Shown one piece after another: positions 1 to 64,000 of a stretch of 64,000 bases of DNA (its first letter is position 1; every line of letters starts with the position of its first letter). The stretch is taken from positions 1 to 64,000 of the forward strand of contig JAXGGA010002332.1 in NCBI GenBank assembly GCA_038373865.1, in the 5' to 3' direction. The notes below the pieces were generated by a model. The model was not told the origin of the DNA. It searched no databases and worked only from the letters and a program-made list of their open reading frames with translations. Origin of the DNA: Uloborus plumipes (Eukaryota; Arthropoda; Arachnida; Araneae; Uloboridae). Made by a program: the position numbers and the translations under genes.

Positions 1-593
1 AGCGTGGGAATTTACAACTACTCATCCCCCCCACTGTGACGCAGCTGACGGTCATAGGGCTTTATGATACTGTTGTCTGATGCGTATGGCCAATTATCTA
101 TCGAGAGGAAATAATTAACCAAATTTTCACCTGGCTCTCGTACTACTACTACGTGGTGCATTACTTTCCTGATTTATTTTTAAGTGATCAATTAATTCTA
201 TGACCACACAATTTTCAGAATTTTCTGAGGAATTCGCATCTAATATCTTATTTATAGCTTTTGATTTATTTTGAGGTGTAGAATGATCATATGTGTCTTC
301 ATTCCAATTTGTGATTGTTGCATATTTCCTACTACTTTCTTGTTTTGCCACATGCTTTTCCTTTTTCTATTGTTCTTTTATTACTGAGTGTCTTTCAAAA
401 ACTTTCTGATGTACCACCAGCAGCTAATCAGGTGTTGTACTGTACTTTCATTAACCAATTAAGGTGTACATATCTAAAATGGTAAATTATAACTATATTC
501 TATCAAATGAAAGGACCTGCGCAGAAGATGTAGAATTTTTCCAAATAATCTGTGAAGGAGCGGGACATTTATCAAAAGCTATTTCTAGAGTTA
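1..593. other. Unassigned AT-rich sequence
   Basis: No convincing gene, RNA or repeat boundary is visible. A minus-strand open frame at 127-351 is Ser/Asn/Lys-rich and happens to end near a possible splice donor, but it lacks a pyrimidine-rich acceptor upstream and resembles no family I recognise, so it is not called as an exon. Confidence 0.4.
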
Positions 594-595
594 TA

Positions 596-1279
596 CGAGG
601 GCAATTCAGAAACTAACCTCCGGTTGATTGAAAAAAATACACCAAGTAAAAATATTTTAATATATACGTCTTACAACTACATCTTTGCACTATTTTTCGA
701 CATAGTCTCCATAACGATTGAGGCACTTATCGTATCTCTTCACAAGCTTTGAAATTCCTTCTGCGTAAAAATCACCCGCTTGTGTCTTGAGCCAGCCTGT
801 GACCGCATCTTTGAGCTCTTCTTCGTCATCAAACCGCTGGGACCTGAGCCATTTCTTCATATGCATGAAGAGGTGATAATCGCTTGGCGCCAGATCTGGG
901 CTGTAAGGTGGATGGTTGAAAACGTCCCACTTGAAGGACTCAAGAAGGGCTGTTGTTCTGCGAGCAGAGTGAGGACGGTCGTTATCGTGCAAAAAAACGA
1001 TACCGGAAGTCAGCATACCACGGCGATGAATAGCTGCTGCAGAGTATCCTTTGGCTGTAAAAAACCTTATAACAGCACGTACTTCACATTTGGCAGGATT
1101 TTCTATTGCAGCACACATTTCAAACTGCCACAAAAACTAAACTAGCGCAGGTACGATGTTCACTCGACTACGGCTTGATGCCGACTGACCTACTGAGCGT
1201 GTGAATGCACAGATGGCGCGCTACTCCCCCCACTACCCGCACTGTGACCAATCGGAGGTTAGTTTCTGAATTGCCCTCG
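596..1279 (-). mobile_element. Internally deleted mariner (DD34D) element
   Basis: Terminal inverted repeats of about 27 bp begin CGAGGGCAATTCAG at both ends and are flanked by TA at 594-595 and 1280-1281, the target duplication of the Tc1/mariner superfamily. Only about 680 bp lies between the ends, against roughly 1.3 kb for an autonomous mariner, so about half the element has been lost. The remaining ORF reads on the minus strand. It is non-autonomous but keeps both ends. Confidence 0.9.
690..1133 (-). pseudogene. Deleted mariner transposase remnant, 147 codons
   Basis: The first ~37 residues (starting MWQFEMCAAIEN) precede an abrupt jump to the C-terminal half of a mariner transposase. 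The visible catalytic motifs are LHDNDRPHSA and SPDLAPSDYHLF, and the aspartates of these two motifs are separated by 34 residues, the DD34D signature of mariner. The first catalytic Asp and most of the DNA-binding domain are missing, so it cannot be active. The deletion nevertheless leaves an open frame that runs to the natural stop after GDYVEK. It might arise by abortive gap repair. Its position inside intact inverted repeats supports a MITE-like derivative. Confidence 0.88.
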
Positions 1280-1281
1280 TA

Positions 1282-1652
1282 TTTGCACGCTAATTGAAGT
1301 TGTGGTGGTGTTTCATATTCGTCACATAGCAGTCACTGACGATATATATTGATTCTTATTAAATGTTGATAATTTCGAAATGCAACTAAAAAACATATAT
1401 TTCCGTGATAGAACGGGACATCCGAAAATTGATCAGTAGGCCTCTAAAATAAAGTGACAAAATAAAGTTATAGGAATTAATAAACCGTACTCAACACTAT
1501 AAAAATAATATAGACACATGAAAATAATGCAAATTTTAAAAACTGGTATGAACTTACAAATGAGAAAGCTGTCTAAAATGTAACTGTTCAAACAATTTCT
1601 TCAACAGCCATTTTTACCTTTCTGTAAAGTCTTATGAAAAAACAAAAACGGA
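1282..1652. other. Unassigned AT-rich spacer
   Basis: Between the mariner and the next transposon I see no gene or repeat boundary. Confidence 0.4.
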
Positions 1653-1660
1653 GTTTCCAC

Positions 1661-3668
1661 CAGGCCCGTCATTCAGGGGGGGGGGGTCAATTGCCCCCCC
1701 CCCCCTGGCTTTGAGAAATCAATGCATTTACATATGGATGGTGTTATGCAAAAACGACTCAACCCACAAAAACCTGATTTCGAGATAATGGGCTTGAAAG
1801 TCAACAAACTCTGGCAAATCATGAGCTCAAAATCAATATACCAATGATATGTTACCATGAACGCAATATTTAAACTTATTTTCTCATGTGTTTTTCAATA
1901 AAAAATTTCAAGTGTTTCTGTATAAAAAAATAAAAATGTTGGATGAATGCTTTTTGCTTTATAGGTTATTAAGGAATGGAGGGTTAAAAAAATAAGGTAA
2001 CCCACATTATTAATGATGAATCATGTGTTTTATTGATAAAAAAAATGCTGTACAAAACATCAGTCTTTCAGAAATAATTAAAATTGTTTAAAAGATATTA
2101 ATCCTCATCTTCATCAATGTCAAAGTCTACATTTGAAACTCCAAAACTGTCAACATCATCTGAAAATTCCCCCTGTTGAGCAGTTCTCAAGAAATTATAA
2201 AAATATTTTAAGTCTTGTGGTACTAGCTTCAAAATTTCTTTGAGGTCTTTGATCTTTTCTTTTGACAGTGGTTTACCCGTTGGCCATAAGGAATACAACT
2301 GTATATCTTTAAACGACTAGTGTTGTCGACTTTGCTTCTTTTTTCTATATCTATTATCTGGATGTTTCCTTCTGTTGTGTTAGTTTTCATGTAGAGTTTG
2401 AAGGGCTCACTTTTCAAAATTTTGATCTCATGGGTCTTCAGACAACGCACTTTATCTTTGTTTAAATCGATTTTTCTGTTTGTAGTATTTTCCAATAATT
2501 TGTGAAACCATTTCTTGTCTTTCTATTTTGTTAACAACAAATTTATTTTTCCTTCTACACTCCTTCATAACATTAATGTAGTCTACGTCTGTGTATAGGC
2601 GCTGTTGGATTTTTAAAGAGCGCTCAACATCTCCAAACTCTGAATCGTTAGGCAGAAAGCTGTGTCCCGAAAGCAAGAATCTTAGAGTGATGGATTCAAG
2701 AGAAGGATGGTTATGCAATGTGTGCATCATTAATAGTGCTAGGTTGATACTGCGGTTTTGACCACCGCATGAATCGGACCATAGAATCAAGTGCTTGACA
2801 GGTGGATTGACATGTTCTATTATATATTTTCTTAGACAAGATCCCACCTCTTGGGTTCCTTCTCCCAGCTTCATTTTCAAGCCAAACATTGAAGATACCC
2901 TTTCCTGTGCTACCAACGTGGATGCCAAGGTTGTAGAAATTTAATTGCCGTTTATAATACACAATACCAGTTGGCAGTTTAGGTAATGGATGGGTTTTTT
3001 GCAGATCAAATGTTAAAGTTTCCAGTTCAGGGTTCTCTTTAGCAGATTCAAGATCTTTTTTCATTTGATCCCTCAAAGTCTGCTTTTTGAGTATGGTTGG
3101 AATGCTCTTCTCTTAGAGAATCCGCCACCTCGCCTGTAAGGCCTTTAATTTGTGCGTGGAACTTATCACACTTCAAACAGGTGTCCTTTTTAGGTTTCTG
3201 GAAACGTAAATTGAAATTGGCATAGAAATGTTTTTTGTAGGTAGAAAAACTTACTGGAAGCTCATTCTCTTTCTACAGTTCTCTTGATACAGTTGGTTGA
3301 GTGTTTGTTGCAAAATAGCTTACAAACATCAAACTGTTGGATGAGTGTTTTGCAGCTTCACTCAGTGGTTGAATGTTTTTTACTTAATGGTATATTGAAG
3401 ATTCAAGGATTGTGGGTTAAAATGTTATCTGTATTAGTCCTTGAAACGCTGATAGGGCTTAAATCATTTTTGCTTAATGTAGAAAGCAACATATTTTACC
3501 ATCAGAGTTGGATAACTCATTTTTTTATGTTTTGTGGGTTAACTCCTTTTTGCATAATACCATCCATATAAGTGGGCGTGGTTTTTAATGTTTTCCGATG
3601 ATATTGCATTGTGTTCGGACCCTTTGACCCCCCCCCCCCCACTGGAAAAACTTGAAATGACGTCCCTG
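1661..3668 (-). mobile_element. 2.0 kb DNA transposon with 8-bp target duplication and DUF7869-like gene
   Basis: Both borders can be read. The 8-mer GTTTCCAC occurs at 1653-1660 and again at 3669-3676. Immediately inside are similar inverted ends, CAGGCCCGTCATTC on the left and CAGGGACGTCATTTC on the complement of the right. Each end is followed by a long G/C tract. An 8-bp duplication and CAGG-type ends recall hAT elements, but the gene inside does not look like a hAT transposase. A short relative without the gene may lie at about 57455-57612. Confidence 0.8.
2098..3270 (-). pseudogene. Broken DUF7869-like transposon protein
   Basis: Minus-strand segments in different frames join into one protein family. 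From 5' to 3' they are: a segment around 3270-3080 with FNLRFQKPKKDTCLKCDKF, a Cys-x2-Cys motif; 3076-2711 with LPTGIVYYKRQLNFYNLG; 2928-2452 with LWSDSCGGQNRSINLAL and SGHSFLPNDSEFGDVE; then 2495-2229 and 2298-2098, ending in an acidic Asp/Glu tail. The pattern of a KKDTCxxC motif followed by WSDSCGGQNR and HSFLPND matches, from memory, the DUF7869 proteins common in arthropod and hydra genomes. Several frameshifts separate the pieces, so the copy is dead. It sits wholly inside the element with 8-bp target duplications. I infer that this protein may be its transposase; a captured host gene is the alternative. Confidence 0.7.
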
Positions 3669-3688
3669 GTTTCCACTAGTTTTTATTA

Positions 3689-5055
3689 AGAGCAAGAATC
3701 TGAGAGAGTGTCACGCCTCTGATTCATGATGTCTCAGATTTTTTCCCAAAAATTACCAAATGTTTATTATCTTATTGAAAGACCAAATCCAGAATGTTTT
3801 GCTCTAAAGTTGAGTTGTTTAGTTTTTATGGACCCCTAAAGATGAAGGTGCGGCATCAAAAATTAAGCGGATTTTCAAGACATGGAAGTTGCTGTGAGCC
3901 AAAACTCTTACCAGGAACTGTTGAACTCCAATTTTCTTTTTGTATATGGAATATAGAAGGTTCAAACTTTACAAAATGAATGTTAAATTTGAGGTAAGTT
4001 GTTGCCGTAAGGTCAGTGAAGGCCCTCAAAACAAGGCATTTTTGACGTTTTTCAGCATTTTTGAGGTCCAAAAACAGCTTGTACATTTCAGTTGCCACGG
4101 CAAAAGTAGTGTCGTTTGAAAGGCTAGTGTAAGCACTTTAAAATAGTGTATAAACAACCGAGGAAAGTTCAACGTGCTTTTAGTTGCGTAAGGCCGAAAT
4201 ATGAAAAATGTCATATTTTACCGACAACGGTCATAACTTCCTCTGCCAACAACATATTGAAATATTTTTTTTGCCAATGTCATACTCTATTCTTTGTCTT
4301 AACAGAACAGTTGAGTCCTTTGAGGCGAAATGTTAAATTTTTTTTTTACAAAAAATGTATTTTTGCCTGTGCATTTTTTGTAAAAAAATTTTAAGCATTT
4401 CGCCTCAAAGGACTCAACTGTTCTGTAACGACAAAGAATAGAGTATGACATTGGCGAGAAAAATATTTCAATATGTTGTTGGCAGAAGAAGTTATGACCG
4501 TTTGAATATCGGTAAAATATGACATTTTTCATATTTCGGCCTTACGCAACTAAAAGCACGTTGAACTTTCCTCGGTTGTTTATACATTATTTTAAAGTGC
4601 TTACACTGGCCTTTCAACGACACTACTTTTGCCGTGGCAACTGAAATGTACAAGCTGTTTTTGGACCTCAAAAATGCTGAAAAACGTCAAAAATGCCTTG
4701 TTTAGAGGGCCTTCACTGACCTTACGGCTACAACTTACCTCAAATTTAACATTCATTTTGTAAAGTTTGAACCTTCTATATTCCATATACAAAAAGAAAA
4801 TTGGAGTTCAACAGTTCCTGGTAAGAGTTTTGGCTCACAGCAACTTCCATGTCTTGAAAATCCGCTTAATTTTTGATGCCGCACCTTCACCTTTAGGGAT
4901 CCATAAAAACTAAACAACTCAACTTTAGAAAAAAACATTCTGGATTTGGTCTTTCAATAAGATAATAAACATTTAGTAAATTTTCGGAAAAAATCTGAGT
5001 TGTCATGAATCACCTCATAATGCTAATCGTGACAGTTTCTCAGATTTTTCCTCTT
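3689..5055. repeat. Foldback (palindromic) element, arms ~650 bp
   Basis: The left arm (about 3689-4355) reappears as its reverse complement at about 4370-5055. Shared landmarks are the segments beginning GAATCTGAGAGAGTGTCAC on the left and the matching GTGACAGTTTCTCAGATT on the right. The centre is an A/T-rich turn around 4335-4390. Small ORFs in each arm are mirror images of each other and not genes. This is a non-autonomous DNA element or hairpin MITE; I see no clear target duplication. Confidence 0.8.
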
Positions 5056-5302
5056 AAAATACCCTGCACTTTGAACATTTTTCTTCAATATCAACCAGTA
5101 AGAATTTTATTTTGACGAGAAAATTTTTTTCTCATTGTGGTTTTCATGGAATGGCCCTAAATGAATGCGTTAAAAAGTAATAAATTTATTACTTTTGAGC
5201 AATGTATGAGCTGGTCCCGAACGGGACAAAATGACCGCTCTCTGTGGAAAATGTCTTTCAACGTCATTGTTTTCAACGATTTTAATTATTATTTATCAAC
5301 AA

Positions 5303-6116
5303 ACTAGCTTATTACCCGGCGTTGTCCGGATGCTTATTGATACAGCATAGCAAATTATAATTGTTTTTAACTTATTTCATGTTAAAATGAAATAGGTGAG
5401 CCTTAAATTGAAGATTCATTATTAATCGTAATCTTTGTTGGAAAATACTCCTATTTAAATGTGTTAAATTTTATCAATTTGTATCAGGGTGTCAATTGAT
5501 TTAAATCAGTGATTTAAATCGCGATTTAAGTCAACTAATTTTTTCAAAAAAAAAAAAAAATCATAGATTTAAATCACTTTTTATTTTCTTTAATTTTTCC
5601 GTATAGTGTTTCATAATTTTGTTAAAATATTGTTTTGTTCTATTAAAAGTGATTAGAATCATATGTATTTGCATTGAATCCGGTTTTACATCATAGTTTT
5701 TTGCTGAAACTTTACTTCAAAGATGTTTTTGTATTTTTTAAAACTTAAAGGTAAGTCGTTCATAAATGTAAATTAATTAATAACTGAAGTTTCTATTTTT
5801 TTTTAAATTAAAAATATCTGATTTAAATCAATAAAATCCGGTTTTTTTATTTAAAAAAAATCATTGATTTTTTTACACCCTGATTTGTATGCTTAAATCC
5901 TTATCTCTATTACTCTATCTATTCAAAATTGAATTTCGAGCCTTTAGGACTTTTATAAAATTTCAAAACCCCGCGTATATGAATTCTAGTGTATCAAGGA
6001 ACATCTGTGCCAAGTTTGATGAAAGTTTGACGAAAACTGGATTTTTAAAAGGAACAAATATACAAACAAATATACGTACGAATATATTATACATACATCC
6101 ATTTTTATATTCAACA
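5303..6116 (-). mobile_element. Helitron-like (HINE/Helentron-type) copy, reverse orientation
   Basis: Starts with CTAGCTTATTACCCGGCG, the complement of a GC-rich hairpin end, and shares about 400 bp, inverted, with copies at 6555-6936, 21871-22282 and 57806-58216. An unrelated ATTTAAATC-rich stretch (about 5485-5880) interrupts it. No transposase is present. Helitron/Helentron placement rests on the terminal hairpin and lack of inverted repeats, so it is inferred. Confidence 0.55.
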
Positions 6117-6295
6117 AATGTGAGACATGTTTCTTTTGCATTGAAACCTTAGCTTTCAAGACTTGCATATTTTTACACCATTGCTCTAATAATGAAACAA
6201 AAATATTAACTGATTCATACGGAAAACTACCAAAGGTTGACTTTAGATGTACCGCACGTAACGTATGCAAATAAATCAAATTTTGAGCAACAAAA

Positions 6296-6296
<1 letters not shown>

Positions 6297-6333
<37 letters not shown>

Positions 6334-6500
6334 TATGCTTGTTTGGTTGTTTGTTCCTAAATAAATAAGTGAATTAGTAAATAAATGATTAAGTAAATGA
6401 ATGAATGAATAAATGAACAAGTAAATAATTGAATAAGAAAACAAGTAAATAAATAAATATGTAAATAAGTAAAAGAATAAATAAATAATCAAAACAGTAA

Positions 6501-6554
<54 letters not shown>
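6297..6554. repeat. AT dinucleotide tracts and AAAT/AAGT-type tetranucleotide repeat
   Basis: Two (TA)n tracts (6297-6328 and about 6508-6554) flank a degenerate four-base repeat of the AAATAAGT type. It lies at the 5' side of the next Helitron-like copy; an equivalent tetranucleotide tract precedes the copy at 21871. Confidence 0.85.
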
Positions 6555-6556
<2 letters not shown>

Positions 6557-6936
6557 TGGATGGATGGATGTATATTTGTTTGTTACTTATACAAATCCAC
6601 ATTTTTCGTTGAATTTTCATCAAACTTCGCACAGAGGTTCCTTGATGCACTTGAATTTATATAGGTGGGGTTTTGAAACTTAAAAAAAAAAATCAAAGTT
6701 CAAAATTCAATTTTTTTTTTTCAAAATGGCCGTTTTCTTTCAATTTTAAATAGAGTAGTAGAGATATGCTTTAAGCATACAAATGGATAAAATTTAACAC
6801 ATTTTAGTATGAGTATTTTCCAACAAAGATTACGATTAACAATGAATCATCAATTTAAATCTCACCTATATTTCATTTTAACATGAAATAAGTTAAATAT
6901 AATGTAATACCGGACATCACCGGGTAGTAAGCTAGT
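6555..6936 (+). mobile_element. Helitron-like copy, forward orientation
   Basis: Begins with GATGGATGGATG and TTGTTTGTTACTTATAC and ends with a hairpin-like ACCGGACATCACCGGGT followed by AGTAAGCTAGT. It is the inverted partner of the copy at 5303-6116. Confidence 0.55.
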
Positions 6937-7696
6937 TATTCAATAAAAATACAGCTGCGTCAGGAGTATCTTTGCGTCACATGTGATTACTTTAAAAAAA
7001 TGTGATTTTTCCTGTTTAGTTCCAATTGGAGATGGAACTAAACTTCGGCCTGAACGAATCATGAGGTGTGATTCGGCATTGTGCTGTGAATATTCATTCC
7101 TCAGTCATATCAATTATTGCCCTTTGAGATATACACAAGTATACACTGCAAAAACCAGGGGAGCCAAAGGGGTGACTTTATTCAACATGGGGTGAAAATA
7201 CGGTGCCGTAGGGTGCCTTCAGGAAGTCAAGCAAAAGTAGGGAAAGTAGGGATTCGATGCCCTTAGGACCTCACTGGGTGAATCTTCCGAAAGTGCCACT
7301 AACCCACCAATAGCAGAACGTAGAGAATAGCGCATACGCTCTAACTTATTTCCATCTATTTTAATGGCAGACGGTACGTTGCACCGAAGGAATTCGATTC
7401 ATCTTTCACATTGGATAAGTACAACTGAATTTACTCACATTATTTGGTCTTACATTATCTTCAAATCCTACGGACTATACTGCGGGCATTTTACAATAGT
7501 TTACTATTAGAACTTTTCAACACGTTTAAAATTCTTTCAGTTGACTACTGCGTGTAGTTCAGCTTATTGCTATATGATTGTAATGTCTTGTATTTTCTAT
7601 CATGCATAAACGTTACCTTAAAAATATGAATCGGTATTTCCTTGAATACTAGATAAACAGTATTTACTGTTTAAAATGCTTAAATTAGCTGATATA
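6937..7696. other. Unassigned sequence
   Basis: No gene is seen. A short piece around 7055-7077 (ATGAGGTGTGATTCGGC) recurs inverted near 13130-13160, so at least part is a dispersed repeat. Confidence 0.4.
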
Positions 7697-7698
7697 TA

Positions 7699-9117
7699 CA
7701 CTGCTCGACATTGAAAATGCAACACCAAGAAGGAGTGGTCAGACATTCATGCAAATTTTACCGTAGACGCACGTCACTGAGTTATGCAAATGATATGAAA
7801 TGCGCAGCTCTCCGACGCACGTGAAGTAAGCTATAAGAGAATGAAGTTGAAAAGTGGGCTATGTTCATGTTGGTTTTTCTGCCAGACTAATTATCGGAGA
7901 AATTTGGTTTTTGTCTCGAAGGATACGTGTGATAGGAGGAAATGCCACGCCGTCCTCAACGAAGACACTTCCAGCATATAGACGACTTTACAAAGGGTAT
8001 GGTGATCGGACTGAGAAGGGGAGGTTGGTCCATACGTCAAATTGCAGCTGATACCCACATGGATGCAAGCACTGTGCATCGGCTGTGTCGGAGATGGTTG
8101 GAAAGAGGAAATGTAGCCACATTGAGGGGTGCAGGTGCAGCCAGAGTGACGTCAGACCGCTTGGATCGACGGATTCACCGACAAGCTGTGGCGGACCCGC
8201 AAGTTACTTGTACGTCGATTCTGCAGCACGTGCAAGGTACCCTGGATGTTCCTGTGTCGACCAGAACCATTTCCCGTCGACTGGTTGCACGTGGCCTGCA
8301 ATCACGGCGCCCGCTAAGAAGACTGCCATTGACCTCACAGCACAGACTCCAACGTTTGGAATGGTGCCGGACCAGAGCGACGTGGATGGCAGAATGGCAA
8401 ACCGTAGTGTTCTCAGATGAATCCCGCTTCTGTTTGTCCAGCGATAGTCATCGCATACGTGTGTGGCGTCGACGTGGAGAAAGATCGAATCCGGCAGTAG
8501 CTGTGGAACGCCCCACAGCGCGACAACGTGGCATAATGGTTTGGGGCGCTATTGCATACAATTCCGTATCACCTCTAGTTCGTATTCGGGGCACTATGAC
8601 GGCCCAACGATATGTAGATAATGTACTGCGGCCGGTGGCAATCCCCTACCTTCAGGGTCTGCCAAATGCAATTTTTCAACAGGATAACGCCCGGCCTCAC
8701 AGTGCTCGAATCAGCCAACATGCTATACGAGGTGTACAGATGCTTTCCTGGCCACCATACTCTCCTGACTTGTCACCAATCGAACATGTGTGGGACGTGA
8801 TTGGACGCCGTTTGCAGAACCTGCCACTGCCTCGTTCAGAGGACGAACTGTGGCAAATGGTTGAAAGGGAATGGAGTGCCATCCCTCAGGACACCATCCG
8901 CAGGCTTATTGACTCCATGCCTAGACGTGTTTCTTCGTGCATCGCTGTCCGCGGTGGTCCTACTTCTTACTGAGCCGACGCCGTCCTCGCTCTAAATTTT
9001 GCTTATTTATTTTGAAATAAATATCACTTATTGTTCCATGCTGTCTCTATCTTCTTACCAAATTTCTTCAATTTCTGACCACTCTTCTTGGTGTTGCATT
9101 TTCAATGTCGAGCAGTG
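7699..9117 (+). mobile_element. Complete Tc1-type transposon
   Basis: Inverted repeats of about 43 bp, nearly identical, begin CACTGCTCGACATTGAAAA on both sides and abut TA at 7697-7698 and 9118-9119. The 1.42 kb length and single ORF are normal for a Tc1 element. The only clear difference between the ends is one missing G in the right repeat, which suggests a young copy. A second left end occurs at 61766. Confidence 0.95.
7942..8973 (+). CDS. Tc1-type transposase, 343 aa, apparently intact
   Basis: This protein would bind the element's inverted repeats in the nucleus and catalyse cut-and-paste transposition into TA. Residues ~10-65 form a helix-turn-helix (DFTKGMVIGLRRGGWS, then IRQIAADTHMDASTVHRL). 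A second, less clear DNA-binding half follows up to ~125. The catalytic domain shows VVFSDESRF (first Asp), MVWGAI, FQQDNARPHSA (second Asp) and SPDLSPIEHVWD (Glu). Thirty-two residues separate the second Asp from the Glu, against 34 in typical Tc1 proteins. The start ATG is the first in frame before the basic MPRRPQRRHF. There are no stops or frameshifts, and an AATAAA lies at about 9016. Codon use is much more GC-rich than the surroundings. I judge it potentially active; this needs functional proof. Confidence 0.93.
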   Translation: MPRRPQRRHFQHIDDFTKGMVIGLRRGGWSIRQIAADTHMDASTVHRLCRRWLERGNVATLRGAGAARVTSDRLDRRIHRQAVADPQVTCTSILQHVQGTLDVPVSTRTISRRLVARGLQSRRPLRRLPLTSQHRLQRLEWCRTRATWMAEWQTVVFSDESRFCLSSDSHRIRVWRRRGERSNPAVAVERPTARQRGIMVWGAIAYNSVSPLVRIRGTMTAQRYVDNVLRPVAIPYLQGLPNAIFQQDNARPHSARISQHAIRGVQMLSWPPYSPDLSPIEHVWDVIGRRLQNLPLPRSEDELWQMVEREWSAIPQDTIRRLIDSMPRRVSSCIAVRGGPTSY

Positions 9118-9969
9118 TATATACATAAAAAAACTATTCAACTAGCAATTAGAAAATTCTAGAAATTATTATAGTTTAAACTTCACTGTCCGATTTTCTG
9201 AATAAGTGTTATTAGCGGATTTTCCGCAAAAATATTTATTTTTAATGATGCAAAACATTTAAGTGACCAAAATAATAGTATAGCTGTTTCGTAACGATAT
9301 GCGCAAACAGAACATTGGAAAAAGAAATCTCTCTCTCACTATTATTTATTCCAAACACTTGAATGTCATGACTCATTTCGTAGTGGCTCATGTTTTTCGT
9401 TCGCTTCATTTCATGAAATGAATATGGTACTTACTCTTCTTTATATTTGTTCTAACTACTGCATTATTAGTTTTTTTTTTTTGTACCAGTTAGAATGAAT
9501 AGACCGTTAAAAATGTACTTCAACTCAAATGTTGAATTACATATGTATATGTCGAATTATATATGTATATGTCGAATTATATATGTATATGTCGAATTAT
9601 ATATGAAAATGTCGAATTATACATGTAAATGTCGAATTATACATGTAAATGTCGTATTAATATGTTACTTTTGGTTTAAATTTTGATGCTTATGAAACGA
9701 CTTGATTTTTCAGTGATCGTCACACTACTGAATATTTTTGGTTTTTCTTAAAAGTGATTCAACAATACCTTCCCACTTCAGTTTTAGTAGAGATAATGTT
9801 ATAGTCAATCGATCCCCGTTCAGATTTCACACACTTTCATACGGTTTTTTTCCTTCTTGTTGTCGTTATAATATATTTTTTAAGTGGTGCATGTGGTTTG
9901 CCGGCAACTTTTTCCTTTTTTCGCTCTCTTAAAAGTGCCGCCCGGGGCAGAACGCCCCCTAGTTACGTC
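9118..9969. other. Unassigned AT-rich sequence containing a 20-bp tandem repeat
   Basis: Apart from the tandem repeat at 9540-9660 no feature is supported. Confidence 0.4.
9540..9660 (+). repeat. 20-bp tandem repeat, ~6 copies
   Basis: The unit is ATATGTATATGTCGAATTAT; later copies drift to ACATGTAAATGTCGAATTAT. It produces a low-complexity ORF in every frame. Confidence 0.9.
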
Positions 9970-10267
9970 CAGGGGCGGATACAAGGGAGAGGTGACGGGG
10001 TGATCCGTCCTTCCGTTGACTCTTTTCCACCAGTTTTTCAACTCTGAAGCTGTAAAAAGGCAATTTTTGATGATCTCCGATGAGACGATGAGAAGTGGTT
10101 GTGATTCGGATCTCTGATCTGGAATTTTTTTCGAAATTAAAGACCGAAACATTTGTAATAAACAGAGTATGAAATAACCAGTATATGTGGTAAAGGAGGG
10201 GGGGGGGCAAGTACAAAAAAAAAAACAATCGCCCCCCCCCCCTGGAGCATTTCTGGATCCGCCCTTG
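9970..10267. mobile_element. hAT-like MITE with G/C tracts
   Basis: Ends CAGGGGCGGATACAAG and, on the complement of the right side, CAAGGGCGGATCCAG are inverted with respect to each other. Internal poly-G and poly-C tracts lie at about 10197-10242. No matching 8-bp duplication is visible (GTTACGTC versus GCTAAACC), so the borders are less certain than for the other hAT-like elements here. Confidence 0.6.
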
Positions 10268-10269
10268 GC

Positions 10270-11350
10270 TAAACCACTGGGAAGGGTATTTGGTATTCTC
10301 CTCTGAAAAATCTTTGAAATTAGAGCTTTAAAAAATTAATTTTTGCGACTTCGTTGTTGAAGTATAAGCGAAAGAGATTTATGGACTCTTGGGCTTTGGT
10401 TTTGAGGGATTGAGTTTCCTCCCTTTCCTCTTTTGCTACGTCCCTAACATCTTTTATTTAATTGAAAGAAAAAAGTAGTGAAAAACGTTCCTCCGATTTT
10501 TTTTTTTTTTCAATCTCAACTGATGGTTTCGGACAGAGAAATTTCCAATGTCCAACCTAATGTTATTATTTATTTGTTTGTTTATTTATTTGTTTTATTT
10601 TTTGTGTATTTGAAACACAGACTTCTGAGTCCTCGGTAAATCACTTTTAAAATTTTGACTGCATTGGAGCTTTGCAGTGATACCCGAATTCTTGTTTCCC
10701 ACTTAGTTTATTTCATTTGTGCCTCCTTAACTTACCCTAATATTTTGATAAAATTGACAACGCGATCACGGTTAAAAATGTTCTTACATGTTATTTTCGT
10801 TTTCAACTATGCAAAGCGAATTCTAAATACATTTTTAATGTTACTAGGACATGAAGGAAACCAATTCGTTCCGCCAGAAAAAAAAAAAAAAAGTAATCGT
10901 GTTGCGCTTTGTGAGCTACCACAAAGCGCAAAATATTGAACAAAAAAAATATTGAAGTTGCTCCTGGGTTAAAACTTGAAACTGGTGATATAGTTGATAG
11001 AATTTTATAAAATAGAGCCTTAACTTCCTTTTTTGAAAATCATACTTAACTCTCGGAGGAGGCCGTGCCCCCCCCCCCCCCCTAGAGCCGCCACTTGCTG
11101 GAATACGCTTCCCCCTAAAATGCAGTATCAAAATTTGACTCGATTTGTACTAGGCTGGAATCTCGTAATAGTAATAATAATATATAGTAGTATCTCGTAA
11201 TAATAATAATAACGATAGTAATAATAAATAGGCTCGTATCTACAAATTGCTAGAAAATTTGGAAAAGAGTAGTGGCTAGCCATGGACAATACTTTGAATA
11301 ATGTGTTATTTCATTTTATCCCTCAAAAAAAAAAAAAAAAAAAGAATGCG
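10270..11350. other. Unassigned AT-rich sequence with homopolymer and TAA repeats
   Basis: Contains A/T homopolymers, a poly-C tract near 11070-11085 next to GGAGGCCGTGCC, and a TAA-type microsatellite at about 11166-11230. No gene is supported. Confidence 0.4.
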
Positions 11351-11354
11351 TTTT

Positions 11355-11990
11355 TAAGAAGAACAGGAAGTTCTGTCAAGAACTAAACGAGCCTACTTTC
11401 CCGTATATCGACATCGGCATTCTAGCATCTGATCAATATTCTCTTGAATATCTGAAACTGAAAATTATGTCAAACATACCTTTATAGCACTTAAAGCTGA
11501 TGTCTAAAAGCAAAATATACCCCTCTCATCAGATGAAATGAACACGTAAAAAGTAAATAAACGAGTAAATAAAGTTTTGTCGCACCTTTTAAAGAATATA
11601 ACTGTTATAGTTCTTCGTAGAAAAATTTCCCAATCGTTTTCAAAAGAAAAAAAATTAATAAATAAAATAAAAGTACAAAGAACATCAAAACACATTTTAT
11701 CAAAGAAAGAAAAAAAAGCCTCGTTCGTTAATAAAATGTCTCGAATTTTATTTTTAATCCGTTGCCAGTTGTTAAATATAAATAAAGAATAAAATGCTCT
11801 CGTGAATGAAAAAATTTTGTAAGCAAAAAAAAATCGTCTGCCAAAAAAAAAATAATAATAATAAATTAAACAAAAAAAATGAATAAATAAGCAAAAAATC
11901 GCCTGCCCAGTCAGTCTTTTTTTTCTAAGCCAAAAAATATTCCGCCATGTTTGCGGAGTCGGAGTCGGAATCAGAGTTTTCACAGAAGAT
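11355..11990 (-). repeat. Dispersed repeat family X, copy 1
   Basis: The complement ends in AGTTCTTGACAGAACTTC, as do copies at about 27010-27590 and 60425-60815. The shared ~450 bp also include GAAAGTAGGCTCGTTTAG or a close variant of it. The family is non-coding and its class is unknown; the terminal AAGTTCTGTCAAGAACT can form a hairpin. Confidence 0.65.
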
Positions 11991-12109
11991 TTTTCAGAAA
12001 AGTACTTTACATACATTTTTTATCAAAACCATTTTCTTACAAAGTTAGTTTGAAGGAAATCCGCCTTTAAGTTTAGAATCAACATTCAATTTAAATTTCC
12101 CAGTAGGCG

Positions 12110-12705
12110 CTCATGTTAAATTTTTTTCTGAGCGGTTCATCATTGAACGAAAAATGGTTCAAATTGAAAAGTGAAATATGGGAATGAGTCTCTCCGAGAT
12201 ATTTCGAACAAAAAAAGTTTATTCAATTCGGACGGTTCACTTAAAAGTTGTTAGGTGAAGAAAGGTTGCTTGAACGGCTCAATGTTGAACGAAAAAATGT
12301 TCAAATTGAAAATTTACATGCGATAATGAAGTATCCTTGCCGAGATCTTTTGAACAAAAAAAAAAGTTTGTTTAAATCGGACTGTTCACTCAAAAGTTAT
12401 TAGGGGTGACAGCTTGTTTGAACGGTTCAATCTTGAACGAAAAATTGTTCAAATCGAAAATGTAGAAACGGGATTGAAGTATCCTTGAAAAGATCTTTCC
12501 AACCAAAAAAGTTTGTTCAAATCGGACTGTTAACTAAAAAGTTAATATCCCGGGACAGGTTGTTTGAACGGCTCAAAGTTGAACTAAAAATTGTTCAAAA
12601 CGAAAAATCAAATATGGGAATGAGCTGTACTCGCCGAGATCTTTCCAACAAAAAAAATTTCGTTTAAATCGGAATGTTCATTCAAAAGTTATTAGGGGGG
12701 ACAGA
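12110..12705 (+). repeat. ~145-bp tandem repeat, ~4 copies
   Basis: The phrase GAACGGTTCAAT or a close variant recurs at about 12132, 12273, 12419 and 12566, each time followed by TTGAACGAAAAATTGTTC. The array ends in a (GACC)n/(AC)n tract at 12710-12743. Confidence 0.8.
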
Positions 12706-12837
12706 CAGACCGACAGACCGACCGACCGACCGACACACACACAAATTCCCCATCTCAATACCCTACTTTCAAATTTTTAATTTTTCGACATTTATTTCAT
12801 TTTTTTTTTTTTTTTTGTTTCTTTTTGACTTTGTTTT

Positions 12838-12895
12838 GGACTTGGCGATATTTTTTGAACTTGGCGATATTTTTTGGACTTGGCGATATTTTTTA
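12838..12895 (+). repeat. 19-bp tandem repeat, 3 copies
   Basis: Unit GGACTTGGCGATATTTTTT. Confidence 0.85.
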
Positions 12896-13734
12896 GATGC
12901 ATTAAGCCACTTTTAATACTTTTTTCGTCTCTTTTATTTTTAACGGGAAAGTAGGCTAAAAACGGAGCGAATTAAGTTGTATTCACCCAATAAAATATGC
13001 CGTTACTAATTGAAGTTTCTGGTTCCAACGGTTTGATGCAGAATAATTTTAATTCTTCCATGTTTTATTGCATTTTATAATCGTGTGTAGCTTGACGAAC
13101 AATGCTCAAAATAAATTTTCACAGGCCGAATCACACCTCATGCTTCGGCCAGACCGGAGCTTCGGTGAAATGGCCGAAGCTTCGCGCCATCTCTATTAAG
13201 AATTTAATTTTTAATCACCACAGCGGATCATCAGATATTAATGAATTTTCAAACATTGTTAACGTCTCCACACGATAATTACTAGTTTTCTTTTTGAATC
13301 CATTCAGTATATAACACTTGATGTATTTCCCCCTTTTATTCTGCCCCCTCCTATGCCAGGTGTGGAATAACTCTCAGACAAGTGTGGCGTCTTGCTCTGA
13401 ATCTACGGTTAGCAGTGTAAGAAAAAAGGTGCAAGTATTTATTTTTTTAAATGTTAATATTTTAAAAATAGTTCTTTGTACAAGTATGGTTGTCAGACAT
13501 TTATCCTCAAGCGAGAGTATCCTTAATTGCATCCTTAAGTAATCATGAGATTTCAAGTGTACACCATGGGATTTTAAACTAAGCTGCACAGAAAAAAATC
13601 TAATAATTGAACTCAACGAAATCTAAAGAGTGCCAAGTAACAAAATCACTCTCCGTTTCTATTGAAATTAGATGCTGCTTCAGTTTATAATTTATGAAAA
13701 TGGTTTTTCACTTTTTTTAATACATATTAGCTGC

Positions 13735-14030
13735 GGAGCCCGGCGTTGCACGGGCTTTAAAGTAGTGAGGAAAGTTTAAACAAATGACTCGCCACTAAGG
13801 CGGCTCGCCTTAAAATAGCGAGATAAGTTTAAACAAACTACTCGCCGCCAAGGCGGTTCGCCTTTAAAGTCGCGAGGAATGTTTAAACAAACTACTCGCC
13901 GCCAAGGCGGCTCGCCTTTAAAGTCACGAGGAAAGTTTCAGTAAACTACTCGCTTTCAAAGTAGGGAGGTAAGGTTTAGCGAGGGCAGTTTCGACAAATT
14001 ACTCCCCGCTAAAGCGGCTTGCTAAAAAGC
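13735..14030 (+). repeat. ~60-bp tandem repeat next to a Helitron-like end
   Basis: Begins with the hairpin-forming GAGCCCGGCGTTGCACGGGC and continues as about four units containing CTCGCCGCCAAGGCGG and GTTTAAACAAACTACT. The organisation resembles an iterated region next to a Helitron-like terminus; class inferred. Confidence 0.7.
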
Positions 14031-15377
14031 TTTGCTGCATCAAAAATTCAATCGAGTTATTTGCACATACTTCCTCAGAAATGAAAACGATGTCAAGTAG
14101 CGCGTGACAAATAATGTCAAATAAAATTCCTTACCAAAAACAATTATTTCCAAACCGGTTTCTTCCTGTAAAATTAATTGCAAAATTGTAAACGAAAAAG
14201 TTGTTTCAATATTTGGATCGCAGCCAAAACAGTCCCTGCTAAAAACATCAATTAGAATTTTACACATTTTTAAAATGGCAGCAGAAAAAAATAAAAGTCT
14301 TACTAAAAACAATTGTTAGAACTTTATTGTAACACGTATTCAAAATGGCAACGGAAAGAAATAAAAGTCTTGGAATTTTGAATAGTTCAAAATTTTAATT
14401 ACCGTTTTAATTCAAAATGGCAATGGAAAGAAATAAATGTCTTGGAATTTTAAAAAGTGCAAAAGATTTAATAAACGTTTTAATTAATATATCAGCTAAT
14501 TAACATCGTACAATTACGCGGTTGGTCTTATTGTCTTCCTTAGAAAATTTCGAATCGAATTACTATGTTTGATTCTCTACTCTCAGCGGTTTTTGAGGAG
14601 TTCAAGCTTCAGACGGGCAGACAGACGCGGACAGATTTCAATAGTATTAATATCAAACCTTGAAGCATGTCAGCCGAATATTATCGACCCATTCTTGGAA
14701 TCTATCACCCCTTATCCGATTTGTGAGAGGTGTACACATTTTTGGAGATGCTTCTATCAATATTTTTTACCTTAAAATAAGAGCTCGTGTTTCACTGTCA
14801 GTTTCGAGACAACAAAATGCAAGATGAAGTCGTTGGGAGGGAAGAAAAAAGGGAGACAAAAAGAAACAAGCAAATTCCGTCGCCACTATATGAAGGGGGG
14901 AGGGGGTGTGTTCGAAGGGGGATTGGGTGTCGAAAAGCAAATCATACCCCATTTGTCGTTTGGAAATTGGACAGAGCGCCGCAATAAAACTCCCCCGCCG
15001 CAGATATCGGGGCGACATAAAAGGGCGTCGTAACGCGGCGGTTTTGAGTTTCAAACGGCAATAACCGCGACTTTTGACGGCTGTTAGGGAGATCTTTCGG
15101 ACCGCGAACGTTTATGGCGGGAGAACGTTCGGGGATCCTTCTTTATGGGGTCTTCGAAATGTTTCGCTTTCAATGAAAGGGAATAAATCAGATGGAATTC
15201 CAGCGGATTCTTTTTCTAATTCCATAACGTGCCGGTTAAATTCTGCCCTTTCCCGTCTCCGTGTGCGAGGAATTCGTGATTTTCTGACCATCGATCGTTC
15301 CATGTTCCGAATTTATTTGACTCATTAGAGACGGGGGAAAGTTAGCTGTAGGGGAAACTGGCGGAGGTTTGACCACA
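14031..15377. other. Unassigned; a GC-richer, non-repeat stretch at 14850-15350
   Basis: No gene supported. The stretch 14850-15350 is clearly less AT-rich than its surroundings and shows no repeat similarity within the window. Open frames on both strands overlap there and none has splice support or a recognised domain. Confidence 0.4.
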
Positions 15378-15738
15378 CACTGCAAAAAATGAGCTGTTTT
15401 TACAGTAGAAATACTGGCAGACGAGGTTCCAATTTAAAACTGTAAAATGCACAGTAATAACCTGTAAAACTATCCATTTTACAGTTTTTTACTACAGTTA
15501 GTAATTTTACAGTTCATTGCCCTAAAATTTAGCTGTATTATAATGTAAAAACGACAGTATAATACTGGTAGAAGAGGTTCCTTCAATGCATTTTACAGTT
15601 TAAAACAGTAAAATGCACTGTAATAAACTGTAAAAGTAGTAATTTCACAGTTTATTACAGTAAAATTAGCAATTTTGACAGTTTATTACCATAAAATTAG
15701 CTGTATTATACTGTAAAAACATTAATTTTTTTACAGTG
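15378..15738. mobile_element. ACTGTAAAA-type foldback element, copy 1
   Basis: Bounded by CACTGCAAAAAATGA and the inverted TTTTTTACAGTG. Filled with inverted iterations of ACAGTTTATTACTGTAAAA. Other copies are at 17483, 29651, 35651 and 42541. It has no coding capacity. Confidence 0.8.
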
Positions 15739-15759
15739 CACGGGAGGTTTGCCCCACAC

Positions 15760-17123
15760 CAGGGTTGCCGGATTTAAAAACTGTAATTACGGGACAACCT
15801 TATGGGGGGGGGGGAGGAGAGATGAAGTCTAAAGATTGAATTTCTAAAACCTTGATTTTACTATCAAACCTTCTTCACAAAAATACATAAAGAAAAAACA
15901 ACACACAATTATTACATGAATAAAAACTATTTTTACCATCGCACAGTTATTTTTTATCATGAATATTAAGGGGTAATAAAAGGCTTAACATTAACTATTG
16001 TGTAAGTTCCTATATCCCTGTTATTAACCCACTTTTTCCTGACGCAGACCAGTCATTTCAAATTTTACTAGAGGAGCAAAAAGCAAAAATTCAATGCAAA
16101 TTTTCCAAAAAACAACAAAGCCAGGCCCACTTATATGTAAATACATTACTAATTTCCCAAAACCAGGGGGGGGGGGCGCAGTTGACCACTCACCCTGATC
16201 CCCAAATGACGGGCTTGTGATGGAAAGTCGCTTCTATTGACGACTAACGTTTAGTATGTCCTTTTTAAAAAAACTAGACGTACCAGTGGGAAATTTGAAT
16301 ACGTGAATGTGTTAAATACGTGTTTAAAGTGTTACTAACACAAATGTTGACTACAATTGCGTAGACATAGAATTAAACTTAACTACTTAAACTATTCAAT
16401 ATCTTTAGGAGGAAAAACTGCACAGTTTTAAAAATATTTTAACATAATGATTATTCTTATATAATGTCAGAAAATTCTATCTCTCTCTTTTTTCTAAAAA
16501 TCATATTTACTGTTTGATTCTCCCTCTGTAATAATTCTTCCCAAGTTTTGCTGTGTCTTTAATTTGCCACAAAACTCATTGCAATTTACATTACTGCCGT
16601 TCATTGCAAAAGTTATGTATTTTCATATTTTAAATATTTGTACTTATTTGCTAAATGGAATAACACTTTGTTACGTCTTTTAGTATAAACGAAAAGCAAA
16701 GCAAATTTCAACAGATAAATATCTAGTGACTAATAGTAACTGAACACTTATATTTCTTTCGTAAGGAAAAAATTGAGAAGGACGTATATAATAAATCATA
16801 ATAAAATCATTTACAACGAGCTACCCACTTTTACAATAAACGATATGTTTGTTGAATTGATTGTCACAATGACTCCTGCTCTAACTGAATAGAACATTAT
16901 ACTTTAGAAAAGAGAAATATTATGGTTGAATCAATTTTCTTATCTATTTCACATTTTTTGTTTTACCTCATTTTTTCTGAAAATAATGTTTCGTTTTGTA
17001 AAGTGTTGCTTCTAGCTTAGAATACGGGACTTTAGCCGTCCCGTATCAAGATTCCCCGGGACGCGGGACAATATTTCAAAAAACGGGACTGTCCCTTGAA
17101 ATCCGGGACGTCTCGCAACCCTG
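15760..17123. mobile_element. hAT-like element with perfect 8-bp duplication
   Basis: CCCCACAC occurs at 15752-15759 and 17124-17131. The ends inside are CAGGGTTGCCGGATTT and, on the complement of the right side, CAGGGTTGCGAGACGTC. The 1364-bp interior is AT-rich and has no transposase. Near both ends lie variants of a CGGGAC word. I call it a non-autonomous hAT-like element on ends plus duplication. Confidence 0.85.
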
Positions 17124-17394
17124 CCCCACACCCTGTTTTCCATAGCTAAGCAATTAAATGCTGATGAGCAACATGCCGTAGGAAGGTATGGGTAGAATCA
17201 AATGTTGATCATATTATTAAGCCATTTTGAAGTAGAATCAAGGAGTAATCGTTCTTTGTGTCTTTTTCATGAAAAAAATGTTATTTTTCTTGTTGCAAGT
17301 TCTTCTTTCCTGTACTGTTCGTCACGAACACAAACAAAATCAAATTCGATCAGTCGTGTACTCAGATGATTAAACTAAAAGATTTTTTCACTTT

Positions 17395-17480
17395 TCACCC
17401 CATACCTACCACAGCACGTGGTTTAGAACGTTGGATGGAGCCCTGAAGAGCGCTCTCTTTTCATCCAGACCAGGAGCCGA
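17395..17480 (-). mobile_element. SINE fragment (3' part of the 54194 family)
   Basis: The reverse complement matches the end of the SINE at 54194-54474: GAGAGCGCTCTTCAGGG, then AAACCACG and GTGGTAGGTATGGGG. The tRNA-like head is absent. Confidence 0.75.
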
Positions 17481-17482
17481 GC

Positions 17483-17652
17483 CAACAGTATGATACTGGC
17501 AGCAGAGGTTCCAGTTTAAAACTATAAAATGCACGGTAATAAACTAAAATGAGCAATTTTGCAATTTATTACTGCCAACTAGCAATTTTACAGTTTAGTA
17601 CTTTAAAATTAGCTGTATTATACTGCAAGAAAAACATTCATTTTTTACAGTG
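17483..17652. mobile_element. ACTGTAAAA-type element, truncated copy 2
   Basis: Right terminus TTTTTTACAGTG is intact; the left end is missing and starts at the internal CAGTATGATACTGGCAG. It immediately follows the SINE fragment. Confidence 0.7.
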
Positions 17653-17689
17653 TAGATGAAATCTTCTCAATTTAAGGCAGTGCGCGGCT

Positions 17690-17905
17690 TCTGTTTTTAC
17701 GAGCACCATTAAGGTGGAAGAGCGATTTAGGTGAACACACATGCCATAAGGACCCGTTCATAGGGTAGGCATCCATTCATAACACACTTTCACACACAGA
17801 AAGCATAATGACGGGACAAAGAGAAAGTACGTCCATGCCCAAGCCGGGGTTCGAACCCGGGGCCACTGCATCACGGTCAGCCGTCTCTGACCACTAGTCG
17901 AATGA
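17690..17905 (-). mobile_element. tRNA-derived SINE
   Basis: On the minus strand GACTAGTGGTCAGAGACGG could be a diverged A box and GGTTCGAACCC (about 17851-17861 on +) is a perfect B box of the polymerase III promoter. A full cloverleaf cannot be drawn, so this is a SINE head and not a tRNA gene. Borders are approximate. Confidence 0.6.
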
Positions 17906-19790
17906 ATATGAATGAATATGTTATGACAATTGAAGGGCTTGGAGAACAAAAGGGCTGGGTTACATTTGGAAATATGAACACTCTGGACAATGGTAAGCAA
18001 TGGATAAAGGTAAGCAAATAAAACTTGGTGCATCTAACAGTAGATGTCAATAGACCATTTTCATACGCCCACTAATGATAAAACCAGAAAGCGAAAAAAA
18101 AAAAAAAAAAGCTGCCACAACTGCAACAGTAAAACTTTGAAACTTCAATTACTCGCAATTTTTGTTTTCTCACATAACCCCTTCATTTCCCAAGACCTTC
18201 AATTGCGGCCGACAATTGTGGCCAGTCTGACAAGGTGGCCGACACCGGCACCTTGTAATAAGACATGTAACTATTTAAGTATCATATTTCCAACTTTTAA
18301 TATCTGTTGGTCAAACCGCCCTCGAGTGGGGAGCTCCTTGGTTTTAACATTTATTTAGAGAGTTTCGCTGTTTTACCTATCTTTGTGACGAGCGTAAATG
18401 GGTAAATAACTCATTACCATTTCTTTTTTTATCGATATACTTCGTTGGGGTATATCTATAAATGGGACCTAATAAATCTGTAAATGGGTCCTAATAACTC
18501 ATTACCATTTCTTTTTTTATCGATATACCTCGTTGCACCTGGTCCAGTCATAATGAGATGGGTGAAAATGTTAGCTGCATTTCTGTTCCATTCCATTTGT
18601 AGCAAGAGGAAGGCAGTGGCCGATCATTTCCGAGGGACTACCCCTTACAATATTCTGAAGTCAAATACTCTCGCATATTACATGCACTCTACATCCCTAT
18701 TTTGAGCACTCATTGACTGGACTTAGCAAAAGAATCCCAGATCAAGACAGTGAGAAAAGCTGTAAATAGGTTTTCTTGACGGAAGGGCCACATAGGCAGC
18801 AAAAACAACTTGACGGTGGCCGCAGATGAATGCCGGTCATATAAAATAGAGGAATGTGGAATAGCGGGGCAAAGTGAAATGGTGAACTATTTTCACAGTT
18901 TGCAGCGCCACCTGTCTGGCAGATAGTCCAAAAATAAATAGCTCTAAAGGTAAAGGGAAAAAATATACAAGTCATTTTCCAAATTTAATGGTTTACCACA
19001 AATATTTCTGTTATTATCTTTATATCTTTAAACGAGCAATTCTTGTGTATAAATATTTCGGATCTCGAACACAGTTCTAACGATTTTGATGAAATCTTGT
19101 ATTTAGATATAGTTTTGGTTATTGAATTCATCTACATAGGCGTTTTTTCTGTAAAAACGCGAGTTTTCACAAAAAAAACCCGATTTTTTCTTTTCATTAA
19201 AAGTTTTAGAAGCTTTCTTTTCACCATTTTCTTTATGATTACTATCATTGTTACCGTTTCATAGCAACCATGTTTTATTATTACAATGGGTTTTATATTT
19301 TTCATTTCATTTCATTTGGCGGCGAAGGCGCGGGAGAGGTTGATGAGAATGGATGCAGTGTCCCTGTTCTCCGGTTTCATATTTAATCACATCAGCGTAA
19401 ATTTACATTTTTATGGTATTTGGCAAACGAGTTTTGGCAACGTTAGAATTGTTATTGATTTTGAAATGTAAAGAGATCGATCAAAATAAAGTTATTGTGG
19501 TGTGATTTTAAGGAGCCCATCGTTTAAATAAGGTTGTGATGATGATGTTTTGTCCAAATAAGGTTGTGTTTTTCAAAATAAATTACGGCTGTTTTAAATA
19601 TGTTATTGCAACCAATTATTTAAAAATGCTTTTCAAGTTTATCTAAATAAGTACTTCGAAGCAGTAAGTAACCGTCCCTAAGCCAATGCTAAATCGGAAG
19701 GTACTGCATGTATTGCAAGTACTTCGAACTTTAGAAAAAAAAAACACGTTTTGCAAAACTCTTTTTTTTTTTTTTAACAGAGCGGGGCTC
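17906..19790. other. Unassigned; one ~50-bp direct repeat
   Basis: A segment containing AACTCATTACCATTTC and ATCGATATAC occurs at about 18397-18447 and 18482-18535. Nothing else is supported. Confidence 0.4.
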
Positions 19791-19794
19791 GGTC

Positions 19795-21630
19795 GCCCGG
19801 TACTATGTATAAAACACTAGCCCCAAAAGATATGTATCTGGGGTAAACTCAGAGACTACCAGACCAATTTCGTTCCAATTTTTACAGCAGTGCTCAAGGA
19901 AGGTTGTTAGACTAAGTCGGAAAAAAATCGATGAATAGTTCTTTTTTAATGCGAAAACTTAATTTTTGACCCAAAAATGGCTCTTTCTAGAGAAATAATT
20001 ATCGTATCGTCTTAATCTTGGTCTCATTGGAAAGATTACGAAAATCCTATAATAGAACATTTTCTACAAACGGTGCTGTAAAGGGGATGTTGAAAAATCA
20101 CATGGAAACGACTTATACCCGCTTAAAATTTGAACATCAAATTTTGCTGATTTGATTAGTATTGAACATGTTTTGATTTGAAATGATCAGTGCGCAGAGC
20201 AAATGGATGGGGCGAAGTTCATTTCGTTTACGAATCCAATCATTCGCGCAACCTAAAAAAAAAGTAATGTAGTGAGTAGCGGCGTGCAAAAAATTAGTCA
20301 TTCATAGCGATTCCGGGAAACTGCTTTTAAAGTTAGTTTAATAATTAAACAAGATTTTACAAAATCTGACTAGTGTAAGTTTTACTCGAGAGCGTCAGCG
20401 GACGTAGTCGTCAATAACAGAGCTTCCAAAATACGAGTTGACCTCATAGTTCGCCAATATTCGCACTAAACAGCCCTGGACTGAAAGAGAGCAAACTATG
20501 GACAGATGCTGTGCTGTCCAATCTCGAAAGGCGCTCCTGGCAGTCATGAACGCTTCCATTTGAAAAAGGGGGTGATAGGTTAGGAGACGCGCTTGCCGGT
20601 GCTTTCAGTTTTCACTTCCTGGTTGAATGTTACTTTGCACTCCCCCCTCCCCTGTTTTGGCAAAATCAAAAGAAACCTCAGGCATGCGCAAATGCGAAGA
20701 AGGTCGCACGACGAAAGATTAGACAGTGTTTCGTCATAATGGTTTCCTTAATCAACAAGAAGAGAGCGTCCCATTGATGAGTGTTTTAGACATCTCAGTG
20801 CGAATAAATCTATATACATAAATGACTACTTTTGTATGTATGTCTGTATGTATGTCCGGGGCAATCTTCAAAACTACTGGACCGATTTTAACCATTTTTT
20901 CACCGTAGATAGCTCCAGTAAAAGGAATCAGGTTAGGCTATAATTTATTTCTAAAAACTTAGTTTTAAAAAGTTATTACGGAAAACAGTAAATTTTAGGT
21001 AATTTCCCCATTAAATGATTTCATTTTCAACCCATTGTTGAAAAAAATAGTTGCCTCGCATCAACAATATTTATAGTAATCACAATGAAAATTTTGAACC
21101 AAGACTTCTCTGGAGTAAGTATGAAATTTATTGCTTTCTTAAGATTTTTATATTCATCTGCGCCAATAATCACTAACGGGGGAAAAAAGAGAATTAATTT
21201 TGGTAACAGTTAGAAAATAGAAAGTGTTTGTAGTCTTTTTTTTTTCTAAATTAGGTACATAAGATTTTCACCCACTGAGTTTTTACCATTGAAGTCACAA
21301 GGATAGAAACTGTAATAATGGGACTTATTTAACGTGCAATATTTGAAAATGTTTGACTCCAGAGTGATTGATACTGTGAATTTATATTTATTTTAATACA
21401 CCAAGCTTATAACATTTCCTATTTACCTAAACATTATTTGTAGCTTGCATTTGTATTTAGGGTGTGTAATACAGTTTTTTTTAGTTTATCCAGGCAGAAA
21501 AATAGCCATTGTTTACAGAAGAGCCATTTATGTATATAGATGTGCACTTTAATGCTGAAAAAATTATAAATGAGTTTCACTGAAACACATTACCCGGCAG
21601 AAACCCGGGCAGGGCCGGGTACCCGGCTAG
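19795..21630 (+). mobile_element. Helitron-like repeats with CCGGG hairpin ends
   Basis: The unit at about 20805-21630 starts ATCTATATACATAAATGAC and ends with the hairpin-forming ACCCGGGCAGGGCCGGGT followed by ACCCGGCTAGT. A related but separate stretch starts at 19795 (GTCGCCCGGTACTATG). There is no coding capacity; class inferred from the terminus. Confidence 0.45.
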
Positions 21631-21870
21631 TAAATAAATATATAAACGAATGAAAAATTAAAAAATAAAATAAATAAATAAGTGAATTAGTAAAGAAATG
21701 ATTAAGTAAATAAATGAATGAATGAATGAATAAATGAATAAGTAAATAATTGAATAAGAAAACAAGTAAATAAATAAGTAAGTAGGTAAATAAATAAGTA
21801 AACAAATAAATATGTAGATATGTAAATAAGTAAAAGAATAAACAAATAAATAAGTAAGGAAAAGAGTAAA
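21631..21870. repeat. AAAT/AAGT-type tetranucleotide repeat
   Basis: A degenerate four-base array. Its minus-strand frames give Leu/Phe/Tyr/Ile-rich peptides that are not genes. Confidence 0.85.
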
Positions 21871-22282
21871 CAAATCTAATAGATGGATGGATGTATATTT
21901 GTTTGTTACTTATACAAATCCAGTTTTCGTCGGATTTTCATCAAACTTGGTACAGAGGTTCCTTGATGCAATAGAATACACATAGGCGGAGTTTTAAAAT
22001 TCAAAATAAAAAAATCCAAAAAGCTCAAAATTCAAATTGTTTGTCTCAAAATGGCCATTTTCTTTCAATTTTGAATAGATAGAGTAATAGAGATAAGCCT
22101 TTAAGAATGCAAATTGCTAAAATTTAACACATTTTGATAGGAGTATTTTCCAACAAAGATTACGATTAACAATGAATTATCAATTCAAGGCTCACCTATT
22201 TCATTTTAGCATGAAATAAGTTATAAACAATTATAACGGAGCAATAAATAGCGCCCGGGCTACGCCAGGTAATAAACTAGTA
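21871..22282 (+). mobile_element. Helitron-like copy
   Basis: Same family as 6555-6936. Starts GATGGATGGATGTATATT and ends GCGCCCGGGCTACGCCAGGT then AATAAACTAGT. Confidence 0.55.
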
Positions 22283-22860
22283 AATAAATAAATTCATTTA
22301 TTTACTTAATGAAATATGGAAGCAAATGTAACTGCTCAAAAGGGCCTTAACTCAGGCTTACTATAGTATGATAGGGAAGCATGAAAACAGGATTTTCCAC
22401 CTTACTTCTGCATTTCCAGTCAAACAAAATACTTTCAGTTTCAAAGGCAAAAAGAAAGTCAAAAGTACAATTTCCACCTTTAAGACTGAAATTGCACAAA
22501 GTACAAGTTCAAATCCCGCAGGATTTCAGCCATGTTGGTTTCATAATGCTAAATGAATGTACTTCTGTGTACCGTCAAAGCACCAAGGGTTTAGTAGGAT
22601 TAGTCTTTCCTGTGTTACTCACTGCACAAGATAATCACTTCCACCTGAATGAAGCTGCTTTCATGATTTATTTTGCATTGTTTCTGCGCACAACCCTTTG
22701 AATCACGGTGGTTGAGTAGCAGAGCCATCCACTTTTTCTAACAAATATAACATATTTCGGGGCCATTTTTTTTGTTGATCTTTACGGGTCATTTTTAGTA
22801 GGGTTATATTTGAGTTCCCCCACAAGAGAGGGATGAACCTCACTCGTTGCTTTGTGCTTC
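22283..22860. promoter_or_regulatory. 5' flank of the discoidin gene (no promoter motif identified)
   Basis: This 580-bp stretch before exon 1 shows no obvious mobile element, no clear TATA box in a convincing position and no recognised initiator. The sequence just before exon 1 (GTTGCTTTGTGCTTCCAG, ending at 22863) resembles a 3' splice site, so the true promoter may lie further upstream, before a non-coding exon. Confidence 0.25.
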
Positions 22861-22871
22861 CAGGTCGAGCG

Positions 22872-22941
22872 ATGCAGGGAGAGAGGCTGTGGATCCTTCT
22901 GAAGTGCGCATTGAGCGGAGCACTCCTCGCCACCGCCCAAG
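22872..22941 (+). CDS. Discoidin gene exon 1: start codon and signal peptide
   Basis: Encodes MQGERLWILLKCALSGALLA followed by TAQ and the first base of a Gly codon. A short charged N-region (with Glu and Arg) leads into a hydrophobic core, and small residues (ATA) precede a likely cleavage site near residue 22. The donor is CAAG|GTAAGG. A possible acceptor at 22863 would give eight untranslated bases before this ATG; there is no in-frame stop in those bases, so an upstream coding start is not strictly excluded. The exon is more GC-rich than its surroundings, as are all five. The hammerhead-bearing repeat begins only about 35 bp downstream. Confidence 0.8.
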
Positions 22942-23011
22942 GTAAGGAGGTCAGCAACCGGAGGGAGCGAGTCTAACGATCAAAAGCTGGGAAACACGCA
23001 AAGAGTTACCC

Positions 23012-23090
23012 AGCTCGGTCATGACATCCTGAGACCGCGGTTTCGTCCTTATTTTGGACTCATCAGTCAGGAATAGCCAATGATCGAGCT
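23012..23090 (-). ncRNA. Type I hammerhead ribozyme, essentially complete
   Basis: Reading the minus strand: outer stem I AGCTCGATCAT, internal loop, inner stem I TCCTGA, core CTGATGA (23066-23060), stem II GTCC-AAAATAA-GGAC, core GAAA, stem III ACC-GC-GGT, cleavage triplet GTC, then TCAGGA and ATGACCGAGCT, which pair back with stem I. All conserved core bases are present, the inner stem I is a perfect 6 bp and the outer stem I has one mismatch in 11. Cleavage would fall between 23033 and 23032. Stem III is a minimal palindrome, ACCGCGGT, as in type I hammerheads thought to act as dimers. Confidence 0.88.
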
Positions 23091-23163
23091 GGTCATTGGC
23101 TGTTCCTGACTGATGAGTCCAGAATAAGGATGAAACTGCCGTCTCTGGGTGCTATGACCGAGC
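23088..23163 (+). ncRNA. Type I hammerhead ribozyme, slightly degenerate
   Basis: Core CTGATGA at 23110-23116 and GAAA at 23132-23135 flank stem II GTCC-AGAATAA-GGAT (one G-U pair). Stem III is reduced to two pairs before the GTC triplet (cleavage 23143/23144). Inner stem I has one mismatch (TCCTGA against TCTGGG) and the outer stem I keeps GGTCAT/ATGACC. Weak cleavage is possible. Confidence 0.75.
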
Positions 23164-23355
23164 CGTGGGTGTATTTGCTTCAGTTCTGCTTTAGTCCTGG
23201 CTTATGGGTGGTAACTCATTGCATATTACCCAGCTTTCGCCTTCAAACTTCGAGTTTAGCCGCACCATGGTTTGCGGACGCTCGCTGTTTAGGTAAATTC
23301 ATTTTATCTACCAGTTTGTTGGCAAGCTTGGCTACAATAAAAGGATTTTTGCCTC

Positions 23356-23436
23356 CAGCTCGGCTCATTGACTGTTCCCGACTGAGGAGTGTGGAATAAG
23401 GGCGAAACTGCAGTCATAGGATGTCATGACTGAGCT
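23356..23436 (+). ncRNA. Decayed hammerhead ribozyme motif
   Basis: Core CTGAGGA (23382-23388, allowed as CTGANGA) and GAAA (23404-23407) are kept, and stem III is the palindrome ACTGCAGT before GTC. Stem II (GTGT...GGGC) and inner stem I have several mismatches, so activity is unlikely. Confidence 0.65.
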
Positions 23437-23460
23437 GTGGGTGTATTTGCTTCAGTTTCG

Positions 23461-24423
23461 AAAATGTAGTTTTAGAACAAGTTCGGATCCAGAACTTGTT
23501 CAAGGGAGGAGCGGTTGACTCTTATTAACTACTTTTTACAATGCATTCTGGTTTGGAAATATCGATCACATTAGTTTCGGTCTTCAATTTCGAAACATTT
23601 CTGATTGAAAGCCCAAATTTCCTTCCTTCAGCATAATCATAACTCGTCTAAAATTAAGTTTTTTGAGCTTCAATGTTGAAAATTTACCATTGCCCTCCCT
23701 CGTATCCTCCCCTGTTTTAGAAACAGTTTTAAACGATTTTTTTTTTGGGGGGGGGGGGGGGGCTCCTCGGACCTCCTCCAGCAATTTTGCAAGGTTGAAA
23801 CTTTGAAACGTAATATGTTTAGCCATTTTATGAAGACAGTAGACAATGCGTTTTCCCCGAATCGTTTTTCGAAATTGAAGTTCAAAAAACGCAGTTTTGG
23901 ACGATTTTAGGGGTTGTTAGGTGCAGGAATGATTCGAGTCCGTCTTCGAAAACTTTACGAAATTGAAGCTCGATCAGCAAAAACGTAATTTTTGTCAATC
24001 TTTCATAGCTCCCGGAGGCTCACAATTGGAAAATTTTCGAAATTGAAGCCAAAATTAAAAACTTCCTTAAATGCTGTTGGCAAAACGAGTTGGTGAGAGG
24101 AGAGAAGACGGCTTCCTCCAACACTTTCCAAAGTTGTCGCTTTAGAAACAGTTTGATACGATTTTTGGTAATATTTATGAGATGAGTTTTCTCCCCTTTT
24201 AAATGATGACTGATAATAGCATAATCATCATATCATAATCATTTAAAAATATTTTCTGAACCGTTGTATCCGATTTGAAAAATATTTCTTTTAATATCGA
24301 GAGTTAAAATGCCACCCCCTGCGTGAAAAAGAGGTATTTTTCAGAGAGAAAGCCGTACATTACTCCTCCCAAGTACGCCAATGCATTTTGAAGAAATAAG
24401 CCGACCCTAGAAATGCACAATAT
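23461..24423. other. Unassigned; poly-G tract at ~23747-23762
   Basis: No gene is supported. Phrases such as TTCGAAATTGAAG recur several times between 23570 and 24060, suggesting a degenerate repeat. A run of about 15 G follows a T tract at 23738-23762. Confidence 0.4.
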
Positions 24424-24435
24424 ATGCAAAATGTT

Positions 24436-24625
24436 GAGGGGCCACGTGGGCCTAGAGGTAGAGTAATCTTCTCGTAAGCAAGTGGTCGCGGGTTCGAATT
24501 CCGCCTTACCTATGGATGCTATTTCATCTTCTCTGCACCGTAAATCTGTCCTGTGTTTGTCGGGAGGCAAAACGCATAGTACGCAGTCCTCATGTGTGTT
24601 GAAGCTGATGGCTTCTGGAAAAAAA
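24436..24625 (+). mobile_element. tRNA-derived SINE with 12-bp target duplication
   Basis: ATGCAAAATGTT is repeated exactly at 24424-24435 and 24626-24637. The body has an A-box-like GTGGGCCTAGAGGTAG, the B box GGGTTCGAATTCC (about 24488-24500) and a short A tail. These are the marks of a polymerase III SINE mobilised by LINE machinery. Confidence 0.85.
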
Positions 24626-24639
24626 ATGCAAAATGTTTA

Positions 24640-25114
24640 TTTATTAGGAGTTGCTTCTGCTTCCATTGGAGCTTTATTCTAACGATTTTTTTTTTTTTTG
24701 CAAAAAAATCAATAAAGTAGTTAACTTAAAAATCATAACATTGTTACGAAATAATCTTTACAAATTGCTGCCCGCCTTGCTGTAGCTGCTCCCCTCGCAA
24801 AAGTCACTCCAAAAAGCATTCTACTAATTTGGAATGCACACGCATAAGCCACTAAATGTATTACGCATTCACAGCTTTTTTGTATTTATTTTATTTTTTA
24901 ATTTTTTATTAAAAAATAATTTATTTTTTTTTATTTTTTATTTTGTATTTATTTTTTAAATACTAAAGGCGAATAAAAGTTGCATTGTCATCAGAGCCAC
25001 CCCCTCCCCCATAGGTGTAAGCCTTCAGAGAACTTGAGGTGTGTGCCTTTTTGAGGACCCAGTCCGACCCTGCTGCCGTATGAACGGTTACTGTGGGATC
25101 ACACAGAATGACGG
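24640..25114. other. Unassigned AT-rich sequence
   Basis: Nothing supported beyond A/T homopolymer runs. Confidence 0.4.
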
Positions 25115-25123
25115 TACAGTTGG

Positions 25124-25315
25124 CGGGGCCTGATTACTGAATAGGCCAACTAGGCCGCGGCCTAGGGTCCCCACAATTTAGGGGCCCCTACATGGCTAAA
25201 ATTGCTCTCATCAATGGCTAAATATGTTTCATCCAACGTCTAAAATTACTACTATACAGGGGGCCCCAAAAAGTATTTGACCTAGGGGCCCTTAATATTT
25301 TAATCGGGCCCGGGA
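25124..25315. mobile_element. 192-bp MITE (hAT/MULE-like) with 9-bp duplication
   Basis: TACAGTTGG occurs at 25115-25123 and 25316-25324. Inside, CGGGGCCTGATTAC and the complement of the right end, TCCCGGGCCCGATTA, are related. The interior is rich in GGGGCCCC blocks. Confidence 0.75.
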
Positions 25316-25380
25316 TACAGTTGGAAAAGGGCGCACCAAAATTGTTATCCCGGTTGGCACCAGACAACAACGATAAAAAA

Positions 25381-26195
25381 TCTGGTATGGACCCCACACT
25401 ACTTCCTTTTACGTGTAAATTTCTTAGTAGTTGCCTTAAGTGTTAAAAAAAGTGCTTGGAGTGAGCAAGGTGAGCATTCAAATATTTACTCCCCTAATCT
25501 ACCACGAAACAATGCAAAAAATATTTTACAATGGTTATTTTTCTAAATATTGCTGATTTTAAGATCATTCAGTGAATTTTTCGCAAAATATCGCCAATAG
25601 CGCCAAGTTGAACCCAAATTCAAAGAATAATTTTTTCGCCAAATTTGTCGCCAATTTGGCGATATGTCGCCAAGTTGGCGTCAAACACTTGGCGACCAAA
25701 AGCTTGGCGACATGTCGCCAAGTGGTGGCGCCAATTCATATCACTTGAGTCTGTATTGAAATTAACATTGATTTACCCCAAAAAAGGGGTAAAAGACCCC
25801 TTTAGAATCATTCGAATGCAATCACAAGGGGAGGTGCACAACTAGACCCCCCTCAGAGCCTACATACCAAGCTAGAAGTTTCTACGGCGTATAGTTTTTG
25901 AGTTATGCGAGCCACATACGCACATACATCCGCACATACACCCGCACATACATCCGCACATACATCCGCACAAACGTACATACAGACGTCACGAGAAAAC
26001 TCGTCGTAATTTACTCGGGGGTGGTCGAAATTGATTTTTCGGCTGTTTGTATGTTGTTAGGTACGTATGCACGTGCTGACAGGTCGAAAAAACTACGCGA
26101 CATTCATTCAGGGGTGAGCAAAGTCAAAATTTAGACTGAAATTTGAGTGAAATTTTTTTCGTGATCACAATACTTCCTTTACTACGTAAAAGAAA
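25381..26195 (+). mobile_element. Helitron-like element of the ACTTCCTTTTACG family
   Basis: Starts TCTGGTATGGACCCCACAC and ends in the hairpin-forming ACTTCCTTTACTACGTAAAAG shortly before AAACTAA. A 5' TC, a 3' hairpin and a CTRR-like end suggest a Helitron, though the ends also resemble each other. The interior iterates GGCGACATGTCGCCAAG words and a short CACATACATCCG array (25918-25975). Other copies are at 36366-37131 (reverse), ~32460-35225 (interrupted) and 54527-54605 (end only). Confidence 0.5.
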
Positions 26196-26229
26196 GTAAA
26201 AACTAAATCAAAGGGATATCTAATGTCGG

Positions 26230-26480
26230 ATTCGGACGACCTAAACAACAGAGCTCCTTCGCCGAGACACACAAAAAAAGGCACCTGTTTGGGACTGCAC
26301 TCAATCAAACGACACGTCCGTCAGCGGGCAGGGGCGTGAATAATCGCGGCGCCCTTATCTTATCGCCTCCCCGCAACAAGGGACATCCGTCAACCTCCCC
26401 GCGGATACGCCCCGATCTGACGCCCTTGTCCGAATATGATGTCCCGGCCTGATTTACACCAGGAATATCTGAAGGGAGAA
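26230..26480. promoter_or_regulatory. GC-rich, non-repeat intronic segment (possible cis-element)
   Basis: This stands out from AT-rich, repeat-filled intron 1. It contains two adjacent GATA-type sites in CCTTATCTTATCGCC and several CG-rich words. Function is speculation. Confidence 0.3.
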
Positions 26481-26555
26481 TATTCTTAACGCACCCTCGG
26501 AGATGGATTCATTTCCTTTAACCCCTAAAAGCAGGAGTTTTTTTTCTGGAAAATT

Positions 26556-26830
26556 GGAGTTTTTAATACGCTTTTATTAGTTTCACGTGTGGGTTTGTTT
26601 GTTCGTTTGCATATGTATGTATGTATGTAAATCTGAATAAAAGATAAAATGCACTTTCTTTGCAAATATAGAAGTAATATATTTAATGCTATTATCAATA
26701 CTACATTACATGTTTTCTAAAAGCACATTTTTTAGATTTTTTAAAGTATAATTTAAGTTATTTTAAGCAATCGCGATTGCTTTTTGCTTTCACTCGAAAG
26801 AAATAAAAGCTCCTGTGAAAACAATGGCGA
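26556..26830 (+). repeat. Dispersed repeat family Y
   Basis: Begins TTTTTAATACGCTTTTATTA and continues with GTTTGTTTGTTCG and TCTGAATAAAAGATAAAATG. Related stretches are at 37196-37312, 38274-38650 and 41640-41800. Class unknown, non-coding. Confidence 0.7.
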
Positions 26831-27009
26831 TGACAGCGCTCGTAGCTTTTGAACCTTATTAAGACATCGATTTTCGTCGTCATTTTAACGAATCAACTGC
26901 AGTCTAGTTCAATTTCTTTTTTAAAAGTTAACAAAGCCAGATTTTTCATAAAAAAACGGTTTTATTTGTGTAAAATTACATATATATTATAATGCAGGCT
27001 GAAAAAATG

Positions 27010-27590
27010 ACTATATCCTGCTCCTAAAAGAAATAACTGTGCAGACTATTTTTTGTTCATTTATTTATTTGTTTGTTTCATCTTATTGTTATAATTATTA
27101 TTGTATACATATATTTCTTTTTTGGCAGACGATTTTTTTTCTAACAAAAACTATTCATTTACGCGAACATTTTATTATTTATTTATTTTTAATTTGGCAA
27201 CAGATTTAAAATTAAATTTGATGCATTTCATTTACGAACGGTTTTTTTTTTTTTTTGATAAATTTTGTTTTGATGTGCTTTCTCTTTTTAATTCTTTTTT
27301 TTCTTAAAGCAATTAAGACATTTTCCCACGGAAGCACTATAATTGCTGCATTGTTTCAAAGGTGCGACAAAACTTTATTTATTCGTTTATTTACTTTTTA
27401 CGTATCTATTTAATCAGATGAGACAAGTATATATCATTTTTAGAAATCAGTTTTATGTGCTAAAAAGGTATGTTTGACATCATTTTTGCATTCTCAGGCC
27501 ATTAAGAGAATATTGAGATGCTAAAATGCCAATGCCGGTATACGAGAAACTAGGCTCGTTTAGTTCTTGACAGAACTTCTTGTCTTATTT
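27010..27590 (+). repeat. Dispersed repeat family X, copy 2
   Basis: Ends CTCGTTTAGTTCTTGACAG then AACTTCTTGT, as in the copies at 11355 (inverted) and 60425. Confidence 0.65.
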
Positions 27591-27711
27591 TATGAAAAAA
27601 AAATGATAAAAAGGGACGAATTTTGTTTAATAAAAATGGCCCTCCGGGCAACTGAAGATATTATACTCAGATCAATAAAAATTTTGCACACATACAATCA
27701 AGCCCGATTAA

Positions 27712-28192
27712 CCCATTTATGCCCAAGTTTTCTTTAACAATTTTTTTCAATATTTTTCTGCTTAAAACTCTTACTTGGAATGGTTTATGTACATTTTAGG
27801 TTTGAAATAGTTCGCCGTTGCCATATTTATTAAGGAATTTAACGTCCTGTTTATGGGATATTTTGCAGATATGTCAGCAAACTACGACCTTACTTTTGCA
27901 AAGCAACATGACATAAGGCACCTGTGATCCATTTTAAGCAAATCATTTTGAAATAGTTTAATTTTGTGAAACAAGTTCGCAAAAAAAACCTTACTTTCTG
28001 TGGCTACCCATGCTGGATCGTTGATTGACTGATTTGTCTGAAAATAGCTGTCAATAAATAAACTCTGATTTCCAAATAGTGGCTCTAAATGGTTTTCTCA
28101 AGACAGCTTTACTAAAATGATATGCCCATTACAGGTTTTTGTATGCAGTAACTAACAAACGTCCCGTTTTTAGGCTACTGGGCATAAATGGG
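27712..28192. mobile_element. piggyBac-like MITE, TTAA duplication
   Basis: TTAA flanks both sides (27708-27711 and 28193-28196). Inverted ends are CCCATTTATGCCCA and GGGCATAAATGGG. No transposase is present. TTAA plus ends starting CCC are typical of piggyBac. An inverted relative is at 51938. Confidence 0.85.
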
Positions 28193-28199
28193 TTAACGG

Positions 28200-29650
28200 A
28201 ATAGCCAACTTGTGCCACGAAAAAATATTCGAATAAGTGGGATATTCCATAATCCGGGATCAAAATAATGCATTAAAACGGTTCTATTGAAAATTCATCG
28301 ATATTATAATAAGCTGGCTTGACTGTGCAGTGAACGCCGCTTATCAAAATCACATTTGTTCCGAGGATATTTGATTTCATTAAGCGACTGATTTTATAAA
28401 CCGGCATCCATAAAATAACAAACAGAAAAGGTTTTAAAGTTTTCACAAAATTAAAAATAAATTAATGACTATTTTCAATATTTTACATTCAGTTAATTAA
28501 AACACAGTACGAATTTAACTTATGTGTAAAAAGCACATTTTTTAAATGACACAAGGGTTTTAAAATATTGATTTATTATATATTTGAGAAACAGAATTTG
28601 TGAAAGTAAAGATCGTTCTTAAATCTTGACGTTAAGGCATGTTTTGCTAGTGAACGATTTTCACTTAACTGTCAACCTTTGTAATTTTCTTGAAGAGAAA
28701 GAGAAATCTGGTTTTACTCCAGAAAAGCATCCCTCCTCCCTTTTTTTTTTAACATATACTCTCCAAAAACTTGGTTTTATAAAACGACGCTAAAGATTTT
28801 ATTAAGGGATGGTTATAAAATGTTTTGATATTATAATGGTTCTGTTCTTCAAGATTTGATTTTATAAAGCGGCTAATTTTATAATCCAGTGATTTATTAG
28901 TGGCGGGCACTGTACTAACATTGACATAAAGCAACTTTTCCACACTATTGGAAATTCGATTTTGAAAAAAAAAAAAAAAAGTTCTTCTCGATGGACCCTA
29001 TTGTAGACTCCTTTTATGACCCGACTGATCAGACTTCTAACTTAATATCGGAGAGCCTTAGGGGTGCTGCGATCCAAATTGGACAAGCGCGTAAAATGGG
29101 TTTTTCTTGTTCCTGTAAATGCGGCTCCTCGGCGGAATAATTAACGCAAGATGTGTCTCGTTCAGTTTTTTTTTACGGTCGGCATACGAGAGATAGCAAC
29201 AAAAAGTAAAAGAGTCCATAAATCTTCACTACGGGGCTATCAAACTTTGGCGTCTCAAAAGGGTTTCTTTGATTTCAGAAATGATTGATATTTAACAACA
29301 AAGATATTTTCGTTTCGATCGAATCGTTTTGTTAAATACTTCGGCTTCTAAATATCGTTCAGAAATCTGGAAGAGCATCGAAAAAGCGTTTTTTTTTTTT
29401 TTTGTTTTTTTTTCTCTTTCTTTTCTTTTCTTTTTTCTTTCTTTTTTTTTTTTTTTGAAGAAAAGATGCAGAAAAGTGAGAGGTTCCAACAGATATTTAA
29501 TTATAATTTTTTCGAGCATTTTTTAATCCTCCTATCAAAAGAATGATGCAACAGACGGATTGATGCAGTTTTTGTACGCCCATATGGATAGAATTCATTC
29601 AAATATTTTTTTTAGAGCTACGTTGTGTTAATAAACTTAAACAGCTAGTA
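28200..29650. other. Unassigned; pyrimidine microsatellite at 29388-29456
   Basis: Contains a long T/TTTC tract. A stretch near 28990-29230 is less AT-rich and non-repetitive, including CTCCTCGGCGGAATAATTAA. No gene is supported. Confidence 0.4.
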
Positions 29651-30017
29651 CACTGTAAAAATGAATGTTGTTTTTACAGTATAATACAGCTAATTCTATA
29701 GCAATAAACTGCAAAAATCGCTCATTTTACAATAATAAGCTGTCAAATTGCTCATTTCACAGTAATAAACTAGTTTTACAGCTTATTACCGTGCATTTTA
29801 GTTTTAAACTGGAAGCTCTGCTGCCGGCATTCTACTGTTGTTTTTACAGTATAATACAGTTAAATTTTACGGCAATAAACTGTGAAATTTCTTACTTTAC
29901 ATTAAGAAACTGTAAAATTGCAAGTTTTACAGTTCAATATCGTGCATTTTACAGCTTTAAATTGGAACCTCGGCTGCCAGTATTATACTGTAAAAACAAC
30001 AGTTCATTTTTTGCAGT
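29651..30017. mobile_element. ACTGTAAAA-type foldback element, copy 3
   Basis: Starts CACTGTAAAAATGAATGTTG and ends with the inverted TTCATTTTTTGCAGT. The internal inverted iterations match the other copies. Confidence 0.8.
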
Positions 30018-32455
30018 CTAAAGAATAAAAAAGTTCTTGTTTACGAACGAGTAGAGCGCAGAAAACGCTCCGTAAACTTCGATTTTGACTCATGATTTCA
30101 ATCCTAAAATAATATTTCGTATGGTATGTGTGGATGGTATATTATATGTTCGACATCGTATTCTCTAAAATCCAGTGCGGAATGGAACTTTCTGATCCTA
30201 AGCGGCGGACCTGAAGCTGCTTATTGCACCTAACGAGCAATGTTCAGCTTTATTTTGATTTAAAAAAGAGTGTTAGATCTTTTAGAAGTCAATGCGGGAA
30301 ACAGAATTAAGTTTTCACGCTACAAATTTGTTAACAGATTAAAGCCTGACGTCCCCCCCCCCCCCCAAGATATTTTGTATACTGGTTACAAACAGTGTTT
30401 AATGGACAGGAAAAATAATAAAAAAAATATTACTTAAAAAATAATTTTTTTATTAAGGAAAGAAAAATCTTCCCTTAAAAGTTACGAGAGACCCCAGAGG
30501 GTAAATACTTTTTTTATTAAATTTTTTTCCTGCCTACGATATAATATTTAAAAAGACATTTTATAAGAAGAAATAAAACAGCAATGAACATAAACTGGGA
30601 AGCTGGGAATCACTTTGAAAACTTAGCTTTTCTTCTTGAGATTGTGAACGATGTCATTTTTGATAAAGATCATATTAAAACGGCTACAGAACACACTTTA
30701 TAATGGTTATGTACTGCACTATGTTAATAACGAATTGAGACAATACCAAGCTACTCATTGAACACTAGTATTTGGTTGAAATGTTCATTTTGGGAAAATT
30801 CAGGCCCTTTTTTGGACCGTCCCTAAAAATGAACGCTAGGCATTACTGGGTTAATTTTGTGTACACGAAACAAACACGTTGTTAAAAAAATTATTCAAGA
30901 TTTTCAATAAGCCAAGATTTTTTTTACGCGCGGAAAGGGGAGGGGTTAATCAATATTTGGAAGAGGGTTCGCAGAAGTCTGGAGTTTGGCAAAATATATA
31001 AGATTGAAGGTCTAATCTCAGGAATAACCCACGGTTCGTTGACAGGTGTTTTTTATTTTTTTTTCAAATACGCCATCCCTTTGTACATATTCAACAATGT
31101 TAAATGTAACACATTACGGGATGACGTAAGTGAAAATTTTAAAAATAGCCCACAAGGGTAAACATTCAATTTTAGCATGTACAGGAGAAAAATGGCTAAT
31201 AATAAATTAATATATATGTATATAAGTAAAGTACTTAGATGCAAGGTAATGGAAAAAAATATAAAGATAAATATTTAAAAATATATAATAAAATAAAATA
31301 AATAACAATAAAAAAGAGGAAAGAAAAAAAAAGAGCATCTCTATTAATATCAAAGCAGAAGGCGGGTATGTCCTTCTTTCCTTCTTTCTGTCAGCGCCAA
31401 TACCGTTCGGTCGATTTGTTATTCGAAAGCTTGAAATTTTCTGCTAAAAATGATGTCAGTTTGAAGTTTCTACGAGCATCAGAAGAGCTGCAATAATTGT
31501 TTTTAGAATCCTGGAAATTCAAGGCTTACCTTAGGTAAAGCAAGCCAAACGATTCTAAAATGGTGAAGCTCGAGAGTAAAATTTGTTTGAAAATAAAGAT
31601 GAAATGAAATATTTTATCAATGGAAATCAACTTTTCATGTTGTTACCATGGTTACGTTTTAATTTCGTTTATTTGGTTCTTTCTTTTCCCTTAATATTTT
31701 AAAAATGTATTTGTTTTTGTAGCAATCCAAGCCTTATTAAAGTTAGTCAAATGAAATATATTAAAACCGTGATGAGATAGCACCTGTCAATCAAATGAGA
31801 AATCGAATCCTTTCCTTAAAATAGGTAGAGAAGGAAGAAATTGACGCGTACTATTTTTGTGAGTTTAGAGACATTTTGGCGATCTGACAAGTTGTATAGA
31901 AGAGGGAATAATTCTTTAACCAAATGAGGTCAAAAAAGAGACAAAATGATAGTAAACCATTCTAAATGTATCGTCTGCAAAACATATTTCTCTTCATTAT
32001 TTATTTGTCTCAATATAAATTGCAGTAAATGGCTTGAGTGAACGAATTTAGCTTTTAATTTATCGTTTGCTGGTTGATGTTTGTCGATGTTTATTGTTTT
32101 TATTCTCATTGTGAAGAATAATACACGAAATTTCTACGACTAATACTTAATATGTTTAGGATCAGTTGAGTTTAAAAGAAAAAAGTGCTCCAAATATAAG
32201 TTTGCAATGTGATTATTTAGACAATATTAAAAGTTAATTTTTGGCGACTTTTTTACAATTTGGCATTCAATTCTCTTTCAGTACATTTACTTGTATCGTA
32301 TTGCGATATTTCAACGTTCTTTCTAAAGTGTGTCATTTCTGAAAATGTATGTGTTTTATATTTGAAGTTAGGAAAGAAAACTTTCTTCTTCTTTTAAACT
32401 TTGGTAAGATTTCTGTTGGTTTCTGTGAGCAACAAAATTGTTCTTATTTTCTCTT
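30018..32455. other. Unassigned intronic sequence
   Basis: No coding or repeat boundary is supported. A poly-C tract lies at about 30352-30366. Confidence 0.35.
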
Positions 32456-32459
32456 TTGG

Positions 32460-35225
32460 CTTATTTCTGTGCACCTCCCTCTGAGGTTGCTTTCGAATGT
32501 CCCCAAGGGGGTGTTTTACCCCTTTTATAGGGTAAATCAGTGTTAATTTCAATGCAAACAAAAGTGATATGAATTGGCGCGACCACTTGGCGACATATCG
32601 CCAAGCTTTTGGTCGGCAAGTGTTGACGCCAATTTGGGGGCATATCGCCAAGTTGGCGACAAATTTGGCAAAAAAATTATTATTATTTTTTTAATTTGGA
32701 TTCAATTTGGCGCAATTGACGACATTTTGCGAAAAATCCACTGAATGATGTTAAAATCGGCGATTTTTAGGAGATTAATAATTGTAAAACTTTTTTTGCA
32801 TTGTTTTCTGGCAAACTACGGATGTAAGTGTCTGAATTGTTATATTGCTTACTCCAAGTACTATTTTAGCACTTTGGGCATCTACTAACCAGGAAAGTAC
32901 TAAACTTAAGTAATAATGAAAAAAGTTTAAAATGGTATCATTCGAAAGAGCATATTGAAACATGTTTTTAACCCAAAGATCAAGTGCCCTCGTCCCCTCG
33001 TTTTCGAGATAAGGGGTCTTAAAATCGGCTAAAAAGTAGCCAAATTTGAAGACTTGGCAGGAAATTGAAGCTATCTCCCGATTCCCCCCGCTTGCTTGAC
33101 ATCGCATCATTTCCATGTTTGGTCATTCGCAAAGAAAGTAAAACGTTGTTTACGTTAACCCCTTACTTGTATGGGCTAAAATAAAGAATGCTGATCAAGA
33201 CGATGATGTGGAAAGCAGAGGGCTTTATCCACAGAAGCGAAAATTTTACAAAGAAGTTAAAGTTTTATCTTTCTACGATTAATAACAATACATTTTAGAA
33301 TTTTAGTTATTTTAAGTTTTTTTTACTGAACAAAGTTGTATGTGTTAATTATTATAACTTTAGAAATATATTGCACGTGTTTCTAAATGGATAATTAGAT
33401 AATTAAATAAGTATGAAAAGCAGCTAATATGAGCTCATGTACAAAAAATGAAATAAATAATCTTTGGGGTAGAAATTAAATTGTCATGGATTATGGTATC
33501 AGTTCTTATTGGAAAAAAAATCGATGCAAGAAGTTTCACTATCTGCCAACTCTTAGCAAAAACATTTATTTTTTTTTAATTGAAATCGAGAAAAAATAAA
33601 TTACAATTTTAAAAAGAAAACGAATTAGTAAATATCAATAGCTGCAAAATTATCTCCATGTCGGAAATTACATCAAGGGTAGAGGGAAATAATTATTTCC
33701 ATTCTTAAAATATACTAATAGAGTTGACATACATTGTAAAAACTCCTGCCGTTCAAACAAAATTGGTCACTGTAGTGAAAAGTCTCTGTAACGTAAATGT
33801 AAAACATATTGCATGTTAATTTCGTACTGTTTAAAAACACTGCAATAACTTTTACTAGTTCTGCTGTACGTTCAACGGGTAGGAAAAGACTATACAAGTT
33901 TTTGCTTACTTTTCTGTAAAAGTAGAAAATAGGTTTAAAAAAATCATGAAAGAAGGCCTGATGCACTGAAAAAAAAAAAAAAACGCTCAAAACAATTGAG
34001 TCAAAAAGCACAACGAAAAAAATAATTAAATACACAGAGAAATTTAAAACAGGAAAGTCGGGTTTTGAGCTGCGGAAACTGTGTACCTGTCAGTCTGTCT
34101 ATTGGTCAGTTTTTCTCTCCCCCCCCCCCGCAATAACTGTTGAGTGCATAGTCCGATTCGTTTTTTTTTTTTTTTTTTTTTTAAATTGAAAGATCTCAGT
34201 GAGGACAATACACTCCCATATTCGACTTTTTGATTTAAATTATTTTTCATTCAATTTCGAATTTCCGATTTTTTCCCCTGTCCTCACTTATAACTTTTGA
34301 GGGAACAAGTTCGATTCGAGCGAACACTTTTTTTTTTCGAAATATCTCAGAGAAAACACCTCATTCCTGTTTGATTTTTTTATTTGAACACATTTTTATT
34401 AAATTTTGAGCATTTTTTCTTTTTTGAAAGACCATTCTTACGTACCCAGTCATGCAATCGATAAAAATGTTTAGGAGAACTCACTTTGAGTTATAGGGGA
34501 CCCATCAAAAGAAAAGTGGTTAGAAAAGGTTTATATTTGCAATTTTTACAATTAAAAACCCTAAATATACCCCCCCCCATACTACAAAATTGGGGGGGGT
34601 ATATTTAGGGTTTATACAACACTTCTTGTTATACTTACACCAAATCCCCCATACTACAAAATTGTACGAACACTTAAAAAAAAAAAAAAAAACAGGAGGT
34701 TCAGTTGTCACCTTCTGGGCCCCTTAAACAAGGGACCTGCTTTAATCGCAAATAGTAAGATAAATTTTAATTTTGATGTGTTGTTTAAAATTATTTTTCC
34801 TCTTTAAAAAAGCTTTCTGCTTTTCATGTCATAGGCTTGATAGTAGCTTTTTGCTTTAACTCGCACAGGTAAAGTAAAAGATTATTGTAAAGCCGTCTTT
34901 CAAAAGCTTTCAAGATGGCCAAAAATTTGAATCAGGTTTCCCGTTGGGCGCAAATAATGTAATCGCACAGCAAATTCCAGTTTCATTACAACTCGCTAAA
35001 ATTAGCGATTTTTCAAAAAAAAAAAAAAAAAAAATTAGCTGACTTTAGGACCTTATATTTCGATAACGGGGGCGCGAGGGCAAAAACGCGTGCGTCCAGA
35101 AACATGTTTTACCATGCTCTTTCGATTGGTACTCATTAAAAAAAATTCATTATTCCATGATCGAGTACTTTCCTGGTAAGAAATTTACACGTAAAAGGAA
35201 GTAATGTGGGGATCCATACCAAATT
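32460..35225 (-). mobile_element. Interrupted ACTTCCTTTTACG-family element with inverted arms
   Basis: About 32460-32880 matches the interior of the copy at 36366-37131 (same orientation) and 35175-35225 matches its right end. Between them, about 32888-33050 and 35035-35178 are inverted relative to each other (ACCAGGAAAGTAC against GTACTTTCCTGGT; GAAAGAGCAT against ATGCTCTTTC), suggesting a foldback insertion of about 2.3 kb. Confidence 0.5.
34557..34611. repeat. Perfect short palindrome with C9/G8 tracts
   Basis: ACCCTAAATATACCCCCCCC and its exact complement flank a 15-base loop that starts CATACTAC. The same loop word recurs at about 34650. Confidence 0.85.
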
Positions 35226-35328
35226 TTTATATCATACTTTGAAGGAATAATAGTTAATTTATAACAAAAATAGAGTATTTTTTCTGCTATATCAATTTTT
35301 TACAACTTATTTTTTTATTTTATACCAC

Positions 35329-35355
35329 GGGCAAAGCCGTGCGGGTACCGCTAGC
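35329..35355 (+). repeat. Helitron-like 3' hairpin end 65 bp before exon 2
   Basis: CCACGGGCAAAGCCGTGCGG forms a hairpin and is followed by GTACCGCTAGC. The extent of the element upstream is unclear. Confidence 0.4.
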
Positions 35356-35420
35356 AGGTTAATAAAATAACAGAAAAAATAAAATAATAAAAAAGATAAA
35401 AACAAATATTCTCTTGGCAG

Positions 35421-35614
35421 GTTGCAGCAGCCCGCTGGGCCTGATGACGGGCAGCGTGCAGGACTGGCAGATCAGCGTGAGCTCCTCGGACAGCGCGGAC
35501 CCGGGCTGCCACATGCGCTACGGCCGCGTCTACCAGCCGCCGGGCCGCGCCTGGTGCGCGGGCCGCAGAGCCGCCATGGAGTGGATGCAGGTCGACCTGG
35601 GGGTCGCCGCCACG
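35421..35614 (+). CDS. Discoidin gene exon 2: N-terminal part of F5/8C domain 1
   Basis: The acceptor TCTCTTGGCAG|G completes the Gly codon from exon 1, and the donor is ACG|GTGAGC, ending in phase 0. It encodes residues 24-88. The opening GCSSPLGLMTGSVQDWQISV, the S-S-S turn and MEWMQVDLGVAAT are the standard first half of a discoidin domain: a first Cys, then the WxQVDLG strand. Two extra cysteines (PGCHM and AWCAG) may form an internal disulfide. GC content is far above that of the surrounding intron. An ACTGTAAAA-type element starts only 37 bp after the donor. Confidence 0.88.
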
Positions 35615-36051
35615 GTGAGCAGTCTCCTTTCCTGTGACAAGTGAAAGATGCGCTGCGAAGAATGAATGTTGTTTTTACGGTGTAATACCGTACGGCAGCC
35701 GAGGTTCCAATTTAAAACTGTAAAATGCACGGTAATAAACTGTAAAACTAACTATTTCACAGTTTCTTATTGTAAAGTAAGAAATTTTACAGCTTATCGC
35801 CGTAAAATTTAGCTGTTTTATACTGTAGAAACAACAGTGTAATACTGACAGCAGAAGTTCCAGTTTAAAACTGTTAAATGCAGGGTAATAAACTAAAATT
35901 AGCATTTTTTCAGCTTATTACTGTAATGTAAGAAAATTTTCAGTTTATTGCCGTAAAATTTTTCTGTAATGTACTGTAAAAGCAACAGAATAGTACTGGC
36001 AACAGAGGTTCCAGTGTAAAACTGCACATTGCATGGTAATAAACTGTTTAA

Positions 36052-36281
36052 CCCTTTAACGCAGAATTTTTATCAACGTTTTCATCATACTTTGTCAATT
36101 ATTTTGTACTAATTTAAATCAAAATAAGGGGAAAATATTATCCTGAGCATGTTAAGAATTTTCTATTTATGTAATGCAGCATAGGACAGCGATGTTCCTT
36201 TCTTCGTAAAAGGTAAAATATTCATGGGAAATCAGTGTTTCGTTCTCTGGGACACCGGTGTCCCATTTCTGCTTCAAAGGT
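36052..36281. mobile_element. piggyBac-like MITE, 230 bp
   Basis: TTAA lies at 36048-36051 and 36282-36285. The ends CCCTTTAACGCAGAA and, inverted, TTCTGCTTCAAAGG match. Near the right end GGGACACCGGTGTCCC is a perfect palindrome. Confidence 0.8.
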
Positions 36282-36365
36282 TTAATTAGCAGTTTTACCG
36301 TTTATTACTGTAAAGTTGGCAATTTTACAGTTTATTACTGTAAAATGAGCAATTGTACAGTTTTT

Positions 36366-37131
36366 ACTTCCTTTTACGTAGTAAAGGAAGTATTGTGATC
36401 AAGAAAAAAAATTCGCTCAAATTTTTCGGTCTAAATTTTGATTTTGCTCACCTCCGAATGAATGTTGAGTAGTTTTTTCGACCTATCAGCACGTGCATAT
36501 GTACCTACCAACACATAAACAGCTAGAAAATCCTTTTCGACCATCCCCGAGAAAATTACGACGAGTTTTCTCGTGACGGCTGTATGTACGTATGTATGTG
36601 CGTATGTATGTATGTCGCATAACTCACAAACTATATGCCGTAGAGGCTTCTAATTTGGTATGTAGGCTCTGAGGGAGGGCTAGTTGAGCACCTCCTCTTG
36701 TGGTTGCATTTGAATGTTCCTAAAGGGTTTTTTTACCCCTATTTTGGGGTAGATCAATGTTAATTTCAATGCAGATTAAGTGATTTCATTTGGCGCGACC
36801 ACTTATCTATACTATATCGCCAAGTGTTTGCTGCCAACTTGGAGACATATCGCCAAGTTGCGGACAAAAGGACTTTTTTGAATTTGGATTCAATTTGGCG
36901 CTATTGGCGATATTTTGCGAAAAATTCACTGAATCATGTTAAAATCGGCGATATTTAGAAACTGAATGATTGTAAAGCATTATTTTGCATCGATTGGTGA
37001 CAAACTGGAGTGTAAACGTTTGAATTGTTATCTTGCTCAGTCTAAGGCACTATTTTAACACGTAAGTCATCTATCATGGTATTTAAACGTAAAAGGAAGT
37101 AGTGTGGCGTTCACACCAGATTTTTTACTGT
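36366..37131 (-). mobile_element. Helitron-like element of the ACTTCCTTTTACG family, reverse copy
   Basis: Begins with the hairpin ACTTCCTTTTACGTAGTAAA then GGAAGT and ends CACACCAGATTTTTT. It splits the iterated ACTGTAAAA element, so it is the younger of the two. Confidence 0.5.
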
Positions 37132-37195
37132 ACAATTAGGAATTTTTACAGTTTATCAGTGTAAAATTAGCTGTATTATACTGTAAAAACAACCT

Positions 37196-37312
37196 TGATT
37201 TTTTAATACGCTTTTATTAGTTTCACATGTGGGTTCGTTTGCTTGTCAGTATGTATGTACGAGTAACTCTGAATAAAAGATAAAATGTTTGTTCTTTACA
37301 AACGTAAAAGTA
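37196..37312 (+). repeat. Dispersed repeat family Y
   Basis: Shares TTTTAATACGCTTTTATTAG and TCTGAATAAAAGATAAAATG with 26556. It lies directly before the foldback element at 37315. Confidence 0.7.
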
Positions 37313-37454
37313 ATCTCCCCAAAAACAACAGTGTTGTAAAAAAATCCCCCGCCAAGAAAACCTTAAATACTCAGCCTTAAAAAGTTATGATATCGAGTTT
37401 TCCCGCCAAGTTTGTGCCAAACTACAACTAACCTGTATGTATAGTTCGGTTTGG

Positions 37455-37975
37455 GGTCAAAATGTCGCGGCCGAAATGTCGCGGGCCAAAATGTCGCGGC
37501 CAAAATGTCGCCGAGCCAAAATGTCGCGGGCTAAAATGTCGCGGGCAAAAATGTCGCCGGTCCAAAATGTCGCCAAGCCAAAATGTCGCGGGCTAAAATG
37601 TCGCGGGCCAAAATGTCGCCGGTCCAAAATGTCGCAGAGCCAAAATGTCGCGGGCTAAAATGTCGCGGGCAAAAATGTCGCCGGTCCAAAATGTCGCCGA
37701 GGCAAAATGTCGCGGGCTAAAATGTCGCGGGCCAAAATGTCGCCGGTCAAAAATGCCGCCGAGCCAAAATGTCGCGGGCTAAAATGTCGCGGACCAAAAT
37801 GTCGCCGGTCCAAAATGTCGCCTGCCCAAAATGTCGCGTGGTCAAAATGTCGCCGGGCCAGAATGTCGCCGGTCAAAAATGTCGCCGGTCGAAAATGTCG
37901 CCGGGCCAAAATGTCGCCGGTCCAGAATATCACCGGTCAAAAATGTCACCGGTCCAAAATAACGCCGGTCCAAAA
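37455..37975 (+). repeat. AAAATGTCGC satellite arm, left
   Basis: Units of 15-16 bp such as AAAATGTCGCCGGTCC, AAAATGTCGCCGAGCC and AAAATGTCGCGGGCT repeat in a four-unit super-period of about 62 bp. The array gives long but meaningless open frames. Confidence 0.95.
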
Positions 37976-37999
37976 TATATCAGTTCCAAAATGACATAA

Positions 38000-39900
38000 G
38001 TGTATAGTACAGATTGAATGTTTCCAGTAATTCACAAATTCAATGCAGCTTAATTATGTAGCTCAATTTTACAAATAAGCTTGTCACGATATGATAAATA
38101 CACCTGTTTAGTAACTTTTTTTAAACGTAGCAGCTTAGAAAATTAGCTTAAGTTATTAACAAAAATGTAACTAAATTGATTTCTTCTAAAGCTTAAATTA
38201 TTTCAGTACCAAAATAATGCCATAGTTTTTTTCAGGACTGTACTTAGGGCCCAGGGACGCTAAATTTCTTCCTGTTTTAATACGCTTTTACTAGTTTCAC
38301 AAGTAGGTTTTTTTGTTTGTTCGTTTGTATGTATGTAACTCTGAGTCAAAAATAAAATTCACGTTCTTTACAAACGTATAAAAGTAATATGTTTAATACC
38401 ATTATTATTACTAAAGGCTAAACTATATTGCATGTTGATGTATAATAAGTGCATTTGACTTTAGTTCTGAGTTGGGCATCGATCGTCCATAAAATGCATA
38501 TTATAAGTGCATGTAAACTTAGCGGATATTCAACAGTTTTCAAAATCTTCTTTTGAATTTGATTTACTCTAAAAGCGTATTTTTTAGTTTTTTAAACTAT
38601 ATTTAGGATTATTTCTTTTTTTTTTTCACACAAAGAAATTAAACAAATAAATTTGCTGTAAAGGCATTTTTTTTTTTTTTTGCAAAACGGAATACCGTTT
38701 AATCACCGCGTAGCCGGCAATTTTCTTATAGAACATTTTCTTTAAGAGTTGTTTGGGGACGTTTGAAATCAAATTAGTTCATGGAATTATTGCTTTCTTT
38801 GTAACAACTGAGTAGTGGAAGGGGAGGTGAAATGTCAAGAGAAAAAATGGTATTATATTCAACTCCGCATTTAAATACTGATTGTAACGAAGGTACAGAA
38901 TCATGTTTGAGCTGATTAACGCCAGAAATGAATAAGCATCTCTCCCTTTAAGACCATTCTACAAACAAAGTTTTGTCTGAATACTTGCATTACTTCTTGA
39001 TATACATCACTCACAAATAATGAAAAATAAAAAGTTCAATTGCTCTGCTTCCTCGATGATGTGGCGTATCTTCTGAAGGCTTCCTATGGGCCAATTTTTA
39101 TTTTATTTCGTCTGAACCTTCTTCAGACATTAATCACGCTATGCTGAAAATGTTCCATTACATTCTTGCATGTAAAAACTTGGAAGAACTAGCGGCAAAA
39201 ACCAATCAGCACTGAATCACATATTGGTTGGTACATGTATGTACCAAATTTCATTCTAATTCACGCACTAAGTTTTGTGGTAGAGTTGCCCCCAGAAAAT
39301 GGGTCACGCAGATACACACTTACACATTTTCCCTTAAAAAAATAAACGATAAAATTGAATTCCTCACACGTCAGAAAGTGTAAATTCTTCCAAATTGACA
39401 ATTTTTCACTGATCCAATACTTTCTTTTACACATTTTATGAAGAAGAAAATAAAAAGACCTCTATTATTTAAATAATATAGACTTGCTTTCGATCATGTA
39501 AGAAATTTTAACAGAAACCAAGTTTCAAACATTGTATATCTGTCTTATTCATTTCACTGTTCTTCAACTTCTTTTTTAACACACAAATTTTCCTTTCGAT
39601 ATCAATTAAACTTAGCTTGGGCTGCTAATCTATTCGTTTTTAAGTTGGTAGATAGCGAGTTACGGTGAAATAAGCTATTGTAAATAAATAACGTACGCTT
39701 GTTTGAAAACTATTTGTGTCTTGGAAAGCGCTCGAAAGAGTTACAAGCCGAAAGGGTAAATTCTTTTTAGTATTTTCAAAAATTTTAGTCCATACTATCG
39801 TTAACGCACACGTTCATCAACAGCAATTAGCAATTTTTTGCTAATTCGGTGTAAAAAAGCCTTTTCATATATTTTAATTTTTGATACTAACTGTATCAAT
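38000..39900. other. Central region of the foldback element, no gene seen
   Basis: AT-rich. Apart from the family-Y insertion (38274-38650) no repeat or coding signal is supported. Confidence 0.45.
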
Positions 39901-39921
39901 ATCGGACCTTCTACATTTTTG

Positions 39922-40497
39922 TCTGACGACATTTGAACTGGCGACATTTTGGCCGGCGACATTTTTGACCGGCGACATTTTGGACCTGCGACATTTTGGA
40001 CCGGCGACATTTTTGACCGGCGACATTTTTGACCGGCGACATTTTAGACCGGCGACATTTTAGCCCGCGACATTTTGGCTCGGCGACATTTTTGACCGGC
40101 GACATTTTAGCCCGCGACATTTTGGCTCGGCGACATTTTGGACCGGCGACATTTTGGCCCGCGACATTTTAGCCCGCGACCTTTTGGCTCGGCGACATTT
40201 TGGACCGGCGACATTTTGGCCCGCGACATTTTTGCCCGCGACATTTTGGCTCGGCGACATTTTGGACCGGCGACATTTTTGCCCGCGACATTTTAGCCCG
40301 CGACATTTTGGCTCGGCGATATTTTGGACCGGCGACATTTTGGCCCGCGACATTTTAGCCCGCGACATTTTGGCTCGGCGACATTTTGGACCGGCGACAT
40401 TTTTGCCCGCGACATTTTAGCCCGCGACATTTTGGCTCGGCGACATTTTGGCCGCGACATTTTGGCCCGCGACATTTCGGCCGCGACATTTTGGGCG
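39922..40497 (-). repeat. AAAATGTCGC satellite arm, right (inverted)
   Basis: The same unit on the opposite strand (GGCGACATTTTGGACC and variants). It shows the same super-period as the left arm. Confidence 0.95.
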
Positions 40498-40569
40498 TTT
40501 TTAAGGTTGAGTATTTAAGGTTTTTTGGCGGGGGATTTTTTTACAACACTGTTGTTTTTGGGGAGATAT

Positions 40570-41832
40570 CACATGTTTTTGCATTAATATCATTTCTTTG
40601 CCTGTTTTTTTTTTCTCTTCAAAATTTACTTTGCATGTTTTTTTCCCTTCAACATTTTTCTTGGCGGTCCGACATCTGTGGTTTTCTTGGCAGCATGCAT
40701 TTGGTGCAAAAGTTCAAGGATCTCCTTCAGTCTAGGATAAATTTGAAATCAATCACAATGTACCACCCGAACCGACGCAAACAAAAGTTAAAAAAAAACC
40801 CCAACCCTTACTGCCGATCTCATTTTAAAATGAACTAAATTGAAGATCCCTTTTAAAAGCCTTATGCAATAAAATCAATTACAGATATTTTATTTGTTAA
40901 CAAATAGAAACTGGCAACAGATGAAATTATAAATCATTGAGTTTTCTTTCCTCGTGGCCCAACAATGAAAACATAAATGCTCAGATTTTGAACAGAGCTA
41001 GTAGATAGAAATCGGACCAATTTTAAGCATTAATAACTCCGGGGTGCGATGACCCCGGGTGGTAAATTTTGGGAAAATGTCCTTAATGTCTCATCGAGAA
41101 TATTCATACCAAAAATCAACACTAAAGACCCCCGGGGAGAAAAGATACGGAAAATAAAAACGAGGGGGGAGGGGGTGGGGGTCGAAAAACCCCCTATGCC
41201 GAGCTTTGGGACAAAATAAATGTGGGTGCAAAAGCAGAGCTCAATCCGAGTTACCGTTTAGTCTGGACCGCTGTCAAACAATTTTTAAAAAGTGCGAAAA
41301 ATAGCGATTTTATAACATATATCACCCCTCCCCCTGAGGGTCCTGGATGTTTTGCTTTAGTATGTGCCGTCAGGGGTCGCTGGAGATTGAGTATACCAAA
41401 AATGAACTCTAAGGATCTTTCTGGGGCTGAGATACAGAGGGGTGAAAACCCCGGTTTGGTTACTCGCGTAAACAGTCCTAGTTGCTCTTTTACATTTTTA
41501 TTGGCGACGGAAATTTCTTGGCGGCTTGTATTTGGTTTTCTTGGCGGGGCGGGACGCTCCCGCGTCCCGTGATATATTGAATACTATTATTAATACTGAA
41601 AGCTAAACTGTATTACATGCTGATGTATTAAAGTGTTTCAGTTGTTAGTGTGTAACTCTGAATAAAAAATAAAACTCACGCTCTTTGCAAATATAAAAAT
41701 AATATATTTAATACTATTATTAACACTAAAGGCTAAACTATGTTTCATTTTGATGTATTATAAGTGCATGTTAGTTTAACTTTAAAAGCGTATTTTTTAG
41801 TTTTTTTAAACTATAATTTAATAATTTACAGT
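40570..41832. other. Unassigned; Helitron-like hairpin end near 41550-41575
   Basis: GGGACGCTCCCGCGTCCCGT could be the hairpin terminus of a family-Y-type element. It is followed by further family-Y sequence (41640-41800). Confidence 0.4.
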
Positions 41833-42535
41833 GTGGCAATGTGACAAACACAAGGCTGGCTCAGGCCACTACATAGTAGGGTGGACAGCAAAAGATTTTT
41901 CTTTTAATTTCGATGATGGGTATTGCGGGAAGGGTGCCATTGGGGGGAGCAAACCGCATATAAAAAATTTGAAACTTTTTGGCCAATTTTTTGATCTCCC
42001 ACTGTTGCGTTGAAGTTTAGAAAAAATTCAGTTTTTCGAGATTTTTAGGAAATTATTTAAAAAAAATTTAGCACCTAACATCTAAAAATGCATTATATAT
42101 GACAAACAAAGCAATTATTTTGAGAAAAGTACCCCGAAAACAGCGTTTAAAAGTTTTGACAAAATTTATTAAAACGTTTTACAAAAGCAGGAAATCTTCT
42201 ACGCATTCCTGGAAAAGGAAGGAATGACTCCACACACCTCAATTTTTCCATGGGAATTCTATGCTCCCAATAGCACCTTTCCGGCCTTCCCGTTTTCGAA
42301 AATAAGGGTAATTTTTTTCGTCATTTGCTAAAAATCTCGAAAAAACTGCATTTTTTCCAAACTTCAACGCGATTGTGGCAGATCAAGAAATGGGTAAAAA
42401 AATTTCAAATTTTTTATATGCGGTTTGCTCCCCCAATGGCACCTTTTCTGCAATACCCATCATCGAACTAAAAAAAAGACTTTTTCCGCTCACCCTACCA
42501 TATAGTGGCCTGAAACAGCCTTGTGTTTGTCATAT
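41833..42535. repeat. Foldback MITE, arms ~230 bp
   Basis: The left arm (ATGTGACAAACACAAGGCTG onward) and right arm (CAGCCTTGTGTTTGTCATAT at the end) are inverted copies around an AT-rich centre at about 42060-42310. Confidence 0.85.
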
Positions 42536-42540
42536 TACTA

Positions 42541-43065
42541 CACTATAAAATGAATGTTGTTTTTACAGTAAAATGCAGCTAATTTTACAGTAATAAACTG
42601 TAAAATTGCTAATTATACAGTAATAAACTGTAAGATTGCTAATTTTACAGTAATAAACTGTAAAAATGCTAATTTTACAGTAATAAACTGTAAGATTGCT
42701 AATTTTACAGTAATAAACTGTAAAAATGCTAATTTTACAGTAATAAACTGTAAAATTGCTAATTTTACAGTAATAAACTGTAAAAATGCTAATTTTACAG
42801 TAATAAACTGTAAGATTGCTAATTTTACAGTAATAAACTGTAAAAATGCTAATTTTACAGTAATAAACTGTAAGATTGCTAATTTTACAGTAATAAATTG
42901 TAAAATTGCTAATATTACAGTAATAAACTGTAAAATTGCTAATTTTACAGTAATAAACTGTAAGATTGCTAATTTAACAGTAATAAACTGTAAAATTACT
43001 AATTATACATTTCATTACCGTGCATTTTACAGTTTTAAACTGGAACTTCTGCTGCCAGTATTGTG
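42541..43065. mobile_element. ACTGTAAAA-type element copy 5, left part with 30-bp array
   Basis: Starts CACTATAAAATGAATGTTG. From 42587 to ~43010 there are about 14 copies of a 30-bp unit (TAATAAACTG, TAAAATTGCT, AATTTTACAG). Neighbouring units alternate AAGATTGCT and AAAAATGCT, giving a 60-bp higher-order period. The element resumes at 48801. Confidence 0.9.
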
Positions 43066-44303
43066 CAAGGCCGTAGCCAGCGGGGGGGGTCAGGGGGTCA
43101 GAACCCCCCCCCGAAATTTTCAAACCTCAAAAGTTTTTAAAAAGTATTCACTAAAAAAGAAGGAAAAAAAAAAAAAGAAAATTTCAAGGTTTGATGGTCG
43201 GAGGTCCCCCCCCCCCCCGAAGTTGTGACGGGTCTGAGGTTTTTGATGATATAAAGAAAAATTAGAATAATAAAAATAAAAAAAATCCTTTGAATAAACT
43301 TGAATAGAGGTCATTCCATGTCAAGTGTACGAGGCGTCCCCACTCGACCCCCTCCGATTTTGATGAAATTTTTTTTGGATGTATGTATAAGATTTGCATG
43401 AAACCATACCAAATTATAGCTCCATAAGCCTTATAGTTCAGCCAGTAAAAATTATTTTAGAAAGACCTCTTTTTCGTGTCTTGAAAGAACTGTCCAAATC
43501 GTAAAGTTTGTGCTTTTATTGCTCGCGACCTAAGACGATTATCAGACTCAAATTTGGTGATTCTGACCACTGTTTAGGGTAGAATAGCCTACTTGTGTAA
43601 CAGAAGCTCCATGCACTGTTGATTTTTTGCAATTTGCTGCCAAAGTTGGTAAAAAATCGTATTTTGGCAAATTTTGACCATACCTTATCAGCTTGTATCT
43701 GCTGAGAGAATGATTTTCTGAAGCTAATTCTTTCCTCGTTTGTAGCCTGATAGTTCGTCCGAAAGGTGTGCAAGTGGCATCTCGGTAGCTCAAATAATTG
43801 CTGAATTATGCGGGTTGAAATTCCAGTTAAATTTCTTTTTTCTCAATTTGTATCAATTTCAAAGGGCAATATCTCGAAAGGGTCATCTTGAATTTCAATT
43901 TTCTTTACATCATTGGAAAGAACACACTTTTCTTAACTAAAAAACGTTATTTTTATTTTTGAGACAAACCAGTTTCAAGGGGATATTGCAGATCAAAAAT
44001 GTGACGTCATTCAACGTGAAATCAAAGAAAAAAAGACATTAGACCTCAAAAGTTGGTGTCAATTTGTTCTATTATTATTTGCAGGAGCTATTGTACTTAT
44101 GTTCTGATGAAAAAACCCTTTTTTAGATATTTTTGAACTTAAGTGTTTGAGTGCGCATTCATAAAAACTCAAGAAAAGCAAAAAAAAAAAAAGTTTCGTT
44201 TTTAACAAAAATAATTATCTTCTTATCGCTGCTATAAGAGCTTGAGTCTCTCTATGCGTTATTTTTAAGCTCTTGAAACAGAATTTCGGATGATATGTCA
44301 CTT

Positions 44304-46210
44304 CCCTGATAGCACAATGTGTCACGGATAAGTCACAGTGACGTCACTGCGAGTCACAAGCGTCACAGTCACACCGTGACTCAATTGTGACGACGCACAA
44401 AAGTCACATTGTGACTCGTTTGCGACATTTGCGTGTGACTTCACTACAACGTCGCTGTGACAGCTGAATTGTGACCGGTCACAATGTAATGTTGTGGAGA
44501 CGTCACATTGTGACCTTAATGTGAATTTTCATTAAAATATTTTTTTACCGATTGAAGACCGAATTAATAATACCGAATTAATAATTTTACGTTACAAAAT
44601 CAGTCAAAAAAAATTTTTAAGAGCCTCAATCACTTTCTAACAGACAGCAGTAACAAAAGAGACCAAGTGACAACCACTTGCGAATGTCAATCCGTGATGA
44701 CGTCAAAATTGCAGTGACGGCCCTTACAACGTCAATGCAATTTTGGACAATTTGTGACTATTCCGTGACAACATGACACAGTCACGGAAACCGTTGTCGT
44801 GTAATTGTGTATTTGATGCGACGTTTTGATAGTTTGTATCGGTTATGCGGCTTCTCATCATTGTCACTATCAAATTTCTTTACTTACTTGTGACCTTTAA
44901 ATGACGTCGCTGTAAAGCCCTGTAGTGATTTACAGCAGATGCGAAAACGGGGTATGATTATGAATAGCACAGTGACAAAAATAAGACGCTTTTGTGACTC
45001 GGGTACGTCACAAGTAAACTTACGAATGAAAATTCGCGGCGACATCACAAGTGCGATGTTGCAGTGACGACGCCTGGTAGCACGAAGGCAGTCGATGTCA
45101 CTTAGTGCTGGTTTTGCGCCTTATTTGTGACTTTTAAATGAAATTCTTCAAAGCATTATTGCGATTTAAAAAAGTCGCAACAAACGGGGATGTGACTACG
45201 AATTGCACAGTGACCAAAATAAGACGCTTTTGTGATACCTCACAAGCGAAGTCGCAAAGATGTGGCAGCAACTTACGAGTGTCAGCTCGCGGAGAAGTCA
45301 CAAGGCGTAGAAGTCCTCAGGTGCCGTCACTGTGAAGTCGCACTGTGACGCTGCCGCGACTTCACGCGTACGTCACTGACTGGTCGCATCAGTCGCTGTG
45401 ACTGTGATGTGAGGTCGCTAAACCGTCACTGTGAGACCTAGGTTGCAATTGGGTCGTCAGGCGTTGTCACTGTAAAGTCGCATTGTGAAGTCGCCGTTGC
45501 TGACATTCGTAAGTAACTTGGTTGCGACTTCACTTGTGACGCATGCGAGGGTCACAAAAGCATTGCATTAGCAACGCCTGAAGACGCAAGTGGGACTTTT
45601 CTCTGACGTCGTGGTAAAGTCGCATTGTGACTTAAAACTGTCACATCGACGTGGATGTGACTCACTTTGTGACCACAATGTGACCTTCAGCAGCTCTTTA
45701 CTTTTTGAGTTTCCTCTTGTAACTCTCGTCTAGTATAGTGGTTAGAATTCTTGGCTTGCATCCAGACGACCCGGGTTCGATTCCAGGCGTGGGACAATGG
45801 GTTTCGCAGCGTAACGGTTGGCGGAAAGTATGTTGATTCAATCCAGGTTCTTATATCAGTGATTTCTGATGTCAGTAAAAGACTCTTTTATTTTTTCAAA
45901 ATTAAAAAAAATATTTTATGACAGGTCGTCGGGCGCCGTCACTGTGAAGTCGCATTGTGACGCCGCCGCAACTTCACACACAGGTCACTGACTGGTCACA
46001 TCGGTCGCTGTGACTGCGATGTGAGGTCGCCAAACCGTCACTAGGTGACCTCGGTTGCAATTGGGTCGTCATGCGCCGTCACTGTAAAGTCGCATTGTGA
46101 CGTCACCGCGGTCGGACATTCGTAAGTCGCGGTGACGTGGTTGCGACTGCGCTTGTGACGAGCGTCACGGGTCACAAAAGCGTCACATTTTGGTCACTGT
46201 GCTATCAGGG
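44304..46210. mobile_element. GTGAC/GTCAC-saturated element inserted in the palindrome arm
   Basis: Inverted ends CCCTGATAGCACA and TGTGCTATCAGGG enclose 1.9 kb dominated by GTGAC and GTCAC in both orientations. TT flanks both sides. The other palindrome arm retains the uninterrupted sequence TCACTTGGCAAGG near 46605-46615, which proves the insertion point. Two ~200-bp segments (about 45308-45515 and 45925-46130) are direct duplicates. Confidence 0.88.
45724..45905 (+). mobile_element. tRNA-derived SINE inside the GTGAC element
   Basis: CGTCTAGTATAGTGGTTAG (A box) and GGGTTCGATTCC (B box, about 45774-45785) closely resemble Glu/Asp tRNAs. The acceptor strands do not pair, so it is a SINE head and not a functional tRNA. 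Flanks CTCTTTACTTTTTGAG and CTCTTTTATTTTTTCA are an imperfect target duplication. Confidence 0.7.
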
Positions 46211-48800
46211 TTGGCAAGGTTATAGGTCATTAATGTTTCAAGGTCATAAAAAGCATTTTCCCATTTTTCATCATTTTTGTTTATGGGCAAATTGCAATCA
46301 CAGGCTGAAAGACACATCCTCGGCAGTATAAAGAATGGATTTTCAATTACTACTTATCATATGTTTAATTACTATTGTTATCATTTATTTACACGGTGGA
46401 AATAATTGCAATATTCAACTCTATCGAAAACTTTCGTTATCGCTTTTTAGAAAAATAGCTCTGCAGTCCTATTATACATATTTTTTACCACGTACACATC
46501 ATATTAACTGTTTAATTTATTATTTATCTCTTTTATTAATTGTTTTTATTTTTATTTTTTTTTTAAAGGAAACAATGCTTTTTATGAATTTAAAATATTA
46601 ATGACACCTTGCCAAGTGACATATTATCCGAAATTCTGTTTCAAGAGCTTAAAAATAATACATTGGAAAAGACTCAGGCTCTTATAGCAGCGATAAGAAG
46701 ATAATAATTTCTGTTATAAACTTTATTTTTTTCCATTTTTTGAGTTTTTACGGATGCGCACACAAAAACTAAAGTTCGAAAATATCTAAAAAAGGTTTTT
46801 TTTATCAGAACATAAAAACAATAGCTCCTGTAAATTTTAATAGAACAAATTGACATCAACTTTTGAGGTCAATGTCTTTTTTTCTTTAATTTCACGTTGA
46901 ATGACGTACACATTTTTGATCTGCAATATCCCCTTGAAACTGGTTTGTCTCAAAAATAAAAATAACGTTTTTTAGTTAAGAAAAGTGTGTTCTTTCCAAT
47001 GATGTAAAGAAAATTGAAATTCAAGATGACCCTTGCGAGATATTGCCCATTGAAATTGAGACAAAATTGAGAAAAAAGAAATTTGACTGGAATTTCAACT
47101 CGCATAATTCAGCAATTATTTGAGATTTCGAGATGCCACTTGCACACCTTTCGGACGAACTATCATGTTACAAACGAGGAAAGAATTAGCTTCAGAAAGT
47201 CATTCTCTCAGCAGATACAAGCTGATAACGGGTGGTCAAATTTGCCAAAATACGACGATTTTTACCAACTTTGGCAGCAAACTGCAAAAAATCTACAGTG
47301 CGTGGAGCTTCTGTTACACAAGTAGGCTATTCTACCCTAAACAGTAGTCAGAATCACCAAATTTGAGTCTGATAATCGTCTTAGATCGCGAGCAATAAAA
47401 GCACAAACTTAACGATTTGGTGATTTTTTTTCAAGACACGAAAAAGAGGCCTTTCTAAAATAATTTTTATTGTCGAAACCATATGGCTTATAGAGCTATA
47501 ATTTGGTATGGTTTCATGCGAGTTTTATATGTACATCCAAAAAAATTTTCATTAAAATCGGAGGGGGTCGAGTGGGGATTTTCTTGAAGTTTGGGACACT
47601 TGACATGGAATGACCCATAGTTCTGCGCACTATTTCGCCAAAGGAGTTTTTTTTCTATCTTTTCAACTTAAAACTTAAATTATTCCGTCTCTCCTGCTGG
47701 TCTATAATCTTTAACGGGATAACAAAATTTATGGCACTTGTCGTTGAGATTTAATTATCATGGAAAGAGACAGAAGATCCTCTCCTTTACGCCACAAAAC
47801 AAGTGTGGTCCCCTTTTGGGCTTAGTGCGAACAAATTAGCAAAAAGTATAAGATTCTATCTCTTAACACATTGATCACAGTAAAAACAGATACAGATGTT
47901 TAAATCAGTTATTGTTATTATCAATGGAGAGGTGATGAGTTAAAGAAAATGCCTTCTTTGTTTTCTGGGTGCGAAGTGTTTTGTACTATATTTCTCGACC
48001 CCTATAGCACATAGCAATTTATCGTCGCACTCCTTTATGTTCCTTCCTTCGGTCCCACGGATCCCACGTCACCAAGTCGCAGAGAAGGTCACCAAGTCGC
48101 AGAGTTTCTTTAATTATCTTTTCTTCAATTTTTCAAACATGATGTCGTCATAAATTCTGATAAATTTATTTAAAAAATAATGCAGGAGAGGAGAAAGACT
48201 CCTTTCCTTCTTCCCAAAAGCCTATTGATTAACATCTTGTCCATTACCTCAACTTCGCTCTCCTTCCTGTTAGTCCAACATACTCCCAATCATAGATGGC
48301 TGGTGCACCAAGAAATTGGGGGATCAAAAGAAGTTTGTGAGGAGCTTAGGGCGGCACCCTAAAGTTGTTTTTTTTTTCTGTAAAATTTGCCTATATTATT
48401 GGATTTTAACAAATGACCTCCAAAAACTGTAATACAGTCTGAAATGCTGGATGGATTTTACTGTAGATATCCCCTTTGCAATTCAAAGTTCCTTTCTTGT
48501 GAAATAAGATGAGGAAAAAAAAAACATTTTTGTGTTATTTTCAGTTTTTAATTTTCATGAAATAAATCAATCCACCCAGTAAATAACCGACCGTTAATTT
48601 TTCGCTCTAAAAAGTGAAGGGCAGGGCCCCTTTACTTTCGGAAGTGAAGGGGAGCAGGTGCCCCCTTGCCCCCTCCCCTCCGTACAAACAGCCTTTGCTC
48701 CCATTGCGTCATAAAAGTTGCATTGTTTATTTTTTTTTCAAACAAACTTTCTTCACTTCGAACCCCCCCCCCCCGAAAAAAAATCCTGGCTACGGCCTTG

Positions 48801-49160
48801 GTATTGTGCTCTCGTTTTTACAGTATAATACAGCTAAATTATACGGCAATAAACTGTAAAATTTCTAACTTTTTTGTAAGAAACTGTAAAACTGCTAGTT
48901 TTACAGTTTATTACTGTAAAATTAGAAAAAGTTATTGTTTATTACTAGAAAATTAGCTGTATTATATTGCAAAAGCGACAATACAGTACTGGCAGCCGGG
49001 GTTCCAGTTTAAAACTGTAAATTGCACATCAGTAATAAACTGTGAAACTAGCAATTTTAATTTATTACTGTTAAATTAGCAGTTTCACAGTTTATTCCTG
49101 TAAAATGATTGTAATAATGGCTGTATCATACTGTAAAAACAACATTCATTTTTTACAGTG
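48801..49160. mobile_element. ACTGTAAAA-type element copy 5, right part
   Basis: Continues the element at 42541-43065 after the 8-bp duplication and ends with ACATTCATTTTTTACAGTG. Confidence 0.85.
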
Positions 49161-49629
49161 CCGTAATTGACATACGACATCGTAAGAGAATTTTACGCCT
49201 AATCGCCTATTCCTATTAACCTAGAGCCGCTATATAGACAGGCCGACGCATCAAACTTAAGTTCGAGCACTTTGGATCCAATTCATTTGCTTTTACTTTC
49301 AATTTTTCATTGTTGCTGAGTAGGGTTACCATAAAGAAGTTTTGGCACATTGCTAAACTTTGCCGAATCCACGTGATGCTGATACTTGCTCACAGTGAAA
49401 AATAACCAAAACGCGATTACTAGCCAGAAAAGTCAAACACTCAAACACGCGCTGGATCCAAAGTGGTCAAACTTAATTTTGATCCGCCGGCTCATCTACA
49501 TAGGGGCCTTATATTAACCTATATCGCCTCGTGTATTAGAGAATAACAGAACAACAAAAGGCCCAAATACTTGAGATATGTTCTGTAATAACTGCTCTTT
49601 TTGCTTTTAAATTTCAATTACTTTCTTAT
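49161..49629. other. Unassigned intronic sequence
   Basis: Nothing supported. Confidence 0.4.
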
Positions 49630-49637
49630 GTCATAGT

Positions 49638-51616
49638 CATGGGCGCCCATAAAGGGGGGCAAGGGGAGGCTCGAGCCCCCCCCCCTTGGAAATTAATACT
49701 TTTCTGCTTTTAGTACTATTTATTCAGAAAAAATTTAAAACTTTTTTTTTCTTCACCCATTAATGAATAAGTTATCAAAAATGCCAAATTGTAATAAACT
49801 CTAATCTGCACTGAAATCGCTTTCAAAATTATAACATTGTGTCTCTTCCTACATTCTTCAATAGAAAAAGAAAGGCAGATTCATGGATGAACCGGCGCCG
49901 CACATGCATGGGAAACTCCCCATGTCTGCGGACTAGCTGTTGGGTCATTCCATTTTAAATCAACAAATTTTTAAAAAAGTTGTTGCATCATTATTTTTGA
50001 TTTTGATGAAAATTTCCCAGACCTGAAGAAAATATATATTTTATTAAAAAAATATACCGTTTGACATATAGGCCATTTTTGTTGTTGGCAACAGCAAAAA
50101 TGGGGCATTTATGATACTTAGTCTTATGAATTATAACTTTTTTTCTATTAAAGATTTTGAGCTCAAACATAGCTAATTGAAACCTAAAAAAGAGAGCTTT
50201 TTATATATCAAGAAATTTTGATTAAAAAAAATATTTTTCAAGGTCAAATTTTGATGAAAATCTCATTTTTTACTGCTTTTCAAAATTAAAAAACTCATGA
50301 AGAGTTTAGAATAATAAGCCCTATTTTGATATCATATATTCATATACGTGGTTACTTATTATACAAAAAAATTAGCTTGTTACTCTGCCCATTTTATGAG
50401 ATATGCCCCCCCTAAAGTTGCAAATTTTCAAAATAAATTTCAACGCTAAAAAAAATGTATGTGAGGGTAAGGTAAAAATTATTTTATTGGTCGAATCTTA
50501 AGTACTTTTTACATTAAAAAAATGTAACAAAAGTTGCTTTGTTATTCAAAGGCGCTTGGCAGCTATGGGCATCTGAATTTTCATATAATTGCACTGAAGC
50601 AACACAATTATTTTTATAATTAATCTCAGATTTTAGTGAAATTTAATTATATTCTTAATTGCTAGTTTTCAATTATAGAAATGACAAAGAAGTGTTATGA
50701 AGTAACATATTTACACTTTTATAAGATAATTTAAAAATTTTATCGTCTGAATCTCTTAACTCTCTCTTGTAGAACTATTTTCTTTAGTGTTTCGTCTCAC
50801 AGAGAAGAGTTGATAAATGTTCGCTCATCACAGGTGACCTCTTCCTTGTGCACACCATAGTTCTGATGCAGTCAAGATTTTCAAAATGTCTTGCAACTGA
50901 ATCCAAGTTTAGTCATCCTCACTTGATTTTTTTAAATGACGTTAATGGCCCTTTCGGATGAAAATAATTTATTCTGTATTGTTCTTCAACATTGACTACT
51001 TTTACTTGCAGCACTTCTCCTAGCCACCAGTCACTATCATACACACGGCAAACATAATCTGACAATTTTGGTTCGATTCTTGTTTTTTGTGCAGCTGTTT
51101 CGTTTGAATATATGATAAAAAATATGGCTTGTTATTCCGAACCCTTCATGGGTTTTTCAATTTTCAAAAGTAGTAAAAAATGAGATTTTAGTCGCAAACT
51201 TTGACCTTGAAAAAATAAATATTTTTTAAACATGAAATTTATTGATATCCTATATGAAAAGAGCTTTCTTAGCTTTCCAATGAACTATTGTTTGAGATCA
51301 AAATTTTTGATAGAAAAAAATTACAGTTTACAAGACAAAGCATCAAAATGCCCCATTTTCCTGTTGCCAACAACAAAAACGGATTATACATTTCAAAGGG
51401 TAAATTCAAAAAAAAAAAACAAATTTTTGAGGTCTAGGAAATAAAGAGTGCATATGCAAATTTCTATCAAAATCAAAAATGGTGATGCACCCCCCCCCCT
51501 CATTGGTGATTTAAAATGGAATGATCATATATATAGATATATATATATCTTTTAACTGTAAACTATGAAGAAAATATGTGAGCCCCCCCTTAAAATTTCG
51601 CATATGGGCGCCCATG
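49638..51616. mobile_element. hAT-like element with 8-bp duplication, ending 101 bp before exon 3
   Basis: GTCATAGT at 49630-49637 is repeated at 51617-51624. The ends CATGGGCGCCCATA and TATGGGCGCCCATG are perfect inverted repeats and themselves palindromic. G/C tracts follow on both sides. It contains the palindrome at 49942-51527 and no transposase. Confidence 0.9.
49942..51527. mobile_element. GGTCATTCCA palindromic element, second copy
   Basis: Ends GGGTCATTCCATTTTAAATC and the inverted GATTTAAAATGGAATGATC. Arms of roughly 500 bp share a TTGTTGGCAACAG-like word and tracts inverted between about 50000-50290 and 51170-51480. Flanking bases do not show a clear duplication. Confidence 0.8.
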
Positions 51617-51717
51617 GTCATAGTGTCATTTTAATTTCCTTTCGGCAACTTTTCCGTGTGGCGCAAATTTTTCTGGCAAAGATAGAAATTCCTCGGGTAA
51701 GACGAATCTCTCTGCAG

Positions 51718-51840
51718 GTGACGGGGATGATGACGCAGGGCCGCGGCGACGGACAGCAATGGGTGACCGCGTACTTGCTGTCCCACAGCCTGGACGCCTA
51801 CCACTGGAAGTACTGCACGGACGTCTACAACAACAGGAAG
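51718..51840 (+). CDS. Discoidin gene exon 3: middle of F5/8C domain 1
   Basis: Acceptor AATCTCTCTGCAG|GTG. Forty-one codons (residues 89-129), phase 0 on both sides. It reads VTGMMTQGRGDGQQWVTAYL then LSHSLDAYHWKYCTDVYNNR and K. The TQGRGD..QWVTxYL...S.D...W pattern is the classic central strand set of F5/8C domains, directly continuing WMQVDLG from exon 2. The RGD tripeptide lies in this conserved position. The donor AAG|GTCTGT is a weak match to consensus beyond GT. A hAT-like element ends 101 bp upstream, close to the region where the branch point would sit. Confidence 0.88.
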
Positions 51841-51937
51841 GTCTGTCTTTCTCTATCATTCTCCGCTTTTTCAGCTCCCCTCATGGTCTAAGATCCCACT
51901 GGGGTCTCATCGAGGTTTCTAAAATTATTAAAATTAA

Positions 51938-52454
51938 CCCATTTATGCCCAGTAGCCTAAAAACGGGACGCTTGTTAGTTACTGCATACAAAAACCTGTA
52001 AGTGGTGTATCGTTTTACTCTAAAGTTGTTTTTTCACAAGTTAAATAGTCCTTCTCGAGAAGACCAGTAAGAGCCATTACTTGAATATCAGAGTTTATTT
52101 ATTGGCAGCTATTTCCAGACAAATCAGGCAAGCAACGATTCATCATGGGTAGCTACAGAAAGTAAATTTTTTTTGCGAACTTTTTTCCCATAAAATTGAA
52201 TTATTTTAAAATGATTTGCTTAAAATTGATCAGAGATGCCTTCTGTCATGTTACTTTGCAAAAGTAAAGTCAATTAAGGTCGTATTTTGCTCACATATCT
52301 GCAAAATATCCCATAAACAGGACGTTCAATAACTTAATAAATATGGCAACGGCGAACTATTTCAAGTCAAAAATGTATGTAAACCATTCCAAGTACGAGT
52401 TTTAAGCAGGTAAAAATTGAAAAAAACTGTTAAAAAAACTTGGGCATAAATGGG
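51938..52454. mobile_element. piggyBac-like MITE, inverted relative of 27712
   Basis: TTAA at 51934-51937 precedes CCCATTTATGCCCAGTAGCC. The right end GGGCATAAATGGGGG has lost its TTAA. It lies just after exon 3. Confidence 0.75.
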
Positions 52455-52475
52455 GGAAAAAGTTGCGAATAAAAC

Positions 52476-52784
52476 GCTAAAGTAAAAGTTTCTTCATGTT
52501 TCAGATCCCTAATCAGGGTTGTTAGGGGCTAAATATTACCAAAAAATGAGTGATTTACCCTCATCGAGTTTGCTAAAACTGTTAACATAAATGGAGAGTA
52601 GAAGTGGTAAATAAAACGACAATAGAGGGTTGTCTACCTTTTTCGAATCCCTAACAAGGGTTTGTCAGGGGCCGAGAAACTCGATGAGGGTAAATCCGTC
52701 ATTTTTTGGCACCTTTTTGCCCCTGACAACCCTGGTTAGGGTCCGAAAAAGGTAGAAACTTTTACTTTAGCGGTATATTCGCAA
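52476..52784. repeat. Short palindromic repeat
   Basis: About 52476-52590 and 52672-52782 are inverted: CTAAAGTAAAAGTTTCT against a matching AACTTTTACTTTAG, and TTTACCCTCATCGAGTT against AACTCGATGAGGGTAAA. GATCAGGTTAGTGGA is then repeated about three times (52812-52872). Confidence 0.7.
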
Positions 52785-52879
52785 CTTTTACTCTTCATTC
52801 ATGTTAAAACTCGATCAGGTTAGTGGATCAGGTTAGTGGATAAACTTTTGGAAACTCGATCAGGTTAGTGGGATCTTGG

Positions 52880-54181
52880 ACTATTACGCAGAGTGTTTAG
52901 AATGTTTTCCTCGTACCCCCTTTTTAAAGCCATTTTCAGTTATTACGAAAGATTTCTTGGTGAAGGAGAGAAACAAAACCCGGCGTAGCGAGAGGCTCAT
53001 AGTGAAATTAATTTCCCACTCTCCGCATTTTTCCCCTGATGGTTGTCATAGTGACGGCGCTATGGACTTTTCCCCCACTCGGCTTTTGCAACGATGGTTA
53101 AATGCAAACGGTTAAAATGGCTTCATGCGTAAGCTATTATTCGATTGAAAAATCAACGTTCACTAAGCACAACATTTTTTTAGAAATTAATGTGCTGCAT
53201 TAATGTGTGACTAGATTTGTTAGAAAACGTCGAGAAATAGCTGAGATACGAGGACGTAAATAAAAGCGTAAACCTCATTCGATAAACATAGCATAAATGA
53301 AAGACCTCAACAGCAGCGCACAAAAAAAGAGTGGAGCCGTTTTCTTTCGTACGGTTTCCATGGAGACGATACAAAAATTTCTGAACTTGATATGCCTATT
53401 TTAAAGTAACAGACTATACTATGTTGTGGCCATCACGGATCTATATCAATCTTACGACTTATTCCGATCCAACATACACCGCTCATGCAATCTTCACTGC
53501 CAAATTCATGCATTCCCGAAACCGGGAAGATGTCTATAATTTTTAATAGACCATCTTCGTTCATTGGCATCAAATTTGTGCCGCCAATGTCTGCGCAAGA
53601 CATGTGTTTCCTTTGCGTACGCAATCAAAGTCTAGGGAAATATCTATTTAAATAGGGTTACCGTAAAGCAAGCTATTTTTTTGGGGGGGGGGGGGGTCTT
53701 CTTCTTCTTCTTCTTTTGAAGCCTAAATGGCGCGTTATTATGATGAGGTATGGAAACAAGGTCCCTACTCTCCATTACACATGAATAATATAGTCTACAA
53801 TCGAAGTTTTTGCAGCATAAAATAGCAACTTTTATACAGGTAACTTGGTGCTGGGCACAGTATGTCGGGGGGGGGGGGAGTTGAAACATGCAACCGAACA
53901 AGTAGACTGATGCCATTTCGGCAAAGTTGGGTGTTTTAAATCAATGTCGGAATTGGTATCCCTGTTATCGAATCTCAGATTTCGTTACATTGAAACGTTA
54001 AAAGTTAGGACTGAAAGCTTAATTTTATTGAGCAAAACACGTCCCCCCCCCCCTTCGGCAGCAGGGGAAATGCTGTCACCTGAAAAATTAGAAAATGCCG
54101 CGAGCTCCGTTGTTCAACTGTTTGAATTATTCTTTCTATCACCATTTGAATTATTCTTTCCGTATTTAAACTTTGGGTAAT
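52880..54181. other. Unassigned intronic sequence with G tracts
   Basis: Poly-G tracts occur at about 53681-53696 and 53867-53879. A CTT microsatellite follows at 53698-53715. A minus ORF at 53433-53624 is non-repetitive but without splice support. Confidence 0.35.
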
Positions 54182-54193
54182 AAATATTAGAGA

Positions 54194-54474
54194 GGGCCGT
54201 GGTAGCCCGATCGGTAAGTCGTCGGACTCGTGTCCGGAGGGACCCGAGTTCGATCCCAACCGAACAAAGACCCAACCGTCTTGATTAATGGTGGCTGGGG
54301 GACGCTAAAAATGTCGTGGAAGCAAAGTCCTCCAAGTGAAACGATACCTCTGGGGGTGCTGGGTCAAGGGTTTGCTCGACCCTTGGTCTGGTTCAAGAAA
54401 GAACAGAGCGCTCTTCAGGGCCCTATCCCGGTTAAACCACGAGTTGTGGTAGGTATGGGGGACCCTGAAGTGTG
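54194..54474 (+). mobile_element. tRNA-derived SINE with perfect 12-bp duplication
   Basis: AAATATTAGAGA at 54182-54193 recurs at 54475-54486. The head has A box GTGGTAGCCCGATCGG and B box GAGTTCGATCCC. The 3' body ends AGTGTG and contains the segment also seen inverted at 17395-17480. It lies 222 bp upstream of exon 4. Confidence 0.9.
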
Positions 54475-54526
54475 AAATATTAGAGAAGCCGTTTCCTGTC
54501 TTCGGCGAAAAATTCCTTTTAACTTT

Positions 54527-54605
54527 CCTTTACGTAGTAAATTAAGTATTGTAATCTCGAAAAAAAAAATCACTCAAATTTCGGTCTAAATTTCTATTTC
54601 GCCCA
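54527..54605 (-). mobile_element. End fragment of the ACTTCCTTTTACG family
   Basis: ACTTTCCTTTACGTAGTAAA then AAGTATTGTAATC matches the hairpin end of the copy at 36366. Confidence 0.65.
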
Positions 54606-54695
54606 CCCCCTATTGTGTACACCAGCTCTTGTTTTCTGCTGTCTCATTCACTCGTCCTTCATCCTTCTGAAATGGTCGAAACCTCCCCGTTCCAG

Positions 54696-54834
54696 ACCTT
54701 CAAGGGCAACAGCGACTCCCACTCGACGCAGACGACTTATTTGGACCACAACGTGACCGCGCGGTTCCTCCGCATCCACGTCCTCCAGTGGCACCAACAT
54801 CCGAGCATGCGCATCGAGGTGCTAGGCTGCCAGG
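54696..54834 (+). CDS. Discoidin gene exon 4: C-terminal part of F5/8C domain 1
   Basis: Acceptor CCCGTTCCAG|ACC and donor CCAG|GGTGAGT with GT at 54835; phase 0 in, phase 1 out. Residues 130-175 start TFKGNSDSHS, continue TQTTYLDHNVTARFLRIHVL and end QWHQHPSMRIEVLGCQ. The ARFLRI strand, the QW turn and the terminal MRIEVLGC are canonical for F5/8C domains. The final Cys (174) would pair with Cys25. NVT is a potential N-glycosylation site. The exon closes domain 1 exactly, so the exon-module border is precise. Confidence 0.9.
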
Positions 54835-54840
54835 GTGAGT

Positions 54841-55955
54841 CTCGAATTCAGAACGGGTTACTGATTTCATTTCATTAATTTTTTATTGAACTGTTTTCCT
54901 CCGTGCATTTTTTGTCACTTACAATGATATTTCGCTAGCATCCTTTTACAGATATAAAGCAGTAAGTAACCGCCCCTAAGCAAGGGCTAAGGCAGAAACG
55001 TTACAGAGTTCATTTCTGTGAAAGGGTTTTACGGAGTTCATTTAACTTACAACGGGAGACTAGCAGTAAAATGTTAAATGTTTCCCTAAGTCAAGAGATG
55101 CTTGAAAAGGAAGGGATTTTAAACAAGAGAGGATACTATGCCTTTAACGGCAGCCAACGTTTCTTCCAAAACGGGTCATCTCGAAAGGCTTCTTACAATG
55201 GCACCACCACTGGGAGAAGTGTGTAGAGCTCTTAGGAGACTACTTTGAGGATGGCTTAGTTACACACGCTCCAGGTTCTAGCAGTTTTTTTCTTCCACAA
55301 AAGATCGGGTTCTTTTCGAACAGGCCTTGTGTAGTTTTTTTTTTTTTTTTTGTAAATAATGTAAATCTTAAAAATAAATAAATGAATGAATGAACATTAA
55401 AATGAGCATTTAGCTTATTTTCAACAAGCAAAATAAAATCCTTGGCATGAAAAACATATAATTTAATACAAAAACCTGGTATAAACCTGGTGAAAAGGTT
55501 TTTGAAAATGCCTCTGGGTCTTGATTTCATTGTATAGAAATAAAACAACATTCCTACCAAGTGGCACCTTCTTATCACAAGTTGCAACTTTCCATCGATT
55601 TTTGACAGTTAGCTCCTGGACTAACTTACTTGCTTCAACAGAATTTACAGTCACAGCGGAGGAGGAAATAGGTCGAAAAAAAGCTTATTAATTGATATCT
55701 GCGTAAATTAAAATCGTATAATTGTATTTCTCAAAACTAATAAATGACGAATCTATCGGTACCTAGCTCGACTTTCAGTTCCTTAGCGTTCCGGGGAAAG
55801 AAGCTGGACATAGATAGAAGGAGAGATAGATACTCAGTTTTTAATATAAGTAGATTGCGTGGCCAAGGGCGTACGGAACTAAAACTTTTGAGTCTCAACT
55901 TCCCGAATGAAATTCTGATTCTATGTCTAGCTTCTGTCATAAAATATTAATATAT
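54841..55955. other. Unassigned intronic sequence
   Basis: GCAGTAAGTAACCGCCCCTA near 54959 resembles a stretch near 19662, so part is a dispersed repeat. A T tract lies at about 55327-55351. Confidence 0.35.
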
Positions 55956-55959
55956 TATA

Positions 55960-57163
55960 CACAGTCCAGTCACATTAATGTGACCACCACGTACTTTCGA
56001 CTTCGACGTTAAATAACCAATCACAGAAGGCACTTGATAGCACAGTGCAGTTGAGAGTATATTAAAGGGTATGTAAGCGCTTTGGAAAACATTTCTATCG
56101 TTGGCGTAAAGCAAAGACGAAGAGATTTATACGACGTACAGTAGGGCATGATCATTGTCTTTCAGGCCAAGGGTGGAAGCATTTAGAAAATGGCTGAGTG
56201 TTTGAGCTGTTCGCTTGCCCTCGTGGTAAAAGTGTACCGTGAATGGCAAAATGGGACTATTCAAAATCAGTGACGTGGAAAATATGGTGCACCAGAAGCC
56301 ATAACTGACAGAGGCAAACGAAGGTTGCGGAGATGCGTGACCTCCCAGATGAACCAAGGGGCTACCAGCATCGTCTCCCAAACTACTGTTTAGCGGACGT
56401 TGCTGAGTCTGGGTTCCCGAAGCAGAATCCTGGTTCATGCACCTATGCTGACTACTGTCCATCGACGACGAACCCTGGAATTTACCAGGGTTTTACCAGG
56501 GAATGCCAGTACCGCAGCTGGAGGTCTATTGAGGGGCGAAAGGTAGCATTTTTTGTTGAATCAAGTTTAATGATCCATCAGACCGATGGACGTTGGCGTA
56601 TGGGGCGTGAAACTTCTGAAGTCAAACATCCTGCAGCATTGCCGGAACGGTCCAAGCTGGAGACGGGAGCATTATTGTCTGTGGAATGTTTTCCTGGCAT
56701 TCTCTGGGTTCACTCATCATTGTGGAAGGCCAGATGAATTAATACAAGTATGAATCTGTCCTTACGGACCATGTCTACCCCTATATGCGCATTGTTTTCC
56801 CTCAGGACGATGACATCCATCAACAGGACAATGTGAAGAGCCACACGGCTTCCAATGCACATGCGTGACTCGAAGAGCACCAGGATGAGTTTACCCTTCT
56901 CATCTGGCCAGCAAACTCTCCTGACTCAGTCCCAATCGAGAATATGTGGGACCATCTCGATCGGGTTATTCGCACCATGGATCCTCACCCGCCTAATCTA
57001 CCGCAGCTGCCCACGGCATTGGAGTCGACATGGCTCAACCTACCAGTGAACACCTTCAGGGTCCTAACTGAGTCTCTTCCTGCACGTCTCGTAGCAGTTC
57101 GCTCTGCGAAAGGAGGTTATTCTAGCTTTTGATAGGTGGTCACATAGATGTGACTGGACTGTG
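55960..57163 (+). mobile_element. Degenerate Tc1-like element
   Basis: Inverted ends CACAGTCCAGTCACATTAA and ATGTGACTGGACTGTG sit beside TA at 55958-55959 and 57164-57165. Length 1.2 kb. Confidence 0.9.
56190..57132 (+). pseudogene. Tc1-like transposase pseudogene
   Basis: Pieces in different frames resemble a Tc1 transposase: VAFFVESSLMIHQTDGRWRM (the first catalytic motif with Asp replaced by Val) at about 56545-56605, then QQDN near 56820, SPIENMW-like sequence near 56930-56950 (SPNSVPIENMWDHLDRVI in pieces) and a C-terminal segment ending VRSAKGGYSSF. Stops and frameshifts interrupt it and a key catalytic residue is lost. It is in the sense direction of the host intron. Confidence 0.8.
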
Positions 57164-57454
57164 TATAAAAATATTAATATAAGTAGATAAAAATATATCT
57201 CCCGAGCAACACTTAAATGGATAAGCAATACAAATGTATCTGTTTTTTTTCTTTTTGAGGGGGAGGGGTTTCTCAAAGTGGATTCATTTTCTCTCTTTTT
57301 GACTTGAATACTCCTGTTAGAAATAAACTTCACGGGTTCTGGCATTTATCCAATGCCTAGGTTCTACGCACTTTGTGAAAAACAAGCATTACAAACTACA
57401 AGAAAAAACTTTACAACATGTATTGAACACAACTATACTGGGGTTGCACATTTG

Positions 57455-57612
57455 GGTTTCGGGGGGGGGGGTCAATTGCCCCCCTGACTTTGGAACATTA
57501 ATGTATTTACATGTAAGTACGCGTGGTTTTTGCCATTTTTGGAAAATTTACATTGTGTATACACCCTTGCCCTCCTCCCCCCCCCCTGGAAAAATTCGAA
57601 GTGACGGTCCTA
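57455..57612. mobile_element. Short relative of the 1661-3668 element
   Basis: GGTCAATTGCCCCC and CATTAATGTATTTACAT resemble the left end of that element, and TGGAAAAATTCGAAGTGACG resembles its right end. The central gene is absent. Terminal bases are degenerate. Confidence 0.55.
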
Positions 57613-57805
57613 ACACGTGTGATTTTATCTGATCTGCCGTCTTACAAAAATCCTGATAGCTATAAATACACAAAAGAGAACTGTTGCCACTTTAAAAGTC
57701 CAAGCTACAAACGCTGATATGCAAATTAGAATGAAAAATAAATTTGTTACAAGCAATATTAACAATAAATTTTACACAGTGCCATGCAAATAAAGCTACA
57801 AACAA

Positions 57806-58216
57806 ATCTATATATATATAAAAATGGATGCAGGTTTGTTTGTTTGTATGGTTGTTCCTTATACAAATCCACAGTTTTCGTTAGGTTTTCGTCAAACTTG
57901 GCACAGAGGCTCCTCAGTGCACTAGAATTCACATAGACGGGGTTTTGAAATTTTTAAAAAATAAAAAAAAAGCTCAAAATTATAAATTTTTGTCCCAAAA
58001 TGGTCATTTTCTTTCAATTTTGAATAGATAGAGTGTCTTTAAGCATACAAATCGATAACATTTGACACATTTAAATAGGAGTATTTTCCAAGAAAGATTA
58101 CGATTAACAATGAATTATCAATTTAAGGCTCACCTATTTCATTTTAGCATGAAATAAGTTAAAAACAATTATAATTAGCTATGTTGTATTAATGAGCACT
58201 CGGGCAATGCCGGGTG
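57806..58216 (+). mobile_element. Helitron-like copy 64 bp before exon 5
   Basis: Starts AATCTATATATATATAAAAA and ends with the hairpin-forming CACTCGGGCAATGCCGGGTG. Same family as 6555, 21871 and (inverted) 5303. Confidence 0.6.
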
Positions 58217-58279
58217 ATATGACAGTACTAAATAGTTTCAAGAACGTGTTCCAACGAGTCTGCTTCCACCTGATTGCAG

Positions 58280-58420
58280 AGTGCAACGCGGTGATCAGCG
58301 CGCCGCCCCAAGCTCACCTCTCGGCCTCCTCGTCGCGCCCCTGGAGCCGGCAGGGCGCCTGCACCCCGGAGGACGCGCACATCTACAGCCACGGAGGGTG
58401 GTGCGCCCGGCACAGCGACG
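58280..58420 (+). CDS. Discoidin gene exon 5: start of F5/8C domain 2
   Basis: Acceptor CACCTGATTGCAG|AG completes a Glu codon with exon 4; donor GACG|GTGAGT, phase 1. Residues 176-222 begin ECNAVISAPPQAHLSASSSR, continue PWSRQGACTPEDAHIYSHGG and end WCARHSD. A new N-terminal Cys, the ISA...LSASSS turn and the W near the end match the first third of a discoidin domain; the WxQVDLG strand should start the next exon, which is not in this window. The exon is strongly GC-rich. I searched 58421-64000 by eye for a GC-rich phase-1 exon and found none. Confidence 0.85.
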
Positions 58421-58515
58421 GTGAGTCATCGCCATAGAACACAGATTGAGATATTATAACATAAGTAGAGACTTTCGCATTGTAACAATACAGATTACAA
58501 TATACCCAGATTATA

Positions 58516-59156
58516 CAGGTTGTACACTCCTATCGTGGACCAATAGCTAATTTCTAAACCGTTAGAGATAAGCATATAGTTCATTTAGGAAAAAATCTCC
58601 AAATTACGAAAGGAATTTTGGGTCTATTCAATGTTTTTCAAAAAATCAAATACGAAATTTAAATTTTTATGCAGCCCCCCAGTCCTATCAATCCTATTTA
58701 GTAAAACCTTCTTGTCACTGTAACGTTTAAAACTAAAAAAAAAATCACTGTTCTACCACAAAAATTGACCGAGTTATGACGTTTTGAAAAATCAAGATTT
58801 TGCATTATTTCATGACGTCATCGGTGGAGCGATCTCTCGATGACGTCATAAAATAATGCAAAATCTTGATTTTTCAAAACGTCATAACTCGGTCAATTTT
58901 TGTGGTAGAACAGTGATTTTTTTTAAGTTTTAAACGTTACAGTGTCAAGAATGTTTTACTAAACAGGATTGATAGGACTGGGGGGCTGTATAAAAATTTA
59001 AATTTAGTAACTCTTTCAAAATTCGATTTTTTGAAAAACATTTCATAGACCCAAAATTCCTTTCGTAATTTGGAGATTTTTTCCTAAATGAACTACATGC
59101 TTATCTCTAACGGTTTAGAAATTAGCTATTGGTCCACGATAGGAGTGGACACCCTG
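58516..59156. mobile_element. Hairpin MITE (CAGGGTGTCCACTCC family), copy 1
   Basis: TA at 58514-58515 and 59157-59158. The two ~310-bp arms are close inverted copies around ATGACGTCATCGG...ATGACGTCAT. The left end is mutated to CAGGTTGTACACTCC. Confidence 0.9.
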
Positions 59157-59183
59157 TATTAGTCGTATTGACAGTGCTCATTT

Positions 59184-59771
59184 CAGTGGCGCACCCGCAG
59201 GAGGGCTTCTGGAAGGGACTTAAGCCCCTCCCAGAACCCTTCGGGCTAGATAATAAAAACCCCTTAATAAAACCAAAAAGAGTCTAAAATAGTGTTTTTC
59301 CGATTTTAATTTCGAAAAATCTCTGCGAGAGAGCACAAATTTCCCAATTTCGCAAAACATTTCTTTAAATAATTTTTCCTGAAAATTTCCGACACTGAGC
59401 ACTTACCAGTTCCTTCTCTCATGACTTGGCCAAAAGAAGCTTAAAATGAATTTTTGGAATTTTAATTTCAAAGTAAAGTGTAAAACTTTCGTCTAGCACC
59501 TCCACAAATAGCTTTAAAATCTGTTTTAAGCGGGAGACTTCCTCAGCCTCTCCTCCTTTAATTTTAGGATCAACGAAGATAATTCAAAATTTCGTTTTTA
59601 AAGCTTCAATATGGAAAAATTTCCCAGGAGAGCCTTTTTTCGTGGGATGCAATTATTAAAAGGTCCCTCCGTCCTTTTGAAACCCCATTAAATTTGCCTT
59701 TAACTCAACGTATCAGGTTCCTTCACAAAGCTTCTAGCCCCTCCCAGGAAAATATCCTGGATGCGCCACTG
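59184..59771. mobile_element. hAT-like MITE with near-perfect 8-bp duplication
   Basis: GCTCATTT (59176-59183) and GCTCATAT (59772-59779) flank inverted CAGTGGCGCACCC and GGATGCGCCACTG. Inside both ends lies a CCCCTCCCAG word. Confidence 0.8.
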
Positions 59772-59792
59772 GCTCATATTTATGTGACATAG

Positions 59793-60361
59793 TAATGGCC
59801 CAACTAGCAAAACTTGTTGCAGCAATCTTGACGAATCTTGATATTGTCTTGATTACGGCGTCAATATTTCGTATTTAATATTGCATAAAGATTGTTATAA
59901 CAAGATTGAGATGACAAGACGTATGCAATATTACTTACATCTTGACGTATCAATATTGATTTTGTCTTGCAATTTCAAGATTGCTTCAATCTTGTCAGCG
60001 TCAAGAATTGTTCTTAATATCTCATTGTCGCTGTCAAGATCATTAGCGTGCACAATAGAAAAGAGGCGCATACACGGAGTTTTACGCCCAGCATTCCTCT
60101 GCACATCTTTCATACAAGAAAATGTCAAGATGTTGACATTTTCTTGTCATGACAATCTTTATGCAAGATTACAAAAACAACATATCTTGTTTTTTTCTTG
60201 AAATTGGGTTGCATAGTGCATACTTCTTGTCAGCCAATCTTGCGGCAAGACGCTGACAATCGAAAATCAGTAACATAACAATCTTGAGGCAAGATTGCCT
60301 TCTTGACACGTCAATCTTTATGCAATCTTGAGGCAAGAAGTTTTTCTTACTGGGGGACCAT
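59793..60361. mobile_element. CAATCTTG-saturated MITE
   Basis: Ends GGCCCAACTAGCAAAACTTG and, complemented, GGTCCCCCAGTAAGAAAAAC are related. The interior is dominated by CAATCTTG, AAGATTG and CTTGACG words in both orientations. At most an AT duplication is seen. Confidence 0.65.
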
Positions 60362-60424
60362 TAATCTTAAGATAATGTACAAGTATAATATTCCTTTTTA
60401 GATTATATTATATCCCTTTTTGAA

Positions 60425-60815
60425 ATTCGAGACATTTTATTAACGGACGAGCTTTTTCTTTTTCTTTCTTTGATAAAATGTGTTTTGATGTTCTTTGTAC
60501 TTTTAATTATTATTATTATTATTTTTTTTTTTTTTGAAAACTATTGAGGAGTTTTTCTACGGAAGAACTATAACGGTTACATTCTTTAAAGGTGCGACAA
60601 AATTCTATTTATTCGTTCATTTACTTTTTACGTGTATATTTCATCTGATGAGAGGGGTACATTTTGCTTTTAGAAATCAGCTTTAAGTACTAAAAAGGTA
60701 CGTCTGACATAATTTTCAGTCTCAGATAATATAGAGAATATTGATCAGATGCTAGAATGCCGATGTCGATGTACGGGAAAGTAGGCTCGTTTAGTTCTTG
60801 ACAGAACTTCTTGTT
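60425..60815 (+). repeat. Dispersed repeat family X, copy 3
   Basis: Ends GAAAGTAGGCTCGTTTAG then TTCTTGACAGAACTTCTTGT; see 11355 and 27010. Confidence 0.65.
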
Positions 60816-60874
60816 ATTTCCTACTCAGAAAATTATCAACAGTGTAACCATTTTAATACACATCAAAATGGCCT

Positions 60875-60958
60875 ATCGTTGGGGCAAACCTAACCTGTCG
60901 GAGCTGTGAAGATCCTAATCGCCTTTGCGGCTGGGCCAGGATAGGTTTGCCTCAACTA
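60875..60958. repeat. 84-bp inverted-repeat element
   Basis: GTTGGGGCAAACCTA at the left and TAGGTTTGCCTCAAC at the right are inverted. Confidence 0.6.
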
Positions 60959-60994
60959 TAGTTAAATAATGAACATTCATTTGAGGTTAATATA

Positions 60995-61645
60995 CAGGGT
61001 GTCCACTCCAATCGTGGACCAATAGCTAATTTCTAAACCGTTAGAGATAAGCATATAGTTTATTTAGGAAAAAATCTCCAAATTACGAAAGAAATTTTGG
61101 GTCTATTCAATGTTTTTCAAAAAATCAAATTTTGAAAGAGTTACGAAATTTAAATTTTTATACAGCCCCCCAGTCCTATCAATCATATTTAGTAAAAAAT
61201 TCTTGACACTGTAACGTTTAAAACTAAAAAAAAATCACTCTTCTACCACAAAAATTGACCGAGTTATGACGTTTTGAAAAATCAAGATTTTGAATGATTT
61301 CGCATACGGTCCCTTAAGCGATCGCTCGATGACGTTATGAAATAATGCAAAATCTTGATTTTTCAAAACGTCATAACTCGGTCAATTTTTGTGGTAGAAG
61401 AGTGATTTTTTTTTAGTTTTAAACGTTACAGTGTCAAGAATTTTTTACTGAATATGATTGATAGGACGGGGGGGCTGTATAAAAATTTAAATTTCGTAAC
61501 TCTTTCAAAATTTGATTTTTTGAAAAACACTGAATAGACCCAAAATTCCTTTCGTAATTTGGAGATTTTTTCCCAAATAAACTATATGCTTATCTCTAAC
61601 GGTTTAGAAATTAGCTATTGGTCCACGATTGGAGTGGACACCCTG
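60995..61645. mobile_element. Hairpin MITE (CAGGGTGTCCACTCC family), copy 2
   Basis: TA at 60993-60994 and 61646-61647; perfect CAGGGTGTCCACTCC ends. The arms match those of copy 1 but the central turn differs. Confidence 0.92.
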
Positions 61646-61765
61646 TATAATAATAATGGTGTAAGAAAAATTTACAGCAGTGATTCGAGGACACGTTTAC
61701 TATTTAATGACTTATGTTTGCGTGGATTGAAAACAAATCGGATTCTTACCAAAATATCCGATATA

Positions 61766-61850
61766 CACTGCTCGACATTGAAAATGCAACACCAAGAAGG
61801 AGTGGTCAGAAATTTATGGAAATGTTAGAGTAGCTGCACGTCCACGGAGT
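61766..61850 (+). mobile_element. Left-end fragment of the Tc1-type family at 7699
   Basis: CACTGCTCGACATTGAAAAT continues past the inverted repeat for about 80 bp with similarity to 7699-7785. Preceded by TA. No right end is present. Confidence 0.85.
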
Positions 61851-62159
61851 AGAAAGAAGGAGAGAAATGCTCTACGGATGCGCTAGTTTGAAAGTGGCAA
61901 CGAATTCTCACCGCCGCCAGAGGACACTACTTACCAAACCCTCCCCATTTCCTAAAGGAATCAATGTAAATGATACTGAATCTGTCATCTTTTTAAATGC
62001 TGCTATGGGAAAGAAAAAAAAAATTTCAACTGGATTTTGGTGTAAACCATCGATTAACATTATGAACTAAATATGACTTTGATCCCACTGAAATTTTGCC
62101 GTATTTTTTAAGAAAGATGTTTAATAGACCGCATCTAGCTACTTGCCAAATTTGACATA

Positions 62160-64000
62160 TACACTGTAAAAAATTTCGGAAACGTTTCTGAAAATAAGAT
62201 AAACGTTTCTGAATATAACGGAAACATCCGTCTGAAACCAGCTCTCCGAAATAGTCGGAAACGTTTCTGAATATACAAAAAACCAGAGAGGAAGTTGCGT
62301 AGCTCGATGCGTAACGAGCAAAATTGAGGTTCGGAAGAAGATTGAAACCGGAAACGGCGCCATATTAACGGTTCGCATTTTAGCTCGTGTGTGTCTTTAG
62401 TCTTTTGCTCGGTATAAAATCAGATCTGATGGGAACTGTTAATCTGTGAGGAATTTAATACAAGCGATCAATATACGAATGGTATTTTTCTCATAAATCC
62501 GCAAAGCACTATATTTGCTTTGGTGACGAATAAAACTAATACGAAAATGAAATCTTCAAGGCTTACTTCAACGGGGCTATTCGAGAGTGTAACACGTATT
62601 ACGATACAACGCGAAGCGGTTTGGATTATTTTTTTTGTTCCAGAAGCCGGTAAGTACTATTCATTGCTTAGAATTAGATTTATTTTCTTTCAAAGTGTAT
62701 AAAGTTTTTGCTGTGCCTTAACTTTTTTTTTTCTCGGGACTTGTATTGACATAATCAAAACTTGTTTTTATTCTGCGCTTTGAGAAATTTTTCTAGTTAA
62801 AATTAAGCGAATTAGTTAAAAATAATAATGATAATAAGATCAGGAGCTCTCCCAGGGTCATGGGAGGTCGTTGGGACCTCCAAAACATTTTCCTCATTCT
62901 GCAAATTCGGACTGTCGATTCTGAAAATTCATTGACAGTATTCCAATATTTTTTGTGATAAAATTTGTTTGTGAGTTGCTGCAATCTTTCATTCTTTATG
63001 CATGTTGAGCATAAGGAGAACCGATTAATAAAAATATATCTTATTCTGGTATTGACGTCACTACATCGTTTCCTGCTCTTCGCGCCTGGGGGAATTCCCT
63101 TATGACGCAAGACTTCATTCAAATGAGTAATTTTTTGTTGCGCGGAAGAATAATTCAAGTGAGTGTTAGAATATTTTAATAGTGTGTCATTTTCTGTACT
63201 CTTAAAAACGCTCTGAACAAGAGTGGAACATTATTCGAGTAGCAATTACTTAAGGATTGTGTGCTATTTATGAATGAACATTCATCGATGTATTATGGAA
63301 TATTTCATTTAAAAATGAAAAGTAAGTATACATTTTTATTTTTTAAGATTTTTTGCGTTTAGCTTCAGGCTTTTAGTTTTGGGACTTGGGGGAAGGGGGG
63401 GGGAACCGTTCCCCCTAGATTTTAAATTTACTGCTTTTTATCATGCATTTATGCTTGTAATTTGATGCTTTTTTTTCTGTAAAATACATCGAGCACATAC
63501 CTTTTGCCCCCCCCCCCCAAACTTTGAAATGGTGGTCTAGTTTATATTGTTTAATGAATAAAGGACATGAAAATATCCTTTCAGACTGTAGTTGCACCTG
63601 TTACTATTCCAACATGTCACTATTCCTGAATATTAATATTGATACATTCCTTGGCTATTATATACTTTTTGAATGTCAATAATATATAATTTCGAATTCA
63701 CTGAAATATTTTTTAGCCATTACTTGTGGCACAAACGCTTATTGTACTACCTATGTACGTTCTAAAATGTTTACCACACAAAAAAGGAAGTGCGTACATT
63801 GTCAAAAATATCAATTCTAAATATATAGGGCAGCTGCAGTTCATGATATTTTTAAAAACATTTCTGAGATACTTTTGAGTGTTTCAGAATCTACTTTCTG
63901 TAATTTTATACAGCATTTCTGTGTACTTCGGGATCTGCTTTCTGTAATTTCAAAAAACATTTCTTAGTATTTTGAAATCCTCTTTGTATAATTTTCAAAA
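62160..64000. other. Largely unassigned; GGAAACGTTTCTGAATA repeats at start
   Basis: ACACTGTAAAAAATTTCGG at ~62160 leads into several GGAAACGTTTCTGAATAT-like words (62178-62275). ACATTTCTGAG-like words recur at 63855-63960, so a repeat element may run off the window. G/C tracts near 63395 and 63505 may bound a small hAT-like MITE. No exon is supported. Confidence 0.35.

Follow-up and report, generated by a model that had tools for sequence, protein, structure and literature searches.

The closest described relatives of the locus reported here are the non-LTR retrozymes of metazoans, which resemble it in their type I hammerhead, their period, a G+C content below 50% and the lack of a coding match (PMC7229834). 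They repeat with a period of ~170–400 nt, and their G+C content is put below 50% in the text and below 45% in the legend to Figure 1C of the same paper (PMC7229834). A multimer or a re-ligated circle has been proposed as the template for their copying (PMC7229834), and metazoan retrozyme RNAs are described as more than 70% double-stranded (PMC4918200). A stem III of only 2 bp is called similar to that of invertebrate hammerheads, and most invertebrate retrozymes are said to cleave efficiently; an axolotl hammerhead with a 2-bp stem III was 22% cleaved in 1 h as a monomer and cleaved better as a dimer (PMC7229834). For arthropods, the tick Argas is an example in print, named in a figure legend of PMC4918200. 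A survey of decapod repeats mentions Penelope elements, while the terms 'hammerhead' and 'retrozyme' are absent from its available text (PMC10454600), and a search for literature on retrozymes in shrimp returned none. For hammerhead ribozymes in crustaceans, PMC7229834 was the one paper that appeared relevant from its title.

Penelope elements carry an ORF for a reverse transcriptase and a GIY-YIG endonuclease. They are themselves bearers of type I hammerheads (PMC11167929). They have been named as the likely movers of metazoan retrozymes, whose repeats are described as having no telltale motif (PMC7761336), and metazoan retrozymes may rely on them according to PMC8969392. The inverted repeats of Penelope insertions are mostly arranged head to head, and palindromes at the junction were read by the authors as a trace of self-priming (PMC3846280). 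For the single Penelope enzyme assayed in vitro, the template had to contain the first 172 nt of that enzyme's ORF (PMC11167929). An inverted unit within a retrozyme is not mentioned in the available text of PMC7229834, PMC7761336, PMC4918200 or PMC8969392.

The locus described here lies within a 64-kb stretch of DNA from the spider Uloborus plumipes, the whole of which is referred to as the window. Its features, in window coordinates, are the following.

22872–22941, plus strand: coding part of host exon 1, with its ATG at 22872; signal-peptide-like by eye
22942–35420, plus strand: host intron 1, which contains the element; GT at 22942, AG ending at 35420, phase 1
22983–23457, no strand assigned: the whole retrozyme-like insertion, 475 bp, made up of an inverted partial unit, a full direct unit and a partial direct unit, as drawn from the repeat boundaries
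22983–23092, minus strand: inverted partial unit, comprising a hammerhead and part of the monomer (inverted repeats I1 and I4, alignments)
22998–23178, no strand assigned: near-continuous hairpin with arms at 22998–23083 and 23093–23178 and a 9-nt spacer
23010–23092, minus strand: predicted intact type I hammerhead including outer stem I (RF00163 match and anatomy), predicted cleavage position 23033/23032
23087–23163, plus strand: plus hammerhead 1, RF00163 23.7 bits, below the gathering score; matches the strict descriptor; predicted cleavage position 23143/23144
23093–23364, plus strand: direct unit 1, 272 nt start to start (direct repeat D1, spacing 272)
23356–23437, plus strand: plus hammerhead 2, RF00163 20.1 bits, below the gathering score; fails the strict descriptor; predicted cleavage position 23415/23416
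23365–23457, plus strand: direct unit 2, truncated (direct repeat D1)
35421–35614, plus strand: host exon 2, start of an F5/8-type C (discoidin) domain; splice sites from sequence

A sequence-only reading of this DNA had proposed a retrozyme-like repeat with a head-to-head arrangement, and self-comparison finds exactly such an inverted pair (E 2e-46, the palindrome being aligned from either side and so counted twice) together with a direct pair (E 2e-22). In the repeat search the direct copies are 82% identical over 93 nt and the inverted copy 81% over 86 nt, and the arms of the hairpin pair at 77 of 86 positions with G-U allowed. The spacing of 272 nt given by that reading is precise, being the distance between the two predicted plus-strand cleavage positions, 23143/23144 and 23415/23416. 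Type I hammerheads are thereby found in tandem within the retrozyme range of ~170–400 nt, the tandem pair scoring below the Rfam threshold; the above-threshold hammerhead sits in the inverted unit, not in the tandem pair. Tandem units from dimers upward are shared with the metazoan retrozymes of the available accounts. The present locus differs in that a complete direct unit is followed by a truncated one and preceded by an inverted partial unit, and in that its copies are degraded. At 47.8%, the G+C content of the insertion compares with 36% in the window (where CpG observed/expected is 0.99, i.e., without depletion), and is under the 50% of the PMC7229834 text and above the 45% of its Figure 1C legend. 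A single long ORF crosses the unit, and its translation matches no Pfam family at E 0.1.

About 42 nt of the direct unit are missing from the inverted unit; in the direct unit, TGGGT flanks that stretch on both edges. Inverted and direct units do not meet at a cleavage site; both begin on the 5′ side of stem I, with their 5′ ends at most 9 nt from the same unit position. The repeat is unbroken across every cleavage site, which implies that the template would have been an uncleaved multimer or a re-ligated circle. A search of the flanking windows gave no convincing target-site duplication. Two exact 6-nt flank matches, together AGGGAGCG at 22962 versus AGGGAGGAGCG at 23503, fall well outside both ends of the element and were not accepted. 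Directly to the right of the element, at 23475–23501, there is a short palindrome, GAACAAGTTCGGATCCAGAACTTGTTC. No further copies of the element were found in the 64-kb window.

Over a common block of 76 nt, identity is 84% between the minus copy and plus 1, 79% between the minus copy and plus 2, and 78% between plus 1 and plus 2. The three copies have 5, 6 and 10 unique changes in this block, respectively, with one further site differing in all three, and equal numbers of unique changes are not rejected (chi-square p 0.37). These counts are what a single insertion of similar units and their later decay would give, without amounting to proof. Expressed as the differences unique to each copy, divergence since insertion is roughly 7–13% per copy.

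The minus-strand motif is matched by Rfam model RF00163 at 23072–23027 with 39.6 bits (E 1.6e-6, 64-kb window), above the gathering score of 34 bits, which bears out the type I hammerhead proposed for this strand. The conserved core (CUGAUGA, GAAA and GUC) is complete and the anatomy can be drawn as had been claimed. Stem II has 4 bp (GUCC/GGAC), inner stem I has 6 bp with zero mismatches, and an internal loop of 7/4 nt separates it from an outer stem I of 8+4 bp. Loop II has 7 nt, and between it and the stem I internal loop the loop 1–loop 2 tertiary contacts of metazoan retrozymes may form. With its core bases, three stems and a score over the curated threshold, the minus copy belongs to RF00163 and is a predicted ribozyme with a putative GUC cleavage site at 23033/23032. 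The motif anatomy leads to the same cleavage positions that had been named earlier, 23033/23032 on the minus strand and 23143/23144 on the plus strand. The count of three hammerheads stands in part: the minus copy is above the Rfam cut-off and both plus copies are below it (23.7 and 20.1 bits).

Plus hammerhead 1 has every core base in place, its departures being a stem II G-U and a stem I U-U, and in plus hammerhead 2 stems I and II are broken. When the entire window was searched with Rfam up to E 2, plus 1 appeared at E 0.28 and plus 2 was absent. The strict descriptor (the core, four stem II pairs, two stem III pairs and at least five of the six inner stem I pairs, G-U allowed) matches twice in the window, at the minus copy and plus 1, and never in 200 dinucleotide shuffles of it. 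Model R1, in the window, finds just its own three training copies; the 107.9 bits it gives to the minus copy are a score for one of its training sequences. The claim of a palindromic stem III holds for the minus copy (ACCGCGGT) and the second plus copy (ACTGCAGT) and does not extend to the first plus copy, whose ACTGCCGT is non-palindromic. The minus copy has two options for stem III, either 2 bp with a tetraloop or an 8-bp stem III in a dimer, and the dimer action put forward in the sequence-only reading is one of these two possibilities. The former is as in axolotl Amex2 (Amex1 has one bp), and the satellite hammerheads of newt and axolotl likewise have a palindromic stem III, through which they could act as dimers (PMC7229834). 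Rfam microRNA models also match over the element, far under their gathering scores; these matches are explained by the hairpin and were rejected. In viral contigs, a pattern close to the element's hammerhead has no matches and a broader hammerhead pattern has 44 loci with one match each. Comparison of the element with these loci by blastn (E up to 1) aligned 27–30 nt in 3 of the 44, inside the hammerhead, and did not find the 272-nt monomer, from which it follows that their hammerheads do not share the unit.

The best explanation, at a probability of roughly 0.78, is that a metazoan non-LTR retrozyme inserted here long ago; such retrozymes are short, non-autonomous retroelements bearing type I hammerheads, and a retrozyme life cycle is inferred for this one. 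The period of 272 nt and the G+C content of 47.8% are within the metazoan ranges of the PMC7229834 text and count in favor of this reading. Against it stand a G+C content above that of the figure legend, the lack of a convincing target-site duplication, the absence of a further copy from the window and a predicted minimum fold of the isolated minus hammerhead other than the ribozyme fold. A multimeric or circular retrozyme RNA would have been reverse-transcribed through the joined cleavage site, giving tandem 272-nt units. The 5′ end of the cDNA would then have folded back or been primed a second time, so that a partial unit in inverted orientation came to face direct unit 1 head to head. The product would have inserted just inside intron 1 of a gene with a discoidin domain, and the copies would since have diverged, the plus hammerheads becoming weakened or broken and the minus one staying intact in sequence, antisense to the gene.

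The position in the first intron, tens of bases past exon 1, was correctly given by the sequence-only reading: the intron is of the GT…AG type and the element begins 41 nt after exon 1. The reading frame of exon 1 continues into exon 2 across the intron, and later host exons lie near 51.7, 54.7 and 58.3 kb. The exon 2 piece alone has no Pfam match, and the pieces near 51.7 and 54.7 kb score 22.7 and 27.9 bits against PF00754, below its cut-off of 28.2; homologues of the spliced host protein carry PF00754. This protein has 11 database matches, the six named ones being from a springtail (48%), Penaeus (56%) and Eriocheir (four rows, 63–65%). That the element is transcribed as part of the host intron does not apply to its only intact ribozyme, which lies on the minus strand, opposite to the plus-strand gene; the host pre-mRNA therefore holds the complement of the ribozyme and not the ribozyme itself.

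Elsewhere in the window other elements were seen. A long near-perfect inverted repeat, noted by eye, spans ~4250–4490, and a match to Rfam MIR8007 at 4272–4454 (74.1 bits, far under the cut-off of 195) is put down to this hairpin. Two related foldback elements, MITE-like in look, lie at 58510–59159 and 60987–61653; one of them has 315-nt arms that are 97% complementary with 37 nt between them, and the direct stretches common to both are 92–96% identical. An open frame of 345 aa at 7936–8970 encodes a Tc1-like transposase with 97% identity to an unnamed protein on a 1.5-kb contig. Its other matches, among the best 120 of 3919, are mostly at 65–83% and chiefly from pseudoscorpions, with one spider row. 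Tc1 transposons may move between species. Two minisatellites of the CAAAATGTCGCC type, at 37454–37993 and 39940–40496, are in opposite orientation ~2 kb apart. A fragment on the minus strand at 2452–2940 weakly matches DUF7869 (24.7 and 24.5 bits against a cut-off of 26), and a tRNA-Ala-like sequence at 45724–45795 was called by ARAGORN and scores 25.9 bits in Rfam, below the cut-off of 29.

The inverted neighbor has consequences for the predicted activity of the ribozyme. Expressed as nearest-neighbor energies, which include neither tertiary contacts nor co-transcriptional order and have no active hammerhead as a yardstick, the cost of imposing the ribozyme fold is 8.4 kcal/mol for the isolated minus hammerhead or unit, and 62.9, 67.4 and 67.4 kcal/mol for three minus transcripts with both arms. 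For plus 1 the same cost is 11.3 kcal/mol in isolation; it rises to 91.5 once the inverted arm is included, and to 45.9 in a longer pre-mRNA that offers this arm other partners. The minimum fold of the isolated minus hammerhead is not the hammerhead fold, being lower by the same 8.4 kcal/mol, and in none of the three single hammerheads (folding z −4.69 for minus, +0.12 for plus 1 and −2.03 for plus 2) is the hammerhead fold the minimum. The inverted copy can pair with the ribozyme on either strand and is therefore predicted to compete with the ribozyme fold, a point absent from the sequence-only reading. The isolated minus motif may well cut. By these energies the inverted neighbor should block the intact ribozyme, and the ribozyme at this locus is most likely inert today.

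The 272-nt circle folds with a z of −0.48, is equalled by 26 of 100 shuffles and is 66% paired. The high self-pairing that is typical of retrozymes, without defining them, is not found in it, and a fold no better than that of shuffles, unlike those of published retrozyme RNAs, counts against the retrozyme reading. Decay of the copies may explain the poor fold of the circle, and a fresh copy might differ. A circular RNA from the locus today is unlikely, judging from the sequence, as it is the weaker plus copies that delimit the 272-nt monomer, and one of these two does not match the strict descriptor. Unique changes within the stems or conserved core number 0 of 5 in the minus copy and 9 of 16 in the plus copies (Fisher p 0.045, leaving out the site that differs in all three and taking one plus 2 change, at the variable core position 7, as lying outside). 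This pattern could hint at selection or constraint on the minus copy, a copy that was chosen for being intact. In an alignment of the three sequences, a number too small to read covariation from, 83.8% of cells pair as compared with 28–43% when slid by 1–3 columns, a value reached equally in 397 of 500 shuffles. One stem III pair changes on both sides, from C-G to U-A, which among three sequences is equalled in 189 of 500 shuffles.

The inverted unit may tell which machinery copied the element. Penelope insertions such as Pen2a of Adineta vaga have the same two direct repeats with a shorter adjacent inverted repeat and a palindromic junction (PMC3846280), and this layout, direct and inverted repeats head to head around a palindrome, is the one found here. 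Pen2a inserts typically carry a 9-bp duplication, and the search gave none at this locus; short target-site duplications are usual for Penelope, not universal, and one Pen2 copy has a microhomology junction and, as here, no duplication (PMC3846280). A reverse transcriptase and GIY-YIG endonuclease ORF, as carried by Penelope elements, was not found in the element, whose unit is too short for one. Penelope hammerheads are described as minimal, without helix III or loop-loop contacts (PMC7761336), and the element's hammerhead is not minimal. The inverted unit could tentatively be taken as the signature of a Penelope reverse transcriptase copying a non-autonomous ribozyme circle, in which case insertion would pair the hammerhead with its own complement and leave the ribozyme self-silenced at its new locus; the odds are somewhat against this pairing of origin and outcome. 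The single locus, the lack of a target-site duplication and the ORF requirement of the Penelope enzyme, for a stretch not known to be present in this element, all count against it.

LINE twin priming also yields a head-to-head 5′ inversion. A LINE-type insertion of a retrozyme multimer, with its 5′ end inverted in this way, would thus give the orientation seen, as an alternative for the copying step whose likelihood overlaps with that of the retrozyme insertion itself. It would accord with the retrozyme repeats of Nematostella, which have 15-bp LINE-like duplications (PMC4918200), but no such duplication was found at the flanks here. The 5′ ends at the junction, at most 9 nt apart in the unit, would moreover be expected in an estimated ~7% of cases from independent priming, and LINE copying is regarded as unlikely. 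Still more improbable is that the locus is the remnant of a Penelope-like element itself, with two direct and one inverted pseudo-LTR and its internal ORF lost. Such a remnant would account for the typical Penelope layout (PMC3846280) and for the type I hammerheads, known from Penelope elements (PMC11167929). It is opposed by the presence of helix III, with 2 bp or more, and of a stem I internal loop, as compared with the minimal Penelope hammerheads of PMC7761336, by the long ORF that has no Pfam match and by a period too short for any ORF.

A ribozyme adopted by the host, cutting antisense or sense RNA to regulate its gene, would explain why the minus copy is intact and its siblings decayed, and conserved intronic hammerheads of amniotes are mentioned in PMC7761336. 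The minus copy is antisense to the gene, however, and its fold should meet competition from the adjoining inverted copy; one intact in three is also weak evidence, with a Fisher test chosen post hoc, and host adoption is accordingly given very little credence. A chance resemblance to a hammerhead within a simple inverted repeat can practically be dismissed, for although the window holds other long inverted repeats, the Rfam E value over 64 kb and the empty shuffles speak against it.

Hammerhead retroelements are known in many animals and the locus itself is thus ordinary, a real case, probably old and largely inactive, of a known kind. What it offers is a structural test of which enzyme moves metazoan retrozymes. 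Recurrence of head-to-head inverted units at one and the same position of the unit within a retrozyme family would be direct support for the Penelope hypothesis, and the inverted layout would then be a motif revealing the mobilizing element, of the sort said to be absent in the available text of PMC7761336. The insertion also shows how an intact ribozyme can be buried in its own hairpin, and its layout would be a feature worth surveying across complete genomes.
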